A DNA stretch of 64,000 nt from Furfurilactobacillus milii (lineage in GTDB: Bacteria > Bacillota > Bacilli > Lactobacillales > Lactobacillaceae). This document shows positions 1-64,000 of the stretch, one piece after another. The position numbers and the translations under genes were made by a program. The notes beneath the pieces are model-generated. The model ran no database searches. It was given only the letters and a program-made list of their open reading frames with translations, and had not been told where the DNA came from. The stretch is taken from positions 124,001 to 188,000 of the forward strand of contig NZ_WEZQ01000017.1 in assembly GCF_009864005.1 (NCBI RefSeq). The letters run 5' to 3'. Every line of letters begins with the position of its first letter. Position 1 is the stretch's first letter.

Positions 1-3
1 GGC

Positions 4-40
4 AAAATAAAAAGGTAGCCAACAATGTGTTAGCTACCTT
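4..40 (-). terminator. Rho-independent terminator of the ROK gene
   Basis: An 8-bp inverted repeat (AAGGTAGC at 12-19, GCTACCTT at 33-40) lies just past the stop codon of the ROK regulator. On the minus strand it is followed by a T-rich tract, the usual form of an intrinsic terminator. Confidence 0.8.
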
Positions 41-62
41 ATCCCTCTCAAAAGAGACCTAA

Positions 63-1238
63 CTATTCGGCTACACCCTCTGCTTTGGCCTGAAAGTCTA
101 GCTTCAAATCATCCAGCCCCAAAGCATGGTGAATAATGTAGGAAGTTGCACCAAGCAAAGCGGATTCTGTGTACCCTTTTGTCAGGATAACCGGTGTATC
201 GCCGTCAGGCATCATTTGTACCAGCGCGTTACGAACGGACTGCAAAATCTGCGGAAATCGTTTGAACATATCACCATTCAAAATCACAACATCTGGTGCA
301 AAGCTAGTCGACAAATTAGTCAGAACGCGGGATAAATAATAAGCGAAATCGTCGATTGGTTCCATTACCCGTTCATCTTTGTGATAGTACGCCTCTGTCA
401 ACTTAGCAAAGTCCATTTCCTGCCAACCCATGCGATCACGAATCGCCTTGTTCAACGCCGGTTCAGACGCGTAAACATCGGCTGCCGCCATCTTGCTATG
501 ATCATAACGATCAACTAGATATGCTTCGCCAACTTCGCCAGCATGGCCCTCATGACCGGTGTATAGGTGTTGATCAGCGACAATACCAGCACGCAAATGT
601 TTGCCAATCATCAATGTAACCAGATTTTTAAACAATTCATTATCATGGAAATCACGTTCATAAATAGCTGACAAATTTGCCGCATTTTCAATTAACACAG
701 GCACCTGGAACTTATCTGCAAAGTACTTGGCCAAGTCAAAATTTTCCAGACCTTTCAGCTCCGTACTAATAATGTGATTATTGTAAACAGTTCCATCAAT
801 CACAAACGCAATGCCAGCCAAAGACTGATCAGTTAACTGACCAACTGCCTTAGTAATTGCAGCCGTAATCATGTCCATCACGGTCGTTAAATTAATGCCA
901 TCTGTATCAATCGTTTGTGTGCTTAACCGTGAGGCGTTAAAACGACTGATCAAAATGTCAACGCTACTGCTGCCAAGGCTGACAGCCATCACATAGTTTT
1001 TGCTGACGTTTAGTTCCCCCATTACAGGCCGACGTCCGCCATTTTTAGTACTAACACCATGACCAACTTCACGAATGACGCCGGACTTCAACAGTTGGTT
1101 ATAAATATCAGAAACAGTCACCTTATTTAGATCTAAGTTACGTGAAATCTGACTGCGTGAAATTGGTCCTTCATTAATAATTTGTTGAAGCACCTGTTTT
1201 TCATTGGTGCTACGCATGATGTGCTTATTTATAATCAT
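63..1238 (-). CDS. ROK-family transcriptional regulator
   Basis: Probable sugar-responsive repressor of the ROK (NagC/XylR) family. Residues about 8-70 form a winged helix-turn-helix (GPISRSQISRNLDLNKVTVS), followed by the two-lobed ROK sugar-kinase-like fold with the segment GHEGHAGEVGEAY. The cysteines that bind zinc in many ROK proteins (CxCGxxGCxE) are absent, so this is a divergent member. The start is uncertain: no good ribosome binding site precedes any of the candidate ATGs at 1268, 1238 or 1217, and I chose 1238 because the HTH begins soon after. It is transcribed alone, away from cfa. No sugar-utilisation gene is adjacent, so the inducer cannot be inferred. Confidence 0.85.
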   Translation of the reverse strand: MIINKHIMRSTNEKQVLQQIINEGPISRSQISRNLDLNKVTVSDIYNQLLKSGVIREVGHGVSTKNGGRRPVMGELNVSKNYVMAVSLGSSSVDILISRFNASRLSTQTIDTDGINLTTVMDMITAAITKAVGQLTDQSLAGIAFVIDGTVYNNHIISTELKGLENFDLAKYFADKFQVPVLIENAANLSAIYERDFHDNELFKNLVTLMIGKHLRAGIVADQHLYTGHEGHAGEVGEAYLVDRYDHSKMAAADVYASEPALNKAIRDRMGWQEMDFAKLTEAYYHKDERVMEPIDDFAYYLSRVLTNLSTSFAPDVVILNGDMFKRFPQILQSVRNALVQMMPDGDTPVILTKGYTESALLGATSYIIHHALGLDDLKLDFQAKAEGVAE

Positions 1239-1268
1239 TTTAACGCGATAACAAACAACTAAACCCAT

Positions 1269-1742
1269 TCGTTCATCAATTGATCTAATAGAACGGTTAG
1301 ATTCAGGTCGTTATCTCTACCCTCCTAACGTCGCCTATAAACATCTTTATATATTTATAATAAAATGCTAGTACGTAAATGTACACAAAATAGGCATTTT
1401 TAGCCCCATATTGACCAATGTCTTGTCTAGTTCCTTTCGTGTCCGCTTTACAAACTAACTAACCGATGCTTTTCAAGTGACGTTGCAACAATAAGTAAGG
1501 CCCTTACTATTTAAAAACCAATTAATCAAAAGATGATCACACCACTAGTATAACAAGATGTCATAGTCTATACCAATGCAACCATCCGGCTTTTCTAAAC
1601 TACTGAATTTTATATCCTGACGAAAATTCGTGCAAATCTTTTATCAGAAACAATTGGTAAATTAACTGACAATCTAAATCAGGTTTGTTTGCATTCTGAA
1701 CAAATCGACCTATACAAGGCATTTTTAGCCACGTTTAAATCA
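1269..1742. other. Intergenic region between ROK gene and cfa promoter
   Basis: About 470 bases of AT-rich sequence between two divergent genes. I see no open frame with a ribosome binding site, no strong hairpin and no recognisable RNA. It presumably holds the promoters of the flanking genes. Confidence 0.5.
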
Positions 1743-1771
1743 TTGGGTGTTTTGACAAACAGCGTTATACT
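1743..1771 (+). promoter_or_regulatory. Probable cfa promoter
   Basis: TTGGGT (1743-1748) and TATACT (1766-1771) are separated by 17 bp, a sigma-A-like arrangement about 90 bp upstream of the cfa start. A TTGACA at 1752-1757 is too close to TATACT to be its -35 element. Confidence 0.45.
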
Positions 1772-1860
1772 AAAGATTGTATTTTTTAAAAAACATGATG
1801 GCATTTTTGCCATACGGGCACTACCATCAAACGGTTAACGAGAAAGGAACAGAAGGATTC

Positions 1861-3036
1861 ATGCTGGATAAGACATTTTACAAGACATTTCTCAGTCACT
1901 CATTCAACATCCCTGTGCGTGTCAATTATTGGGACGGCACCAGCGATGTTTATGGTGGTGACGGCGAACCGCAGGTGACAGTTACCTTTCATGAACTTGT
2001 GCCAATCAAGTCATTAACACGCAATGCGTCGTTGGCACTTGGTGAAGCTGTTATGGACGGACGCATCGAAATTGACGGTAGCATTCAAAAGTTGATCGAA
2101 TCAGCTTATGAAAGTGCTGGCAGTTTCTTCAACAACAGTAAGTTCAAACGGTTCATGCCAAAGCAGTCACACAGTGAGTCACACTCTAAGGAAGACATTC
2201 AAAAACATTACGATGTTGGTAATGACTTCTACAAATTGTGGTTGGATCCAACGTTAACTTACTCATGTGCTTACTTCGAGCACGATGATGACACCTTGGA
2301 ACAAGCACAGTTGAACAAGGTGCATCACATTATCAAGAAGCTTGACCCTCAACCGGGCAAACGTCTGTTGGACATTGGTTGTGGATGGGGTACGTTAATG
2401 CTCACAGCGGCCAAAGAATACGGTTTAAAGGTCACTGGGATCACGCTAAGCCAAGAACAATATGACTTGGTTAAACAACGGATTATCGATGAAGACTTAC
2501 AAGACGTTGCCGAAGTTCGTTTGGAAGACTACCGCGAATTAGGTAACGAAACGTGGGATTATATCACCTCTGTTGGGATGTTTGAACATGTTGGTAAGGA
2601 AAACCTGGGCGCCTACTTCAAGTGTGTGGCCAAATACCTGACTGATGACGGTGTCGCCTTAATTCACGGGATTACCCGTCAACAAGGTGGTGCCACAAAC
2701 GCTTGGCTCGATAAATACATCTTCCCAGGTGGCTATGTTCCCGGCTTAACGGAAAACATCGACCACATGATTGACGCTGGTCTGCAAGTCGACGACATGG
2801 AACCATTACGCCGTCATTACCAACGGACCACGGAAATCTGGGACAAGAATTTCAATGAGCACCGTGACGAAATTGCCAAACAATTCGATGAACGTTTCAT
2901 GCGCATGTGGGACTTGTACCTGCAGGCATGTGCGGCTTCGTTCCAGTCTGGTAACATCGATGTCATTCAGTTCCTGCTCACTAAAGGTGCATCTGGTCGC
3001 GTGTTACCAATGACACGGGATTATATGTACAAATAA
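1861..3036 (+). CDS. cfa: Cyclopropane-fatty-acyl-phospholipid synthase
   Basis: Transfers a methylene group from S-adenosylmethionine to unsaturated acyl chains of membrane phospholipids, modifying membrane fluidity and acid tolerance. The N-terminal region carries [13 protein letters not shown], typical of the family. The methyltransferase core has [12 protein letters not shown] (SAM-binding motif I, about residue 170) preceded by the conserved [21 protein letters not shown] chose the ATG at 1861 because AGAAAGGA lies about 10 bases upstream and it gives 391 residues, the normal family length. An in-frame upstream start would add 28 atypical residues. Monocistronic, followed directly by a strong terminator. 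Confidence 0.95.
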
Positions 3037-3049
3037 TGTTTCATTCCGA

Positions 3050-3079
3050 CAACTGTCAATTTCTTGACGGTTGTTTTTT
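3050..3079 (+). terminator. Terminator of cfa
   Basis: CAACTGTCAA (3050-3059) pairs with TTGACGGTTG (3064-3073) around a 4-base loop, followed by TTTTTT. A textbook intrinsic terminator just after the cfa stop codon. Confidence 0.9.
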
Positions 3080-3135
3080 GTTCGCGTCAATTAATTCACA
3101 ATAGTCAGAAAAATAAGAAGACCTGTACGTAGCTC

Positions 3136-3314
3136 CCGTTCCGCCTGGCAGGGATGCCATTCCTTGGGACCGGTCTCAGCCTCCCAAAACCGGAGTCTTT
3201 AACCTCGATTTTGAGCCACAAACCGTCTCAAAAGTCGTCCCGCAACACTACGTGGCCAAGACCCGCCACCAAGTGTTGCCTTCACGGAATTCTATCCCTG
3301 CCCGGCTTCACTCA
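3136..3314 (-). ncRNA. Dispersed structured element, type A copy 1
   Basis: One of six related elements in this window. The terminal stem pairs GCCTGGCAGGGAT (3143-3155) with ATCCCTGCCCGGC (3294-3306), 12 of 13 pairs. Inside are a CAACACT/AGTGTTG hairpin with a GTGG/CCAC tip, a TTTTGAG/CTCAAAA hairpin and a purine-rich AAGACTCCGG segment, in the same order as the other copies. The terminal stem is unrelated in sequence to the other type A copies, yet still pairs. It lies between the terminators of cfa (+) and azlD (-), so neither gene should transcribe it. The strand is the orientation aligned to the 46 kb copy, and the real direction of transcription is not proven. Function unknown. Confidence 0.65.
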
Positions 3315-3442
3315 CATTGTGGATTATTGACAGCTTTAGCAATTGTAAGTGCAAGACAAGACATCATATTCGACAACAGGCGAAAAGTTACCAGACGATA
3401 ACTTTATTCAGCATAACGATGTGAGAAAGTAGCTTGCAGGCA

Positions 3443-3475
3443 CAAAAAAACTGACCATCAAAAAGCGATAGTCAG
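3443..3475 (-). terminator. Terminator of azlCD
   Basis: On the minus strand CTGACTATC and GATGGTCAG pair around a short loop and are followed by seven T residues. It lies about 20 bases past the azlD stop codon. Confidence 0.85.
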
Positions 3476-3493
3476 CTGTAAATTCATTCAATT

Positions 3494-3808
3494 TTATAAG
3501 AATGTTGTTAACGCCCACATGAGCAACAATCCCAAAACCACGGACAGTGTCATTGAACGCGTGAAGTACGCGATAACAATGACAAGCACTGCAGAAATCA
3601 TAGCGGCAATGTTACCTACAGAAAAGGCATACGTCGAGGTGACGAAAATTTGCTTCACAATTAACGCGGTGAACAACGATACAGGGACAAAGCCCATCCA
3701 TTCGTTGAACCAGTCTGGAATTTTACGTTTGGAAAAAAACAACATTGGGAAGTACCGCGGAATAAAGGCCGCCACTCCCGCCAATAACACTAAGGCTAAA
3801 TCATTCAT
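3494..3808 (-). CDS. azlD: Branched-chain amino acid transport protein AzlD
   Basis: Small 104-residue membrane partner of AzlC; together they export branched-chain amino acids. The sequence is almost entirely hydrophobic, with three to four predicted membrane segments and the family's early AAFIPRYFPML motif. The start codon overlaps the end of azlC by 8 bases, showing translational coupling in a two-gene operon. Length is normal for the family. Confidence 0.9.
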   Translation of the reverse strand: MNDLALVLLAGVAAFIPRYFPMLFFSKRKIPDWFNEWMGFVPVSLFTALIVKQIFVTSTYAFSVGNIAAMISAVLVIVIAYFTRSMTLSVVLGLLLMWALTTFL

Positions 3809-4625
3809 GGTCGTGATCCTTGTCTTTCTCTTGTTCTTCCTTCAACAGTCGCTCTTCAGTCAGCTCCTGTTCGTTAATCGTCTCGCGCGTTCCCGAAGGA
3901 CCACGAACCTTGTACAGTAAGGAACTGCCCGGTGCCATCGAACGAATCACCCGATCAGCCAAGAAACCGGCCGTCGAGGCGAGCAAGGTCGCAATCACAA
4001 TCCCTAAAGTACTCTTTAACGCAACACAGAAGAAAGCAGACAGCGCACCCGCTAAAATGGCTGTCAACAGCGTTAAACGGCGCTTAACCTGCATCGTAAC
4101 CATAAACAAGAATAAAGCAGTCAATGCAAAGTCAACAATCACTAAGTTAATGTGTAATGATGACCCGATTAAACTCCCAACCACGTTTGAAAATGCCCAT
4201 GTGTACAACGCATAGTGTTCAACTAATAAGGCATTACTTGGTGTCCAATATTTATCTGTGGCAAACTTCAAATAGTTGACCGCGTAGTTTTCGTCGTTTA
4301 GTGAAAACGCGAAACCCAAAATAAATTTGTGGGATGACTTTTTGAGATAGTGTGACAAACTAGAACCCAATAGTGCATACCGTAATTCAAGGAAAAACAG
4401 CATAATCACAATCTGGGAAATTGGTGCATGAATCGTTAACATGGTGGCAATCAAAAATTGCGCACCACCTGAATACACGATCAATGACACAAGTGCCACC
4501 AACCATGTATTCAAACCGCCCGCATGCAATAGCACACCACAAGCCAAGCCAATGGGAATATAGCTTAAACATAGCGGCATCGCAATTTTTAGCACTGCCA
4601 GCCAGTTCGCCGGTTCCTTTTTCAA
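3801..4625 (-). CDS. azlC: AzlC family branched-chain amino acid exporter subunit
   Basis: Large subunit of the AzlCD-type exporter, with about seven or eight membrane segments. The motifs LSYIPIGLACGVLLHAGG and YSGGAQFLIATML are typical. Translation probably starts at TTG (4625), because GGAGG lies nine bases upstream and no ATG is suitably placed. The last 40 or so residues form an unusual charged tail rich in Glu, Lys, Asp and His (ending EKDKDHDHE) that most AzlC proteins lack. Its role is unknown; it could be a cytosolic regulatory or metal-binding tail. First gene of the azlC-azlD operon. Confidence 0.9.
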   Translation of the reverse strand: MKKEPANWLAVLKIAMPLCLSYIPIGLACGVLLHAGGLNTWLVALVSLIVYSGGAQFLIATMLTIHAPISQIVIMLFFLELRYALLGSSLSHYLKKSSHKFILGFAFSLNDENYAVNYLKFATDKYWTPSNALLVEHYALYTWAFSNVVGSLIGSSLHINLVIVDFALTALFLFMVTMQVKRRLTLLTAILAGALSAFFCVALKSTLGIVIATLLASTAGFLADRVIRSMAPGSSLLYKVRGPSGTRETINEQELTEERLLKEEQEKDKDHDHE

Positions 4626-4850
4626 AATGCATCCTCCATCATTAAAGCACGCTCAGTTAAACCCTCACCGTTCGTTTGAATGAAACTGAGCGGTTCGCTT
4701 TAGAAACAAGTAAGACTCAATGAATATCTCGAAACAATGCGAGTATATTTTACCATGATTAAAATGTCTTTGTAACCATGCAGACGGAGATTGGCGAACA
4801 TCAAGACAAATGAAAGCGTTTTTATTTAACAAAGATGGAACGTTCGGTTA

Positions 4851-4903
4851 AAAAAGATAACAATATATCTGAAATGTTTAAAAATTCAGATATATTGTTA
4901 TCT
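4851..4903 (-). terminator. Long AT-rich terminator after the first MarR gene
   Basis: A perfect 19-bp inverted repeat (4855-4873 with 4885-4903; AGATAACAATATATCTGAA) with an 11-base loop sits nine bases past the stop codon. On the minus strand it is followed by a run of T residues. It is longer and more AT-rich than typical terminators, so an additional regulatory role is possible. Confidence 0.75.
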
Positions 4904-4911
4904 CATAAAAA

Positions 4912-5370
4912 CTATTCAAGTTTAGTATCTTCAAGAAGATGAGCAAATGCAGCAAAGTCAGTATGTAGCCGCATCATTTCTGCTTCACCCATATTATTTA
5001 AGACTTTCGCTGCCATGGCTTTTGCTTGGGCAACTTCGCGATCAGCCATTTTTTGACCTTTTTTGGTCAGCTTTATGATGTGATGACGACGATCACTTGG
5101 ATCTTCAGCCATCTCAATCAAGCCATCCTTCATCAATTCAGAAATTTGAATAGAAATTGCACCCTTTGTCACATGGTTTTTCGCTGCCATGTCGGATACG
5201 TTCACATTCGGATTTGTAGCGAGTTGATTCAATATCGATAGGCCGCTCCATCCAATACCAAACGTAGTTGAAACTCGACCAAGAACCTTTTCAATCTGAC
5301 GGAAGCTCGATAGATACCCCTCTGTCATCATATCAACGACTAACTTTCGTTCTTCTTTTTGCACGTCCAC
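4912..5370 (-). CDS. MarR family transcriptional regulator (first copy)
   Basis: A 152-residue winged-helix regulator of the MarR family, expected to act as a dimer on an inverted-repeat operator. The recognition region reads VSDMAAKNHVTKGAISIQISELMKDGL, and the wing contains DPSDRRHHIIKLTKKG. I set the start at GTG 5370: AGGGTGGTG lies just upstream, and the resulting protein matches in length and N-terminal sequence the paralogue at 6437-6892. A longer in-frame extension upstream has no family similarity. The two paralogues flank a lone tyrosine recombinase. Target genes are not evident. Confidence 0.85.
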   Translation of the reverse strand: MDVQKEERKLVVDMMTEGYLSSFRQIEKVLGRVSTTFGIGWSGLSILNQLATNPNVNVSDMAAKNHVTKGAISIQISELMKDGLIEMAEDPSDRRHHIIKLTKKGQKMADREVAQAKAMAAKVLNNMGEAEMMRLHTDFAAFAHLLEDTKLE

Positions 5371-5449
5371 GAATGGCACCACCCTATTAGTTGATGGGAA
5401 CACTTTTGGGCTGCACAATTCACAATAAATTAAATGCAATTCACTAAAA

Positions 5450-5726
5450 TAGCAAGAATCGTGACATATAGCAAGCAAGAGGCTGGTATAACAGCAATTT
5501 GTTATTCATAGACGATAGTTAAATAAAGTGACCGATTGTATACAGCAGGGTATTATGTGTGATAGCACATATCGTTAACAAAAAAATTCTAAATGATCAC
5601 ACTTTTAAAATGTTGATATATAAAGGATGGACAAAGTATTCACCACTTTAATAGTTCATCCTGTTAATAAATGTATGTTATACTTTTATTAGTGGAATAT
5701 GTTGAGCTATGTCACGATTCTTGCTA
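5450..5726. repeat. 277-bp segment bounded by a perfect 19-bp inverted repeat
   Basis: TAGCAAGAATCGTGACATA at 5450-5468 is repeated exactly in inverted orientation at 5708-5726. The interior (about 240 bp) has no gene, but holds a smaller AGGATG...CATCCT inverted repeat and a TATACT box near 5690. The right repeat overlaps a hairpin (GTCACGA 5711-5717 with TCGTGAC 5730-5736, then TTTT) that could terminate a short plus-strand transcript. It could be a miniature inverted-repeat element, recombinase arm sites or paired operators. It abuts the stop codon of the recombinase gene. Confidence 0.6.
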
Positions 5727-5738
5727 GAGTCGTGACTT

Positions 5739-6290
5739 TTATTTACCTAGCCGAAACCCCTTTAGTGCATTCTGAATGTCGAGTTCTTCGATGCCCAAAT
5801 AACGTTTGGTAACAGACTCACTTGAATGGTTTAACAAAATCATCAACGTCGCAATATCATGTGTTTGCTGATAGTAATGGTAGCCAAATGTCTTCCGCAA
5901 GGTATGTGTGCCAATGTCCTGACGATGCATCTGCAAGGCCGCCTTCTGAAATATTTTATAGACTGAGTTAACCCGTAGTGGTCGACCATAGTTACTGATA
6001 AATAGATAATTGCTATCCGACAAACCATCAATATATGTCAACACTTCTTCACGAATGCTGGCCAAATACAGCAATCTTTTTTTACCCGTTTTCTGTTCCG
6101 TAATTGTACAATTATAAATCTGCTTCACATCAGCAACTCGCAAACGAACGATATCACTCATACGCAGTCCCGTGTTCATACCCAGCAATACTAGAAATCG
6201 ATTCCGCTTACTATACCTTCCTACGCTGACCGCGTGCAAAAACTGTTGAATTTCTGTAGTTGTTCGTAATGGCTGTACATTATATGTCAT
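5739..6290 (-). CDS. Short tyrosine recombinase/integrase
   Basis: A 183-residue site-specific recombinase consisting of essentially only the catalytic domain. All catalytic residues can be seen: Arg in TGLRMSDIVRL, Lys in EQKTGKKRLLYL, HxxR in HTLRKTFGYH, His in LLNHSS and the nucleophilic Tyr in VTKRYLGIEEL. The usual N-terminal SAM-like arm-binding domain is missing, as in small XerC-like or invertase-type proteins. A strong ribosome binding site (GGAGGG) precedes the ATG. It lies between two MarR paralogues and next to a perfect inverted repeat that may be its substrate. No phage genes are nearby, so it is either a mobile-element remnant or a local inversion enzyme. Confidence 0.9.
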   Translation of the reverse strand: MTYNVQPLRTTTEIQQFLHAVSVGRYSKRNRFLVLLGMNTGLRMSDIVRLRVADVKQIYNCTITEQKTGKKRLLYLASIREEVLTYIDGLSDSNYLFISNYGRPLRVNSVYKIFQKAALQMHRQDIGTHTLRKTFGYHYYQQTHDIATLMILLNHSSESVTKRYLGIEELDIQNALKGFRLGK

Positions 6291-6383
6291 AAGAGACCCT
6301 CCCTATTAAATAACGATTCGTGCCATTAATAGTTTACTCGATGCAATCATTAAAGGAATGGCTAATATTTTTTACGTCAAAAT

Positions 6384-6411
6384 AAAAAACGCAGAACTGT
6401 CTGCGTTTTTT
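6384..6411. terminator. Bidirectional terminator
   Basis: AAAAAACGCAGA pairs with TCTGCGTTTTTT around ACTG. With A and T runs on both sides it can stop transcription in both directions. It lies just downstream of the second MarR gene. Confidence 0.85.
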
Positions 6412-6436
6412 CGCTATACATAGCTTTCAAGATTGA

Positions 6437-6892
6437 CTATTTAATCGGTGTATTACTTAATGTTTCTGCAAACGTAGCAAAGTTTTGATGCAGCCTTTGC
6501 ATTTCATTCAGTGGCATATTATCCAAAATACTCTGCGCAATTTCTGTAGCTTGAGTATGTACCCGATCAGCCAACTTTTCCCCACGTTTGGTTAGTTCAA
6601 TTCGATGGCGCCGCCGATCATTTTCGTCTTCGCTAATTTTGATCAAATTACGGTTGAGTAACTCAGTAATTTGAAGTGAAATAGCCCCCTTAGAGATATG
6701 GTTCCGCTGAATCAGGTCAGCCGTAGTGACACTCGAATCATTGGCGATCTGGTTTAAAATGGAAAGGCTGCTCCACCCTAGCCCGAATTTTTTGGCAACT
6801 CGCTTTAACGTTTTCTCTATCGAACGAAAACTCGCCAAATAGCCTTCTGACATCATTGTAATCACCATTTCAAGTTGTTGCTCATTCTGCAT
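6437..6892 (-). CDS. MarR family transcriptional regulator (second copy)
   Basis: A 151-residue MarR-type winged-helix protein, clearly paralogous to the product of 4912-5370. Both share the start xMMSEGYLxSFRxIEKxLxRV, the ILNQ helix and the HxxKGAISxQIxEL recognition helix. It is preceded by an AT-rich promoter region and lies downstream of, and in the same direction as, the yhgE-like gene at 7168-10374. A terminator separates the two, so it is probably transcribed separately. MarR or TetR regulators often accompany YhgE proteins, so regulation of that neighbour is a reasonable but unproven guess. Confidence 0.85.
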   Translation of the reverse strand: MQNEQQLEMVITMMSEGYLASFRSIEKTLKRVAKKFGLGWSSLSILNQIANDSSVTTADLIQRNHISKGAISLQITELLNRNLIKISEDENDRRRHRIELTKRGEKLADRVHTQATEIAQSILDNMPLNEMQRLHQNFATFAETLSNTPIK

Positions 6893-7118
6893 TTGATTTC
6901 TCCTAATATATCCGTAACTTGCGCAACCATTTTTAATAAGAATGGTTTAATGTCAATCCCGTCAATCGATTAAACATTTATTTTTATATGACATTTATAG
7001 TCAATGGGATTAATTTATATTTAAAGTATATCACGCACAATCAAATTATTGCATAAACGAACCCTTATTTATTTTTATTACGAGAATTATTACTCATCAT
7101 TTTTCGAATTAAACCATC

Positions 7119-7152
7119 AAAAAAGCCGTCACAGCCAAGTTTGGCCGTGACG
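7119..7152 (-). terminator. Terminator of the YhgE-like gene
   Basis: On the minus strand GTCACGGCCAAA pairs with the following TTGGCTGTGAC arm, then CGGCTTTTTTG. It begins about 15 bases beyond the stop codon of the preceding gene. Confidence 0.85.
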
Positions 7153-7167
7153 ACTCTTTATTAAAAA

Positions 7168-10100
7168 CTATTTTTCAACATCTTGTAACTTCTGATTATC
7201 ATCAAGCTGTGAGAAGCCTTGTAGATGCATGCGTTGCAATAACAACATCGACAACCATAACAGGACTGCGAAGATCACTGCCATCAGCAGTAACAAGCCA
7301 ACTGCCTGTGTAACCGTGTCATTACCCAAACCGGACGTTAATCCCTGACGTAAGCCAAGAATTGAGTATGTCATCGGCAAGTATGGATGAATGGCATTGT
7401 AGAAGCCGTTTGTTACTTGCATTGGGAATGTACCGCCTGAACCACCAAGTTGCAACATCAGAAGAACCATAGCGATGAAACGACCAGGGTTATCCAGTAA
7501 CATGGATAGGAACATGACTAGGAACATCGACGCTATCGAGAAACTAATTGAAACGGCAAACATCTGACCAGGATGATCAGCTGACAAGCCGAATAACATC
7601 ATCAAACCAGTTTCAGCAACTGCTTGAACCACAGCAACAACTAAACCAATCGTGGTCTTACTGAAGAACCAAGCCGTTGCGCTTTGCCCAGACATCGAAA
7701 CCTTCCGAATTGGGTAGGCAAAGTTGAAAACGATTGCCCCAACATACAAGGCAACTGAAAGCACGTATGGTGCCAATGCGTGACCGTAGTTGGCAACCTT
7801 ACTGTAACTCTTGTGTGTCAACTTAGTTGGTGCACTAAACATGTCAGAAGTCTTAGAAGTTAATGGCATTGCATTAACTTGATCAGCACCTTTACCAAGT
7901 GCGTCTGATAGTTTAACAGAACCAGTAACCAGCTTCTTCGTGCCGTCTTTCAAGGCAGGAGAGTTACTGTTCAGTTGAGAAGTACCATCAGCAAGCTGGT
8001 TAACACCATCTGTTAAGGCTGGAATTTGACTATTCAATTGATCCAAACCACCAGAAAGCTGGTAAGAACCATTTGCTAATTGTTGAACGCCACTGACTAA
8101 TTGAGGTACCTGAGCGTTCAACTGACCGATACCGCCGTTCAATTGACTGTTACCAGCACTAACTTGATCAGCGCCAGAAACCAATGCGGCAGAGTTACCA
8201 GCAATTTGTGATGAACCATTAGCAAGCTGTGCAACATCGTTAGTCAGTGCAGGAACAGAACCATTCAACTGGTTCAATCCACCGGCAAGCTGTTGCGAAC
8301 CGTTAGCCAATTGACTGACACCACCTGTCAACGCAGGAATCTGTCCGTTCAATTGACCTAAACCACCATTAAGCTTTTGTGATCCATCGGCTAGCTGGCT
8401 AATACCACCCGTCAATGCCGGAACCTGACCGTTCAATTGTGTCAAACCATTTGATAGCTGTGACGTACCGGAAACCAAGGCACCAGATTGACTGTTTAAC
8501 TGTGATGCACCTGCAGAAGCTTTTCCAACGCTATCAACGTAAGTTTGAATACCATCTAATTGCTTTGACATGTCGGCCGTTTGTGCGGCCAGGTTTTTCA
8601 ACTTATTAATTGTATCCTGTGAAGTTAACGATCCTGCTGTATTCAACAGCGTATTGGCCTGAGCGAAAGTTGAATTCGCAGTGCTGCTTAACGAAGCAGC
8701 ATCAAAACCACTCAGTTGAGACAAGGCCGGCTTGATTTGAGCTAACGTAGCAGTCATGCCGCCTAAACCATCGCTGACACCTTTTGCCGCGGCCTGAGCC
8801 GTCAACGCAGACTTTTTCCCTGCAGCAATGTCACCTTGAACTGCATTGATTGCAGTCTGTTTATCTGCATCACTTAGATTAGTACCATTAATATCGGCAG
8901 CAATTTTATCAAAAGAACTATTAGCGGCGCCCGCATTGTCCTGAGCAGCTTGCAAACCCTTAGTTGCTGCATCCGTATTGACTCCGTCTAAATTCATGCC
9001 GGCAAGACTCTTCTGTAACTCTGACAGTTTATCTAGAGCACCCATTTGTGACTGCAAATCTTGCATATTCTTTTGCAAGCCAGGTGTTTGGTCGTGAACG
9101 GCCTGCATAGCCGTCAACATTGTTGGCAATTCTGACAACTCTGCAGAAGAATTCTTAATATTATTGAGTCCAGCTGTGATACTACCATTGTTTTGAGAAA
9201 TTTGACTCAATCCAGTATTTAGTTGAGATACCGCATTCGTATATTGCTGAACACCATTATTAACTTGGTTAGCACCGCTTGAAAGCTGGCTAGCACCATT
9301 CGCTAAGTCCGCAGTTTTACCGTTCAACGTCTGCAGACCATTATTTAATGCATTGCTACCACTGGTTAATTGACCGACGCCACCAGCTATTGCAGATGTC
9401 TTACCATTTAGTGTTTGAAGTCCACTATTAAGTGTATTACCACCATTGGCCAATTGACCAACACCGCCAGCAAGAGCGCCTGTTTGACCATTTAATGTTT
9501 GGATACCTGAGTTCAAGGTACCAACTGCTCCAGTGTACGAACGAACCCCTGATGCAACCTGACCCGAACCGGACACAAGCTGATTTGATCCATTAGCTAA
9601 CTGATTAACACCACCAGCCAATTGACCAGTACTGCCGTTCAACGTCTGTAAACCATTGTTCAGTGTCTTACCACCATCAGCCAACTTACCAACACCAGAT
9701 GATAATGGTCCAACACTCATCTTCATGGTCTGGACACCATCGTTCACCTGGCTCACGTAAGCCGTGTAGGTATCGATACCAGTACCAAGTGTCTTTTGAC
9801 CCTTAGATAAGGTCTTAGCACCCTTAGCTGCGGTATTCATCCCCTTCCCAACCTTTTTAACTTGTTGGAAAGTTGCGTCGGCATAAGCCTTGATGATTGT
9901 TTGACGAATCTTTTCGTTTAACCCGGTGGCACCAATTTGACTGATAACTTCACCAATGTAGTTTAACGATCCATTGGTTTCGTATTGGATATCCATCTTT
10001 TTAGGGTTCTTGCTCAGCACGGACGCAGCATTTTTAGATGTGTCCTTTGGGAAAGTAACAATCGTGTAGTACTTTTTGTCCTTTAACCCTTGTTTAGCCT

Positions 10101-10374
10101 TCTTTTCAGAAACAAACCGCCAACCAAGCTGATGATCCTTCTTCAAGGATTTAATTGCTTGATCCCCGACGTTCATCGTCTGGCCTTGATACTTTACCGG
10201 TTGGTCATTGTTAACAACGGCAACAGGCAAATGCTGTGTTTCCCCATATGGGTTCCAAACAGACTTTAAGAAGAAAATACTGTACAAGAATGGAATAATC
10301 ATAATAGCAAGAACGGAAATCAGAATTAACCGATTCTTTCCAATAAATTTCCATTCATTCGCAATCATCTTCAC
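7168..10374 (-). CDS. YhgE/Pip family membrane protein with heptad repeats
   Basis: A giant (about 1068 residues) envelope protein of the YhgE/phage infection protein family, related to ABC-2 type permeases. It has one N-terminal membrane helix (about residues 15-37), then a long extracellular region. This is dominated by two blocks of X-X-X-Leu-X-X-Gly heptads, such as GGVGQLANGGNTLNSGLQTL, separated by an Ala/Ser-rich coiled segment. The C-terminal 250 residues carry five to six membrane helices. The start is set at GTG 10374, because AGAGGTGG lies six bases upstream; ATG 10366-10368 two codons later is the alternative. Family members are phage receptors in lactococci and resemble EsaA of type VII secretion. 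No other secretion genes are nearby. Confidence 0.9.
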   Translation of the reverse strand: MKMIANEWKFIGKNRLILISVLAIMIIPFLYSIFFLKSVWNPYGETQHLPVAVVNNDQPVKYQGQTMNVGDQAIKSLKKDHQLGWRFVSEKKAKQGLKDKKYYTIVTFPKDTSKNAASVLSKNPKKMDIQYETNGSLNYIGEVISQIGATGLNEKIRQTIIKAYADATFQQVKKVGKGMNTAAKGAKTLSKGQKTLGTGIDTYTAYVSQVNDGVQTMKMSVGPLSSGVGKLADGGKTLNNGLQTLNGSTGQLAGGVNQLANGSNQLVSGSGQVASGVRSYTGAVGTLNSGIQTLNGQTGALAGGVGQLANGGNTLNSGLQTLNGKTSAIAGGVGQLTSGSNALNNGLQTLNGKTADLANGASQLSSGANQVNNGVQQYTNAVSQLNTGLSQISQNNGSITAGLNNIKNSSAELSELPTMLTAMQAVHDQTPGLQKNMQDLQSQMGALDKLSELQKSLAGMNLDGVNTDAATKGLQAAQDNAGAANSSFDKIAADINGTNLSDADKQTAINAVQGDIAAGKKSALTAQAAAKGVSDGLGGMTATLAQIKPALSQLSGFDAASLSSTANSTFAQANTLLNTAGSLTSQDTINKLKNLAAQTADMSKQLDGIQTYVDSVGKASAGASQLNSQSGALVSGTSQLSNGLTQLNGQVPALTGGISQLADGSQKLNGGLGQLNGQIPALTGGVSQLANGSQQLAGGLNQLNGSVPALTNDVAQLANGSSQIAGNSAALVSGADQVSAGNSQLNGGIGQLNAQVPQLVSGVQQLANGSYQLSGGLDQLNSQIPALTDGVNQLADGTSQLNSNSPALKDGTKKLVTGSVKLSDALGKGADQVNAMPLTSKTSDMFSAPTKLTHKSYSKVANYGHALAPYVLSVALYVGAIVFNFAYPIRKVSMSGQSATAWFFSKTTIGLVVAVVQAVAETGLMMLFGLSADHPGQMFAVSISFSIASMFLVMFLSMLLDNPGRFIAMVLLMLQLGGSGGTFPMQVTNGFYNAIHPYLPMTYSILGLRQGLTSGLGNDTVTQAVGLLLLMAVIFAVLLWLSMLLLQRMHLQGFSQLDDNQKLQDVEK

Positions 10375-10596
10375 GTGGTGCCACCTCTTTTTCTCTCGTA
10401 ATTCTAAGTTACATACAAACTTTTTTATACGACCATGCCCACAAAAAATAAACATTTCATTGCGGACATTACAAGTCCACAATATACACCGATTGTTAAC
10501 AAACCTCAACCATTTATCAGTGCACTAAAACGTTTTCTTAATTATTCCACCTCGTTGATAACGCTTAACAGTGCAGTTCCACGGCATTCTAAAAGC

Positions 10597-10642
10597 ACAA
10601 AAAAATCCGTTTCGAAACGAATTTTTTCGTTTGAAACGGATT
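10597..10642 (-). terminator. Terminator of the two-component system
   Basis: AATCCGTTTC (10604-10613 as read on the plus strand) pairs with GAAACGGATT (10633-10642). On the minus strand the hairpin is followed by seven T residues. It lies 26 bases beyond the histidine kinase stop codon. Confidence 0.85.
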
Positions 10643-10667
10643 ATCTCTTCTATATAACATCTATTAT

Positions 10668-11807
10668 TTATGGCTGTTGCAATGGCTGATCGTGATGAAT
10701 CGGTAAGTGGATCACAAAACTCGTGAGGTTTTCATCGGACTCAGCAAAAATATAGCCACCATGACGCTCAACGATACTCTGCGCAATGGCCAGGCCTAGT
10801 CCAGTCCCGCCAGTTTCCTTCGAACGTGATTCTTCAACACGGTAGAAACGTTCAAACAGCTGATTTAACGCCGCCGTTGGAATTTCACGACCATCGTTGG
10901 AAACACGCACAATGACTTCACTGCCCTTTAGCTTGGCATTCAGTTCGATAAACGTAGCGTTCTCACCATATTTAAGCGCGTTTGAAATCAGGTTATTGAA
11001 CACCCGTCCCAACTTCTCAGCATCAGCTTCCATCATAATGTTATCAGGAACAGTCGTTGACGTAATTGTTAGTTGTTTCCGACTCGCTTCTAGTTCGTAA
11101 CTGGCAGCTAACTGTTCGAGCATTTGACTGAAGTTGATTTCATTAATGGTCAACTCAGCTTCAGTACCGCGCATTTTCAGGTACTCAAACAGATCTTCCA
11201 CCAACGATTTCATCTGAGTGGCCTTCAAATAGGCAATATGAGAGTATTTGACCAAATCTTCGTCCGTTTGGTACTGATTATTCTCAATCAAGCCCAAGTA
11301 GCCAATAATGGAAGTTAACGGTGTCCGAATATCATGACTGACGTTTGTAATCAATTCATCCTTCGAACGTTCTGCCTGGCGCTCATCATTCATCGACTGC
11401 GTGGCGGAATCAACCAATGAGTTGACCGAATCCACAACTCGTTGCAAACGATGATTCAGTTTGAATGAAATACGATGCTCCAAGTGACCGTCTGAAATGT
11501 AGTGCAATTCGTCGATGATGTGATTCATCTGATAAAGATGGTAGCGTCTGATTAACCGCCAATACAAAACAGCACAGTCGATAAGAATCATGACTGCAAT
11601 AAAAATATTTTGATAGCTCCAAATGTACCGTCCACCAATCACCAGTGACCGTTTGATCATGTACACCCCACCGGCAATTCCCGGATTAGAGTGCAACAGA
11701 TCGTTCAAAATCACAACCAGCGATAGATTTAAAAGGAGCAGCAACACAATGGTTACTACCCCTTCAAAAATTAACGACCACTTTTCGCGTGGAGTTAGTT
11801 TCATCAT
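10668..11807 (-). CDS. Sensor histidine kinase
   Basis: Membrane-bound kinase of 379 residues. It has two N-terminal membrane helices (about residues 12-35 and 55-75) enclosing a short extracytoplasmic loop. Next come a HAMP-like segment, the dimerisation helix with the phosphoacceptor His in NVSHDIRTPLTSIIGYL, and the ATP-binding domain with N box (NLISNALKYG), G1 (VSNDGREI) and G2 (GGTGLGLAIAQS). The short sensor loop resembles the VanS/intramembrane-sensing type that responds to envelope stress. The start codon overlaps the response regulator stop by one base (TAATG), so the two are translationally coupled. Confidence 0.95.
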   Translation of the reverse strand: MMKLTPREKWSLIFEGVVTIVLLLLLNLSLVVILNDLLHSNPGIAGGVYMIKRSLVIGGRYIWSYQNIFIAVMILIDCAVLYWRLIRRYHLYQMNHIIDELHYISDGHLEHRISFKLNHRLQRVVDSVNSLVDSATQSMNDERQAERSKDELITNVSHDIRTPLTSIIGYLGLIENNQYQTDEDLVKYSHIAYLKATQMKSLVEDLFEYLKMRGTEAELTINEINFSQMLEQLAASYELEASRKQLTITSTTVPDNIMMEADAEKLGRVFNNLISNALKYGENATFIELNAKLKGSEVIVRVSNDGREIPTAALNQLFERFYRVEESRSKETGGTGLGLAIAQSIVERHGGYIFAESDENLTSFVIHLPIHHDQPLQQP

Positions 11808-12496
11808 TAGTGTGCCTCAATCTTGTAACCAACGCCCCAAACGGTTTCGATGACTTTCTCACCGTTAGTTGCTTCTTCAATCTTGTCACGTAAATGACTC
11901 ACGTGTACCATAACCGTTTTGGCGGACACAACGGATTCTTGTTGCCAAACACGTTCAAAGATATCATCAGCTGAGAAAACACGGTTTGGATGACTCGCCA
12001 ACAGGTATAAAATACCAAATTCCAAAGCTGTCAATTGAATCGTTTGCCCATCAATCGTTTTGACTTCGTGTGAGTCTTTGTTGATGGTCAATGGTCCAAT
12101 GTCTAAGACGTCAGGTGTGTCACTGGTAACGTGATCTTCAGACCGACGTAACAATGACTTTACTCGGGCCATCACTTCAAGTGGGTTGAACGGCTTAGTA
12201 ACGTAGTCGTCAGCACCAGAGATTAATCCCTGAATCTTGTCCATGTCACCAGTTTTAGCCGATAGAATCAAGATCGGAATTTGTGAGTCCTTACGAACTT
12301 GTTTAACCACTTCAATCCCGTTCATTTCAGGCATCATGATGTCCAAAATCATCAAGCCAATATCAGGATTGGTATTCAGCTTTGTTAAAGCATCCTTACC
12401 GGTATACGCTGAGATCGGTTCGTAACCTTCATTTTTAATGTAAATTTCTAATAACTGTGCGATTTCTTTGTCGTCGTCAACCACTAAAATCTTCAT
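11807..12496 (-). CDS. OmpR family response regulator
   Basis: DNA-binding partner of the adjacent kinase. The receiver domain (residues 1-115) shows the acidic pair DDD, phosphoacceptor Asp in LMILDIMMPEMNG, Thr/Ser in LILSAKT and Lys in YVTKPFNPLEV. The C-terminal winged helix contains TALEFGILYLLASHPNRVFS and ends VIETVWGVGYKI. I chose the second ATG (12496) because GGAGG is only three to four bases from the first one and properly spaced for the second. First gene of a two-gene operon with the histidine kinase. The target regulon is unknown. Confidence 0.95.
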   Translation of the reverse strand: MKILVVDDDKEIAQLLEIYIKNEGYEPISAYTGKDALTKLNTNPDIGLMILDIMMPEMNGIEVVKQVRKDSQIPILILSAKTGDMDKIQGLISGADDYVTKPFNPLEVMARVKSLLRRSEDHVTSDTPDVLDIGPLTINKDSHEVKTIDGQTIQLTALEFGILYLLASHPNRVFSADDIFERVWQQESVVSAKTVMVHVSHLRDKIEEATNGEKVIETVWGVGYKIEAH

Positions 12497-12620
12497 CGAC
12501 ATTTTCCTCCATTATTGGAACACGTGGTGTGCTCAACGCAATCATGTCGATTACGGAGCGAAATACCTGTGGTCTATTCTACTAGACATTGACGGCTGGG
12601 ACAAATTAAGAAAGAGCAAA

Positions 12621-12650
12621 GGAAAAAGCCACCATACTTATGGCAGCTTT
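12621..12650 (-). terminator. Terminator after the DUF1129 gene
   Basis: On the minus strand AAAGCTGCCATA and TATGGTGGCTTT form a stem with a two-base loop, followed by a short T run. It overlaps the region just downstream of the stop codon. Confidence 0.7.
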
Positions 12651-12663
12651 AGAGTTTCCAATG

Positions 12664-13434
12664 TTACTTACGTTGATTCTGTCTGTTCCGCGCATTGTTA
12701 GGGTTAGCAAACATCCCACCAATGATGTTGAAACGGCGACGGAGCCATAAATCAGCACCGAATGCAGCCAAGGCCAACAAGATGTACAACCATGCTGGCA
12801 AGATTGGGTTAACGACTGCTGGTAACAAACTGACACCCATGAAGAGAACCAGAATCAGTACCAATAACCCTGCCATCGCTAACAAAATCCGCCATAATGG
12901 CAAACGTTTGCGCCGGTCAGTTGGGTTTAGCATTGGCGTTAACCATGACCATCCCAGACCAAAGACAATTGACACGATCAGAATGCCGACAATACCCATT
13001 TGACCAGATTGTTGTGCTGGTTGTTTGGAGAAGAAGCCTAAGATTCCGTACATCGCCGTGAAAATGGCCAAGATACTCAGTGCACTATCAGCGGCAGTTG
13101 GCCAGAATCCTGCTGGTTCAGCGCCGTCACCATTCGTGTTCTTGGCAGGCCCATTAATCAGTTCATCGGCGTGGGCCGTTGGTGTACCAAACAGTTGTTT
13201 AGCCGTTTGACCAGTCTTTTGGCCCTCCTTCAACTTATTTAACGTGTCATCCACTTTAACGTTACGCTGTTCGCCAGTGTAATCACGTTGATCTAAGATC
13301 TTGTTTAACTGGTACATGAATTCTTCGTTACGTTTGGTCAACCCTTGATCATTAAATCGAGTTGAGTCAGTACGGATTTGACCATGGTGCTCTTGTTTAA
13401 CGCCCGCGTTACGTTCGCGATTTTCTTCAGTCAC
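12664..13434 (-). CDS. DUF1129 family membrane protein
   Basis: A 256-residue protein of the DUF1129 family, widespread in lactic acid bacteria and usually found next to ychF, as here. The N-terminal half is cytosolic and hydrophilic, including TKRNEEFMYQLNKILDQR and the family motif around TAKQLFGTP. The C-terminal half has four membrane segments and ends in a basic, Asn-rich tail. Translation starts at GTG with AAGGAG upstream. Function is not known. It is the last gene of the rsmG-to-ychF block. Confidence 0.85.
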   Translation of the reverse strand: MTEENRERNAGVKQEHHGQIRTDSTRFNDQGLTKRNEEFMYQLNKILDQRDYTGEQRNVKVDDTLNKLKEGQKTGQTAKQLFGTPTAHADELINGPAKNTNGDGAEPAGFWPTAADSALSILAIFTAMYGILGFFSKQPAQQSGQMGIVGILIVSIVFGLGWSWLTPMLNPTDRRKRLPLWRILLAMAGLLVLILVLFMGVSLLPAVVNPILPAWLYILLALAAFGADLWLRRRFNIIGGMFANPNNARNRQNQRK

Positions 13435-13459
13435 AATAAATCTCCTTATGTGTCAATTT

Positions 13460-14563
13460 CTAAACGTTGAACCGGAATTCAACGATGTCGCCGTCTTGCA
13501 TGACGTAGTCCTTACCTTCAAGCCGTAACTTACCAGCCTCACGGACTTTTTGGACACTGCCGAGACTGTCTAAATCGTTAAAGGACATAACTTCAGCACG
13601 GATAAACCCACGTTCGAAGTCAGAGTGAATAATTCCAGCAGCTTGTGGTGCCTTTGTACCAGCACGATAAGTCCAAGCACGTGTCTCCTTACCACCAGCG
13701 GTAAAGAAGGTTTCCAAACCGAGAAGTTTGTATGAAGCACGAATCAGCTTGTTTAAACCCGGTTCGTCAACACCTTCAGCTTCAAGGAATTCTGGCTTAT
13801 CTTCATCGTCCATTTCGGCAATTTCTTCTTCAGTCTTCGCCGAAACAGCAACCACACCACTACCTTCTGTTGCTGCAAACTTTTCAATCTGCTTAACGTA
13901 CTCAGAAGCTTCCGGGTCAGCCATGTCATCTTCAGCAATGTTGGCCACGTACAGAACTGGTTTGGATGTTAATAAGAACAAGCCGTTGACAATTTTCTGT
14001 TCATCCTTGTCAAAGTCCAACGTCCGCACGGATTTACCGGCTTCCAAAACAGGTTTGATGCGCTTCAGCACACCATATTCAGCAATGGCATCCTTTTCCT
14101 TAGCGTTCGTAGCTGCCTTTTCAACCTTGGCATACCGCTTGTTCACAGCGTCCAAGTCAGCAATAATCAGCTCAGTGTTGATCGTGTCGATATCTTCCAA
14201 TGGTTCAACCGTGCCTGTAACACTGGTGATGTTGTCATCATCAAAGGCCCGGACCACGTGAACAATCGCATTAACCTGGCGAATGTTTTCAAGAAACTTG
14301 TTTCCAAGTCCTTCACCCTTACTGGCACCCTTAACGATCCCAGCAATGTCGGTGAATTCAAACGTTGTTGGCACAACCTTGTCGGCCGGTTCGATTTCTT
14401 GAATCCGGTCAAGCCGTGAATCAGGCACTTCCACCATCCCCACGTTTGGTTCAATCGTTGCGAACGGGTAGTTTGCCATCTCGGCACCCGCCTTGGTAAT
14501 TGCGTTGAAAAGCGTGGACTTACCAACGTTTGGTAGTCCAACAATTCCTGCTGTTAAAGCCAT
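13460..14563 (-). CDS. ychF: Redox-regulated ATPase YchF
   Basis: OBG-family P-loop ATPase of 367 residues that associates with ribosomes and takes part in stress adaptation. G1 is GLPNVGKSTLFNAIT at the N-terminus, G3 is DIAGIVKGASKGEGLGN, and the altered G4 is consistent with the family's preference for ATP. A central coiled coil and a C-terminal TGS domain (AWTYRAGTKAPQAAGIIHSD) follow. Full length, with a good ribosome binding site (GAAGGG). Lies 24 bases downstream of the DUF951 gene within the conserved block. Confidence 0.97.
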   Translation of the reverse strand: MALTAGIVGLPNVGKSTLFNAITKAGAEMANYPFATIEPNVGMVEVPDSRLDRIQEIEPADKVVPTTFEFTDIAGIVKGASKGEGLGNKFLENIRQVNAIVHVVRAFDDDNITSVTGTVEPLEDIDTINTELIIADLDAVNKRYAKVEKAATNAKEKDAIAEYGVLKRIKPVLEAGKSVRTLDFDKDEQKIVNGLFLLTSKPVLYVANIAEDDMADPEASEYVKQIEKFAATEGSGVVAVSAKTEEEIAEMDDEDKPEFLEAEGVDEPGLNKLIRASYKLLGLETFFTAGGKETRAWTYRAGTKAPQAAGIIHSDFERGFIRAEVMSFNDLDSLGSVQKVREAGKLRLEGKDYVMQDGDIVEFRFNV

Positions 14564-14587
14564 GTTAACCCTTCACACTTTCTTTGT

Positions 14588-14779
14588 TTATTCGGCTGCC
14601 GATGCCTTGCGGAGAATCTTCTTGAGTTTCTTTTCAAACTCCCGCCGTGGCATCATAATCATGTGCCCACAACCGAGGCATTTAATCTTAATGTCTGCGC
14701 CTAAACGCAAAATTTCCCATTCATTAGTGCCACACGGATGTGGCTTTTTCATTTCAACAACGTCGCCTTTGTCGTACAT
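14588..14779 (-). CDS. DUF951 family protein
   Basis: A 63-residue protein of the DUF951 family, which in Firmicutes sits between parB and ychF as it does here. It begins YDKGDVVEMKKPHPCGTNEW and contains CLGCGH. The conserved Cys and His residues suggest a small zinc ribbon. GGAGGTT precedes the ATG. Role unknown; a nucleic-acid association is only a guess from the basic C-terminus. Confidence 0.92.
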   Translation of the reverse strand: MYDKGDVVEMKKPHPCGTNEWEILRLGADIKIKCLGCGHMIMMPRREFEKKLKKILRKASAAE

Positions 14780-14809
14780 CGCTTAACCTCCGCTGTTTCG
14801 TGTTAACTG

Positions 14810-15709
14810 TTAATCCAATGAGATGCCTAAAATATCTAAGATCCGGCTAAGATCATCATTTGACATATAGTCAATTTCGATGTGTCCTTGCCCCTCATTG
14901 TTGGCGTTTGAAATCTGGACTTTCGTACCAAACTTCTCTTGTAGCTGATCCTCAGAAGCCCGCACATAGGCAGACTTCTTTACCGGTGTTTTGGCAACCT
15001 TTTGCTTGTCACCATTCATCTCACCAACCACTTTTTCCAACTCGCGCACGGTCATACCGTTCTTAACGACGCGGCGTGCCAGCGCAACCACTTTACGCTT
15101 ATCTTTCAGACCAAGCAATGTTCTTGCTTGACCCATTGATAACTCGTTATCTGCCAGCATTTTCTTAATGACGTCGGGTAATCCGAGCAAACGAATGTAG
15201 TTAGCAATGTAAGGCCGGCTTTTACCTAAACGAGCTGATACCTCAGCTTGCGTCAGGTTGAGCTTACTCATCAACGTTTGGTAGGCCTCAGCTTCTTCAA
15301 GCGGGGTCAAATCCTCGCGTTGTAAGTTTTCCAACACGGCAACTTCCATCATTTCCTGTTCGTTCATAGTCCGAACGATGGCAGGGATACTACTCTTACC
15401 CGCTAATTTGGACGCCCGAAAACGACGTTCACCGGCAATGATTTCGTAACGATTTAATTTTTCATCAGGTTGTCGAACAATGATTGGTTGAAAGACTCCT
15501 GATTTTTCAATTGAGCTTGCGAGTTCTTTTAGCGCCTTACGGTCAAACGTGCGCCGTGGTTGATACGGATTAGGTCGAATGTCTGAAAGTGCAACATCCT
15601 CGACTTGTTCGGCAGTCACATCATTGAGACTGTCCGCCAACCCGTTTTCCTCGAACAACGCGTTAATTCCCTTGCCGAGGCCTTTTCCAGTCGTTTTCTT
15701 ACTTGCCAT
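14810..15709 (-). CDS. parB: Chromosome partitioning protein ParB
   Basis: CTP-dependent DNA clamp that binds parS sites near the origin and loads SMC. This 299-residue protein shows the N-terminal ParA-interaction segment (GKGLGKGINALF), box I (IRPNPYQPRR), the CTP-binding GERRFRASKLAG and ENLQREDLTPLEEAEAY, and the helix-turn-helix TQAEVSARLGKSRPYIANYIRLL. It overlaps parA by 11 bases. A second ParB-like protein (Noc) is encoded just upstream, as in Bacillus. Confidence 0.96.
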   Translation of the reverse strand: MASKKTTGKGLGKGINALFEENGLADSLNDVTAEQVEDVALSDIRPNPYQPRRTFDRKALKELASSIEKSGVFQPIIVRQPDEKLNRYEIIAGERRFRASKLAGKSSIPAIVRTMNEQEMMEVAVLENLQREDLTPLEEAEAYQTLMSKLNLTQAEVSARLGKSRPYIANYIRLLGLPDVIKKMLADNELSMGQARTLLGLKDKRKVVALARRVVKNGMTVRELEKVVGEMNGDKQKVAKTPVKKSAYVRASEDQLQEKFGTKVQISNANNEGQGHIEIDYMSNDDLSRILDILGISLD

Positions 15710-16466
15710 GCGCTTCGAGGACCTCCTCTGCTAATTGTGAATAAACTTCGGCGCCTCGTGACTTCGGATCGTAATCAATGATGGCGAGTCCGTGACTAGG
15801 CGCTTCTGACAAACGAACGTTACGCGGAATAATTGTCTTATAGACGCGATCACCAAAGTATTTTTGAACTTCAGCGTTAACCTGAGCACCTAAATTAGTC
15901 CGGGCATCAAACATGGTTAGTAATACCCCTTCGATGCGCAAACTGCGGTTAAAGTGTTTCTGAACCAGTTTAATTGTGTTTAATAGCTGACTAAGCCCTT
16001 CCAAAGCGTAATACTCACTTTGAACGGGAATCAAAATGGAGTCGCTGGCCGTAAAGGCGTTAATTGTAAGCAGTCCAAGTGACGGTGGGCAGTCGATTAA
16101 GATAAAGTCATAGTCGTCATGCACCTCTTGAAGGGCATCCTTAAGCCGTGTTTCACGAGCCATCAAGTTGGTCAGTTCAATTTCAGCACCGGACAACTGA
16201 ATCGTTGCGGGTACAATATCCATGCCTGGATGATTAGTCGGTAAAATCACTTCCGAAATTGGGGTTTCGTTAACCAACACGTCATAAATATCCTTTTGAA
16301 TGTTAGCTTTTTGAATCCCAATCCCACTCGTTGCATTACCCTGAGCATCTGTGTCGACTAATAGAATCTTTTGACCCTGATTAGCCAGGCACGCACCAAG
16401 GTTGACGCTAGTTGTTGTTTTACCAACGCCACCCTTTTGATTTGCGAGCGCAATTACATATCCCAT
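15699..16466 (-). CDS. parA: Chromosome partitioning ATPase ParA/Soj
   Basis: Deviant Walker ATPase that drives origin segregation with ParB. The deviant Walker A box is ANQKGGVGKTTTSVNL at the very N-terminus, Walker A' is LLVDTDAQGNAT and Walker B is FILIDCPPSLG. The protein has about 255 residues, the standard length for Soj. ATG 16466 is preceded by GGAG at about ten bases; a TTG one codon earlier is the alternative. Cotranscribed with parB and probably with noc. Confidence 0.96.
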   Translation of the reverse strand: MGYVIALANQKGGVGKTTTSVNLGACLANQGQKILLVDTDAQGNATSGIGIQKANIQKDIYDVLVNETPISEVILPTNHPGMDIVPATIQLSGAEIELTNLMARETRLKDALQEVHDDYDFILIDCPPSLGLLTINAFTASDSILIPVQSEYYALEGLSQLLNTIKLVQKHFNRSLRIEGVLLTMFDARTNLGAQVNAEVQKYFGDRVYKTIIPRNVRLSEAPSHGLAIIDYDPKSRGAEVYSQLAEEVLEAHGK

Positions 16467-16493
16467 CAACGTTAACTCCTCATATCCCTTTGC

Positions 16494-17342
16494 TTAATTC
16501 TTACTGCTACTATGACCATCTTTTGGTAAATCAATGACGATGCGATAACCGTCATCTGTGTTTTCTTCATGCACGTGAACAGATAAACCAGTGTCACGAA
16601 TCATCTTGGCCGACTCTTTAATCGTATTAACTGCGATACGCGTATCGGACGTTAAACCTCGCAACCGTTTCTTTGGCCGCTGTGGTGTGACTGGTTTTTC
16701 TGTCGTTAGTTCTGAAACCAGCCGTTCAGTAGCCTTAACGTTCATGTCGCGATCTTCAATCTGCATTAACACGTGTCGCTGCTGATCAGCATTCAACGGC
16801 AGCAGTGCCCGCCCGTGACGCTCAGAAATCTTCTTGGCACTGATAGCATCCAAGACTGGTTGACTGAGCTTCAACAAACGCAATTTGTTGGCAACCGCCG
16901 ATTGACTCTTGCCGACACCCTTAGCCAGTTGGGTTTGAGTAACATCATTAAGCGCCATCAATTGTTGATAGGCCTGAGCCTCTTCAACAGCCGACAATTC
17001 CTCACGTTGCAAGTTTTCAATCAACGCTAATGAAGCTGTCTCATGATCGTCCATCTTTTCAACGATGGCTGGAATCGTTTCCCAATTCAGCGAAGTCACC
17101 GCACGAAAACGACGTTCACCAGCAATAATTTCATACTTGCCGGTCTCGTATTCACGAACGACAATCGGTTGCAGCAACCCATGTGCCTTAATCGTTTCAG
17201 CCAACTCAGCAATAGCGTGTTCATCAAACACCTGCCGTGGTTGAAAACGGTTCGGTTCAATGGCGGTCAACGCTAACTGTTCAATTTTCTGTTGCGGTTT
17301 TTCATCGCTTTTATTTCGATTCCCAAATAATGAAAAAGGCAT
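16494..17342 (-). CDS. noc: Nucleoid occlusion protein Noc
   Basis: ParB paralogue that binds chromosomal Noc sites and prevents division over the nucleoid. It has 282 residues, beginning with a short amphipathic N-terminus (PFSLFGNRNK) of the type that tethers Noc to the membrane. IEPNRFQPRQVF, GERRFRAVTSL and ENLQREELSAVEEAQAY follow, then an HTH (TQTQLAKGVGKSQSAVANKLRLL). Its position between rsmG and parA is diagnostic. No consensus Noc-binding site was seen in this window. Confidence 0.95.
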   Translation of the reverse strand: MPFSLFGNRNKSDEKPQQKIEQLALTAIEPNRFQPRQVFDEHAIAELAETIKAHGLLQPIVVREYETGKYEIIAGERRFRAVTSLNWETIPAIVEKMDDHETASLALIENLQREELSAVEEAQAYQQLMALNDVTQTQLAKGVGKSQSAVANKLRLLKLSQPVLDAISAKKISERHGRALLPLNADQQRHVLMQIEDRDMNVKATERLVSELTTEKPVTPQRPKKRLRGLTSDTRIAVNTIKESAKMIRDTGLSVHVHEENTDDGYRIVIDLPKDGHSSSKN

Positions 17343-17366
17343 CCGTTAATTTCCTTTCACCAACCA

Positions 17367-18098
17367 TTAGTGTGCGTGTAACGGTTCTTTGTTTGGCGTT
17401 CCGGGACGACGTGGATAACGTCCAGGTGTGGTCCGAACCTTATCCAAAACAATGATTTCCCGTGGGTCTCCAGAAACTGGCAGCTCGAACTGATGACTTT
17501 GACTAACCTTCCCACCAAGCGTGTGAATCGCATACGTTGCATCTGTCAGTTCTTCGTTGGCCCCACTAGCCTTCATGGCCAACATTTGTCCACCAACTTT
17601 AACCAGCGGTAAGCACAACTCACTCATGACACTCATTCGAGCCAGCGCACGACCTGTAACGTAGTCAAATTGCTCGCGTTGCGGTGACTTTCTTGCACCA
17701 AACGTCTCTGCACGATCATGGACCAACGTGACGTCACGTAATCCCAAAGTGGTCACTAATTCTTGCAAAAAGTTAATCCGTTTGTTCAACGAATCAACAA
17801 TGGTGACCTTCAACTGTGGGAACAAGATTTTCAGCGGAATCGATGGAAAACCAGCACCCGCACCGACGTCACATAAAGTTACAGATTGCGTTTGCAACTC
17901 CGGCACAAACAATGCGACTGTGATAGAGTCATAAAAGTGCTTGAGATAAACGTCTGACTCAGCCGTAATCGTGGTTAAATTAAATTTTTTATTGGTTTCG
18001 ACTAGTAAATTAAAATACTGATCAAAAGCATCCCGTTGCTGATCTGTTAAGGTAATCCCGTGATCAGCTAGGGCAGTCTTAAACTGTTCTGGGTTCAT
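17367..18098 (-). CDS. rsmG: 16S rRNA (guanine527-N7)-methyltransferase RsmG
   Basis: SAM-dependent methyltransferase (GidB) that modifies G527 in the 530 loop of 16S rRNA. The SAM-binding motif is [17 protein letters not shown], followed by [14 protein letters not shown] and TGRALARM, all typical. The start is placed at ATG 18098, because AAAGGAG is six bases upstream; an in-frame ATG eight codons earlier lacks a site. About 243 residues. First gene of the origin-proximal block in this window; mnmE/mnmG are not included. Confidence 0.95.
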
Positions 18099-18160
18099 AA
18101 AAACTCCTTTAATGTGAAACAACAGTGTGTTTCACGTACTTACACATTTTACCGAAAAAA

Positions 18161-18233
18161 AGGCAATAAAACAACCGCGCCCAGCGATGTCAACAAGGTT
18201 TTAACCCAGTTGCCTGCGCAAGGTCGCGGTTGT
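18161..18233 (-). terminator. Probable terminator of the VanZ gene
   Basis: ACAACCGCG (18171-18179) pairs with CGCGGTTGT (18225-18233) around a long, partly paired loop. On the minus strand it is followed by TTTTATTG. Lies between the VanZ and rsmG genes. Confidence 0.6.
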
Positions 18234-18265
18234 AAATTCATATCTCATTTTGATTACGTTTCATC

Positions 18266-18826
18266 TTAGGTTCGTTGCCAAATCGCTAGCCCAACCTTGA
18301 GTAGAATCCACCCAAGTAATCCACCTAGCGTGTTTAAAAGCAGATCATTCAGATCAAACGTGCGCTCACCGAAATTAAAGTAATTCATGACAAGTTGAGA
18401 TGTTTCGATAAAAAGTGATGTACCAAACGCCAGTCCAATTGCTCGCCAGACTGGGCGTAGCTTGGCAGATAATCCGCCGCACAGTAAAGTCAGTGGCACT
18501 AACATCAAGCCGTTACCAGCTAATTGATACAGAACCGTTGGCTGGCGCCAGTTATACCACATCGCTAACGGATGAACATCGATGGCCCCTTGAAAGGTGT
18601 AACCACTAGCTGCCAGTGTGCCAATATTGCGACTAATATTAATCGGAAACAGCGTCATGTCAAAAACTGCCCATAGATAAACACATAAAACGGCCTGAAA
18701 AAGCACTCGAACAAACTTTAGTCGATGATGGCGAACGTCGTTTATGACAAGCAAAGAAAAGAAAAGCAACAGTGGCACAATTAAAATTTGACTGGTTACC
18801 AGCCCATTGTGATCAAAAATCGTCAT
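18266..18826 (-). CDS. VanZ family membrane protein
   Basis: A membrane protein of about 186 residues with four to five helices and the VanZ hallmarks: an early DMTLFP, the central NLLMLVPL-like motif (here NGLMLVPLTLL), SLFIETSQL and DLNDLLLNTLGGLLGW near the end. VanZ proteins affect susceptibility to glycopeptides or lipopeptides by an unknown mechanism, and most homologues are not resistance genes. Start at ATG 18826, chosen because AAGGAGGG lies eight bases upstream. Confidence 0.9.
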   Translation of the reverse strand: MTIFDHNGLVTSQILIVPLLLFFSLLVINDVRHHRLKFVRVLFQAVLCVYLWAVFDMTLFPINISRNIGTLAASGYTFQGAIDVHPLAMWYNWRQPTVLYQLAGNGLMLVPLTLLCGGLSAKLRPVWRAIGLAFGTSLFIETSQLVMNYFNFGERTFDLNDLLLNTLGGLLGWILLKVGLAIWQRT

Positions 18827-18981
18827 TGTTGCATCCCTCCTTGTCATCTTCATAGGTAAGCTTAACGCTGACCGGCGATGATTTGGGTTTCACGTGCTTA
18901 GACTTGGTAAATTCATAAACAAGTTGCGTAATGTTTGCTGGACATTGATATGAGTGACAAGAATAATTTGGATTTAAGATT

Positions 18982-19158
18982 CCGTTCCGTCGACAGTGGA
19001 TGCCGTTTCATGGGACCGGCTCAAGCTCCAAAAGCGGTCTCGAGCTTTGATTTTGAGCTCCTAAAACCAGGTCAAGTCATCCTGCAATCCTAAGTGGCAC
19101 ACCCCCTGCCACTAACGATTGCGACAACGAAACTCTGTCCACTATCGACTTCACTCAC
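18982..19158 (-). ncRNA. Dispersed structured element, type A copy 2
   Basis: Same fold as the copies at 3.1, 46.1 and 58.6 kb but the most diverged in sequence. The terminal stem pairs GTCGACAGTGGA (18989-19000) with TCCACTATCGAC (19138-19149), 11 of 12 pairs. The inner hairpin is GCAATC/GATTGC where other copies have CAACACT/AGTGTTG, and its tip AGTGGCA/TGCCACT replaces GTGG/CCAC. The stem next to the terminal one is GTTTC/GAAAC instead of TTCC/GGAA. These are compensatory changes. The flanks CCGTTCCG and TTCACTCAC match copy 1. It lies beyond the nupC terminator and upstream of the VanZ gene. Confidence 0.6.
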
Positions 19159-19248
19159 TCTCCATGTTGCCTGAAACACTTGCTTTACTGACATGCTCAC
19201 GTCAACTTTAAGCGGAGCAGTAAATTCTTTCTTAAAAATTTGATAGTA

Positions 19249-19274
19249 ACAAAAAAGGCGCCACAGAGGCGTCT
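19249..19274 (-). terminator. Terminator of nupC
   Basis: On the minus strand AGACGCC and GGCGCCT pair around a five-base loop and are followed by TTTTTT. About 50 bases past the nupC stop codon. Confidence 0.8.
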
Positions 19275-19323
19275 TTTGATATTTGAGAAAATGAAGTTTT
19301 CTAAATCGAGTAAATGGGGCTTA

Positions 19324-20595
19324 TTACCAAACGAATAAACCAACCATACCAGCTGAGAGTAGTGAAACTAAGATACCTGAAAGTAACATGTAACCAACGT
19401 TGCTAGAAATCATGTCGTTCTTATCTTTACCAACCATACCTTTGAAGGCACCGATAATCATACCAGTAGTCCCAAAGTTAGCGAAGGAAGTTAAGAAGAC
19501 AGTCAAGATAGCGCGGTAGTGAGGTGCATAATTTTGAATCTTACCAGTGATTTCACCCATAACAACGAATTCGTTCGTTACTAACTTCAGACCCATCAAT
19601 TGAGAGAAGTCCCAAGCTTTATCAACAGGCAATCCCATCAACCAAGCTGGGATGAACATGATAACACCAAGGATACTTTCCAATGACAATGGCTTCCAGA
19701 TCAAGCCAAGTAACTTATCGATCAAACCAGCTAAGGCAACAAAGGCGATAACATTGGCAGTGATAATCAGAACCAAAGTACCGGCACCTAAGATGGAGTC
19801 ACCCAAGAATGAGAAGAATGGTTGACGTTTGCCGTTTGATTCAACAGCGCCAGTTTCTTCGGCAGCTGCTTCACTTTCGCCGCCTTCGTCACCAACGTTA
19901 CCGATTTTAGCAATCGTGTCTTCTTCAGGGTCAACTTCTACAGGGTTCAACATGTTGGTTACGATCAAAGCGTTGATACAGTTCAAAGGAACGGCAGTCA
20001 AAACAAATTGACCAGGAACCATTTGCGTGTAAGCACCCAGAATTGAAGCCGTAACACAACTCATTGACATCATTGCCAAAGTAACATCACGTTCAGCCTT
20101 CATGGTGGTCAATTGTAACTTAGAAACGGCAAGCGCTTCAGTGTTACCTAAGAACATCATTTCAACGGCGAAGAATGATTCGAACTTTGGTTGACCAGTG
20201 ATAAAGCTTAAACCGCGACCGATCCATTTGATGATCCATGGCAATACACCAATGTATGTCAGGATATCGAATAATGGCACAATCAACAGAATTGGTAGCA
20301 AAGCACTGGTAATGAAGTTAACTGGTGCTGGGTGGGTACCCGTAGCACCAACCCAGTTAGGCAATGCGAAGTTGATCCCTTTGTAGGCAACTTGCACCAA
20401 CCAGTTAAATCCATCAGCAGCACCTTTAACAACGGCACGGCCACCGGCGAAACTGGTTAATAACCAGGCAATAACTAAGTTTAAGACAACCATGATGCCA
20501 ACAGAACGCCACTTAATCTTCGAACGGTTCTTGGACAGTGCCCAAGCAATCGCCAAGTAGACGATAACACCAATGATGTTAACAACTAAATACAT
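19324..20595 (-). CDS. nupC: Concentrative nucleoside transporter NupC
   Basis: Cation-coupled nucleoside uptake protein of the CNT family. It has 423 residues, multiple membrane helices, and the family motifs FFAVEMMFLGNTEALAVSK, TASILGAYTQM and GLPVDKAWDFSQLMGLK. A hydrophilic insertion of about 40 acidic residues (GDEGGESEAAAEE) sits mid-protein. ATG 20595 has AAGGA nine bases upstream; the frame is open further upstream but without family similarity. A long structured leader and a cre-like site precede it, pointing to nucleoside- and carbon-dependent regulation. Confidence 0.95.
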   Translation of the reverse strand: MYLVVNIIGVIVYLAIAWALSKNRSKIKWRSVGIMVVLNLVIAWLLTSFAGGRAVVKGAADGFNWLVQVAYKGINFALPNWVGATGTHPAPVNFITSALLPILLIVPLFDILTYIGVLPWIIKWIGRGLSFITGQPKFESFFAVEMMFLGNTEALAVSKLQLTTMKAERDVTLAMMSMSCVTASILGAYTQMVPGQFVLTAVPLNCINALIVTNMLNPVEVDPEEDTIAKIGNVGDEGGESEAAAEETGAVESNGKRQPFFSFLGDSILGAGTLVLIITANVIAFVALAGLIDKLLGLIWKPLSLESILGVIMFIPAWLMGLPVDKAWDFSQLMGLKLVTNEFVVMGEITGKIQNYAPHYRAILTVFLTSFANFGTTGMIIGAFKGMVGKDKNDMISSNVGYMLLSGILVSLLSAGMVGLFVW

Positions 20596-20880
20596 AACAT
20601 ATGTCCTTCTTTCCAAAATGATGGTATGTTTCAGCCCAAATGCTCCCATTTGAGCCACTCAGCGTTATGCATCGATTATTCGACGCACATCTCGATGTCG
20701 AAAACCTCACCCCTCCTTCAGTTGAAAAGCGGACTTTAGAATAATTTTCACGAAATAATGGCTTGGTTGAAAACGCCTCCGCAAACGGAAAGGTACAGTC
20801 CGCCTTCCCTGACCAATTAATAGTACCGTTAATCGGGCTAGGTGTAAACATTGATTCCTCCAGTGAAGCTTCTTTTTAAT
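20579..20880 (-). promoter_or_regulatory. Structured nupC leader with possible overlapping leader ORF
   Basis: About 280 bases between the nupC promoter region and its start. They contain GCTCAAATG/CATTTGGGC, TTCGAC/GTCGAA and CATCGA/TCGATG hairpins, and a long-range GCGGACT/AGTCCGC pairing. They also contain a 90-codon open frame (start at 20851) with a strong GGAGG site. The frame ends 17 bases inside nupC, so it would be translationally coupled if used. Its predicted product is Ser-rich and resembles nothing I know. No known purine riboswitch core is present. The leader may be a cis-regulatory RNA, or the ORF may be fortuitous. Confidence 0.4.
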
Positions 20881-20912
20881 TTTTAGAGCGGTTACGTGAA
20901 TATTGAAAACGA

Positions 20913-20927
20913 ATGAAAACGTTTACT
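20913..20927. promoter_or_regulatory. cre-like site (CcpA operator) upstream of nupC
   Basis: ATGAAAACGTTTACT fits the catabolite-responsive element consensus WTGNAANCGNWNNCW at every defined position. It lies just upstream of the nupC leader, where the promoter must be, so carbon catabolite control of nucleoside uptake is likely. Confidence 0.55.
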
Positions 20928-21120
20928 GAAAGCAATTTCCGAACGGAACGCCATTTTTATGATTTTAATTATTTTCTAACTTAGTACAACGTTTCACCTA
21001 TTGATATGCCGGCTTTATTGGCATTCTATTCTTAGCCAAGAATCAGCTGCGCCTAATGTTTTTGAAAACAACCGGATGTCGCAACATTATTCGGAATTTC
21101 CAATACTGAAAATGAGAGAA

Positions 21121-21476
21121 GAAAAAAAGGACCTGCCACATGATGACAGGCCCCTTTGGGTGGGAAAACGTTTTTTTGGTCTAGCGAAGGTGTAAGCAAC
21201 ACCCTGTTATGGTCGATCATTTTATTGTGGCAATGGTCTCACTTTCCTTCTACGCTGTGAATATCGAACACAAAGTCCGCTCCTAAGCGATTTCACTTCA
21301 TTTTCTGACACGTTGTAAAAGTTGAACTTAACTTGACTGCGACGATCAAACACCCAAGTACCACTAGACCTCAACCGTTTTCTTGAGAGTAGTTTACGAC
21401 CTGCTTTCCTTTTACACCGCGAAAAGCCCTCGAAATAGCTTGATAGTGGGCAAAGTTCTCCACCAAGTTTTATCAA
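21121..21476 (-). ncRNA. Candidate structured RNA of about 350 nt with its own terminator
   Basis: A gene-free minus-strand stretch ending in a strong intrinsic terminator (CCTGTC/GGCAGG stem, then seven T, 21122-21150). It contains a long-range 7-bp pairing (GGTCTAG 21178-21184 with CTAGACC 21364-21370 on the plus strand). Local hairpins include GGTGT/ACACC (21189-21203), CTCAA/TTGAG (21370-21387) and, near the 5' end, CTTG-GTGG/CCAC-CAAG. It lacks the signatures of RNase P RNA, tmRNA and 6S RNA that I would recognise. An 84-codon frame starting at TTG runs through it but has no good ribosome binding site and an atypical composition. Confidence 0.35.
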
Positions 21477-21504
21477 TTGACTAACATGCCAGATCGCGTT
21501 AGTC

Positions 21505-21665
21505 TATTATCATTAAATGAAAGGGGGTGATGTCTTTTGACCATTGGAAATAATCTTAAGGCATCAGCCCACGATGAGAGTGTCGCACGCTTCTAGCGTA
21601 AAACAGTCTTGATCCGGACTGATGCAGTAAGAAAGGCCCTGGGAAATTTTCTCCCGGGGCTTTTT
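21505..21665 (+). promoter_or_regulatory. Short transcript with 19-residue ORF and terminator upstream of the LysR gene
   Basis: A TATTAT box at 21505 is followed by a near-perfect ribosome binding site (AAAGGGGGTGAT, 21520-21531), a TTG start at 21537 and a 19-residue frame (MTIGNNLKASAHDESVARF) ending at 21596. GCATCAG/CTGATGC pairing encloses most of the ORF. A strong terminator (GCCCTGGGA/TCTCCCGGGGC then TTTTT, 21636-21665) closes the unit 55 bases before the LysR start. It could be an independent small protein gene or a leader controlling readthrough into the LysR gene. I do not recognise the peptide. Confidence 0.45.
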
Positions 21666-21720
21666 GTTTGCGCTGCTTCCTGCTACACTCAACATAATTC
21701 ATTCAAACGAGGTTACGTTC

Positions 21721-22623
21721 ATGGCCACTTCATCCTTTGCCTATCAGGTGTTTGCCACCGTGGTCGATAAGCATACATTCATTGCTGCCGCCGAAACACT
21801 TAACATCACACCAAGTGCAGTCAGCCATTCAATCAGTCAGTTGGAAACGCAACTTGGCTTTCCACTGTTTATTCGTAGTCGCACAGGGGTTACGCTCACT
21901 GCTGATGGGAATACCGTCTATCCAATCATTCAAGACATTCTCAATTCTGAACAACGGTTAGCACAAGAAGCGGCCAACATTAACGGATTGACACACGGGA
22001 CAATCCGGATTGGTGCGTTCTCATCTGTACTGCTTAATTGGCTGCCCAGCATCATTCGCGAGTTTCGCCAACAATATCCAGATATCAACATCACCGTTTA
22101 TCAAGGAAACTTTAACGATATTGCAGAGCGCGTGCGTTTGGGAACCTTGGACATGGGTTTTTCGGCGCTGCCACTCGACGAGAACATCGTGATTCATCCC
22201 CTCATCAAGGACGAAGTGTACTGTTTGACGCCAACGGACTTTGTGCCTAAAAATGGCCACGTCATGACCAGCGCTGATGTAGCGGATAAAACGTTTATCC
22301 TTCAACACTCTGACTACGATCGCGATACTAAGTTGACGCTGGACCGATACAACGTCACACCCAATTCACTAAGCTACTCCATCGATGACGCCTCAATCAT
22401 TTCAATGGTGGAGGCGGGCCTAGGGTTTGGTGTTTTGCCCGATTTGGCGCTCAAACGAATTTCTGGGAACATTAATATCTATCCATTTGATGAACCACAT
22501 TATCGAACCTTATGTCTGGCCGTGAACAAATCACTTGCACAAGCGCCCACCACTACACGGCTAACACGAATCATTCGAGAAAATCTAAGCCGCGAGTACG
22601 GTGATAAATTATTGTGGCAATAA
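21721..22623 (+). CDS. LysR family transcriptional regulator
   Basis: A 300-residue LysR-type regulator. The N-terminal winged helix contains FIAAAETLNITPSAVSHSISQLE, with the recognition helix. The C-terminal periplasmic-binding-protein-like effector domain begins at about residue 90 with TIRIGAFSSV. The start at 21721 has GAGG at suitable distance; the frame is open upstream without similarity. No gene is divergently transcribed immediately next to it except the candidate RNA at 21.1-21.5 kb, so the usual LysR target is not obvious. Confidence 0.93.
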   Translation: MATSSFAYQVFATVVDKHTFIAAAETLNITPSAVSHSISQLETQLGFPLFIRSRTGVTLTADGNTVYPIIQDILNSEQRLAQEAANINGLTHGTIRIGAFSSVLLNWLPSIIREFRQQYPDINITVYQGNFNDIAERVRLGTLDMGFSALPLDENIVIHPLIKDEVYCLTPTDFVPKNGHVMTSADVADKTFILQHSDYDRDTKLTLDRYNVTPNSLSYSIDDASIISMVEAGLGFGVLPDLALKRISGNINIYPFDEPHYRTLCLAVNKSLAQAPTTTRLTRIIRENLSREYGDKLLWQ

Positions 22624-22627
22624 GCAT

Positions 22628-22668
22628 AAAAAAGTATCCTCATCACGGTATGAAGGGGATACTTTTTT
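22628..22668. terminator. Bidirectional terminator after the LysR gene
   Basis: AAAAAAGTATCC pairs with GGATACTTTTTT. It serves the converging LysR gene and the toxin-antitoxin operon. Confidence 0.85.
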
Positions 22669-22685
22669 ATTTGAAACAGGTTCAA

Positions 22686-22967
22686 CTAAACGAGTCTAAT
22701 TTCCAATTCTTTTCCAACACTCTGTGCAATTTTTTGAAGTGTCGACAATTTTAAATCCAAATTGCCATTTTCGATTCTAACAATTGTAGATTGCGCTGTC
22801 CCAGACACTTGTGCCAATTCACGTTGAGAAATCCCCATTTCTTCTCGTAAGTTTTTAACAGCCAACGCGGCAACAATTTCTCGATCAGCCTTATCATACT
22901 CACGCTTGAATTCGGGATCTTTTAGCTGACCAGCAACATACTCATCTAAATCATAACTTTTCTTCAT
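22686..22967 (-). CDS. HigA-like antitoxin, XRE family
   Basis: A helix-turn-helix antitoxin of 93 residues. The HTH is LREEMGISQRELAQVSGTAQSTIVRIENG, followed by the family's LSTLQKIAQSVGKELEIRL ending. ATG 22967 is preceded by GGAGGCACAGAA and overlaps the toxin gene end by 17 bases. It should neutralise the toxin and repress the operon. The toxin-first order is characteristic of HigBA systems. Confidence 0.88.
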   Translation of the reverse strand: MKKSYDLDEYVAGQLKDPEFKREYDKADREIVAALAVKNLREEMGISQRELAQVSGTAQSTIVRIENGNLDLKLSTLQKIAQSVGKELEIRLV

Positions 22968-23307
22968 TTCTGTGCCTCCGAATCTTCCCATCCCGAATTG
23001 ACTTGGCATGATCAATCTCACGCTGTGGTGTTTTATCTGTCTTTTTTGTAAATCCGTGAGTAATAAAATAGTTAGACTCCTCAAGGTGAAAATATATACC
23101 TCGCTGAATATTATTGCCCTGAATTGACCGAATTTCATACAGATTAGTCTTTAATTTTTTTACATAACGTTGACGAATGGCAATTTGCAATCCCAATCGT
23201 GATATAGCCTGAATGGTTCTAACCATTTTAGCTCGATCCTTTTTGGGAAGATTGTCCAAAAAGCTTTTAAATTCATGGCCGAATTTAAAGTATAGTTTAT
23301 CATTCAT
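22951..23307 (-). CDS. HigB/Gp49-type RelE-superfamily toxin
   Basis: A 118-residue RelE/ParE-superfamily protein of the phage Gp49-like (HigB) type, expected to be a ribosome-dependent mRNA endonuclease. Features include RQRYVKKLKTNLYEIRS, the GIYFHLEESNYFITHGFTKKT strand region with the basic motif, and a basic C-terminus. The gene has almost no leader and only a weak ribosome binding site, so a short-leader or near-leaderless message is possible. Directly upstream lies a perfect palindrome, the likely operator. Confidence 0.88.
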   Translation of the reverse strand: MNDKLYFKFGHEFKSFLDNLPKKDRAKMVRTIQAISRLGLQIAIRQRYVKKLKTNLYEIRSIQGNNIQRGIYFHLEESNYFITHGFTKKTDKTPQREIDHAKSIRDGKIRRHRNEEKL

Positions 23308-23311
23308 TTAC

Positions 23312-23335
23312 AATGATAGCACACATGCTATCATT
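23312..23335. promoter_or_regulatory. Probable operator of the toxin-antitoxin operon
   Basis: AATGATAGCA (23312-23321) and TGCTATCATT (23326-23335) form a perfect 10-bp inverted repeat with a 4-base spacer immediately upstream of the toxin start. The right arm read on the minus strand contains a TATCAT box, so the palindrome overlaps the promoter. Autorepression by the XRE antitoxin is expected. Confidence 0.7.
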
Positions 23336-23490
23336 AGACACCACCTTACGTTGTTAATTGATCATTCGATTTTCCCAATTCTTATTAGTTTTAAATCTAT
23401 GATCATTATCAACATACGTAATTCAAATGGCTTTTGTTCTTTTAAAGGCTAGTCTATTTAGAACCATAAATTTTTTTAGTATCCGTTGCC

Positions 23491-24507
23491 CTAAGCGCCC
23501 TGTCTCATCAACAAATCAACCAATTCATTTTTGGTAACTTTCCCGAAGTATTTTGAGACATCCATGCTGTCGAAGACTTGTTTCACCGCGTTTAACTCGT
23601 ACTTAGTCCCAATCAGACGGTTTTCAACATCTTTAATATCTGCCTGGCCAAAGAAGTCGCCAGTAATCTGAATATCCTTGATGTGACCCTCATCTACGTT
23701 CAGCGAGAATTCCACCGTTCCTGCCGCAAAGTGCTCACGTCGTTTAACATTAAACGCTGGTGACTTGCCATAAATCCAGTCCCAGTTCTTAAAGTAACGT
23801 TGTTCCAAATCGTGAACACCGGCCAATGCCTCATCATCTATTACATACGCATTTGCATCTTCAATGTTTGTAATGTTTAAAATTTTCTTTGCTAATGCAT
23901 CCCTGAATTCTTCAATGGTCAGGTTTTGATAGGCTGGCGCAAAGTGTGGTTTCAGATTGGTAACGCGACTACGAACCGATTTAATACCCTTCGATGCAAT
24001 CTTATCAGCTGGCACGTTTAAAGCCTTAGTTAGCACAGATTGATCGACGTCATACATCAAGGTACCATGCGAAAACATCCGTTCCTTCTCAACGTGCATC
24101 GCATTACCAGAAAACTTCTTGCCGTCGATTGTAAGATCGTTACGACCAGTCATTGCAGCGCCCGTCGCACCCATCTCGTGCAACGCTTTAATGACAGGAT
24201 CCGTAAACCGTTTGAAATTGCCCACTGCATCCCCGTCATCCTTAGTAATAAAGCTGAAACTAACATTTCCAAGATCGTCATAAACAGCACCGCCACCAGA
24301 AGTTCGACGTGTCAAAATAATATGGTGTTGGTCAACGTAATCTTGATTGATTTCTTCAAGCACGTTTTGGTATCGACCGACAATAATACATGGAGAATTA
24401 ATGTAGAAATATAAAATTGGTTCATCTAAATTAGCGTGCTCCATTAAATATGTTTCAATCGCCAAATTTTCTCGAATGTCCGTGCTTGGACTAGCTAAAT
24501 AACGCAT
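23491..24507 (-). CDS. lplA: Lipoate-protein ligase
   Basis: Activates and attaches lipoate to E2 subunits or GcvH. A 338-residue protein with the ligase catalytic domain (INSPCIIVGRYQNVLEEIN, RRTSGGGAVYDDLGNVSFSF, GKKFSGNAMHV with the catalytic Lys) and the C-terminal accessory domain (residues about 250-338). GAGGTG precedes the ATG. It stands alone, with no dehydrogenase genes next to it, implying lipoate scavenging for complexes encoded elsewhere. Confidence 0.95.
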   Translation of the reverse strand: MRYLASPSTDIRENLAIETYLMEHANLDEPILYFYINSPCIIVGRYQNVLEEINQDYVDQHHIILTRRTSGGGAVYDDLGNVSFSFITKDDGDAVGNFKRFTDPVIKALHEMGATGAAMTGRNDLTIDGKKFSGNAMHVEKERMFSHGTLMYDVDQSVLTKALNVPADKIASKGIKSVRSRVTNLKPHFAPAYQNLTIEEFRDALAKKILNITNIEDANAYVIDDEALAGVHDLEQRYFKNWDWIYGKSPAFNVKRREHFAAGTVEFSLNVDEGHIKDIQITGDFFGQADIKDVENRLIGTKYELNAVKQVFDSMDVSKYFGKVTKNELVDLLMRQGA

Positions 24508-24649
24508 GTTATCACCTCAAAGTTTATTGTACGGCGTTTCAAGGGAAATGATAGCGATTTCATCAAAAAATAGTAACTTTTAGTAAGTTCAAATCCATCG
24601 CCTAGTCACTTCCAAAACGCGCTCCACACCCTAGCGACTTGGACACACC

Positions 24650-24694
24650 AAAAAATCCTCATATGGACAAAATTTCGTCCACACGAGGATTTTT
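24650..24694 (-). terminator. Terminator of the MacB-type ABC transporter gene
   Basis: AAAAATCCTC (24651-24660) pairs with GAGGATTTTT (24685-24694), with further GGAC/GTCC pairing inside. It can act in both directions and lies 40 bases past the transporter stop codon. Confidence 0.85.
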
Positions 24695-24734
24695 CAATTG
24701 TTGTTCAAATTCTAAACGGAGAATGTCATGCTCA

Positions 24735-26654
24735 CTATTCCACCGCCAACGATTCAATTGGATCCAGTTTAGCAGCCTGATGTGATGGTGCTAGAGCTGC
24801 TAATAAACTGATGATGATGCTTGCCAGTAATCCGAAGATAATGTAGCCAGGTGTCATCTGAATGATGCTGTAGTGAATCAGACCATTAATACCGTGGTTG
24901 ATCAATAATTGAACAACCCAAGCCAGCACAATTCCTAAGATGGCACTGAACAAACCGATGAAGAATGCCTCGGAAACAAACAGGTTACGAATGTCTCGAC
25001 GACGAACACCGAGGGCCCGTAAAACACCGATTTCTTTAGTTCGTTCGGACACACTGATGTACAGAACCACAATGATCATGATTGCTGAAACTAGCAGTGA
25101 AATGGCCGCAATCCCAGCTAATACATAGAATGCCAGCGAAATGTACGTGTTCAACGTATCAAGAATAGACCCGACACCAGTAATTGCGTACGCTGCCTTA
25201 CCATTTGTCTTTAAGGATTTGATCTTATTCTGAACAGTCTTGGTTGTTTGCACGTCCTTGGTTGAAACAGCGACAAAATTAGCACGTAATTTAGCACCTT
25301 TGGCAGCATACATCGACTTTAAGGTGTCAAACGACATTGCGTCAGTACCAGAGTTGATAATCCCTGAAACTTTGAGCTTTTGGGTCATCGCCACGGGCTG
25401 ATTGTTATCATCCATCGCAGTCACACTCAATGTCACTGTCTTACCTACTAGCGACTTGTAATCTTTGCTGATCTTCTTCGCATTCCGTTTGGTCAGTAAG
25501 ATTTCCTTATCACCGGGTTTGGAACCGGTCTTGATGTCACTTTCTTTTTCAGTCTTATTCCAAGTTTGGAATTGCTGAATTTGCTGCGTCTTGCCATTGT
25601 AATCGACCTGGACACCGTTTGGAACGTAGGTGCCAAGAACAGCTTCCTTTACACCTTTGACCTTCGCCAAACGGTCACGGTCAGACGGTTTCATCTCAAC
25701 TGCTTCCGCCGTCTGTTTGTCAGTCTTTTGCGCGACTTGAATGGTTGTCGGATTAATTTGGTCCATGATTTGGTTATTCATGTACCCCTTAACCCCGTTA
25801 CCAAGCGCAAGCATCAAGATAACACTGAAAATCCCGATGGAACCGCCAAACACAATAAGTAAGTTACGCTTCGTGTTGTACCGCATATGTTGCAAACTCA
25901 TTTTCAACGTTGAACGGAAACTCAGGTGCTTTGTCTTCGTTGACAACTGTCTGCCTTCGATTGGGAAAGGATCTTTCAACTCACGATCTTCATTAATCTT
26001 CCCATCTTCCATGTGAACGATTCGCGTCCCATGGTTGGCCACATCCTGACTATGCGTGACACAGATGACCAACTTGCCACTTTCAGCAATGCCATCCATC
26101 AACTCGAGAATTTCTTTGGTGTTCTGAGAATCCAACGCACCAGTTGGTTCATCGGCAATGATAACGTCCGGGTCTGAGGCCAACGCACGCGCGATCGCCA
26201 CACGCTGCTTCTGTCCACCAGAAATCTGGTTAGGATACTTATGAATGTGATCTTCCAGGCCAACTTGCTTCAATAAGCTAGTGGCACGTTCCACTTGTTC
26301 GTGATGAGTCATGTTGGTCATTTCCAAACTGACCATAACGTTGTCCAGCAGCGTTAAGTGGCTAATCAGATTGAAACTTTGGAAAATGAATCCAATTGTT
26401 TGCCGGCGGTACGCATCCATTGCTTGTTCCTTCGCGGAATGCATGGACTTGCCGTTTAGTAACACATCACCCTCGTAGTTGTGATCAAGACCACCGATAA
26501 TATTCATCAACGTGGATTTCCCACCACCAGATTCACCTAGGATGGAAACAAACTCTCCCCGTTCAAACTTAAGACTAATTCCCTTTAAAACCGGAAACGG
26601 TTCTTTATTCACGTAGTACGATTTGTGAATGTCCTTCAACTCTAGAAAGCTCAT
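24735..26654 (-). CDS. MacB-type ABC transporter, fused ATPase and permease
   Basis: A single 639-residue polypeptide. The N-terminal ATPase (residues 1-225) has Walker [11 protein letters not shown], signature [15 protein letters not shown] and Walker [12 protein letters not shown]. The MacB permease follows, with one membrane helix near residue 275, an extracytoplasmic domain, and three helices of the FtsX domain. The end [13 protein letters not shown] is typical. MacB-type transporters act as mechanotransducers for peptides or antibiotics. No membrane-fusion partner is adjacent. ATG 26654 is preferred (GAGGG about nine bases upstream). A striking palindrome lies 60 bases upstream. Confidence 0.93.
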
Positions 26655-26714
26655 CAAATTGCCCTCGTTTTCAAAATTTTATGGTTAATTCAAATTGGTC
26701 TTAACAGTAGCAAA

Positions 26715-26749
26715 TTCACCCCCGTTATACAAATGATAACGGGGGTGAA
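26715..26749. promoter_or_regulatory. Perfect 14-bp inverted repeat upstream of the MacB-type gene
   Basis: TTCACCCCCGTTAT (26715-26728) and ATAACGGGGGTGAA (26736-26749) are exact inverse repeats with a 7-base spacer. No T tract follows, so it is not a simple terminator. On the minus strand a TATAAC box lies within it, which suggests an operator overlapping a promoter. The cognate regulator is not evident nearby. Confidence 0.6.
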
Positions 26750-26802
26750 CTTGTAGTCGTAATGGATTCTTAAGAAAATGTTTCCTATGGAAAGAAATCA
26801 AA

Positions 26803-27075
26803 TTAAGCCGTTGCTACAGGTGCGACATACTGTGGTCGCCCGACAGCTGTGCTATCCAGGACAGCTGGTAATTCGGAGGCCAAAATTACACCAAGCGCAT
26901 CTTGTTTTTGTAAAGCTTGATCTTTTATCTCATACCAGAGAACACGCTTCTGATCATCAGAATGCATTAAGCCTAACATATGACCCATTTCATTAACTGC
27001 ATCCGAAATCAGTTCAGCTTTGGTTCATGCACTCGTGTCACTCATCTTTTCATTCACATAACTAAGCGTGTCAAA
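26803..27075 (-). pseudogene. Decayed matrixin-like zinc metalloprotease fragment
   Basis: Read on the minus strand, the frame contains AELISDAVNEMGHMLGLMH followed by SDDQKRVLWYE. This matches the HExxHxxGxxH zinc motif of matrixin-type secreted proteases, but with the first His replaced by Asn. An in-frame TGA (27025-27027) interrupts the sequence shortly before the motif, and upstream there is another stop and no signal peptide. The stretch is therefore the 3' end of an inactivated secreted protease gene. It lies between the MacB-type transporter and the adhesin. The remaining 61-codon open part has no ribosome binding site of note. Confidence 0.6.
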
Positions 27076-27161
27076 CTATAATTTCGGCAAACGTATATTA
27101 TATGTGTATACGACACGTTTGGATTCAGTCTGGAGACATATAACTAGCTTCATAGTTAATA

Positions 27162-27195
27162 AACAAAAAAAGGGACCGACTTTTTAGTCGGTCTC
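27162..27195 (-). terminator. Terminator of the adhesin gene
   Basis: On the minus strand GAGACCGAC and GTCGGTCCC pair around a six-base loop and are followed by seven T residues. Located about 50 bases past the adhesin stop codon. Confidence 0.9.
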
Positions 27196-27242
27196 TTTTC
27201 TTCGTGATCAAATCAGGTTACAACACCACGATCATTAAAAGT

Positions 27243-30200
27243 TTAATCGCGACGACGCTTCTTAATTCCAGCGAGTACGAATGTACCGCCTAAAATTGTA
27301 AGCCCTAATCCGATCAACCCTGATTCATCGGACTGGTCAGTATTTGGTAATTTTTCACCTGAATGGTCAGTAGTTTCCGAAACTGAACTACCTTCTATCG
27401 CGGTCTTCCCATTGTTTTGACCAGCCTGTGCTTCATTAGGCAAAGTAACTGTTTGAGCGCTTTCCCCTGTTGCATTAGTTAATGGTGTTGCAGTAGCGGA
27501 TGCTGCAGAATCTACCTCAGTAATGCCATTACTACCATGGCCATGAATTGATCCTGTCAAAGCCACTCCATTAGCATTCTTCGTAACAGATTGTCCTCCG
27601 TTGTTGCTACCATTTTCTTGACTGGAGGTCTTCGATAAATTGCTCTTTGAACTTTCAGCATTTTGGGTAAAACCACCATTACTATTGGTTGATCCAACAC
27701 TCGTCGTATTTCCGTCTTGACCTTTACGAGCTTGAGCGGCCTCGTAATCAGCCATTTCTTTCTTGCTCGTGTAGAAGACATAGATTGTTGAACCTTTTCC
27801 TATTTCATCTTCAGGGCCAAAGATTGGATCACCAATCCAACTGCGTAGCACAAACTCTGGTAAGTAGGCACCAGGAATATCATAGTGGCCACCAACATAT
27901 CCGCGAAGGATAAAGTCAGGCGCTATCTTTACTCTCGTTTGAGTTCCATCCGGCTTCATTGCGTAGTACGAAACCGTAATCATTGCCGGAATCTGAGTTG
28001 GCGCCACGCTTGAACCACTCTGACCGCCATTACCATTAGGAGCCACTACGTTTTCGCTTGTTAGACTATCAGCTGTTGAACTGTTGTTGCTAGTCTGATT
28101 AGAGGTAACATTACTGTTACTCATCTGACTAGAACTTGAACCAGTTTGACTTGCTTGACTGGTATTCGAATTCTCAAGACTAGAAACAATCGAACTTGCG
28201 ATCGACTTGATCAATGACGACTCATTGATGCTGGATTGTTCACTGCTCAACGATGAACTCTGACTGTCGACTTTCGTCTCCAGACTACTGATCGAGCTCT
28301 GCTGCGTTGGTGTCAAGCTACTGTTGCTCTTCAAGCTACTCAAGACGGACTTTACACTGCTCAAGCTGCTCTGAACGCTGCTTGGATCAACACTGCTATT
28401 CGTCCCAGTGTTAATGGAGGCGATGACACTATTGACAATCGAACGGGATTCACTTGAGGTTTGACTGGATTGTGAACTCTCGCTGGACAACTTCGTTGTT
28501 AACGACTCAATCTGACTGCTCAATGAGCTGAGGTTGCTGTTAACCGGAACTAAGCTCGATGGATCTAAGCCTAAGCTACTGTTCCCAGCCAAACTGCTCA
28601 TTTCACTGTAAGCACTCTTCAAACTGCTCTCTAATGAGCTGTTCTCCTTGGTCGGATCAGTCCCAACGCTCGTATTCACACTCGTAATCGCACTGCTCAA
28701 GGACGTCAATTCACTTTGTAAGTTCCCTGCCGCAATCGAACTTGCGATCGACTTGATCAATGACGACTCATTGATGCTGGATTGTTCACTGCTCAACGAT
28801 GAACTCTGACTGTCGACTTTCGTCTCCAGACTACTGATCGAGCTCTGCTGCGTTGGTGTCAAGCTACTGTTGCTCTTCAAGCTACTCAAGACGGACTTTA
28901 CACTGCTCAAGCTGCTCTGAACGCTGCTTGGATCAACACTGCTATTCGTCCCAGTGTTAATGGAGGCGATGACACTATTGACAATCGAACGGGATTCACT
29001 TGAGGTTTGACTGGATTGTGAACTCTCGCTGGACAACTTCGTTGTTAACGACTCAATCTGACTGCTCAATGAGCTGAGGTTGCTGTTAACCGGAACTAAG
29101 CTCGATGGATCTAAGCCTAAGCTACTGTTCCCAGCCAAACTGCTCATTTCACTGTAAGCACTCTTCAAACTGCTCTCTAATGAGCTGTTCTCCTTGGTCG
29201 GATCAGTCCCAACGCTCGTATTCACACTCGTAATCGCACTGCTCAAGGACGTCAATTCACTTTGTAAGTTCCCTGCCGCAATCGAACTTGCGATCGATCC
29301 AGTAAGTGAACTGTTTTCAGAACCTGAAATGGACGAATTAATCGAGTTAATCTCGCTAGTCAATGAAGTTATGTCACTGCCAATAGAGCTCTTTTGACTG
29401 ACAGTTGCCTGACTATTGTTGCCTAAACTGGATAGCTGACTCTTATAGTTGTTCAAATCAACAACTAAGGAACTAGCCAAACTGCTTGTATTAGAGTCAC
29501 CAGGATTTGCAACAAGGCTACTCCAGTCAGCGTTGGCCTTATTTACATTCGTTGAAATACTGCTCAATTGACTCTCAACGTTTGCATTCAATACTAAGGA
29601 CTTAACGGCATTATTGATTGTTGTTGTATCGGCATCAATAGTATCTTGATCAACTAACTTTGTGCTATCAAGAGCGGCGTTGCCTACAGTAAGCGCCGAC
29701 GACAATGTAGCCCAACTCTCCGTCGTGTAATCAGATGCGGAATAATTACCTGCATTATTAATAGCTACCTTCAAGCTTTGTACTGAAACCAAACCTGCAA
29801 TTGCATCCGTTAAACCACTTGTAGCGGAACTAACATCGGATTTTATTTTTGTTATTTCTGCATCAGTAGCCGTTTGACTTGCACCCTTAGCTTCTTCTAG
29901 GGCCTTGTTAGCAGCAGTCTTTGCATCAGATAAAGCCTTAACAGTGAACGTACTATAATTATCTGTCTTTAGCTTGTCAGCCAAGTTCATGACAGACTGA
30001 AGCCCTTCCGTGCTGAAAATGGAAGAATATGACACCTGAATCTCATTTGCTGCTGCAGTTTTTGAAACAACCAACTGAGCAGGCTTATTAACAGAATAAA
30101 GTGCCTGATCATCTGGTGTTAATGCAATAAAGTCGGTATTAAATGCATGAATCTGTCCAGTTATCCGACCATTTGCATCTTTGGTATATGTTCCTTTTTG

Positions 30201-33200
30201 CGCTGTTCCACCATTAACAGTATACGTAAATCCTGTTGAACCTATTACATTAGTCGCAACAACAGTAATGTCTTCCTTATTATCCGTAACCAACCGCGCT
30301 GCAGAATCTGCGGCCTGAGCATCCTTAACGGCCTTAACTCCGGCATCAATTGCTACTCCAGCTGCTGTTGCCGCAGACTCAGCACTAGCAACTGCCTTCA
30401 ATGCAACAATTCCAGCTGAAACGGCTTGGCTATTGAATTGAGAGGCCGCCGTACTGTTCCCCGCAGTTGCTGCAGACTGAGCAGAAGCGTTAAAGTCTCC
30501 AACTGCCAAGTATGCAGATTGAGCAACAGCAACATCTGAAACGGCTAAGCTTGATTGATTTCCTGCCTCAGAAGCTGCAGACAAAACTGCCGAATTTGCA
30601 GATTGGGCACTAGCCAGCGCTGCGCTAACATTAGAATTACTTGAATCCGCAGCCACTGCGCTATTAACATCAGCCAACGTATTCTGTGCTTCGGCTTTAA
30701 AGACACCATCCAAGTTAGCACCAGCCTCTTGAGCCGCACTAGCTACGGCGGCTGCGTTCATACCGGCAGAACCGACAGCATTAGAAGCTAACAAGCCTTC
30801 ACCTGATTTAACATCGTCGCTAGCTTGACTAACTAGGCTTGTAGCTTCACTAGCATTGGTAGAAGCAACTGTCTGTGCCGAGGTCGCTAATGATGCTTGT
30901 TCACTAACATTAGTTGAACTTGCACCAGATGCTGTACTTGTCTTGCCTACATCTCCAGTGCCAATTGCATCATTAATTGCTTGAAGAACCTTCTCAGCAG
31001 TGGTCTCACTAACTTGATAAACAGTCTTGAGGGCGTCCACAATCCCAGTTTGAGTAGGATCAACCATGTATGTCAATACGATAACATGATCGGGAAGACT
31101 CGTTTCCTTAAGATCAGGAGTCATTGCATAGCCCTCTGGATTACCGGCGTGAGCATTCGAATTGTCTGTCGAAGAATACGTACCCTTGCTGAGAATCTTC
31201 GATGCCGCTGTCAAGACAGTAGCCATCTTATACTCAGAAATATCTGCTTCGGAGGTTAAGCCAATGGTTCCTGCTGTCCAAGTTCCTTTAACTAGGCTAA
31301 CTGGTAAGAAGTTATAACTACCATCTGGTTGAACAACTAAGCCATTGTTTTGTCTATATTCAACCGTGTAAGCACCAGGCGTCTTAAAGTCACCTGTCTT
31401 AGACGTGTAAACACTTATAGGCGTATCAATTTCAACACTGCCGTCAGCATGAACAATTTTCACTGCTAATACTTGAGATCTTGTAAATGTTAATTTGATT
31501 AAACCGTTGTTCGTTAAATTGCCGGTTAATGGATTCGGTTGCTTATCATCAGGATCACGAGTGTATTGAACCGCTTTAAGGCTACCTTGATCAGGCAAAG
31601 CATCAATTGTTACACCGCTCAAATCATAGGTATCGCCTGCATAACCATAAGCAAAGATAACGCCGTCTTGAGCGTGAGTACTGTCTAACCCTAATCCAGT
31701 AAATGCAGTCTTAGGAATTGAAGGCTGAGCGCCGTACTTAACAACCGACTCACCATATTGATCCACAACGCTTAAAGTTTCTGCAATCGGAGCCTCTACA
31801 GTCAGGGTTACATCAGGCGTTGTGCCAAACGCACCATTTGGCATAGTTTGCTTCTTAACTAGGCGATATGGAACATTCTTTGTCCAATCAATTGTCTTTC
31901 CAGAAATATCTTTAAACGTTAATGAAAGTGAATCATTTGGCATAGTCGCGCTAAGTCCAGTTGCCCATGTTGCTTCATCAGTCGGGAAAGCATCACCGTA
32001 TGATCCATTTAAAGTTCCAGTCCCAACCGTTGTCCCATCAGCTGTCTTAAATGTAACATTAACGGACTTTGTGTCCGCAGTGTAAACAACATTAACTGAC
32101 TGATTACCTGTAATTTGAACTGTACTATTTTGCGCGGAATAGTTCGTCAGTGAAGGGACAATATAATCTCTTTCATCTTGTGTATGCGCACCATTATCGT
32201 TTGTGCCCCAAACATTTAGCTGCCCTTCGCCAACGGTCAGGGGTACATCCTTGACACCAGCGAGACTATTCCCATTCTGATCGACAAAGTGCAATGTGAC
32301 TTGTCGTGTTCGAATTAACGGAATTTTTGCCAGACTTGACTGATCAAAATTCCCTGTAATGGTAAATTCGTGATCATTTTGATTATATGTGACGCCCGTT
32401 GGTAACGTTGCAGATGCATCTAATTCATATCCTGATGGCATTGCAACAGTAACTGTATACTCATCTTTGATTTCACCGGTCTGAACTGCAAAGCCATGTG
32501 CAATGTAACTATCGTCACCCTGATTAACAAGCGTCAACTGTTTTGAAACGGATCCTTTTTGTGTGTCATCCCATCCACTATAAATTGCAGCTGGGCTAAC
32601 TGCGACATTATTGCCTTTATTTGTAAAAGATAAAATCAACGAATTCTGCTGATCCAAGACTAACGTGACTTTATTCGTTCCAGTATCCCCAAGAGTAAAG
32701 TCTTGAACCTTGCTAAATGCTTGACCATCAATCCTATATAGCTTGGTTCCATCTGCAGACTTAATCACTGAAAATGATCCTTGAGACTGTAGCTTTTCAA
32801 ATTGTTCTTTAAAGGACACATCCTTTAGTCCTGGTACATCGTATGAGGTAACTCCGGTGCCAGTTCCATCGAGGCTTGCCACTGTCACTGGTTGACCATT
32901 CTGATCTACAAAACTGACAGTAACATCTGTGCTTGCCTTGTCATACGTAAAGGTCACGTTACCGTCGGTCGTTGGCCAACCGTCTGTAAAGGACTGCGTT
33001 AATGGTGTAGCAGTATATCCGCTAACCGACGGTGCCGTAATGACATGTGTAGTCGTCCCAGCAAAATCATATTGATCTGGATGTTGCACACCTGTAGATT
33101 GTGTAGCAAAAGTCTCGTCGCCCGATGTCTTAGGTGTCAATGTGACACTAACTTTTGTTACGGTGTTGTACTTTAATGTGTACGCCTCGGTAAATATCGT

Positions 33201-36137
33201 GCCAAGCATCGTACCATCTTTTTTATTAGTCAAAGATGAAGCTTTATCGGTAATTGTTGTCGTTGTATCAGAAGACAAATCAGTCAGCGCTGCCTTCCCT
33301 GTTGAATAAAACTTACCGATATTTGAGGCATCATTCGCCTCGGCCACAATAGCTGATTGACCAGCAGTAAAAGCCTTATTCACAGCTTTAGCTTCTGCAT
33401 TGTAAGCATACCTATAAGCATCCTTAACAACCGCACCCAAAGCTGATGGAAGACCACTGATAACACTTTGATCTGCCACCTTTCCGGCTGGTGTTTCAGT
33501 TAATGTTGGGATTGAATCATCAGCTAATGTTAAAGCCTGTGCTTTAGTGTCCACAGCCGTATAGCCTGCTTTAATAAGTGCTGCACTTGCCTTAGTCAAC
33601 GCATCCCATGTTTGTTGATAAGTTGGTGACGTATAAACAAGTGGCGCCTCATTTTGACCCTGAGGCCAAGCAGTAAATGTTGTTACTGGCGCTTTTCCTT
33701 CATGCATCGGATCTTTTTTGAAGTCACTAATTGCTTGCTGAACACCGTTATAAGCGGAATTATAGAAGCTTAGTAACAAAGCCTTTGCAGAAGCAGCCTG
33801 TGCAAGTTTAAATGGATCAGTTTCATTTTTACCATTTAGTAAGTCCGCATTATTGGTTCCACCATTGTTTGCACGTTGTGCCTCAGCCGACGCAATAATG
33901 TCAGTATTAACAATTCCGTTGCGCGCATCATCGTAACCTAACGCTTGATAAAACGGCGCTTCAGCAGCCAACATATTAAAGCCTGCATTAGTAGCCAAAT
34001 CTAGGGCCTCACCTGGTGCACCAATTTGCAAAAAGTTAACACCATTGTTCAGCTGTCCTGATCCAGACCCATTTGCCCATGCGTTATACAAATTAATGCC
34101 ATTCGAATTATTGATTGTAAATGTTCCATCTTGTAGCATCGTGGTAATCTTTGCAGCCGCATCTTGTTGCCCCATCTGGTACTCACCGACTAAAGCAGCC
34201 ACAATACCAGTTTTCAATGATTGGTAAATCATGTTCGGCATACCTGTATTAGGATCACCGAAGATTCCTGCAGGATTACCTAACCAACTGACAGATTTGT
34301 ATAGTGGAACTTGATTCATTAAATCAATCAGTGTTGTAGGGAGTGAAACTGTTCCGCTCATTGTTAAGAACGTTTTGTATGCGGAATACTGGATATAGTT
34401 CTGGGCAATATAAACGATGGCATTAATAGCATTACGTAAACCCAAGTTAGCCGTGACACCTTGTCCGCCAAGCATATGATTCCCAACATCGCTCTGAACA
34501 TCGCGGTTGTCATCCACTGCTTTGTATCCATCAGCCACATTGTAAGCAAAGACAGATGAAAAGTTTTGATTGTAACTATCCGTGAGCTTGGACATGATTG
34601 CACCAACTGTCCCCGCTTGATTAATAAAACTTGAATTAAGTACACCAGGATAGTCGTCAGTTGACTTAGCAAAGTCCATAACAAATTGTGCAATAGCATG
34701 GGCACCAGCATTTTCCGTGCCATTATTTTTATCATAAGTATAGATATTCATTGCCATACTGGAAATTTGAAATTCTTGAATTACATGATTAATCCAGCGT
34801 GCATATTCTTGTGCGTCACGTTCGATTCTGTTGTGATATCCAGCATCATAGGTAGTTTTATCGACCTGAGTACCACCAATATTTCCAACAAGCCATCCAG
34901 TATAACCACCAACAGTTTTGGTGTCGTTAAAATTCGAATTCGTCCAAGCTGCTGGATTACTATAAATATTGTTCCAATCGGAAATGCTTGTCGAACTCAT
35001 GTCTGACCCAGCGTCATTCCAACCGTCGTTCCAGTTCTTTTGGCCTACCAATCCTGTTGTATCTGCTAAAGTAGGTATTTTGACTTGAACAGACTGCAAA
35101 GTTTTCAATAGCTTACGCATTTGGTCTTCATTAGCGCCAGTCTTTTGAATGTTATCCATCTCTGTACTAGTAAGACCTAACGTTGCAAAGGCACGAATAT
35201 TATCATCCGTTAATCCACGACCCTTAAGCGTCTGAATCAATGTTGCGTTGTATGTAGCCAATACTTGATCCGGAGTTAAATCCACACCGGCCGTACCCGT
35301 ACTCGTATCATCCTTTTGAGTAACCTCGACTTGTGTAGCTGTAAAATCCGAGGGCTTCAACGTGTTTTGTACACCAGCTGGTAAGTCAACGGTAACTTTA
35401 CCTGCCGCATCAGAAGTTACTGTAGTTCCTGTTGGCAAAACGGCCCCTGCCTTAACAACAGTCTGATCAGCACTAGAGGTGGCAGTTGAGACTGAGGTGG
35501 CAGTACTAGTCTTTGATGCTTGACTGGTCGTCATGCTTGAAGTAGTTACACTATTGGCCTCGGATGTTGATGTTCCCTCTGATGTTGGCGTTACCTTTGA
35601 ACTATCTTGATTTTGTGAATTTGTCGAAGTAGAATCAGCTTCCGTTGCACTCTTAGCTTGAGAGTCACTGTTGCTTGTAATTGATTCTTGTTGAGAAGAT
35701 CCTTGTGTGCTATTAGTCACACTGCCAGTTTGACTTGCATTTGACCCCGTTTGAGATGACGATTGACTAGCATCAGTACTCTTGGATTCAGATGTCGTTT
35801 GAGAAACATTAGCTTGAGTGGTTGAAGCATTACCATCGACCTTGCTTGTAACCGTCGACTCTGAGTTTGAACCACTAGTTGCTGTATTAGAAAGGGTAAC
35901 CGAATTCTGATTTACGAGAGAGCCACTTTCACCGTTCGCAACTGATGTTGTATCACCCGAAGAAGCATTCGTTGACGTATCAGCATGCGCGGATACTTGA
36001 CCAGCACCAATGATAGAAGCTCCAAATAGCAGAGAAATACCGGCGAAAACCCAGTGTTTGCCGTCTTTATACATTTTATAGTGAAGCTTTTCAACCGCTT
36101 CGGCGAGCCCTAAGTTTCGCTGTTTTTCGTGTCTCAT
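27243..36137 (-). CDS. Giant serine-rich surface adhesin with KxYKxGKxW signal
   Basis: A 2964-residue cell-wall protein. Residues 21-29 (KMYKDGKHW) form the KxYKxGKxW motif of an extended signal peptide ending near SAHADT. A Ser/Thr-rich segment (about 50-230) and a large unique domain (about 290-900) follow. Next are beta-rich modules with VDQNG motifs resembling MucBP repeats, FIVAR-like helical segments (about 2030-2150), and a second Ser-rich stalk with two identical 182-residue repeats. One more MucBP-like module precedes a C-terminal sorting signal LPNTD plus hydrophobic helix and KKRRRD. Asp replaces the usual Gly of LPxTG. It is probably O-glycosylated by the products of the gene cluster at 37.5-42.6 kb. 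Confidence 0.93.
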   Translation of the reverse strand: MRHEKQRNLGLAEAVEKLHYKMYKDGKHWVFAGISLLFGASIIGAGQVSAHADTSTNASSGDTTSVANGESGSLVNQNSVTLSNTATSGSNSESTVTSKVDGNASTTQANVSQTTSESKSTDASQSSSQTGSNASQTGSVTNSTQGSSQQESITSNSDSQAKSATEADSTSTNSQNQDSSKVTPTSEGTSTSEANSVTTSSMTTSQASKTSTATSVSTATSSADQTVVKAGAVLPTGTTVTSDAAGKVTVDLPAGVQNTLKPSDFTATQVEVTQKDDTSTGTAGVDLTPDQVLATYNATLIQTLKGRGLTDDNIRAFATLGLTSTEMDNIQKTGANEDQMRKLLKTLQSVQVKIPTLADTTGLVGQKNWNDGWNDAGSDMSSTSISDWNNIYSNPAAWTNSNFNDTKTVGGYTGWLVGNIGGTQVDKTTYDAGYHNRIERDAQEYARWINHVIQEFQISSMAMNIYTYDKNNGTENAGAHAIAQFVMDFAKSTDDYPGVLNSSFINQAGTVGAIMSKLTDSYNQNFSSVFAYNVADGYKAVDDNRDVQSDVGNHMLGGQGVTANLGLRNAINAIVYIAQNYIQYSAYKTFLTMSGTVSLPTTLIDLMNQVPLYKSVSWLGNPAGIFGDPNTGMPNMIYQSLKTGIVAALVGEYQMGQQDAAAKITTMLQDGTFTINNSNGINLYNAWANGSGSGQLNNGVNFLQIGAPGEALDLATNAGFNMLAAEAPFYQALGYDDARNGIVNTDIIASAEAQRANNGGTNNADLLNGKNETDPFKLAQAASAKALLLSFYNSAYNGVQQAISDFKKDPMHEGKAPVTTFTAWPQGQNEAPLVYTSPTYQQTWDALTKASAALIKAGYTAVDTKAQALTLADDSIPTLTETPAGKVADQSVISGLPSALGAVVKDAYRYAYNAEAKAVNKAFTAGQSAIVAEANDASNIGKFYSTGKAALTDLSSDTTTTITDKASSLTNKKDGTMLGTIFTEAYTLKYNTVTKVSVTLTPKTSGDETFATQSTGVQHPDQYDFAGTTTHVITAPSVSGYTATPLTQSFTDGWPTTDGNVTFTYDKASTDVTVSFVDQNGQPVTVASLDGTGTGVTSYDVPGLKDVSFKEQFEKLQSQGSFSVIKSADGTKLYRIDGQAFSKVQDFTLGDTGTNKVTLVLDQQNSLILSFTNKGNNVAVSPAAIYSGWDDTQKGSVSKQLTLVNQGDDSYIAHGFAVQTGEIKDEYTVTVAMPSGYELDASATLPTGVTYNQNDHEFTITGNFDQSSLAKIPLIRTRQVTLHFVDQNGNSLAGVKDVPLTVGEGQLNVWGTNDNGAHTQDERDYIVPSLTNYSAQNSTVQITGNQSVNVVYTADTKSVNVTFKTADGTTVGTGTLNGSYGDAFPTDEATWATGLSATMPNDSLSLTFKDISGKTIDWTKNVPYRLVKKQTMPNGAFGTTPDVTLTVEAPIAETLSVVDQYGESVVKYGAQPSIPKTAFTGLGLDSTHAQDGVIFAYGYAGDTYDLSGVTIDALPDQGSLKAVQYTRDPDDKQPNPLTGNLTNNGLIKLTFTRSQVLAVKIVHADGSVEIDTPISVYTSKTGDFKTPGAYTVEYRQNNGLVVQPDGSYNFLPVSLVKGTWTAGTIGLTSEADISEYKMATVLTAASKILSKGTYSSTDNSNAHAGNPEGYAMTPDLKETSLPDHVIVLTYMVDPTQTGIVDALKTVYQVSETTAEKVLQAINDAIGTGDVGKTSTASGASSTNVSEQASLATSAQTVASTNASEATSLVSQASDDVKSGEGLLASNAVGSAGMNAAAVASAAQEAGANLDGVFKAEAQNTLADVNSAVAADSSNSNVSAALASAQSANSAVLSAASEAGNQSSLAVSDVAVAQSAYLAVGDFNASAQSAATAGNSTAASQFNSQAVSAGIVALKAVASAESAATAAGVAIDAGVKAVKDAQAADSAARLVTDNKEDITVVATNVIGSTGFTYTVNGGTAQKGTYTKDANGRITGQIHAFNTDFIALTPDDQALYSVNKPAQLVVSKTAAANEIQVSYSSIFSTEGLQSVMNLADKLKTDNYSTFTVKALSDAKTAANKALEEAKGASQTATDAEITKIKSDVSSATSGLTDAIAGLVSVQSLKVAINNAGNYSASDYTTESWATLSSALTVGNAALDSTKLVDQDTIDADTTTINNAVKSLVLNANVESQLSSISTNVNKANADWSSLVANPGDSNTSSLASSLVVDLNNYKSQLSSLGNNSQATVSQKSSIGSDITSLTSEINSINSSISGSENSSLTGSIASSIAAGNLQSELTSLSSAITSVNTSVGTDPTKENSSLESSLKSAYSEMSSLAGNSSLGLDPSSLVPVNSNLSSLSSQIESLTTKLSSESSQSSQTSSESRSIVNSVIASINTGTNSSVDPSSVQSSLSSVKSVLSSLKSNSSLTPTQQSSISSLETKVDSQSSSLSSEQSSINESSLIKSIASSIAAGNLQSELTSLSSAITSVNTSVGTDPTKENSSLESSLKSAYSEMSSLAGNSSLGLDPSSLVPVNSNLSSLSSQIESLTTKLSSESSQSSQTSSESRSIVNSVIASINTGTNSSVDPSSVQSSLSSVKSVLSSLKSNSSLTPTQQSSISSLETKVDSQSSSLSSEQSSINESSLIKSIASSIVSSLENSNTSQASQTGSSSSQMSNSNVTSNQTSNNSSTADSLTSENVVAPNGNGGQSGSSVAPTQIPAMITVSYYAMKPDGTQTRVKIAPDFILRGYVGGHYDIPGAYLPEFVLRSWIGDPIFGPEDEIGKGSTIYVFYTSKKEMADYEAAQARKGQDGNTTSVGSTNSNGGFTQNAESSKSNLSKTSSQENGSNNGGQSVTKNANGVALTGSIHGHGSNGITEVDSAASATATPLTNATGESAQTVTLPNEAQAGQNNGKTAIEGSSVSETTDHSGEKLPNTDQSDESGLIGLGLTILGGTFVLAGIKKRRRD
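28191..29282 (-). repeat. Two tandem 546-bp repeats in the adhesin gene
   Basis: Positions 28191-28736 and 28737-29282 encode the same 182 residues (about residues 2286-2649) of Ser-rich stalk, and appear identical at the DNA level. Such identity implies recent duplication or ongoing homogenisation. The copy number could vary by recombination, changing stalk length in frame because 546 is a multiple of three. Confidence 0.95.
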
Positions 36138-36463
36138 TTTTTATCCCCCCATAGATGTGAAAAACCATTTAAAAATGGCGTTCATTCTTATGTTTATATA
36201 TATTGATAAAATGATGTAAACGGTCTCAAGAGTAAAAATAAAAAGATGCATATTATTTTTACTCTTACAGTTATAGAAAAACATAAAAGAACTTATGGAG
36301 TATAATGTGAGGGTCGAAATCATTCTAAATACAATACTTTTTATATAGGTACTATGCTGTTTTATGCTTCGACATTTTTTAGCCATTGTGTTGTTTTAAT
36401 AGCTTTACATTTTAGAAAATATTATGGTTAACCAAGTCACTACAACGATTAAAGGAGCTTCTT
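36138..36463. promoter_or_regulatory. Divergent intergenic region between adhesin and Rgg-like genes
   Basis: A 326-bp AT-rich spacer that must hold both promoters. On the minus strand a small hairpin CCATTTTTAAATGG followed by five T residues (36160-36178) lies just before the adhesin ribosome binding site. That site is itself a run of six G residues (36145-36150) followed by a six-A tract reaching the ATG. The homopolymers could permit slipped-strand variation of translation. A hydrophobic 81-codon frame runs across the spacer but has no ribosome binding site. Confidence 0.45.
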
Positions 36464-37369
36464 ATGGGAACCTTGGGAACGGTCATTGATTCTTATAGAC
36501 AGGAAAATAAACTCTCAGTAAAGGCGCTCACTGATGGCATTATTTCTTATGCTTCTTATTACAGATTTGTTCATGACAACTCAAGCATTTCTACAGAGCG
36601 ATTTCTTGCCCTTATCGAGCGGTTAAATATCTCCGTAGATGAAATAAAAATGGCCTTAGATCCAGGATATATTTCTAAATATCAGTTCATTTCAAGTTTT
36701 ATTCATATTGTTTCTGGAGATACATTTGATGTTAAAAACTTACAGGCTCTAATCGAACTAGTAAAAGACAGATACGAAACCACAGGTGCAGAACAGTGCT
36801 TACATTTTTTGTGGATAAGTCAAAGTAGCATGGCACTCCATAAGGGCATAACCATTCCAGAATTTCAGGACATAAAAAAGCATTTTATGAATTTAGAGCA
36901 GTGGACAAATGCGAACTTATTTACATTTGCGTTAATATTTCCAATATTTACATTTGAAGAACTTAGCAGCTCTTTTAACACGACTGTCCAACGTTATCGC
37001 CATCAACTGGGAGATCGAGAAGTCGAGGAAGCTTTCTTTAGGTATCTTATTAACTTTGCGTTGATTGCTTTAAGTAACCAATCGTTTTTCTTCTTTAAAA
37101 AAGCGGCAAAGTTGCTGGCTGAATTACAAAGTATCAATGGTAGCTTGACTGTGTCTGTTTACCAACGATTTATCATTGATTTATTAAGATGGTATAACCA
37201 TCCCGAATCTTTCTCCACAGAACAATTCACGCAACTGTCCGATACGTTAACCACGTTTCATCAATGTCTATTTGCCAAACAGCTACTGAATTTCACATTT
37301 TTATTCAAGAAGAGTGTTCTTCGTGGTACCGCTACTACCTTAACTGACATTTTTATTCCGGTGATTTAA
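36464..37369 (+). CDS. Rgg/GadR/MutR-like transcriptional regulator
   Basis: A 301-residue regulator with an N-terminal XRE-type helix-turn-helix (GTVIDSYRQENKLSVKALTDG then YYRFVHDNSSISTERFLALI) and an all-helical C-terminal domain of the RRNPP/Rgg type. This architecture is characteristic of Rgg proteins that respond to short peptides in streptococci and lactobacilli. AAAGGAG precedes the ATG. It is divergent from the adhesin and convergent with the glycosylation cluster, so control of adhesin production is the simplest hypothesis. No convincing peptide pheromone gene was found, though a weak candidate frame lies in the spacer. Confidence 0.8.
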   Translation: MGTLGTVIDSYRQENKLSVKALTDGIISYASYYRFVHDNSSISTERFLALIERLNISVDEIKMALDPGYISKYQFISSFIHIVSGDTFDVKNLQALIELVKDRYETTGAEQCLHFLWISQSSMALHKGITIPEFQDIKKHFMNLEQWTNANLFTFALIFPIFTFEELSSSFNTTVQRYRHQLGDREVEEAFFRYLINFALIALSNQSFFFFKKAAKLLAELQSINGSLTVSVYQRFIIDLLRWYNHPESFSTEQFTQLSDTLTTFHQCLFAKQLLNFTFLFKKSVLRGTATTLTDIFIPVI

Positions 37370-37388
37370 TTATTGTTTAGAAATGTGC

Positions 37389-37440
37389 AAAAAAAGCAAC
37401 GTTCACATTCGCCATTGAGACGAGGTGAACGTTGCTTTTT
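37389..37440. terminator. Bidirectional terminator
   Basis: AAAAAGCAACGTTCAC pairs with GTGAACGTTGCTTTTT. It separates the converging Rgg-like gene and the glycosylation operon. Confidence 0.9.
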
Positions 37441-37458
37441 AATTAGTCCATTAATGAA

Positions 37459-38094
37459 TCATATTTCTTTTAAATCGCAATTGACATATTGCTTTTGTAA
37501 CTCCTTAACAAAAAAATCAAAAAAATCCTTTTTTGTATCGAAATCCCAACTATGGTCATTATATCTAGTCAATCTAATTGATTCACTACCGTTGGTCTTG
37601 TAGAGCTCAATCGCTGGCAACTGAGTTTTATTCAAAAACTCAGTATAAACTATCTTCCCTTCACTATTAGCAACTTCGTGAATTCGCTTTTGACCATTTT
37701 CATCGAACTCATCATGACTGACTAAACGATCATTAATTCCAAACAAATTATAATTATGAATACTCCCGTTTTGCCAATTATCAATCTGGGCAAGCTTATG
37801 ATGACCATGACCTAAAAAGTAATTCACGTTGCTCCCCTCAGACTCATAACTCCCATCCGTTGGCAGCTGTAAATCAAGCGGGGACACTATGTGAGGTGAC
37901 TGAGGCAAGTTAATTTTACAAAAAAAGCTATACGGGGTAATCACTCTGTCTAGCGACATTTGCATCGCCCGAAGTTCACTTTGCAATCTAACATCAAAAT
38001 TAAATTGAATCAATTTAGCTGTCGCAAGTTCATTTTTCAATAAAGAAACTCCATCAGTCAGTGACCGACCACTTTTATTAACCAAACACTTCAT
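37459..38094 (-). CDS. Free-standing GtfB/DUF1975-like beta-module protein
   Basis: A 211-residue protein with no Rossmann glycosyltransferase domain. Its middle and C-terminal parts resemble the add-on beta module at the front of the three neighbouring glycosylation proteins. The shared pattern is a series of beta strands with D-x-x-G turns (HDEFDENGQKR, NSEGKIVYTEF) followed by a short helix FFDFFVKELQKQ. GGAGCGG precedes the ATG, 12 bases after the fusion gene, so it belongs to the operon. It may be a degraded GtfB or a dedicated recognition or scaffold subunit. It contains no catalytic motif that I can identify. Confidence 0.7.
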   Translation of the reverse strand: MKCLVNKSGRSLTDGVSLLKNELATAKLIQFNFDVRLQSELRAMQMSLDRVITPYSFFCKINLPQSPHIVSPLDLQLPTDGSYESEGSNVNYFLGHGHHKLAQIDNWQNGSIHNYNLFGINDRLVSHDEFDENGQKRIHEVANSEGKIVYTEFLNKTQLPAIELYKTNGSESIRLTRYNDHSWDFDTKKDFFDFFVKELQKQYVNCDLKEI

Positions 38095-38106
38095 GAGTCA
38101 CCGCTC

Positions 38107-39468
38107 CTAACTACCAAAATCAAACTTCTCGCTATCAATATTTTCAATAACTTTTGCCGGCACACCTGCCAACACCACATTACTACCAAATGACTTCGTG
38201 ACGACAGCGCCAGCGGCAACAACAACATTGTCACCCAAGTTTACGCCGGGGAGAATAATCGATCCACCACCAAACCACGCATTGTCACCAACACGGATTG
38301 GCTTGCTGATTCCTTTACCCCCGAATGTTCTTGCGATGGGATTAATGGGATGACCCGCGGTTAAAAATTGAACATTTGGACCAACTTTGGCATTATCTCC
38401 GATAGTTATCGGTGCATCATCTACAAAAACAACATTAAAATTCGAGAAAAAGTGTTCACCCACATGTATATTTTTACCAAAAGTGAAGAACACATTGCCG
38501 AGCGCACCAAAATCATCGCCCGTTGATCCTAAAGCATTCTTAATGAGTCCGCTCCGTTTAGTAATATCGTTTTCAGCATTTATCTGCGCCAATTTTTGCT
38601 GTGCTTCTTGAGATTCAGAAATGAGCTGCGCATCGTTAAAATGCCATTGACCAACTAGTGCTTTGTCATGTTCGCTAATAGGATGAAGTTCTTCCTTCGG
38701 CAAAATAGTCGCCAGTGGTGTCCCTTCAAAACGTGTACCCTGAGCAAAAAGGTTTTGAACAACATGTCCTTTTTCTGCCATCGGTAATTTATCAATTATC
38801 TTTGTCGCCCACATCGAGTCCAACGTAACGATCTGATCATCCGTACCTATTTTCCCAACAGCAGTTCGAATAAAAGCAGCCAAGAACTCACTTTGTGTGG
38901 CGTAAAATTGGTTAAACCCGTCCAAGTCAACCAAATGAATTAGGTTTTCAATCCGCCTATTTTCTCCACTAAGCCCATAACTTATCGTTAAAAAGGGCAA
39001 TCCATCATGATTCAGATACTCAGTTTGAAGCGGTTCTTTTTCAGCTACAAAGAGATTTTTCTGAACTAATCTTCCTTTAGAATCAAACTTTTCATCTCGC
39101 AGAACAGTCTCATTTTGATCACTGTACGTTATTTCATTCACGACGCGAGCTGCATAAGTCGCTTTTGCACGAACTTTACCGTCCTTTTTACTAACAACTA
39201 AAGTGTCTGCCTTTCCAAATAGCTGATATGATTCATTAAATCCAATGTCTTGTAACGAAAAATGAATTGTCTTTTGATTCTTAAAACCCCCATACAAAAC
39301 ATACGGATTAACAATATCATTCTCATCTAAGCCAGCCTCTTTAATGTCATTAAAAAATCTCAAGTCAAAATCCGTCATCAATATTTTAACGGGCACACCT
39401 TCCTTTTTCAGTGTGTGAAATGAGTAAATGACTCGATAGTTCAAATTATTAGTTAATAGATAAATCAT
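38107..39468 (-). CDS. GtfB-like module fused to maltose/galactoside-type O-acetyltransferase
   Basis: A 453-residue fusion. Residues 1-260 resemble the N-terminal part of accessory-Sec glycosylation proteins (IYLLTNNLNYRVIYSFHTLK, then beta module). From about residue 265 a complete sugar O-acetyltransferase follows. It has a Mac-like helical start (SESQEAQQKLAQIN), then the left-handed beta-helix with NIHVGEHFFSNFN, the catalytic His in FLTAGHPINP, GDNAWFGGGSIILPGV and NVVLAGVPAKVI. The acetyltransferase replaces the GT domain expected at this position. It probably acetylates sugars on the glycosylated adhesin or is positioned there by the N-terminal module. I know of no standard family with this domain order. 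Confidence 0.85.
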   Translation of the reverse strand: MIYLLTNNLNYRVIYSFHTLKKEGVPVKILMTDFDLRFFNDIKEAGLDENDIVNPYVLYGGFKNQKTIHFSLQDIGFNESYQLFGKADTLVVSKKDGKVRAKATYAARVVNEITYSDQNETVLRDEKFDSKGRLVQKNLFVAEKEPLQTEYLNHDGLPFLTISYGLSGENRRIENLIHLVDLDGFNQFYATQSEFLAAFIRTAVGKIGTDDQIVTLDSMWATKIIDKLPMAEKGHVVQNLFAQGTRFEGTPLATILPKEELHPISEHDKALVGQWHFNDAQLISESQEAQQKLAQINAENDITKRSGLIKNALGSTGDDFGALGNVFFTFGKNIHVGEHFFSNFNVVFVDDAPITIGDNAKVGPNVQFLTAGHPINPIARTFGGKGISKPIRVGDNAWFGGGSIILPGVNLGDNVVVAAGAVVTKSFGSNVVLAGVPAKVIENIDSEKFDFGS

Positions 39469-39483
39469 TACATTGCACCTTCA

Positions 39484-41001
39484 TTAACCTAGTTGAGGCA
39501 TTTCATGAGTCCAGCTCTTCCAAACATTAGATTCAGAAAAACGTTTGCTTCTTTCATAAGCAGCTGTACTAAATTGTTGTAACAAACTTGGATTTGTCAT
39601 CAATTTAACAACTTTGTTTGCAAATCCTTCAATATCCCCTACAGGAACAACATAACCGTCTACGCCATCCTCAACACTTTCTCCTGGGCCATAATTAGTA
39701 TCATACGTCACAACAGGAATTCCATGTGCAAGGGACTCAATAACGCCAATCGCTAACCCTTCATAAATGCTTGTAAGCACAGAAAGTCTAGCATGATTAA
39801 GAATTCCTGTTAAGTCGGGAACGTAATTATCAAAGTGAACCACATTCCCTAAATTCAGCTCCTTAACTTGCTGGTCAATCTGTTGAACAATTCTTGGATC
39901 GCCATAACCATATACGTGAAGCTGAATTGCAGGTATTTGTTTATGCACTATATCAAATGCTGAAACCATATGGTCAATTTGCTTTTCGACGGCCCTCCTA
40001 GAAATACTAATAACCTGATCCGCGTTTCTCTCTTTAATTGGAATCCGAGGTTCGTTCCACAATTCATCTGGAATTGTGCCTGATGGCAGAACCATTATCG
40101 GCGTCGAAGTTGTTAAACGTTGCTCTAAATCTGATTTTTGTCGTTGACTCTGAACAATAATACCATCAAGTTTGTCAGGATATTGTTCCAAAGCAATTCG
40201 ATAGCCATCGGTCATCACGCCATGAACCTGATCGTGTTTGTCACTAGAATGTGTGTTATGTAGATAAACATACTTGTAAGCATCGGTCTTCATTAGTGCT
40301 AATGCATAATCTCCTACCATGCGCCGATCCGATAGGAAACTATTTTTGCCACCTTCACGAAGGTTAACTTGATCTAAGAAGAAAGCTAATAGGTGATCCA
40401 AATCGCGAAATACATAATCTTTACCTTGAAAGTCATCCAATTTAAGCAGTGAATTAACGCGTTGACCATCTGAATTTTTAGCATAATAAGACTCGTATAC
40501 TCTTTTCCCAGAGGGAGTGTACATGAATTCACTCGTTATTTCGCCAACTCGACTAAAATATTGAACAAAGGACCTAAAGCCCCGCCAATCATACCAGTCT
40601 GTCCGCAGATTATTGCCATATATATCAAAGAATGCAATAGACTCAACCTTTTCAGTACCAGGGTAAAGTGTCACATCGAACATATGTTGATCTTCCTTGC
40701 TAAAAGGCAATACATTGTCTTTAGCTTCCCCTAACTGATAGTCACTAGGAAAATCCAAGTCCAAATACCGAACATTTTTTTCGGAAACATGTTCAGCTTC
40801 TTGGAAGAAATCAAACATATTTATAAAGTCGTCATCAGTCAGCCCTGCATTTAGTACATCGTGATGAGCCGTAAGAGAAAAATCTCTGAAAATCAATTTT
40901 GCTGGTGCTTTAGCTCGTTTAAACATGGCTATCCTGTGTAACTCAGCATCCTCAACCCCTGACCGACCAACAGACATTCCCCCATTAATCGAAAAGAACA
41001 T
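39484..41001 (-). CDS. GtfA/TagE-like GT4 glycosyltransferase (second)
   Basis: A 505-residue glycosyltransferase with the fold of accessory-Sec GtfA and TagE-type enzymes. The first Rossmann segment (FFSINGGMSVGRSGVEDAEL) is interrupted by a large beta module (about residues 85-220). The GT4 core resumes with YLHNTHSS and continues to the EX7E catalytic motif in IYEGLAIGVIESLAHG. Start at ATG 41001, with GGGAG upstream, eight bases after the upstream gene's stop codon begins. It should transfer a sugar to the adhesin's Ser/Thr or extend the first sugar; a teichoic-acid role is the alternative. Confidence 0.85.
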   Translation of the reverse strand: MFFSINGGMSVGRSGVEDAELHRIAMFKRAKAPAKLIFRDFSLTAHHDVLNAGLTDDDFINMFDFFQEAEHVSEKNVRYLDLDFPSDYQLGEAKDNVLPFSKEDQHMFDVTLYPGTEKVESIAFFDIYGNNLRTDWYDWRGFRSFVQYFSRVGEITSEFMYTPSGKRVYESYYAKNSDGQRVNSLLKLDDFQGKDYVFRDLDHLLAFFLDQVNLREGGKNSFLSDRRMVGDYALALMKTDAYKYVYLHNTHSSDKHDQVHGVMTDGYRIALEQYPDKLDGIIVQSQRQKSDLEQRLTTSTPIMVLPSGTIPDELWNEPRIPIKERNADQVISISRRAVEKQIDHMVSAFDIVHKQIPAIQLHVYGYGDPRIVQQIDQQVKELNLGNVVHFDNYVPDLTGILNHARLSVLTSIYEGLAIGVIESLAHGIPVVTYDTNYGPGESVEDGVDGYVVPVGDIEGFANKVVKLMTNPSLLQQFSTAAYERSKRFSESNVWKSWTHEMPQLG

Positions 41002-41006
41002 AGTTT

Positions 41007-42551
41007 TCACTCTCCCATTTTCTCTTTTGCGTCTGCAAATACGGGCTGCCAAAGTTTCCAGATGGAGTCCTCAGAAAAGCGTTCTGAATTTTCGTATGAT
41101 GCAGTGCTGAAGCGTTGCCATTTTTCGTCATCCAGCAGCAGTTCAGCCATGCTGGTTGCAATGGCGTTAACATCATTCATTGGGACTACATACCCATTAA
41201 CATTATTTTGAATGATTTCAGAAGGCCCATATCGCACATCAAAGGAAACCAGTGGAACGCCATTCGAGTTGGCTTCAAGCATGGCTAAATTAAAGCCTTC
41301 CATAGCACTAGTCACTCCAAATAATTGAGCCTTACTTTCAACTTCATTGACATTAGTGATATATCCGTGGAACTTAACGCTATCGGATAAATTAAGTTTA
41401 CTTACCTGGTCAGTTAGTTGTTTCTGTACATCTCCAGCTGGATTCCCATAAAAATCTAAGTGCGACCATGGAACAAGCCTCTTAATAATTGCAAAAGCGT
41501 CAATTAACAGATTCAATCGCTTTTCGGCTGCAATTCGGCAAACAGCAATTATTTGCCCTTTATTCCGATCACCAAGTGGAATACGATCAGTTTCAACTTG
41601 AGAATCAGGTACAATTCCGACTGGAACCTTGAACACTGACACTGTTTGATGAAATCTCGTCGTTAAATCATCCAATTGTTTTTGCGTAGAGGCAATAATT
41701 GCATCCCACTTATTAATGTTATTTAACGCAAATTGGTAATTCCAATTTAACGTGCTGTGCATTGGTTCAATAGCATCTGAGTGAACATTATGAAGATACA
41801 AGATTTTATAAGCCTTACTTGGGAAATTTAAAAGTCCCCAATCAGCATTTTCATTGCGATCAGAAATGAAAATATCACCCTGACCGTCGGCTAGATTAAG
41901 CTGGTTCAAAAAGAATCTTGTCAAACCTTTCATGCCATTAAATTGATAATCTCGACCTTCGAAATTACGTACTATAAATTGTGAATTATGTATATTACCA
42001 GCACGATCAAACAACCAGAAAGATTCATACACAATCTGTCCATCAGGATTCAAAATCAGATCTGTAACTGGCGCATCATCTGTTTGGTGCAAACGCTCTT
42101 GTGTTTTAAACCCGCGCACGTCATAAATATTCGTCTTTACCACATGATGTGTAAAATCGTATTCGATAACTTCATGAACTTGTTCAGGGTGTTCTTTATC
42201 ATTTTCGTTCCACAGCACTACTTTATACATCTCTGCTTCACCGAGAAAAACCGAATAACTACCATCATCATTTTTCTGAGGTGTACTCATGCCGTCTGGA
42301 AACTTTAAATCTGAAACAGTACATTCTTGATATTTCAAACTACCTGTTCCCTGAAGCCATTCAAATAGATTTATAAATTCGTTTTCCTTTAATCCCGCAT
42401 TAAAGTAATTTTTATGTCCATCGTTTTCAAATAAACGAGTAATAATTTTAGCCGGCTGGTTATGATTACGAAAGAGCTTCATTCGTTTCAATTGCGCAAA
42501 TTCGACTCCGGTTTTTCGGTCTGGCATAACAGTATTAATAAAATAAATCAT
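41007..42551 (-). CDS. GtfA/TagE-like GT4 glycosyltransferase (first)
   Basis: A 514-residue paralogue of the next gene and first in the four-gene operon. It starts IYFINTVMPDRKTGVEFAQL, has the inserted beta module with the NIYDVRGFKTQERL strand-turn, then YLHNVHSD, IAVCRIAAEKRLNLLIDAF and the EX7E motif in SAMEGFNLAMLEANSNG. A GGGGG ribosome binding site precedes the ATG. In SRRP systems GtfA and GtfB act as a complex that adds the first N-acetylglucosamine. Here two catalytic paralogues are followed by two non-GT partners, an unusual subunit set. Confidence 0.85.
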   Translation of the reverse strand: MIYFINTVMPDRKTGVEFAQLKRMKLFRNHNQPAKIITRLFENDGHKNYFNAGLKENEFINLFEWLQGTGSLKYQECTVSDLKFPDGMSTPQKNDDGSYSVFLGEAEMYKVVLWNENDKEHPEQVHEVIEYDFTHHVVKTNIYDVRGFKTQERLHQTDDAPVTDLILNPDGQIVYESFWLFDRAGNIHNSQFIVRNFEGRDYQFNGMKGLTRFFLNQLNLADGQGDIFISDRNENADWGLLNFPSKAYKILYLHNVHSDAIEPMHSTLNWNYQFALNNINKWDAIIASTQKQLDDLTTRFHQTVSVFKVPVGIVPDSQVETDRIPLGDRNKGQIIAVCRIAAEKRLNLLIDAFAIIKRLVPWSHLDFYGNPAGDVQKQLTDQVSKLNLSDSVKFHGYITNVNEVESKAQLFGVTSAMEGFNLAMLEANSNGVPLVSFDVRYGPSEIIQNNVNGYVVPMNDVNAIATSMAELLLDDEKWQRFSTASYENSERFSEDSIWKLWQPVFADAKEKMGE

Positions 42552-42577
42552 TTTATTTTCCCCCTGTTAATTGTGAT

Positions 42578-42607
42578 ATTTATCGAAATTTAAAAGTAAA
42601 GATGCAA
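42578..42607 (-). promoter_or_regulatory. Possible promoter of the glycosylation operon
   Basis: On the minus strand TTGCAT (42602-42607) and ATAAAT (42578-42583) are 18 bp apart, about 30 bases before the first gene. The remaining spacer up to 42884 shows nothing else that I recognise. Confidence 0.4.
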
Positions 42608-42884
42608 ACCCTTTCAATTACTATGTACACTTAATATATAAAACACTAATAGACTGCAAAGCAAAAAGGTTAGGTTTAAAAGCAATCGAAAAAGATTATT
42701 TTTAAGTCAGATCCTAGACGTTTAACCCGCTAATATATTCTATACAATATGTAACTGACTCATGAATGGTCAAACTTCTTTAAACTTTCATAACGACAAT
42801 TAAAAAGTACACAATCCCTATTCACAGGGTGCGTAAGCCATGCTACGATACTGTCAAAATATGCTGACGGTGGTGATGGTTTTA

Positions 42885-43799
42885 ATGAGTCGACTGGGGA
42901 ATTTCTTTATTCATCGAGCAAGTCATGAGAATGGCAAGGTGACGTTTGAAATCGGGGTGGATACGCACGCGCCGATGTTAGTGAATGCCTTTACGGAATC
43001 ACTGAGCGACGTGGCGCATCTGACGATTAATTATTCGGCGGCTGACATTGTGTTACAGTCCACGGATCGTTCCGAACTAACGGTACGTGAATATATGTTG
43101 GTAGACGAATCCTCGTATTATGCGCATGTCAAACATGAAGACGACACGTTGGCCATCACTGCTGGTGAACGGCCAGCACGTGACAACCTCAACATTCGTA
43201 TTGAACTGGAGATTCCGACCACCTATCATGGCCGTTTGGAAATCAGTTCAGTCAGCGGTCCAATTGAAATCGATAACTTGCATAAGTTGCGTAGTTTAGC
43301 AATTACGTCAACCAGCGGGGCTATATCGTTAGATGACGTAGAAACGAGCAGCCTAAGTATTGATTCCATCACTGGTACCATTAAAGGCCGCAGTCTTACT
43401 GCTGATGACTACACGATTAATGCCATGAGCGGCAATGTCCACTTGATGAACACCCGTGGCAATTACTCGGTCCGTTGCTCAGCTGGTTCGCTTAAACTGG
43501 ATGATGCTCATGGTCACGGTCGCTTTGAGGTTACCAGTGGCACCGCCAAACTGTGTTTTGCAGAAGTGGATGGCAACCTATCCGCCGAGTCGTCTGCTGG
43601 TTCCGTCCGTTTGCAAGTGCCACGAGAATTAGATTATGGCTTCAACTTGGAAACATCGATTGGGAGTCTAAAGACACCTGACAACGCGCATTATTCAAAT
43701 AACGAGCGCAACTACCAAACTGGCGCCATCGGTGATCCATCTGACTTGATGATTAGCATGATGACAGTTGTTGGTTCGTTGGCACTCGAAACACGATAA
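42885..43799 (+). CDS. DUF4097 family beta-strand repeat protein
   Basis: A 304-residue protein of the DUF4097 family, with repeated short beta strands such as ISSVSGPIEIDNL, ITSTSGAISLDDV, INAMSGNVHLMNT and VTSGTAKLCF that build a solenoid. No signal peptide or membrane helix is evident. The function of the family is unknown, though it often accompanies envelope-stress genes. I place the start at ATG 42885, because the GGTGGTGATGG stretch is properly spaced for it; in-frame ATGs upstream at 42840 and 42876 are alternatives. Base composition is clearly more GC-rich than in the glycosylation island to its left. Confidence 0.8.
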   Translation: MSRLGNFFIHRASHENGKVTFEIGVDTHAPMLVNAFTESLSDVAHLTINYSAADIVLQSTDRSELTVREYMLVDESSYYAHVKHEDDTLAITAGERPARDNLNIRIELEIPTTYHGRLEISSVSGPIEIDNLHKLRSLAITSTSGAISLDDVETSSLSIDSITGTIKGRSLTADDYTINAMSGNVHLMNTRGNYSVRCSAGSLKLDDAHGHGRFEVTSGTAKLCFAEVDGNLSAESSAGSVRLQVPRELDYGFNLETSIGSLKTPDNAHYSNNERNYQTGAIGDPSDLMISMMTVVGSLALETR

Positions 43800-43810
43800 C
43801 GACACTAAAA

Positions 43811-43858
43811 AAACAGGTTTCAGTCCATGACATTTCGCCATGGCACTGAAGCCTGTTT
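43811..43858. terminator. Bidirectional terminator
   Basis: AAACAGGTTTCAGT pairs with ACTGAAGCCTGTTT, with a further CATG/CATGG pairing inside. T-rich on both strands. It separates the converging DUF4097 and PH-domain genes. Confidence 0.85.
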
Positions 43859-43878
43859 CGTTTATTTCAATCCTTAGA

Positions 43879-45420
43879 TTAATCGGCTTGCCGATACCAG
43901 TCATACACTGAATAAATCGCTTCATCTGGCAAATAACGCGCAGTCACTTTACGACCTTCGCTGCCAGCACGAATGTTAAGTGTTAGTGACGCAAAGTGGC
44001 GTTGTTGCAACCACTTGCTCTGTTTAATCAACAACGATTGCACGTTTTGCCGTGGTACATAATACTGCTCACGGGTAAATAAAAAATTCGTCTGCGCAAA
44101 TGCAAAGCGAGCATTCAGCACTTGTACTTGTGTTCGCCGCGCCGTCAGATAAGCAGGAATAATCAGCAACAAGACCACCAGCACAATGGTGATACTGTCC
44201 GCAATCACTGCCACCCGCGGCCATGGAAACGTCATCCCCGTCATCGCAAGGACTATCCCCAGTGCAACTAGGCCAAAATTGCGCAATTGATAATATAAGG
44301 TGCGGCCGCGTTGACGGCTAGGCCTAACCTGACCAACGGGAATGTCGGTGACAAAACGTTGCAAGAAACCATCTACATCATCTTCCGCAATCAACGGCAT
44401 AATCACCACATTTTCGGTATCCTTCTCTTTTTTCGAGTTCGACACCACGATCAGTTTGACCGTTGCCATGTGCAACCAGGACCGCAACAACGGTTGACTA
44501 ACCCGCACAGCCTGAATGCGACTTTGCGCTAACGTCACCGTGTTCCGCTGAAACAAGCCACGGACTGTTGTCAACTGACCGTCTGACAGACTCAATGTAA
44601 ATCGATAGTACTGAATGACTATGACGACAATTGAACCCAGGTACAAAACGAGTACCACGGCCAACATTCCCAGCACAATAACGACCCAACCAGCCTGCCC
44701 CAAGTCTTTGACAGCCGTATTTAATAACTGTTCAGAAATGAGTTTTTGCAAACGACCATACACTGCCGTAATCGCCAATAATGCTGTTAGGAACGCCGGT
44801 GAGGTCGCCGCAAACTTCAACAGATCCCTTGTCGCGATTTCGTAAACGGCAGTTGGTTGATTGGCCGTCTCATTCGTCGCTGACTGTGACTCAGGTGACG
44901 CTCCGTTTGCAGACTCAGGTACTGTTTGATTCTCACCATCGGCGATGTTTGCCAAGCGCCGCCGAGCCGCAAGTTCATCACGTAAACTCAGTGGCACAGC
45001 GATGAGTGTCACTTCCGGTCCCTCATCGGAATGACCAGCCGTTTCGACTTCCAATGTGACTAAATCAAACGGTTTAAGGAAAAACCACTGTTTGACTGCC
45101 ACGTTTTGGATACGATCGTAAGGAACGTGATTCTGCTTCCGAAAAATTAACCCATGTTTGACATAAATTTCTTGGTCCAGCAATTGATACGTAAAGGTAA
45201 AGTACTTCAACAGCGGCCACACTAGCGCAAAAACTACTAATATCGCAATGACAGTTGCAAATAACAGCGGATGTTTGCGGTAAAGCGCCAAACTACCGAT
45301 AACACCACCCGCGATGGGCACAATCCACTCGCGTAGCGTTTCGATAAAGAAACCGACTAACGCGATGGCATGTAAATGTCGCGCTGGCGTTGGCTTGGGA
45401 GAACCACCATTAGAGGTCAT
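43879..45420 (-). CDS. YdbT-like membrane protein with bacterial PH domains
   Basis: A 513-residue membrane protein with three predicted bPH2 (PF03703) domains separated by pairs of membrane helices. Each domain carries the family pattern, for example KHGLIFRKQNHVPYDRIQNVAV and VRGLFQRNTVTLAQSRIQAVRV. It resembles Bacillus YdbT, which with YdbS protects against certain antimicrobial compounds. A Ser/Asn/Glu-rich linker lies between the first and second modules. It overlaps the YdbS-like gene by 11 bases. Confidence 0.88.
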   Translation of the reverse strand: MTSNGGSPKPTPARHLHAIALVGFFIETLREWIVPIAGGVIGSLALYRKHPLLFATVIAILVVFALVWPLLKYFTFTYQLLDQEIYVKHGLIFRKQNHVPYDRIQNVAVKQWFFLKPFDLVTLEVETAGHSDEGPEVTLIAVPLSLRDELAARRRLANIADGENQTVPESANGASPESQSATNETANQPTAVYEIATRDLLKFAATSPAFLTALLAITAVYGRLQKLISEQLLNTAVKDLGQAGWVVIVLGMLAVVLVLYLGSIVVIVIQYYRFTLSLSDGQLTTVRGLFQRNTVTLAQSRIQAVRVSQPLLRSWLHMATVKLIVVSNSKKEKDTENVVIMPLIAEDDVDGFLQRFVTDIPVGQVRPSRQRGRTLYYQLRNFGLVALGIVLAMTGMTFPWPRVAVIADSITIVLVVLLLIIPAYLTARRTQVQVLNARFAFAQTNFLFTREQYYVPRQNVQSLLIKQSKWLQQRHFASLTLNIRAGSEGRKVTARYLPDEAIYSVYDWYRQAD

Positions 45421-45889
45421 TACGCGCCTCCTTTGCCAGTTTCATGATTAACTCTTTCAACTGTTCAGCTGTTTCAAGGCCGACACCGTCAATCTTATGG
45501 GATGTCGCCGCTGTCACAATCGCGATCTCCTGTAGCTTCTGCCACCGCAGAAATGGTCCCTGATCCAACTGCACATTCTGAACACGAGCGATTGGAATCA
45601 CAATTTGTTTGCGAAAAAAGTAACCCTTATGCAATTCAACATCGCGGTCACTGATCCGATAAGTCCAAAACCGCCAACGATACGGCACTAGTGCCAACAT
45701 GGCAATTAAGGTTACCAACGCAATGCCAATAATAAGCCACCCACACACCGTAAAGAAGCTCAGACTGTTGCTCAGTCCAATCGCCAGACTGCCCCCGCCG
45801 ACTGCGCCGATAATAATTGCCGTTACTACAGCGGTTAATTGCCAAACGTGCGTAATCTGACGCGGCAACTGTTCCGTTTCATTTTCCAA
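45410..45889 (-). CDS. YdbS-like membrane protein with PH domain
   Basis: A 159-residue protein with two membrane helices (about residues 15-70) and one bPH2 domain (HKGYFFRKQIVIPIARVQNVQLDQGPFLRW). Translation starts at TTG 45889 with GGGGGAG upstream. First gene of a translationally coupled ydbS-ydbT operon; the products probably form one membrane complex. Confidence 0.88.
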   Translation of the reverse strand: MENETEQLPRQITHVWQLTAVVTAIIIGAVGGGSLAIGLSNSLSFFTVCGWLIIGIALVTLIAMLALVPYRWRFWTYRISDRDVELHKGYFFRKQIVIPIARVQNVQLDQGPFLRWQKLQEIAIVTAATSHKIDGVGLETAEQLKELIMKLAKEARNDL

Positions 45890-45957
45890 GATTTCTCCCC
45901 CACCTGTTGCCTAGATTCCCATCAACATGATTCAAACTTGTTAGTCACACTATACCG

Positions 45958-45994
45958 AAAAAGTGACGGTGTACCAATAACACCGCCACTTTTT
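45958..45994. terminator. Terminator-like hairpin
   Basis: AAAAAGTGACGGTGT pairs with ACACCGCCACTTTTT. It lies between the ydbS-like gene and the type A element, and can act in both directions. Confidence 0.75.
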
Positions 45995-46073
45995 GGGATA
46001 AAATTTTTATTTAGAATAGCGTTTGCGGCCAAAGTACCAACAAAATGGCATCTCTCACATATGGCTGCAATGA

Positions 46074-46258
46074 AGTGAAGTCGATTAAAGACAGAGCGCC
46101 GTGTCGACAACACTTATGGCCTGGTTTAAGGCCATTTAGTGTTGTGGGACGAGTTCTGAGACGATGAACTATTCGGCTCAGAATCGAGGTAGAAGACTCC
46201 GGTTCTCAGGAGGCTGAGACCGGTCCCCACGGAACGACGTCTCTAATCGACGTAACGG
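46074..46258 (+). ncRNA. Dispersed structured element, type A copy 3
   Basis: Reference copy for the family. The terminal stem pairs GTCGATTAAAGAC (46080-46092) with GTCTCTAATCGAC (46239-46251). CCGTG (46099-46103) pairs with CACGG (46228-46232). The inner hairpin pairs CAACACT (46108-46114) with AGTGTTG (46138-46144) and has an ATGGCC/GGCCAT tip. The next hairpin pairs TTCTGAG (46154-46160) with CTCAGAA (46177-46183). A CTCC/GGAG hairpin (46197-46212) is followed by the conserved GAGACCGGTCCCC. In other copies the third base pair of the TTCTGAG helix changes to A-T or T-A with its partner. Flanks AGTGAAG and GTAACGG are conserved. Transcription direction unknown. Confidence 0.7.
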
Positions 46259-46293
46259 CATTTCAACCACAGATCAGACAGCTGACCACTTGC

Positions 46294-47082
46294 TTAGGAC
46301 TGTTTGCCATTATCCGATGCAGTAATTAACTGTTGTTGATCGTTAAAGAAACGGCGGTAAGCAATGTAACAAGCGCTGACAGAGCCGAGGCTGGTCGCTG
46401 ACAGTAACATAAACACCACCATAATCTGATATTTAATAGCGTAAACCGGATCAACACCGGCGAAGATCAGGCCAGACATCATCCCCGGTAAACTAACGAT
46501 CCCGTAAGTCTTAGATGCGTCAATCGTTGGTTGCATTCCCGTTTTGATACACTCGCGGACGATGCCAATTGCGGAATCGTGCACACTGGCACCTAATGCT
46601 AAACGTTCCAACACTTGTTGGCGTTGGTCCCGAAAGAGTGTCCGCATGTTGCGGTAGCAAAGCCCGATCGCCACCATTGAGTTACTGGCAATCATTCCTG
46701 AAATTGGAATCATCTGTGACGGGACAAACTTAATCGCACCCGCCAAAACTAAACCACTTAGCGTCACTGAAGTGCTGATTAAGATGGACCAAAAGGATGA
46801 CCAAAAAATGTTTGGAATTCCCTTTCCCCGTTTCATCGCATTATAAGCCGCATTAAAGATAATGACCAAAATCATCGCTAATGTGAGCAACACGTTGTTG
46901 ACCGCAAAGATATATTTCAGCAAGAAACCAACAATTGTTAGCTGAATAATGGCACGAACCACGCCGATAATCATATCGCGGTCAACACCAAGCTTCTGAC
47001 GCCAGCCAATAAATAGCGCAACCAGCACGAGGCCAGCTGCAAACGCTAAACTTACATTATTAACATTCACCGCATTATGCAT
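46294..47082 (-). CDS. fetB: FetB-type ABC transporter permease
   Basis: UPF0014/FetB family permease of 262 residues with six to seven membrane helices. Typical motifs are RAIIQLTIVGFLLKYIF, IFNAAYNAMKRGKG and SLPGMMSGLIFAGVDP. In E. coli FetAB exports iron and improves resistance to oxidative stress; the same is inferred here. It overlaps fetA by 8 bases. Confidence 0.92.
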   Translation of the reverse strand: MHNAVNVNNVSLAFAAGLVLVALFIGWRQKLGVDRDMIIGVVRAIIQLTIVGFLLKYIFAVNNVLLTLAMILVIIFNAAYNAMKRGKGIPNIFWSSFWSILISTSVTLSGLVLAGAIKFVPSQMIPISGMIASNSMVAIGLCYRNMRTLFRDQRQQVLERLALGASVHDSAIGIVRECIKTGMQPTIDASKTYGIVSLPGMMSGLIFAGVDPVYAIKYQIMVVFMLLSATSLGSVSACYIAYRRFFNDQQQLITASDNGKQS

Positions 47083-47734
47083 GACGTACCTCCTTAGTGT
47101 GTTTGCCCGCTACGACTTCATATAAATCATCAGCGGCAGCAATTTCACTTTCATCATGAGTAATCCACACCACGGTACCCCCACGATCACGATAATGATC
47201 AACCAGACTGTGCACGATGGCCTTATTATCTGTGTCCAAGCCAGTCGTTACTTCATCAAGCAACAAAATGTCCGGTACAAATATTAGATTACGAATAAGC
47301 GCCACTCGTTGCCGCTCACCTCCTGATAACCCTGTGATGTCATGATTCAAATAATCCGGTGATAGATTTACCTGGGCGAGCAATTCGTGCTGGCGTGCCT
47401 CATCAACACTTTGGTTACGAATTTCAAACGGAAAGTTAAGATTGTCAGCCACCGTTTTGCCAAACAGCGTTGGTTGTTGAAAACAATATGACACCCGACG
47501 ACGGTAGACCATCGGATCGTAAGTAAACGCGTCATGACCATCGAATGTCATTTGACCTGCGCTCGGCGAGATCATCCGTGCCATAATTTGAAGAATCGTA
47601 CTTTTACCCGACCCAGACGGGCCCACTACCATCAAGTTACTCTCTTTTTCTAACCGCAAATTGATTTTGGTCAGGATTTCACGCTCCCCAACTCGGTAGT
47701 CAATATCGGTCATTGTCAGTAATGCTGTCATCAT
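47075..47734 (-). CDS. fetA: FetA-type ABC transporter ATP-binding protein
   Basis: ATPase partner of FetB. Walker A is GPSGSGKSTILQIMARM, the signature is LSGGERQRVALIRNL, Walker B is ILLLDEVTTGLD, and the H-loop is VVWITHD. Start at ATG 47734, with AAGTGGTG upstream, giving 219 residues; the frame is open further upstream without similarity. First gene of the two-gene operon. Confidence 0.92.
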   Translation of the reverse strand: MMTALLTMTDIDYRVGEREILTKINLRLEKESNLMVVGPSGSGKSTILQIMARMISPSAGQMTFDGHDAFTYDPMVYRRRVSYCFQQPTLFGKTVADNLNFPFEIRNQSVDEARQHELLAQVNLSPDYLNHDITGLSGGERQRVALIRNLIFVPDILLLDEVTTGLDTDNKAIVHSLVDHYRDRGGTVVWITHDESEIAAADDLYEVVAGKHTKEVRHA

Positions 47735-47854
47735 TTCACCACTTTCTTCATTTATTCTAAAGTAAGCATAAAACATCACTTTCCGTTTGTCCGTTTACAA
47801 GACTTCGCAGGGATCCTGACAATACGGAAACCACACCTTAGTGGTCAAACATGC

Positions 47855-47860
47855 TATGAT
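47855..47860 (+). promoter_or_regulatory. Extended -10 promoter of rlmD
   Basis: TGC directly before TATGAT (47855-47860) forms an extended -10 element about 40 bp upstream of the start. No convincing -35 box is present, as is usual for this promoter class. Confidence 0.45.
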
Positions 47861-47898
47861 GGTCCTAATTATTACTAGAGTTAGCAACGGAGGACAAT

Positions 47899-49446
47899 AT
47901 GGAACCTCAATCACGAAATAACAACGATCTGCGCTCAGAACGCGGTCGCTCGCACTTTGATCACAATAATCATCAAACACATTCACAGCACCGCAACGGC
48001 CCCCGTTCGTTTGATCATTCACGGAACAATGACCACAATGGGTATCGTCGTCAGCGTAGTAATCAATCAGAACAAGCTGATGTTCAGGTCGAGGTTGGCC
48101 AACGTTTTCCATTAACCATCAAACGCCTCGGCATTAACGGCGAAGGGATCGGCTATTATCATCATAAGATTACGTTTGTCCCAGGCGCCCTTCCAGACGA
48201 AGTGGTCGTCGCCGAAGTTACGCACGTAGCGGCTCATTTTCTAAACGCTAAAGTACATCAAATCCGTAAAGAAAGTGCCCACCGGGTAACGCCACCAGAT
48301 ACACAGTCAGCCGAAGTCGGTGGGTTCGAACTTTCCCATCTTGATTACCCGTCACAACTGGCTTTCAAACGTGATGTTATCCGCCAAGCGCTGGAAAAGT
48401 TTCAGCCCCGCGGCTGGGAAAACTATGACCTGCGCCCAACAATCGGCATGGCAGAACCTTATCACTACCGCAACAAAGCCCAATTTCAAGTACGGCAGGA
48501 TGCGGACGGTAATGTGATTGCCGGTCTATATAAGGAGGGTACGCATGATCTTGTTGATCTTCCGGAAGCCAGCACTCAAAATGAAGCAACCATGACCGTC
48601 ATTCGCGCATTAGTCAAAATGCTGCAAGAATTACAAGTTCCCATTTACGATGAAGAGGCCAATTCAGGTATTATCAAAACGCTCGTTGTCCGTTCATCCG
48701 AAGCCAGTGGCGAAGTTCAGGTCACGTTTGTCACAAACTCACAAAAGTTGCCGCACAAACGGGAATTGTTAGCGCTGATCGAAGAACGTTTGCCACAAGT
48801 TGTTTCCGTCATGCAAAACGTTAACCAAAGCAAAACTTCGTTAGTTTGGGGAGATAAGACCACTAAGTTAATGGGTCAGGACTACATTACTGAAACCCTA
48901 TTGGGTAAGCAGTTCCAATTATCGCCACGGGCATTCTTACAGTTGAATCCTAAGCAAACCACCCGCTTATACGAAGAAACGATTAAAGCTTTGGACTTAA
49001 CGCATGCCGACCACTTGGTAGATGCCTACTCAGGCGTGGGCACCATTGGATTATCCTTGGCAGACCGTGCCGGCGAAGTGCGTGGCATGGACACGATTGA
49101 AGAATCTGTTGATGACGCCAACCGTAACGCTGAACTGAACGGCATTACCAACGCCGAATACAGTGTGGGAACCGCCGAAGACCTATTACCACAATGGGTC
49201 AGCCAGGGATGGCGACCAGATGCATTGGTCGTTGATCCACCTCGTGCAGGCCTAGCCGACACAATGATTGATACCATTATGCAAGTACAGCCTGAAAAGT
49301 TTGTCTATGTTTCATGTAACCCGTCAACGCTGGCCCAAAACTTAGTTGAGTTAGGTCGCGTCTATCGCGTTGAATACATTCAATCCATCGACATGTTTCC
49401 TCAAACGGCACGCGTTGAAGCTGTCGTAAAGTTGGTTCTGCGGTAA
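47899..49446 (+). CDS. rlmD: 23S rRNA (uracil-C5)-methyltransferase, RlmD/RlmCD type
   Basis: TrmA-family RNA m5U methyltransferase of 515 residues. A TRAM domain (about 63-120) precedes the SAM domain with DAYSGVGTIGLSLAD, VVDPPRAGLAD and the catalytic Cys in YVSCNPSTLAQNL. Two oddities stand out. The first 58 residues are an extra hydrophilic tail rich in Asn, His, Arg and Ser. The iron-sulfur cluster cysteines found in many homologues are replaced (TPPDTQSAEVGGFELSHL), and the catalytic Cys is the only cysteine in the protein. GGAGG places the start at 47899, so the tail is probably real. Confidence 0.93.
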   Translation: MEPQSRNNNDLRSERGRSHFDHNNHQTHSQHRNGPRSFDHSRNNDHNGYRRQRSNQSEQADVQVEVGQRFPLTIKRLGINGEGIGYYHHKITFVPGALPDEVVVAEVTHVAAHFLNAKVHQIRKESAHRVTPPDTQSAEVGGFELSHLDYPSQLAFKRDVIRQALEKFQPRGWENYDLRPTIGMAEPYHYRNKAQFQVRQDADGNVIAGLYKEGTHDLVDLPEASTQNEATMTVIRALVKMLQELQVPIYDEEANSGIIKTLVVRSSEASGEVQVTFVTNSQKLPHKRELLALIEERLPQVVSVMQNVNQSKTSLVWGDKTTKLMGQDYITETLLGKQFQLSPRAFLQLNPKQTTRLYEETIKALDLTHADHLVDAYSGVGTIGLSLADRAGEVRGMDTIEESVDDANRNAELNGITNAEYSVGTAEDLLPQWVSQGWRPDALVVDPPRAGLADTMIDTIMQVQPEKFVYVSCNPSTLAQNLVELGRVYRVEYIQSIDMFPQTARVEAVVKLVLR

Positions 49447-49489
49447 TTTTTAGTAGTCCTGGCTAAATTTGACGTGCTATAATACAAGA

Positions 49490-49606
49490 AGAAGGGAATA
49501 TCAGTCGCATGACATTTCCTCCTGCAAGCGCCGCCGAAACGGCTGGCATTAGATGAATATGAAACCGTTAATCATCAGTCAAAAGTTAGATTAGCGGTTT
49601 TTTCTT
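49490..49606 (+). ncRNA. Probable antisense RNA antitoxin
   Basis: An extended -10 promoter (TGCTATAAT, 49475-49483) is followed by a gene-free stretch of about 115 bases ending in a terminator (ACCGTTAATC/GATTAGCGGT then T6, 49564-49604). The RNA converges on the holin-like toxin gene and overlaps its 3' end. Near its 5' end it carries short segments (TCGCAT, TTTCC, GCAAG, GCGCC) that are complementary, in the same order, to the toxin ribosome-binding and start region. This is the arrangement of type I RNA antitoxins of the Fst/TxpA kind. Confidence 0.6.
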
Positions 49607-49704
49607 TGACCAAAACTCCAGATTAAGATCAAGATGAAGGTTAGCAACGCAAGAATAAACATTCCAAACGTTAGCATCATCATAATCGCATTTCCGCAAG
49701 ACAA
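49591..49704 (-). CDS. Putative holin-like toxin, type I toxin-antitoxin
   Basis: A 37-residue peptide from TTG 49704, preceded by GGAGGGAGG at six to seven bases: a short polar start, one hydrophobic helix (MMMLTFGMFILALLTFILIL) and a basic tail QRKNR. The core LTFGMFILALLTF matches the putative holin-like toxins common in lactobacilli, which permeabilise the membrane when overproduced. The leader contains AACAC/GTGTT and CAGA/TCTG hairpins, typical of messages held in an untranslated form. The 3' end overlaps the convergent antisense RNA. Confidence 0.8.
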   Translation of the reverse strand: MSCGNAIMMMLTFGMFILALLTFILILIWSFGQRKNR

Positions 49705-49912
49705 AGTGGCGCCTCCCTCCACACAGATTTTCTGTATCGCCCATAGGCAACACCTCTTTGTGTTAGAATTTGCCAACCGCTTCAACTTAACTTGCTCAGT
49801 AATTTTATCATGTTAAATAAGTCATAAAACCTAAAAGTTATGTTTATAAAAGAATAAATTTCGGTTATGTAGAATTTGATTAAACAGCTCTTTTTTGTAC
49901 CAGGAGGTTTTC

Positions 49913-51328
49913 ATGAAGCAACGCTCACAATGGATCTTATTAATGGCGACATCCTCGGTATCGTTCATGTCGACGCTAGATGCCAGTATTGTTAACATCG
50001 CCATTCCCCACATCAGCCGTGAACTTAATGTACCAATGAATGAAGCCGAATGGGTCGTTTCCGTCTACTTAGTGCTCATCTGTGTGCTCCTGATTTTCTT
50101 TGGCCGATTGTCTGATCAAATCGGCCGCATCCCCATTTTTCAGGTCGGTACTCTGGTGTTTATCACAGGCTCACTGTTTTGTGGTTTGAGCACAAACTTG
50201 CCGCTGTTGCTGGGTGCTCGGGCACTGCAGGCGCTTGGTTCTTCAATGGTGATGGCCACTAACTTTGGCATCATCACCCAAATATTTCCTTCAAACCAGC
50301 ATGGTCGGGCGTTAGGACTCAATAGTTCGGTGGTTCAAATCGGTAACATTGCTGGGCCAGGACTTGGTGGGCTTATCTTATCCGTTGTCAGTTGGCATTG
50401 GATATTCTTCATCAACGTCCCGATTGGCATTATCGCGTTTCTGTTTGGACACCGCATCTTTCCTCACCAACAAATCCACTTCAATAAAATCGTGATTGAT
50501 TGGCCTGGTTATGCAACGTTTGCAACCATGATTAGTGCCTTTTTTGTCGCCATCTACTGGGGTCAGGCGGTTGGTTTCCATTCCGCCGGCGTACTTAGTT
50601 TGTTTGGTCTAGCCATTGTGATGTTGGCGGCCTTTATATTAATCGAACGACGCGTACAACAACCACTGATTCAACTTGAAATTTTCGCCAATCGTGGCTT
50701 CTCACTCGGCATTATTTCTGCGATGCTCGTGTACATGACGGGCTTTTTCAATAATGTTATTATGCCTTTTTACCTTCAGGAAACATTGATGCTATCGTCT
50801 GCAACGGCCGGGCTAATCCTGATGGCCGTGCCATTATTAAATATCTTCAGCGCCCCAGCTGGTGGCGTCATTTCGGATCATATCGGTGCCGAACGTGTGT
50901 CGTTTTACGCGCTTTTCCTCTTTTTGATTCCAGAGCTGATTTTTATCTTTGTGCAGCCCACATGGTCACTGGCTTGGCTCGTGTTTGGCCTGGCAGTCTT
51001 TGGCACTGCAAACGGTGCCTTCCAAAATAATCCAATGATCATGGGCAATGCCGGCCCAGAATTTCAGGGTATCGCTGGTTCTATTGCCGCATTGGGACGT
51101 AACCTAGGCATGGCAATTGGGCTCTCATTAGCGACATCACTGCTTTATTCTGGTATCAGTCAACGTGCCGGGCACCATATGACTGCCTATCCGCATGGTC
51201 ACGCCAGTTGGTTCGTTTATGGTATGCATTTCAGTTATCTATTTGCACTCGGGTTAATCATGATTGCCATTGGCCTACTTGGCTGGCTATTGTGGTCGAG
51301 AAAAAAAGCTTTATCTTTGCACAGTTAA
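49913..51328 (+). CDS. MFS drug exporter, DHA2 (EmrB/QacA) family
   Basis: Proton-coupled multidrug exporter of 471 residues with about 14 predicted membrane helices. The family start LDASIVNIAIPHISREL, motif A in FFGRLSDQIGRIPIF, and motif C-like GPGLGGLILSVVSW are present. ATG 49913 is preceded by CAGGAGGTTTTC; an upstream in-frame ATG lacks a site. No adjacent TetR or MarR regulator was found. The substrate cannot be predicted. Confidence 0.92.
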   Translation: MKQRSQWILLMATSSVSFMSTLDASIVNIAIPHISRELNVPMNEAEWVVSVYLVLICVLLIFFGRLSDQIGRIPIFQVGTLVFITGSLFCGLSTNLPLLLGARALQALGSSMVMATNFGIITQIFPSNQHGRALGLNSSVVQIGNIAGPGLGGLILSVVSWHWIFFINVPIGIIAFLFGHRIFPHQQIHFNKIVIDWPGYATFATMISAFFVAIYWGQAVGFHSAGVLSLFGLAIVMLAAFILIERRVQQPLIQLEIFANRGFSLGIISAMLVYMTGFFNNVIMPFYLQETLMLSSATAGLILMAVPLLNIFSAPAGGVISDHIGAERVSFYALFLFLIPELIFIFVQPTWSLAWLVFGLAVFGTANGAFQNNPMIMGNAGPEFQGIAGSIAALGRNLGMAIGLSLATSLLYSGISQRAGHHMTAYPHGHASWFVYGMHFSYLFALGLIMIAIGLLGWLLWSRKKALSLHS

Positions 51329-51443
51329 GTTATAACTAATCTGCTTTGGCTTGTATGATCATGGCAAAATTAACAACCCATCAAGTCATCTGGATATACA
51401 GTCTTAGGTGATGCCACATCTTTTCACTAAATCTTGTCCGAAT

Positions 51444-51501
51444 GAAAAACACTTCTCTAATGCATCGCAATTATCTGCGATTGCACTAAAGAAGTGTTTT
51501 T
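51444..51501. terminator. Bidirectional terminator
   Basis: AAAAACACTTCT pairs with AGAAGTGTTTTT, with TGC-TCGCA/TGCGA-GCA pairing inside. It separates the drug exporter and the small converging gene. Confidence 0.85.
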
Positions 51502-51513
51502 GAATTTAGTTTG

Positions 51514-51753
51514 TTATTTTACATCAATATCGATTTGCATTGCGGTCTGTTCGTCTGGATTCAACTTTTCGTTATACGTCAGCTCCGCACGATCCAATTC
51601 ATGAACAATTTCCTTTTCAACAACATCCAAGGGCCGTTTGTCATTCTTCAATTGGTTAACCATCAACGTAATCTTGTTATCATGCGGTTCTGAGATTGTG
51701 TATGAAACATCTTCTGTATTCAAAATCTCAGTAATTAACTTCCGTTCTTCCAT
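51514..51753 (-). CDS. Small conserved-looking hypothetical protein
   Basis: A 79-residue acidic protein with alternating helix and strand pattern and no membrane segment. I do not recognise the family. It is a credible gene: TTGGAGG lies at ideal distance from the ATG, the frame is full length, and a terminator follows. It stands alone between the drug exporter and the peptide-binding protein. No function can be assigned. Confidence 0.65.
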   Translation of the reverse strand: MEERKLITEILNTEDVSYTISEPHDNKITLMVNQLKNDKRPLDVVEKEIVHELDRAELTYNEKLNPDEQTAMQIDIDVK

Positions 51754-51825
51754 CAGTCAAACCTCCAACAGTTTAATAACTCCATCATAGGTCTTGTGGA
51801 CGGAATTGTGAACCGCCAACTGTGA

Positions 51826-53439
51826 CTATTTCCAATAGGCATATCGATACAATGCTTGTGGAGAAGTAGAGGTGTACTTTATCCCGCCAATGTCTTTAGA
51901 TAAGAAGTGTGCGACTACTTGATTATACAGTGGTGTATCTGGAACTTGATTGTTCAAACGTTTGTTAGCCTTAGCAATTGTTTGCCAACGTGTATTGCCA
52001 GCCTGTTTAGATGCCTTATCCATCAACTGATTAAACTGCGTGTCATTCCACTTCGGGAAGTTAGCCGTGCCATCTTTTTGAGCCACAGTCAAAAAGCCTT
52101 GCGGATCATCATAAGAAGTTTCCCAACCAGTCGCAACTAAATCATATTTACCGGCAAATGCACTGGCAATTCTTTGCGAAACTGGTTGTGGATTAATGCT
52201 AATGCTAAGCCCTTTTAAATTCTTTTGTGCACTACTCTGTACAAACTCTCCAAGTTTGTGGGAAGTTGAATCGTCAGCAGTCAACAATTTAAGTGTTAGC
52301 TTACTCGTGTGGCTTTCTTTTTCAAAAGTTTTCCATTCGGTCTTGGCACGTTTGAGGTCGTATTTTGCTAGACCACCATTTAGACTATAAAAATCCTTGC
52401 CCTGACTATTCTTAACGATTCCTTTCGGTACCATATTATTTGCCGGTAACGAGCCATCATTCAAAACAGAATTTGCTAGTGACTGCCGGTCTAAAAGATA
52501 GTTAAATGCACGCCGTAAATGGACATTAGTCATCGGCTTTTTATTCGTATTGAAATTTAAATAGTTAAGACTTGCACCGGGAACTGTATGTAATTCTTTG
52601 TTGCCCTTATTATTTGCCACGTACTCCCCGGAAATTGCAGTTTCTTGAATTTTGCCACTTTGGAACATGTTGTATGAGGTACTGTCTTCCTTCGAAACAG
52701 TTGCGACAACCTTCTTAATCCGCACACCCTTTGCGGCGTGAAACTTATTATCCTTTACATACGTCCAAGTATCGTTAGTGCCCTTCCACCCTTGCAATGT
52801 GTAGGGACCGTTGTAAACCATCTTTGTACTGTCTTTGGCATAATCCTTACCGTATTTGTTAAGTACTTTCTTGTCTGCGGGATAAAATCCTGTCGCTAAC
52901 AATGAATTAAAGTAAGGCACCCTCGATGAGGGTGTCACTTGTAATTTATAGGTTCCAAGCGCTTTTACTCCTAATTCAGACACTGGCTTCGTGCCTTTGT
53001 TGACCGCGCTGAAGTTTTTAATGAAGCTCAAATAACTTGCCGCATTTTGAGAGGCTGTTTTTGGTGCAACTTCGTGTTGCAAACTAACAACGAAATCTTG
53101 TGCAGTAACTGGGTCACCATTGCTCCATTTGGCATCCTTACGCAATGTAAAAATATATTTTGTTCCGTTTGCCGTTGGTTTAACAATCTTCGTCGCTGCC
53201 CCAGGGGCGACTTTGCCGTTTTTATCAAACGTATATAGTCCTTCCATAACTTGGTCTACAATGCTCTGACTATATGCATCACTGACTTTTGCAGGATCAA
53301 TTGTTGTTGGATTTGCCTGTACGGTAACGTTCAATGTTTTATCTTGTTTTGCATCTGCAGCATGAATAATCCGAGTACCAAACACTGTTGATATCACTGC
53401 TACAGTACTCACTGTCACTAACATTCGCTTTAATTTCAT
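51826..53439 (-). CDS. Peptide ABC transporter substrate-binding protein without lipobox
   Basis: OppA/SBP_bac_5 family protein of about 537 residues. The N-terminal signal (KRMLVTVSTVAVISTVFG) ends in IIHAADAKQ, a signal-peptidase-I type site. No lipobox Cys is present, so the protein is not a lipoprotein as OppA normally is in Gram-positives. The family core is intact (NPTTIDPAKVSDAYS, FTLRKDAKWSNGDPVTAQDF, GWETSYDDPQGF). No permease or ATPase genes flank it, so it is an orphan binding protein. It could be released, act as a signalling-peptide binder, or be held by another component. ATG 53439 is preferred over GTG 53445. Confidence 0.9.
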   Translation of the reverse strand: MKLKRMLVTVSTVAVISTVFGTRIIHAADAKQDKTLNVTVQANPTTIDPAKVSDAYSQSIVDQVMEGLYTFDKNGKVAPGAATKIVKPTANGTKYIFTLRKDAKWSNGDPVTAQDFVVSLQHEVAPKTASQNAASYLSFIKNFSAVNKGTKPVSELGVKALGTYKLQVTPSSRVPYFNSLLATGFYPADKKVLNKYGKDYAKDSTKMVYNGPYTLQGWKGTNDTWTYVKDNKFHAAKGVRIKKVVATVSKEDSTSYNMFQSGKIQETAISGEYVANNKGNKELHTVPGASLNYLNFNTNKKPMTNVHLRRAFNYLLDRQSLANSVLNDGSLPANNMVPKGIVKNSQGKDFYSLNGGLAKYDLKRAKTEWKTFEKESHTSKLTLKLLTADDSTSHKLGEFVQSSAQKNLKGLSISINPQPVSQRIASAFAGKYDLVATGWETSYDDPQGFLTVAQKDGTANFPKWNDTQFNQLMDKASKQAGNTRWQTIAKANKRLNNQVPDTPLYNQVVAHFLSKDIGGIKYTSTSPQALYRYAYWK

Positions 53440-53581
53440 ACGCACGCCCCCGAGAACAAAAATTAATTATCGATGAGTATTCTCATAAATAATTAATTAA
53501 AAATGTAGTTCTTTTATATCACAGTGTCAATTATTATTTTTTCGGCGTGTACTTTTGTTTTACCCTTGCTTTAGTCAGATT

Positions 53582-53627
53582 TAAAAAGCTATCGTCGCTC
53601 GCAATGTTCTGCAGACGACAATAGCCT
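53582..53627 (-). terminator. Terminator of the DedA gene
   Basis: On the minus strand GGCTATTGTCGTC and the GACGATAGCT arm pair and are followed by TTTTT, just beyond the DedA stop codon. Confidence 0.8.
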
Positions 53628-53639
53628 CTTTCATCTTTT

Positions 53640-54257
53640 TTAGTTATGCACCTTGATTCGTTTAACATAGTACCAAATGCCGCCAACCAATAGCAAAATG
53701 GCCAGCACAATGATCGTCATCGTTGAAAAAGTATCGACTGCCGCTGAAACTTGTGTCCACGCGTGACCTGCCATGCGGCCGAGCACAATCAACACAACAT
53801 TCCAAATCAGCGTACCAATCGTCGTAAACAAAATAAACGATTGCCATTTCATCCGAGTCATCCCCGCTGGAATCGAGATCAAGCTACGGATTACTGGGAT
53901 AAAACGACCAAAGAAAACAGTCTTGCCGCCATGCTTCTTGAATAAATTAGCCGTTTTAGTAACATCACTCTGTTTGAGGCGTAACAAACGACCAAAACGG
54001 CTTTGCACCAAACGTTGTAATCGTTCCTCATTCAGCCAGTGGCCAATTCCATATAGAATAACAGCTCCCAGAACTGCACCGATCGTGGCGGCAATCACAC
54101 TGCCAGTAATCGTCAAATCTGCGGCCAACGTCATAAAGCCAGCAAACGTCAGAATCACTTCTGAGGGGATTGGTGGGAAAACATTTTCTAAGGCAATCAG
54201 CAAAACGATGCCCAAATAGCCAAATTGGTTCATAAAATCAATTAACTGTTGTTCCAT
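53640..54257 (-). CDS. DedA family membrane protein
   Basis: A 205-residue DedA/SNARE-associated-domain protein. It shows the re-entrant loop motif ENVFPPIPSEVILTFAGF and the second-half motif GGKTVFFGRFIPVIRSLISIPAGMT with conserved Arg and Gly residues. DedA proteins recycle undecaprenyl phosphate or other lipid carriers across the membrane. AAAGGTG precedes the ATG. Monocistronic. Confidence 0.93.
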   Translation of the reverse strand: MEQQLIDFMNQFGYLGIVLLIALENVFPPIPSEVILTFAGFMTLAADLTITGSVIAATIGAVLGAVILYGIGHWLNEERLQRLVQSRFGRLLRLKQSDVTKTANLFKKHGGKTVFFGRFIPVIRSLISIPAGMTRMKWQSFILFTTIGTLIWNVVLIVLGRMAGHAWTQVSAAVDTFSTMTIIVLAILLLVGGIWYYVKRIKVHN

Positions 54258-54385
54258 ACGGTGTCACCTTTCATTTACGAAGTGGTCAGAGCTGTGGGAC
54301 GCGCAGTCATGCGCAACAAAGCGTGGTTTTATTATTCCTGATTCACATCAAAAAAGCGATTAATAACGTTTGAACTGAGAAAATC

Positions 54386-54414
54386 TTAAACATTGGTCCA
54401 AATTCGATTATACT
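54386..54414 (+). promoter_or_regulatory. Promoter of the YczE-like gene
   Basis: TTAAAC (54386-54391) and TATACT (54409-54414) are 17 bp apart, with the start codon 33 bases downstream. Confidence 0.55.
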
Positions 54415-54446
54415 AACCATATACTTTGTGAAAAGAGGACAGTCCC

Positions 54447-55181
54447 GTGCACATGAAAGATGCCAAACAGCGTTTTACCTGGCTCATCATTTCAATTATT
54501 TTGAACTCCGCCTTTAATGCACTCACAATTTCCACCAATATGGGAAGCGCCGTGTGGACAGCATCCGCCGTTAACCTCACCCATTGGTTATTGCATACGA
54601 CGAGCCCCGCTGTGGCCAGTCAAGGGCTGGGAATCGTCCTCACTGGTTACGGCGTGGTTATCGCCTTTCTGGATCAATTACTCATTGGCCGTTTCGACTG
54701 GGGCCGACTCATTCGTAACATCTTGTATATTATTCCGTTTAGCTATTTAATTCAGTTTATCGTTCCATTTTGGTCAGACGTGCTTGGCATCAAATACTTG
54801 CACGGCGATTTCAGTCACCCATGGGAGCTTGCAGCGCTGGTTGTTATCGATGTCATTGGCTTGTTTGGTGTTGGCGCAGCCGTTTCTCTCTATCAGCGAG
54901 CAAACATCATCATGCATCCGAACGATGACTTGTCCTATATCATTCGTTTCCGCTACTTACGCGGTCTCGCAACGGCTTCACAAATGTTGAGTTATATTCC
55001 ACCAGTCCTTATTATGATCATTTGTCTCTTCACGAACCACTTCCAGCTATGGGCGGTCAACTTTGGTACCGTCTGGGCCTTCCTCACGCAGGGCTGGGTT
55101 CAAGGCTGGTCTGACAAACACTTCATTCCATCATTAAAACATCACTTCACAACACGAGTAGCTACAGAAAATGATAAATAA
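54447..55181 (+). CDS. YczE/YitT-like multi-pass membrane protein
   Basis: A 244-residue membrane protein with five to six predicted helices. Features such as NAFNALTISTNMGSAVWTAS at the first helix and GVGAAVSLYQRANIIMHPNDD resemble the YczE/YyaS/YitT group of unknown function. It starts at GTG 54447, because AGAGGA is at the right distance; ATG 54453 is too far. No transporter domain motif is clear. Monocistronic, with a long hairpin downstream. Confidence 0.7.
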   Translation: MHMKDAKQRFTWLIISIILNSAFNALTISTNMGSAVWTASAVNLTHWLLHTTSPAVASQGLGIVLTGYGVVIAFLDQLLIGRFDWGRLIRNILYIIPFSYLIQFIVPFWSDVLGIKYLHGDFSHPWELAALVVIDVIGLFGVGAAVSLYQRANIIMHPNDDLSYIIRFRYLRGLATASQMLSYIPPVLIMIICLFTNHFQLWAVNFGTVWAFLTQGWVQGWSDKHFIPSLKHHFTTRVATENDK

Positions 55182-55184
55182 ACA

Positions 55185-55230
55185 GCAAAGCAGGTGAGCT
55201 TTTCCAATATTGGAAGCTCACCTGCTTTGC
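55185..55230. terminator. Long near-perfect hairpin after the YczE-like gene
   Basis: GCAAAGCAGGTGAGCTT pairs with AAGCTCACCTGCTTTGC, and the loop region TTCCAATATTGGAA is itself palindromic, giving a helix of about 20 bp. T tracts are weak on both sides. It is positioned as a terminator but is unusually long. Confidence 0.6.
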
Positions 55231-55315
55231 ATTTATTGGCCTACAATTGTGGCTAAGACAGAACCGACTAGATGCTCCGATTTATTGGCTGTCGCGCTTT
55301 AACATAGTTAACGTA

Positions 55316-55500
55316 GCGGAAGAGCGTCAACATTGAAACCAAGCCGTGAAAATGTTGTTAATTCGAACGGTTTACTCGGATTTACAACATGGACGGTCGC
55401 AGAGACTCGGGTTCTTACGAGGCTCTACGGCGAGGTGAAAGACTCCGGCTTCAGGAGGCTTGAACCGACCCCACGGCGGCGTTTCAATGTTGACAACCGG
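55316..55500 (+). ncRNA. Dispersed structured element, type B copy 1
   Basis: Same architecture as the type A elements but a separate subfamily. The terminal stem is a perfect 14 bp (GTCAACATTGAAAC 55326-55339 with GTTTCAATGTTGAC 55481-55494). GCCGTG/CACGGC extends it. An ATGTTGT/ACAACAT hairpin has an inner AATTCGA/TCGGATT helix, and a GAG-CTCG/CGAG-CTC hairpin follows. The 3' half has GGCGAGGTGAAAGACTCCGG and CAGGAGGCTTGAACC, close to the type A sequence. It is intergenic between converging genes, after the hairpin at 55185. Confidence 0.65.
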
Positions 55501-55539
55501 ACGTGGCATCTATGCTACTTTTAGTACTAGCTCTATTGT

Positions 55540-55911
55540 CTACAGAAAAAGTAGCACACAAAGAACTGCAAACAGTGCTGGCAGTCCTTGGACAACAAAG
55601 ATGCGCCGGCTCACCGTAACTGCGCCGACAATTGCAGCAACGACAACGAAACCTGTAAATAGAATCAATACCGCACGCATCTCCATTGTTGGCAATGCAA
55701 ACAGGCTCCATAAAATTCCGACACCAACAAAACCGTTGTAGATCCCCATGTTTTTAAAAATTGCCTTAACCTGTGGTTGCTCCAAAAATGATGAATCGCT
55801 GCCAAACGTTTGTTGTGCAATACGGCCGGTGGACCAGAACATCTCTAAACACATAATGAATAAATGTTCCAAACCGACTACGGCAACTAATCCCAAAGTG
55901 AATGCTAACAT
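55540..55911 (-). CDS. DUF1304 family membrane protein
   Basis: A 123-residue protein with four membrane helices and the DUF1304 features AVVGLEHLFIMCLEMFW and NMGIYNGFVGVGILW. Family function is unknown. It lies 11 bases downstream of the oxidoreductase gene, so the two form an operon. Confidence 0.88.
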   Translation of the reverse strand: MLAFTLGLVAVVGLEHLFIMCLEMFWSTGRIAQQTFGSDSSFLEQPQVKAIFKNMGIYNGFVGVGILWSLFALPTMEMRAVLILFTGFVVVAAIVGAVTVSRRIFVVQGLPALFAVLCVLLFL

Positions 55912-55922
55912 TATTTACCAAC

Positions 55923-56870
55923 CTACTTTTCTAATTGTGGATTCCATACGGAGATTACACGTTTTCCGCGTTCATGTCCACTACCAACCACTTTAAGCGC
56001 TGCTCTGATGGCTGGTGCCGTGAACGGAATCACCTTTTCAATTAGCGGTTTCACTTGCTGTTTGACCACTAACGTTAACAATTGACCGAGCACTCCGACA
56101 TTTGGTTTCAATTGGAAAAATTCTCCAGCAAACGCACCACCTTCTGCAACAAGTAAATCTGGGGCGGCTTCAATCGATACTAAGTGTCCACCCTGGCGTA
56201 CGTAATTCATACTATCAGCCAGCACCTTATCGCCCACCGTATCCAAAACAGCATCAACTGGTTGAATCACCTGACGAAAATCAACTACCTGATAGTCAAT
56301 CGCCTGGTCAGCTCCTAGCGCAATCCCGAACTTTTCATCGCGACGAGGCACCGTGGTGATGACGTGCGCACCCAACATATGAGCAATTTGCACGGCAAAA
56401 CTTCCAACACCCCCAGCGCCCCCCTGAATTAAAATTGTTTGATTATTATGCAAATTCAAAACATCTACAATCACCTCATAGGCTGTCTCTCCCGAAGTAG
56501 GTAAGGTAGCAGCTTGTATCGCACTGACTTGACGAGGACGAACTAATGCCTGGTTTGCCGGCACCACCGTATATTCAGCAAACGTTCCCAGTTGCCGTTC
56601 AGGTTGATAGGCAACGACCTCATCCCCCAAACTAAACAACTTCACCTGATTTCCCCTACCAACTACTTGCCCGGCCACATCTCGCCCCAAAATCAATGGA
56701 AATACGAATGCACGATCATATTGACCGGTGATCATCTGATAGTCCAGTGGATTGATTGCAGTCGCTTCCACACGTAATAATAGTTCATCAGGCCCAACTT
56801 CCGGCATTGGTACGGTTAGTTCTTGCAATGCTGCCACATCTCCCAACCGGTTAATTACCATGGCCTTCAT
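55923..56870 (-). CDS. NADPH-dependent quinone oxidoreductase-like protein, zinc-free MDR family
   Basis: A 315-residue medium-chain dehydrogenase/reductase. The GroES-like domain has ATAINPLDYQMITGQ and ILGRDVAGQVVGRGNQV. The nucleotide-binding domain has ILIQGGAGGVGSFAVQIAHMLGA. Zinc-binding cysteines of alcohol dehydrogenases are absent, which fits quinone or enone reductases. AAAGGAG precedes the ATG. Operon with the DUF1304 gene. Confidence 0.9.
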   Translation of the reverse strand: MKAMVINRLGDVAALQELTVPMPEVGPDELLLRVEATAINPLDYQMITGQYDRAFVFPLILGRDVAGQVVGRGNQVKLFSLGDEVVAYQPERQLGTFAEYTVVPANQALVRPRQVSAIQAATLPTSGETAYEVIVDVLNLHNNQTILIQGGAGGVGSFAVQIAHMLGAHVITTVPRRDEKFGIALGADQAIDYQVVDFRQVIQPVDAVLDTVGDKVLADSMNYVRQGGHLVSIEAAPDLLVAEGGAFAGEFFQLKPNVGVLGQLLTLVVKQQVKPLIEKVIPFTAPAIRAALKVVGSGHERGKRVISVWNPQLEK

Positions 56871-57030
56871 AGAATTTAGCTCCTTTCAACGAGAAGCATG
56901 TCATTATCAACCCAATTATATGGAATCAACTAATTAGACCCCAGTGAACTGCTTATTTTGGCGCCGTCAGGGTTCTTTTTGGTCGGTTCGTTTGTTAATG
57001 GGTATAATAAAGACTAGGAGGTTCTGTCCA

Positions 57031-57495
57031 ATGTCATTAAATGCTGACGAAATTTGGCAACAATTCATCCAAAAACATCCAACCGCTAAAAATACGCCAC
57101 ATCACGCGTGGTCGTTTGGCGGTGGCTCTGAGGCTGCCGACATTGAATCAATGCGTGTTGTTGCCGGTATGAAACAGACCACGACAACACTAGCCGCCTT
57201 GTATGCGCACGACAAACAACCCGTGCCTATCCCCAATCATGATTATGAAATTTTGTTTGATTGCTCCGTTCATGCAGTGGCTATCCTTCAATATGTCGCC
57301 GTGCAACAAATGCCGTTTGACCATGTTACCGCGGAGCACGCATACCTAGAAGACGGCACTTCCCTATCCATCTGGCAAACGTCTCACCGCGCTCGATTAC
57401 AAACGCAGGCCGAAGCAATTGGGCAACACTTCACGGATCAAACACCAGTGGTGGCTTTAACGTTTAAGGTGGTCTACCTGCCCACCAGCCTTTAA
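57031..57495 (+). CDS. ASCH domain protein
   Basis: A 154-residue protein with an ASCH fold. The C-terminal half has the family pattern CSVHAVAILQYVAVQQMPF, then DHVTAEHAYLEDGTSLSIW and ALTFKVVY. ASCH domains bind RNA, and some hydrolyse acylated nucleosides. ATG 57031 is chosen because AGGAGGTTCTGTCC lies directly upstream; the frame is open for 29 more codons without similarity. Confidence 0.85.
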   Translation: MSLNADEIWQQFIQKHPTAKNTPHHAWSFGGGSEAADIESMRVVAGMKQTTTTLAALYAHDKQPVPIPNHDYEILFDCSVHAVAILQYVAVQQMPFDHVTAEHAYLEDGTSLSIWQTSHRARLQTQAEAIGQHFTDQTPVVALTFKVVYLPTSL

Positions 57496-57511
57496 CATAA
57501 AATGATTGTAT

Positions 57512-57577
57512 AAAAAAAGAATCATCCGTTTGAGCACTGCCGCAGTAATCGGTAGGTCAAACGAATGATCCTTTTTA
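57512..57577. terminator. Bidirectional terminator
   Basis: A long stem pairs AAGAATCATCCGTTTGA with TCAAACGAATGATCCTT, flanked by A and T runs. It separates the converging ASCH and methyltransferase genes. Confidence 0.85.
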
Positions 57578-57585
57578 TTTTGATT

Positions 57586-58437
57586 TTATTGGATGTCAGT
57601 CCGCGTAGCTGTTATTACAAAGCTGTCCAACGTCTTCATCTGCGTTAAATCATAAGTCTGCAATGTACGAATTTCGGTTTTCATCAGTTGTTTAAACTTA
57701 TCGGGCAAGGACATTGCAGTCACAGCTGCTAAGCCAGTTTCAGCCGTGTAACTGGCCTCCCAATACCCATCCTCCATCTTCATCGCATCTTGACTGGTTG
57801 TTTGGACGGTATACCCGAGTTCATGGAGCACCTCAACGAGCCATCCCTTAGTCACTAGTGTTCTCACATTAGCGAAACTGTTAGGCGTAAACGCGGCCAG
57901 TTGTGTCTCAATCAACACAGCCAATTGATGAGGAACTTGGTTCGCTAATCGCGGTGTAATATCCCATTCAGCAAAGAAAATTTGTTTACACCACGGTGTG
58001 ACTTTCCGCAAGGTGGTTTGTAACTGTTCAAGGCTGTCGAAATACCAGGAAGCGTGCGCAATCACCAGCCCGTCAAAGTAATTGTCCGGATACGTGATGT
58101 CGTTCTGCATCACGTCAGTCGCCAAATGCACCTCAAGTTGTTTGCCAAACGATGAATTAGCCAGATGTTGCTGAGCGTCACCAATTGTAATTGGCGCGCC
58201 GTAATCTAGCGGTGCCGGATCATAGGCCACCACGTGTCCATTTTCACCAACGGCTGCGCCCAAAACAGCGGTCATATCGCCTTGTCCACAGCCAAGTTCC
58301 AACAACTTCATGCCTGGTTCAATCTGCCAATCCTCAGCCAAGGCAATTCTGTATGCCGTTTGGTGTTCCTGTACTGGTCGACCGTTTGGGGCCAGCGCCA
58401 TTGCGTTAACAATAGTGGTTAAATCTAAGTGATTCAT
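57586..58437 (-). CDS. Class I SAM-dependent methyltransferase
   Basis: A 283-residue methyltransferase with SAM motif LLELGCGQGDMTAVLGA, acidic loop VVAYDPAPLDYG and motif DGLVIAHASWYF. The C-terminal third is helical and unlike any specialised family that I recognise, so the substrate (small molecule or other) is open. GGAGATGG precedes the ATG. Transcribed away from the two structured elements. Confidence 0.88.
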   Translation of the reverse strand: MNHLDLTTIVNAMALAPNGRPVQEHQTAYRIALAEDWQIEPGMKLLELGCGQGDMTAVLGAAVGENGHVVAYDPAPLDYGAPITIGDAQQHLANSSFGKQLEVHLATDVMQNDITYPDNYFDGLVIAHASWYFDSLEQLQTTLRKVTPWCKQIFFAEWDITPRLANQVPHQLAVLIETQLAAFTPNSFANVRTLVTKGWLVEVLHELGYTVQTTSQDAMKMEDGYWEASYTAETGLAAVTAMSLPDKFKQLMKTEIRTLQTYDLTQMKTLDSFVITATRTDIQ

Positions 58438-58592
58438 GTGTCCATCTCCAATGCATTTTATCTAGTTCGTTTGCACCGGTTTGTTGCTCATATCATCAGG
58501 GGCTTTCTCTTATTAATTATTCTAAGCATACTCGTTTTATCATTCTTTACATCTTTTTTGATAAGTTGGCAAACTTGATATGGCAGCTAATA

Positions 58593-58775
58593 CCGTTACG
58601 CTGATCAGAAACGCCGTTCCACGGGGACCGGTCTCAGCCTCCTAAAAGCCGGAGTCTTCTACCTTGATTATGAGCCGAAGTACACGTCTCATAAGTCATC
58701 CCGCAACACTAAGCGGCCAAGTTCTCGCCGCCAAGTGTTGCCGACACGGAACTCTGTTTCCGGTCAGCTCCACTA
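58593..58775 (-). ncRNA. Dispersed structured element, type A copy 4
   Basis: The terminal stem pairs GCTGATCAGAAAC (58600-58612) with GTTTCCGGTCAGC (58756-58768), 12 of 13 including one wobble. The GTTCC/GGAAC helix, the CAACACT/AGTGTTG hairpin with GCGG/CCGC tip and the TTATGAG/CTCATAA hairpin match the family, with compensatory changes. CCGTTACG flanks one side, as in copy 3. On the minus strand a TATAGT box (58775-58780) lies just outside the terminal stem. It lies 90 bases from type B copy 2, in opposite orientation, in the same 811-bp divergent intergenic region. Confidence 0.68.
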
Positions 58776-58804
58776 CTATATAAAAATAAAAAATTGAGGC
58801 TGCA

Positions 58805-58831
58805 TTTACAAAAAAAGTTTGTCGTTATAAT
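58805..58831 (+). promoter_or_regulatory. Possible promoter of the type B element copy 2
   Basis: TTTACA (58805-58810) and a consensus TATAAT (58826-58831), 15-16 bp apart, point at the type B element, which starts about 30 bases downstream. Confidence 0.45.
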
Positions 58832-58864
58832 GATACATACTAAAAGTATGCCACTGTGTGGGCT

Positions 58865-59045
58865 GAAGGGCGTCAACATTGATACCGAGCCGTGAAGGTG
58901 TTGTTAATCCGAATGGTTCTCTCGGATTTACAACATGGACGGTCGCGGAGACTCGGATTTCCACGAGGCTCTGCGGCGAGGTGAAAGACGGCGTGGCTCC
59001 GGATTGAACCGGTCCCACGGCGAGCGTGTCAATGTTGACAACCGC
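58865..59045 (+). ncRNA. Dispersed structured element, type B copy 2
   Basis: Close relative of the element at 55.3 kb. The terminal stem GTCAACATTGATAC (58872-58885) pairs with GTGTCAATGTTGAC (59026-59039), 14 of 14 with one wobble. The TGTTGT/ACAACA hairpin has the inner helix AATCCGA/TCGGATT, where the 55.3 kb copy has a G-T pair restored here to G-C. The CTCC/GGAG hairpin seen in other copies is altered (GACGGCGTGGCTCC). The region between it and the transporter gene (to 59248) holds only a GAACAAT/ATTGTTC inverted repeat and the ribosome binding site. Confidence 0.68.
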
Positions 59046-59248
59046 AAGCGTAGTCAAAGCACAACTTTGCATCATTATGACCACCCAATCAGCTTGTTTG
59101 TTGCTGAAATGAACAATCGCGTGTAAACTAAGACGGTCGCATTGTTCGGCCATGCCGCAAACATCATCGCACAGACTGTGCCGTGATCATTTGCTACATA
59201 ATATAACTAAAACAAAATTTTAATCCTCGCTGAGGAGGTTTTATTTTC

Positions 59249-60442
59249 ATGTCTGACAAAACGAAACAGGCTGTCAAACACAGTAGTTGGTTGTTACTCG
59301 GCATTATCTTGCTGGGCTCCAGTTTGCGGATGGTCATCACCGTCATCCCACCAATTCTGGCACCCATTCAACACACGTTGCACTTATCAAGTGGACTGGC
59401 CGGTAGTTTAACCACTATTCCACTACTATGTTTTGCGGTTCTGTCCCCGATTGCCCCGCGTGTGTCCGCTAAGGTAGGAACCGAAGTGGCATTATTGTTT
59501 GCACTGATTATTCTGGTCATCGGGAACTGGATGCGGGTTTATTCTGCAACAGCACTGATCATCGGAACTTTGCTTGTCGGTATCGGGGTTGCCTTTCTAA
59601 ACGTCCTGCTACCAGCTCTGGTTGCGGAAAATTACCCTAACAAGATTGGTGAAATGACGAGTTTATATTCATTTTCCATGACGTTCTTTTCCGCCATTTC
59701 TGCCGGTGTTTCTGCGCCATTGGCTGGCAAAATTGGCTGGCAACTAACCATCCAAATTTTCTCCATCGTCGCCATTATCAACATCATTACGTGGTTGCCC
59801 AACTTACGTTACAATCACAAGGCACAACCGGTTGATGAGCAAACATCGACTACCCCACACGCGTCCGTTTGGAAGCAACCCACTGCCTGGATGATGACAA
59901 TTTTCATGGGTCTGCAGTCGTTTGTCTTCTACACGCTGATTACATGGTTGCCAACATTGATGACCGACCGTGGTGTATCAGCAAACACCGCAAGCTTGTT
60001 ACTTGGGCTGTATCAGATTGCCTCCCTGCCAGCCGCTTATGCGGTACCGATTATCTCAGCACGCGTTAAAAATCAATTTACGCTGCTAATGACGATTGGT
60101 GCAGGCTTCGTCATCGGAATCGGTGGCTTATTGTTGCCAATTCACACAATTTGGTATTTTGCTATTATCTGTATCATTCTCGGATGTGCAACGACGGCAT
60201 CATTCGCATTAGCTATGACACTGTTCAATCTTAAGACCCGTACACCGCAAGAAACGGCTGACCTGTCAGGAATGGCACAGTCTCTGGGCTATCTGATTGC
60301 TGCTGTCGGGCCAATCGCTTACGGCACGCTACATGTGATGCTCGGCGGTTGGAACATTCTAATGGCTGTTCTGTTGGTAATCTCAATTTTGACCATCGCC
60401 GCAGCTTTGTACGTTAACAGCAAGGAAGACGTGTTTCACTAA
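59249..60442 (+). CDS. MFS transporter, CynX/NimT family
   Basis: A 397-residue major facilitator with 12 predicted helices, resembling cyanate/nitroimidazole-type CynX transporters (GSSLRMVITVIPPILAPIQ at helix 1, RDR-like loop replaced by SPIAPRVSAKVG, GQ-rich helix 7 start MGLQSFVFYTLITWLPTLM). GAGGAGG lies about ten bases before the ATG. Substrate unknown. No operon partner. Confidence 0.9.
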   Translation: MSDKTKQAVKHSSWLLLGIILLGSSLRMVITVIPPILAPIQHTLHLSSGLAGSLTTIPLLCFAVLSPIAPRVSAKVGTEVALLFALIILVIGNWMRVYSATALIIGTLLVGIGVAFLNVLLPALVAENYPNKIGEMTSLYSFSMTFFSAISAGVSAPLAGKIGWQLTIQIFSIVAIINIITWLPNLRYNHKAQPVDEQTSTTPHASVWKQPTAWMMTIFMGLQSFVFYTLITWLPTLMTDRGVSANTASLLLGLYQIASLPAAYAVPIISARVKNQFTLLMTIGAGFVIGIGGLLLPIHTIWYFAIICIILGCATTASFALAMTLFNLKTRTPQETADLSGMAQSLGYLIAAVGPIAYGTLHVMLGGWNILMAVLLVISILTIAAALYVNSKEDVFH

Positions 60443-60451
60443 AATTTTCAT

Positions 60452-60490
60452 TAAAAAACCACGCTGGGCTCTAGCCTAACGTGTTTTTTA
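60452..60490 (+). terminator. Terminator of the CynX-type gene
   Basis: AAAAAACCACG and CGTGTTTTTT pair, with GGGCT/AGCC pairing inside, immediately after the transporter gene. Confidence 0.8.
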
Positions 60491-60583
60491 ATTTCCAAAC
60501 ATTATTTTTCTTATAACTAGTTGGCCTTGATAGCGCTGTCATGATACGCTATGACTACCCTCAGAAAGGTGGTTTAACTCACT

Positions 60584-61396
60584 ATGACTATTAAAATGAT
60601 TGCAACTGACATCGATGGCACGTTTATCACCAACGGTCATGACTTTGATCGTATGCATTTCAAACGCGTATTAGGCCAACTTGAGCAGCGTCACGTTCAT
60701 TTTGTTATTGCGAGCGGCAATCAGCTTAAACATCTAACCGATATGTTTGCCGATTACGACAATATTGCGTTTCTGGCTGAAAACGGCGGTCTTGTCAGTT
60801 TAAATGATCAGGTCATTTTTGCGGATACTGTTTCGGCGACTGATCTCAATCAAGCACTCACTATGATTCGCACCGACCCAGTGCTGACGGGCGGTATGGT
60901 GATTCTTTCTGGTCGGCATGGTGCTTATGTTGAACGTGATACAAACGCAGAGTTGATGGAGCAGGCCAACTATTTCTACAGTGGTCTCCAATTGTGTGAT
61001 CGTTTGACCGACGTTCATGATGACATGTTCAAACTGGATTTGGTGTGGCTGGACGATCAGGCAGGCCATCGAGCCGATTACCTCAATCATCACTTACCAA
61101 AAACGTTATCCGCTACAGCAAGTGGTTTTGGTGGCCTAGACATTATCCCCGCTCATATCAACAAACAGGTCGGCCTGCACGCACTTGAACGGTACTGGCA
61201 CATTAAACCTGACGACGTGATGGCATTTGGGGACAATGATAATGACATTGCAATGTTGGCCCACGCTGGCCACAGTTTCGCTATGGCTAACGCGTCTGCG
61301 AAAGTTCAACAAAGTGCTAAGGCCGTTACCGAATGGACCAACGACGATGACGGTGTGTTACGGACGATTGACATGGTTCTCGGTTTAACCAACTAA
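60584..61396 (+). CDS. Cof-type HAD hydrolase
   Basis: A 270-residue HAD-IIB phosphatase. Motif I is MIATDIDGTF, motif II HFVIASGN, the Lys motif lies near NKQVGLHALERYW, and motif IV is VMAFGDNDNDIAML. These enzymes dephosphorylate sugar phosphates, nucleotides or flavin precursors. AAAGGTGG precedes the ATG. Standing alone. Confidence 0.93.
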   Translation: MTIKMIATDIDGTFITNGHDFDRMHFKRVLGQLEQRHVHFVIASGNQLKHLTDMFADYDNIAFLAENGGLVSLNDQVIFADTVSATDLNQALTMIRTDPVLTGGMVILSGRHGAYVERDTNAELMEQANYFYSGLQLCDRLTDVHDDMFKLDLVWLDDQAGHRADYLNHHLPKTLSATASGFGGLDIIPAHINKQVGLHALERYWHIKPDDVMAFGDNDNDIAMLAHAGHSFAMANASAKVQQSAKAVTEWTNDDDGVLRTIDMVLGLTN

Positions 61397-61438
61397 CGCT
61401 AAGCAGCGGCAGCAACTGTAAATAATTCAATTACTGGC

Positions 61439-62032
61439 TTACTTAAGCGCGCTAAGGTGATCCTGAACGACCTGTGCACAGGTGTTGATATACTGTTCTA
61501 TTTGATCAAACGACAGCATTACTAATTGACGTTTGGGAACCGGTTCGAAATCATCCCGCAAGTCTTTAACCACTTGCATCACATCGCCATCACCAATTTC
61601 ACGAACGGCTGCGAAATCGTGAGCGGAATCCGGCACAGACAACGGCTGCAGTTTGTGATGATTCGCAATCAAGAGATTGAGCGTATGAAAATCAGCGTAG
61701 TAAGCGGCCAATTTTTGATCACGCTGTGTATTTAATTGCGGCCTGATGAATGGATTGAACACGGTGTCTAACCACACCTTGTCCTCTAATAAATGTGCAT
61801 AATAGCCACGAACAAACATATCCGGCAATAGTTGTCGTTGATATTCTTCAGCAAACATCTCTGGATGAATCGAGCGCGTTTTCCCATCTTCATTTAAGGT
61901 CATGTAGTGAGTCTGCGATTTAAAGTCAAAATTATGTCCACTCACATCTGGTGCCAAACTACCAATCGAAAAAGCTGTACTTTCAGGTGCTAGTTGCTGT
62001 GCAATGGCATAATGCATCATTCTTGAGCCCAT
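61439..62032 (-). CDS. Zinc-dependent phospholipase C-like protein
   Basis: A protein of about 197 residues resembling the Zn_dep_PLPC (PF00882) group. It starts GSRMMHYAIAQQLA with FSIGSLAPDVSGHN and THYMT, followed by RGYYAHLLEDKVW; these His and Asp residues could bind metal. No signal peptide is present, so it is probably cytosolic and may not be a true phospholipase. ATG 62032 has AAGGTGG upstream. Confidence 0.75.
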   Translation of the reverse strand: MGSRMMHYAIAQQLAPESTAFSIGSLAPDVSGHNFDFKSQTHYMTLNEDGKTRSIHPEMFAEEYQRQLLPDMFVRGYYAHLLEDKVWLDTVFNPFIRPQLNTQRDQKLAAYYADFHTLNLLIANHHKLQPLSVPDSAHDFAAVREIGDGDVMQVVKDLRDDFEPVPKRQLVMLSFDQIEQYINTCAQVVQDHLSALK

Positions 62033-62186
62033 TTTTTCCGCCACCTTTCTGGTCAATTACATCGTTTCATGGTTAAATTAAAACACTAACCAACACAATG
62101 TCACTTTTCCTGTTTTAAATACAGTCTTTTCAAGTGACTTAATTTAGGCTTGATAAATATCAGCCAATTAAAATATTAAGGATATT

Positions 62187-62753
62187 ATGAAAACAGATAC
62201 GTACCACTATTTCTCACTACCTGCTACTGATAAAGCAGCGATAGCCGAACTCAGCCATCATTATTGGCCCAATGTCGAAGACGCTGACGAAAACGATTTG
62301 CGCTACTATCTTGAACAACAGATTGTCGTTGTCATGCATGACAAAAACGGGCAACTGGCGGGATCACTGAAAATCCCGACCACGTCCGTCACACTTAATG
62401 ATCAACGCTATCAAGTCAGCGGCCTATCCGAAGTGATGATTGCGCCTCAATATCTCCATAAAGGGTTTGGCACGTCACTTATCATGACCGCCTTTGCCTT
62501 AATTCAACACGACGACGCTGATTTTAGCATCTTCACCTGTCCACCAGACTTAGTCCCATTTTACGAACTCGGCGGTTGGACAACGTCGCCCCAAACCGTT
62601 TTGATCGGCGGTTCCTCAAGTAACCCCATCAAAAGCGATAACATTGGCACCGTGTCAATGTTAAGCTGCTTCACGCCTGTCGCACTTGATCACCAAGAGC
62701 AAATTGCTAACTCAACCATTGCTCTAAACGTTGGTCCTAATGTGATGTGGTAA
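62187..62753 (+). CDS. GNAT family N-acetyltransferase
   Basis: A 188-residue GNAT protein. The acetyl-CoA binding segment reads VSGLSEVMIAPQYLHKGFGTSLI, the normal QxxGxG/A variant, followed by FYELGGWTTSP. AAGGATATT precedes the ATG. Its substrate is not predictable. The gene ends three bases before the convergent gene at 62757. Confidence 0.88.
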   Translation: MKTDTYHYFSLPATDKAAIAELSHHYWPNVEDADENDLRYYLEQQIVVVMHDKNGQLAGSLKIPTTSVTLNDQRYQVSGLSEVMIAPQYLHKGFGTSLIMTAFALIQHDDADFSIFTCPPDLVPFYELGGWTTSPQTVLIGGSSSNPIKSDNIGTVSMLSCFTPVALDHQEQIANSTIALNVGPNVMW

Positions 62754-62756
62754 TCG

Positions 62757-63101
62757 CTAAAAGCGCCGGTGACGAGAAATTCGTCCCTCTTCGCGATCTA
62801 AATTACGTTTTTTCAGAAGATCAGCATCCAATTGACGATGCTGATCTTCTTTTAGTTGGCTCATTCCCTGACGGATGGCCGCCAACCGCGTTTGCGCCGC
62901 GTCACTGAGTCGATCAGTTGGTAGCCAGTCAATCAGTTCATCCAGCGCCGCTAGACGTGGTGTCACCCTTTCAGCAACTACCGCATCATAATCCCGCTGT
63001 GACCGGCTGTGCTTCTTTAACCGATTCGTTTCATTCAGCAATGACGTCACGCTTAACCACAAACCATCGACGATTTCGCTAATTGCAGCTGACGATAACA
63101 T
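62757..63101 (-). CDS. Hypothetical helical protein
   Basis: A 114-residue, strongly helical and charged protein with no membrane segment. The C-terminus is very basic and polar (LKKRNLDREEGRISRHRRF). I do not recognise a family. GAGGAGG at a good distance and full use of the convergent space support it as a real gene. It begins 200 bases from the divergent sugar-binding protein gene. Confidence 0.65.
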   Translation of the reverse strand: MLSSAAISEIVDGLWLSVTSLLNETNRLKKHSRSQRDYDAVVAERVTPRLAALDELIDWLPTDRLSDAAQTRLAAIRQGMSQLKEDQHRQLDADLLKKRNLDREEGRISRHRRF

Positions 63102-63301
63102 ATTTTGCCTCCTCGAATTTTACCTTTATTAAAGAACTAATATCGTCTTTGCACAAACGATACATAACTAACACAAAAAACTGTAGTTAACCTTTACATT
63201 GTTTTGCCAAACTTAAGCCGTATGAGGTCGTTAGCAATACTTTTATAGCGTTTTCCTGTCGTTTCAACTCAGCATCATCACCAACATGGAGGGTATTTGG
63301 G

Positions 63302-64000
63302 ATGAAGAGAAATCATTGGTTAACTTGGTTACTTGCAGTGCCGTTGTTAGTTGGATTTGCCACGGTGATCAAACCACAGCCGGCATCTGCCAGCCAAACA
63401 AAAAAACGGGTCAACATCACACTGTGGCATGCCATGACGGGCCCGTCAGAAAAGGCATTAGCAGATATGGTTACAGATTATAATCACGCACAATCCAAGG
63501 TCCACGTCACTGCACTCTATCAAGGAAACTACGGCGATCTCCAGAAAAAAATTATGGCCGCTGGTAAATCGAATACGTTACCCGCTCTGGGACAATTAGG
63601 TTACCCTGCCGTCCCAGATTTGCAAAGTCACCAATTGATTCAACCCATTACTAAATTGGTGAATGGCAAGCAAGGTTTAACTAAGAAAGATTTTGCCGAT
63701 TTATATCCCACATTCACTAAAAACATGACTTACAAAAAGAGTTACTACACGACTCCGCTCAATAAGTCACCACGGTTGTTATTTTACAACAAGGCACTCC
63801 TCAAAAAGTATCATTTAGCTGTCCCCAAAACATGGCAGGACATCGCTAATGACGGCGCTAAAGTTAAACAGGATAATATCACGGCACTAGGCATCGATGC
63901 TGGTTTTGACATCGAATTTGCTGGAATTGCTCAAGAATTTGGCAGTCCGATTATCAATAATCGTTTGAAACCACAAATGAACAGCAAAGGACCCAAGGCC
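63302..64000 (+). CDS. Extracellular sugar-binding protein, UgpB-like (incomplete, runs off the window)
   Basis: The first 233 codons of a family 1 solute-binding protein. A signal peptide (WLTWLLAVPLLVGFATV) ends in QPASASQTK, and the mature start VNITLWHAMTGPSEKALADM matches UgpB-type glycerol-3-phosphate/sugar-binding proteins. LLFYNKALLKKYHL and VPKTWQDI are further family marks. There is no lipobox Cys, so signal peptidase I cleavage is predicted. GGAGGG precedes ATG 63302. The frame is open to the last base; permease and ATPase genes may follow beyond the window. Confidence 0.9.
   Translation, partial: MKRNHWLTWLLAVPLLVGFATVIKPQPASASQTKKRVNITLWHAMTGPSEKALADMVTDYNHAQSKVHVTALYQGNYGDLQKKIMAAGKSNTLPALGQLGYPAVPDLQSHQLIQPITKLVNGKQGLTKKDFADLYPTFTKNMTYKKSYYTTPLNKSPRLLFYNKALLKKYHLAVPKTWQDIANDGAKVKQDNITALGIDAGFDIEFAGIAQEFGSPIINNRLKPQMNSKGPKA

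Follow-up and report, generated by a model that had tools for sequence, protein, structure and literature searches.

What is the folded intergenic element at 46074-46258 of the window (the whole 64,000-nucleotide stretch of Furfurilactobacillus milii DNA analysed here), how did it come to be repeated, and what keeps its fold? A sequence-only reading had grouped it with dispersed copies whose pairing is preserved while their letters differ, and had attributed this to selection on structure, as in a functional RNA or a folded DNA substrate.

The window contains six copies of the element. A search with the covariance model R1 found the four type A copies where the sequence-only reading had placed them, plus two copies of type B at 55321-55500 and 58867-59045, both on the plus strand (Table 1 gives their wider R2 bounds). 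The positions were correct, and the strands need one correction: the copy at 46074-46258 is on the plus strand and those at 3136, 18982, and 58593 are on the minus strand, and identity among the type A copies increased from 68% with all read forward to 75% with these three reversed. Orthologues of 46074-46258 in three sister genomes were 92-96% alike. No partner was detected for the copies at 3136..3312 and 18982..19155 with the type B model R2. The latter copy was lost in genome G002 by a deletion that joins both arms of the closing stem, as expected from slippage across a hairpin. Elsewhere in the window, positions 27243-36137 (minus strand) hold an open reading frame of 2964 amino acids with a KxYKxGKxW signal peptide. 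It lies in a stretch of approximately 26.8-42.8 kb for which megablast found no counterpart in the fetched portions of genomes G001, G002, and G003, and which is perhaps a strain-variable surface-protein segment.

Table 1. Elements in the window and helices of the copy at 46074..46258 (A3, alignment of type A copies; R1 and R2, covariance models).
Feature	Position	Strand	Details
Type A element, core fold (subject of this analysis)	46074..46258	+	R1 176.1 bits, E 2.2e-48; fold z -7.3
Closing stem P1, 5' side	46080..46092	+	pairs with 46239-46251; A3 columns 7-19/182-195; 13/13 pairs changed on both sides
Closing stem P1, 3' side	46239..46251	+	partner of 46080..46092
Second helix, 5' side	46096..46102	+	pairs with 46229-46235; A3 columns 23-30/170-177; 6/7 pairs changed on both sides
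Second helix, 3' side	46229..46235	+	partner of 46096..46102
Hairpin arm P2	46107..46145	+	A3 columns 35-49/60-74; 11/13 pairs changed on both sides
Hairpin arm P3, AGAC/GGCU motif	46150..46186	+	A3 columns 79-91/115-125; 7/11 pairs changed on both sides
Hairpin arm P4, same AGAC/GGCU motif as P3	46188..46221	+	A3 columns 127-139/149-162; 7/9 pairs changed on both sides
Type A element	3136..3312	-	179 bits; between convergent genes
Type A element	18982..19155	-	121.1 bits
Type B element	55313..55508	+	R2 183.4 bits; absent in G002 and G003
Type A arm of divergent pair	58593..58774	-	198.7 bits
Spacer of the 58593/59053 pair	58775..58858	none	
Type B arm, partner of 58593..58774	58859..59053	+	R2 217.4 bits; R1 74.9 bits

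The copies share a branched fold that is preserved through extensive base changes. The core of each arm is about 180 nt and consists of a closing stem and three hairpin arms. Folded as RNA, 46074-46258 had z scores of -7.3 (plus strand) and -9.1 (minus strand), and none of 200 shuffles was as good on either strand. RNAalifold applied to 54 type A copies (alignment A3) gave 55 pairs, and in 45 of these both partners had changed (shuffle mean 26.0). Over the whole structure 95.9% of cells were paired (shuffle mean 82.4), with 457 cells versus 123.4 in shuffles and a score of 0.459 versus 0.191. The structure exceeded all shuffles on five measures (0/500), bearing in mind that related sequences can exceed shuffles without structure, and sliding the partners by 1-3 columns lowered pairing to 33-39% of cells. 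Among paralogues, covariation of the kind expected of a functional structured RNA is present beyond both the shuffles and the sliding controls. A3 comprises 54 of 65 type A copies, including three of the four in the window; it omits near-identical orthologues (L031, L037, L041, L043, L045, L047, L048, L004, which is window copy 58593, and L052) and the degenerate copies L016 and L058, and the short copy L038 had been dropped earlier.

The closing stem had been described as unrelated in letters yet paired, and this was borne out: all 13 pairs had changed on both sides and 94.4% of cells pair among the 54 copies. The proposal that AAGACTCCGG is a conserved single strand did not hold, as about six of its ten letters sit in the helix of the fourth arm. 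In the second helix, the window copy has two broken pairs that are formed in the G002 and G003 orthologues, and two are also broken in the G001 orthologue (by eye). The AGAC that faces GGCU in both P3 and P4 is mostly invariant or nearly so. The consensus fold was more stable on the sense strand (-71.4 kcal/mol) than on the other strand (-51.5 kcal/mol), and changes among paralogues were more often of the G-U than of the A-C type in three alignments (78:31, 59:15, and 69:32). Counted pair by pair, this bias was significant in one of the three (sign p 0.14, 0.004, and 0.49).

The family is large in its own genome and extends through the Lactobacillaceae. The covariance-model search of the genome and family that had been proposed raised the count in the source genome (G000) from 43 blastn matches to at least 130 with R1, of which 56 scored above 104 bits (type A) and 74 below (type B). 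If there are 130 copies of 182 nt, the elements make up approximately 0.9% of the 2.73 Mb genome. They are unevenly spread among its contigs, with 21 matches in C5 (127 kb), 19 in C20 (136 kb), and 1 in C1 (358 kb). The six genomes of the genus had at least 130, at least 127, at least 117, at least 129, at least 29, and 0 matches with R1, and genome G200 had at least 145 with a broader model, R3; these are lower bounds, with 150 candidates scored per genome, and a few of the matches are partial. The genus member with no match among 150 scored candidates, G004, has either undergone wholesale loss or never acquired the element. With six candidates scored per genome, at least 87 of 397 Lactobacillaceae genomes, from at least 10 of 40 genera, had a match, as did at least 31 of 395 Lactobacillales genomes (R3) and at least 3 of 398 in the class (R3), all three of them Lactobacillales. 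Relatives in other Lactobacillales have low copy numbers. A pattern scan of named genomes found matches in Furfurilactobacillus rossiae and F. milii only, and blastn searches of plasmids and of phages found no element match at that sensitivity.

Neighbouring elements are arranged as divergent pairs. All 38 sets of neighbours less than 700 bp apart in G000 were divergent (32 A-B and 6 B-B), as were all 47 in G200, where 12 of the gaps were exactly 90 bp. This is the inverted doublet with a spacer that is the hallmark of REPINs and BIMEs. The type B model revealed extra, partly degenerate B partners beside four "solo" type A copies, again all divergent. In two lists of neighbours from other genera, 11 of 12 and 13 of 13 were divergent; three places are in both lists (L136/L154, L135/L160, and L140/L166), and an 18-bit antisense row in L139 was left uncounted. 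The exceptions to divergence were tandem copies in L151, G316, and L226. When 20 pair units from G200 were aligned, 13 resembled one another throughout the arms and spacer (by eye). In the best-preserved form, that of G200, terminal inverted repeats enclose two outward-directed arms, one of type A and one of type B, with about 90 bp of spacer between them. At one site, C20:42799-42969, the element is type B in G000 and seemingly type A at the same site and strand in G001 (by eye), and this seems to be an exchange or replacement. A long inverted repeat occupies a pair's spacer at L139:1254-1356, with sub-threshold plant-miRNA Rfam rows on both strands.

The units in G200 carry the marks of transposition. 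Their ends are CTAAAGGTTGAAAG and its complement, and the terminal 14-mer (up to 1 mismatch) had 54 sites in that genome versus 1 for a control pattern. Both repeats (up to 3 mismatches) were present in six of 20 G200 units, which are 574-639 bp long. Exact target duplications flanked four of these six (8 bp in L243 and L258, 7 bp in L250 and L253); L246 had none, and the flank of L257 was too short. Two shorter derivatives also had exact target duplications when read by eye, namely L277, a 384-bp unit with a B arm alone (8 bp), and L278 (7 bp); a third, L263, is a 262-bp internal deletion with a target duplication that has one mismatch (also by eye). Terminal inverted repeats and target duplications are the features of MITEs, and based on their presence we conclude that the units in G200 moved as MITE-like elements. 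In L260, L261, and L273 of G200 a gene takes its stop codon from a solo terminal repeat (C-TAA-AGG...), which places remnants or insertions exactly at gene ends.

No candidate for the mobilising enzyme emerged from the genes nearby. Among 20 fetched G200 regions, no transposase gene was enclosed by two repeats; the IS3-, IS30-, and IS21-like genes there (named by eye) adjoin a solo repeat, and an autonomous element between terminal repeats was rejected for these regions. The RAYT Y1 transposase (PF01797, Y1_Tnp) was rejected because it was absent from six of ten element-bearing genomes (G000, G001, G002, G286, G272, and G669); matches were found in G003 (broken), G005, G200, and G336. In cluster lists, no candidate mobiliser was beside elements in different genera, and the genes that recur beside elements were from orthologous loci and common families. 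Among 23 pairs and 23 solos from Furfurilactobacillus, neither terminal repeats nor target duplications were detectable. Inverted repeats within versus between units were 7.35 versus 7.03 for pairs (SE 0.24) and 7.54 versus 7.07 for solos (SE 0.25), and direct repeats were 4.76 versus 4.78 and 4.61 versus 4.82. Mobility in Furfurilactobacillus is therefore argued from homology with G200. A search for an empty site with one target copy found no clean case, and an indel at 55321 had microhomology only.

Most tested Furfurilactobacillus copies are inherited in place, vertically. The span was kept in 40 of 45 locus-by-genome comparisons (18 units from contig C20 and the window with usable flanks); in one of the five exceptions, a type A-like copy stands in G001 instead of the type B copy. 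The elements also evolve slowly at these sites. Over 58 orthologous comparisons, differences amounted to 4.8% in elements, 13.8% in the 60-bp flanks, and 6.0% in the 500-bp outer flanks, which are probably mostly coding. Counted only among G001, G002, and G003, which removes any bias from copy discovery in the source genome, the values were 4.9% for elements and 11.4% for flanks, with the element lower at 19 of 21 loci. Gap fractions were similar (11.1% in elements and 9.6% in flanks, lost copies counted).

Structural constraint at orthologous fixed sites was present and moderate. The cleanest test used changes unique to one other genome at 21 loci. Changes affected 115 of 2554 paired sites (4.5%) versus 90 of 1165 unpaired sites (7.7%; p 1e-4). 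Double changes that kept a pair numbered 4 (null 0.6, null maximum 3), broken pairs 56 (null 63.0, null minimum 57), and single changes that kept a pair 49 (null 49.9), which is no excess; G-U-type changes outnumbered A-C-type changes 47 to 23 (p 0.006). A first test had found changes at 3.3% of paired and 8.1% of unpaired sites, with 114 kept singles (null 88.6), 100 broken pairs (null 136.8), and 8 kept doubles (null 2.5, maximum 10); its pair-keeping excess is biased because the copy under comparison also supplied the fold from which the pairs were read. With only Watson-Crick pairs seen on both strands, doubles numbered 6 (null 0.9, maximum 5), the pair-keeping excess was absent, and there were 49 G-U changes (null 54.3) and 18 A-C changes (null 21.8). 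The claim that selection acts on structure is supported by covariation that beats every shuffle and is tempered at fixed sites, where pair-keeping single changes are not in excess. The fold on the outward strand is constrained, though not strictly.

The elements lie between genes in several arrangements. Among 45 of 92 units with both neighbours present, 25 were flanked by tandem genes, 16 by convergent genes, and 4 by divergent genes; of the window's 23 long intergenic gaps, 3 had convergent genes on either side. Units were oriented both with and against the neighbouring genes, so a role in read-through RNA gains no support from orientation. With the sigma-70-type consensus, no promoter enrichment was seen ahead of the copies examined (40 of type A, 30 of type B): the best -35/-10 scores versus shuffled sequence were 8.08 versus 7.92 (sd 0.12) for A and 7.97 versus 7.87 (sd 0.15) for B, and sigma-70-type promoters in the spacer were rejected on this basis. 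Neither a conserved terminator nor a U-run past the 3' ends was seen by eye among the matches listed.

Copies inside operons were found in another family. In family f4/g43, 14 of 40 genomes had a match, and the operon content suggests that g43 is Streptococcus. Copies were between purD and purE at 16 loci in 16 genomes (the genes were identified from their size and opening letters, and at one locus by NCBIfam), between grpE and dnaK once, between pheS and pheT once, and between infB and rbfA at three loci on the opposite strand; one further copy adjoins a purF-like gene (by eye). The 17 purD-purE copies form two sequence groups and add little independent evidence, because the both-side changes, seen at 22 of 43 pairs, mostly separate one group from the other. 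In L162 (G272) and L170 (G336), the element is between homologues of the same two genes in two genera, so either the insertion is old and shared or the place is a hot spot. Another region of G272, L163:3755-4826, has direct repeats that recur about every 204 bp and are 70-78% alike.

On balance, we lean towards a MITE-like mobile family of the Lactobacillales in which selection acts on the fold, probably that of the RNA. The transposon ends, the fixed divergent pairing, and the slow evolution would be best accounted for if a MITE-like element spread a branched module that selection now holds, in part through its outward fold. A non-autonomous unit would have been moved by a transposase acting in trans, and its copies would now be of use to the cell. 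Selection would act on the outward-reading arm (5' to 3'), most likely in the form of RNA within read-through transcripts at gene ends; we favour this because G-U changes are preferred to A-C changes and because copies are inside operons elsewhere. The stable branched structure might then shape the 3' ends or the processing of mRNAs, which is the weakest step of the proposal. A bolder version, which we regard as rather doubtful, is that the ~180-nt transposon-spread module constitutes a genome-wide cis-acting RNA system at more than 100 gene ends per Lactobacillaceae genome, in which one shared putative protein binds the AGAC/GGCU helices of P3 and P4 and sets mRNA ends or stability.

The same observations could be read as a selfish folded-DNA substrate, as proposed for REPINs, in which a transposase recognises the fold of single-stranded DNA, the structure persists solely because movement requires it, and the host gains nothing. 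Paired inverted arms, high copy number, and the terminal repeats with target duplications in G200 are consistent with this, the one-strand bias also fits single-stranded DNA, and moderate constraint at fixed sites fits slowly decaying copies. However, immobile selfish copies should drift, yet copies that are mostly in place differ less than their flanks at nearly all loci compared, and Y1_Tnp is missing from most of the element-bearing genomes tested. We consider this account unlikely, though a serious contender. A mutational origin of the matching changes, by template switching between the arms of a stem and with no structural selection, appears quite improbable to us. Such arm correction is expected to give matching changes in long stems, the G002 deletion between stem arms indicates that the hairpin affects replication, and double changes exceeded the null where single pair-keeping changes did not. 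It does not predict the bias of G-U over A-C changes, either at fixed sites or among paralogues, nor the low divergence of whole elements relative to flanks, and even unpaired positions were below the 60-bp flanks (8.1% versus 13.8%, same comparisons).

Two further readings concern the gene neighbourhood. Bidirectional punctuation (a terminator, an insulator, or a nucleoid mark) that works chiefly through double-stranded or cruciform DNA would account for the intergenic sites and for the frequency of convergent genes (16 of 45 units versus 3 of 23 long gaps), but it is at odds with the one-strand bias, with the lack of a U-run past the stem by eye among the matches listed, and with the copies inside operons in another family, and we give it little credence. 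The divergent layout, the short spacer, and the better fold on the outward strand would suit small RNA genes that are each transcribed independently from a promoter in the spacer, but the upstream -35/-10 scores equal those of shuffled sequence and no conserved terminator was apparent by eye among the matches listed; we think this very improbable. In these food bacteria the elements present one fold in many natural replicates, which differ in locus and in closing stem, and allow testing whether transposon-spread bacterial hairpins become host functions.

The family is apparently undescribed, and is apparently a MITE/REPIN-like one new to the literature. The sequence-only reading had called for a scan against Rfam: there were no matches at the gathering score in the window and none overlapping an element at that score in 20 further loci, and in 20 others scanned in E-value mode none of 9 rows overlapped an element. 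Membership in an Rfam family was rejected on the basis of the window and these 40 loci. HEARO and omega RNAs are dispersed structured RNAs linked to mobile elements, and they, like the other Rfam families, differ from the element in that none matched it in these scans. Going by titles and the starts of abstracts, we found no paper on this repeat family. Among known repeats, bcr1 of the Bacillus cereus group, BOX and RUP of pneumococcus, and ERIC are structured intergenic repeats of approximately 100-200 bp that are probably mobile; by description only, they resemble the element as structured intergenic repeats. Like MITEs, the elements are short, have no transposase gene inside, and have terminal inverted repeats, target duplications, and internal-deletion derivatives. 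Unlike MITEs, they retain a branched fold in their interior from one genus or family to another, and they evolve slowly at fixed sites. The word 'lactobacill' has 0 matches in a MITE review (PMC10969869). REPINs and BIMEs, as portrayed in two papers (PMC3116915, PMC2817692), are related folded units in inverted orientation, at high copy number, extragenic, and thought to be mobile as a doublet, and in these respects the present family is like them. The REP unit itself is given as 20-40 bp with a GTAG or CGTC tag in a third (PMC3733652). REPINs and BIMEs are moved by RAYTs, whereas most of the element-bearing genomes tested here have no Y1 transposase. The units of the present family are also far larger than REPs as given there, at about 180 nt with three hairpin arms, and they combine two distinct arm types with, in G200, terminal inverted repeats and target duplications of 7-8 bp.
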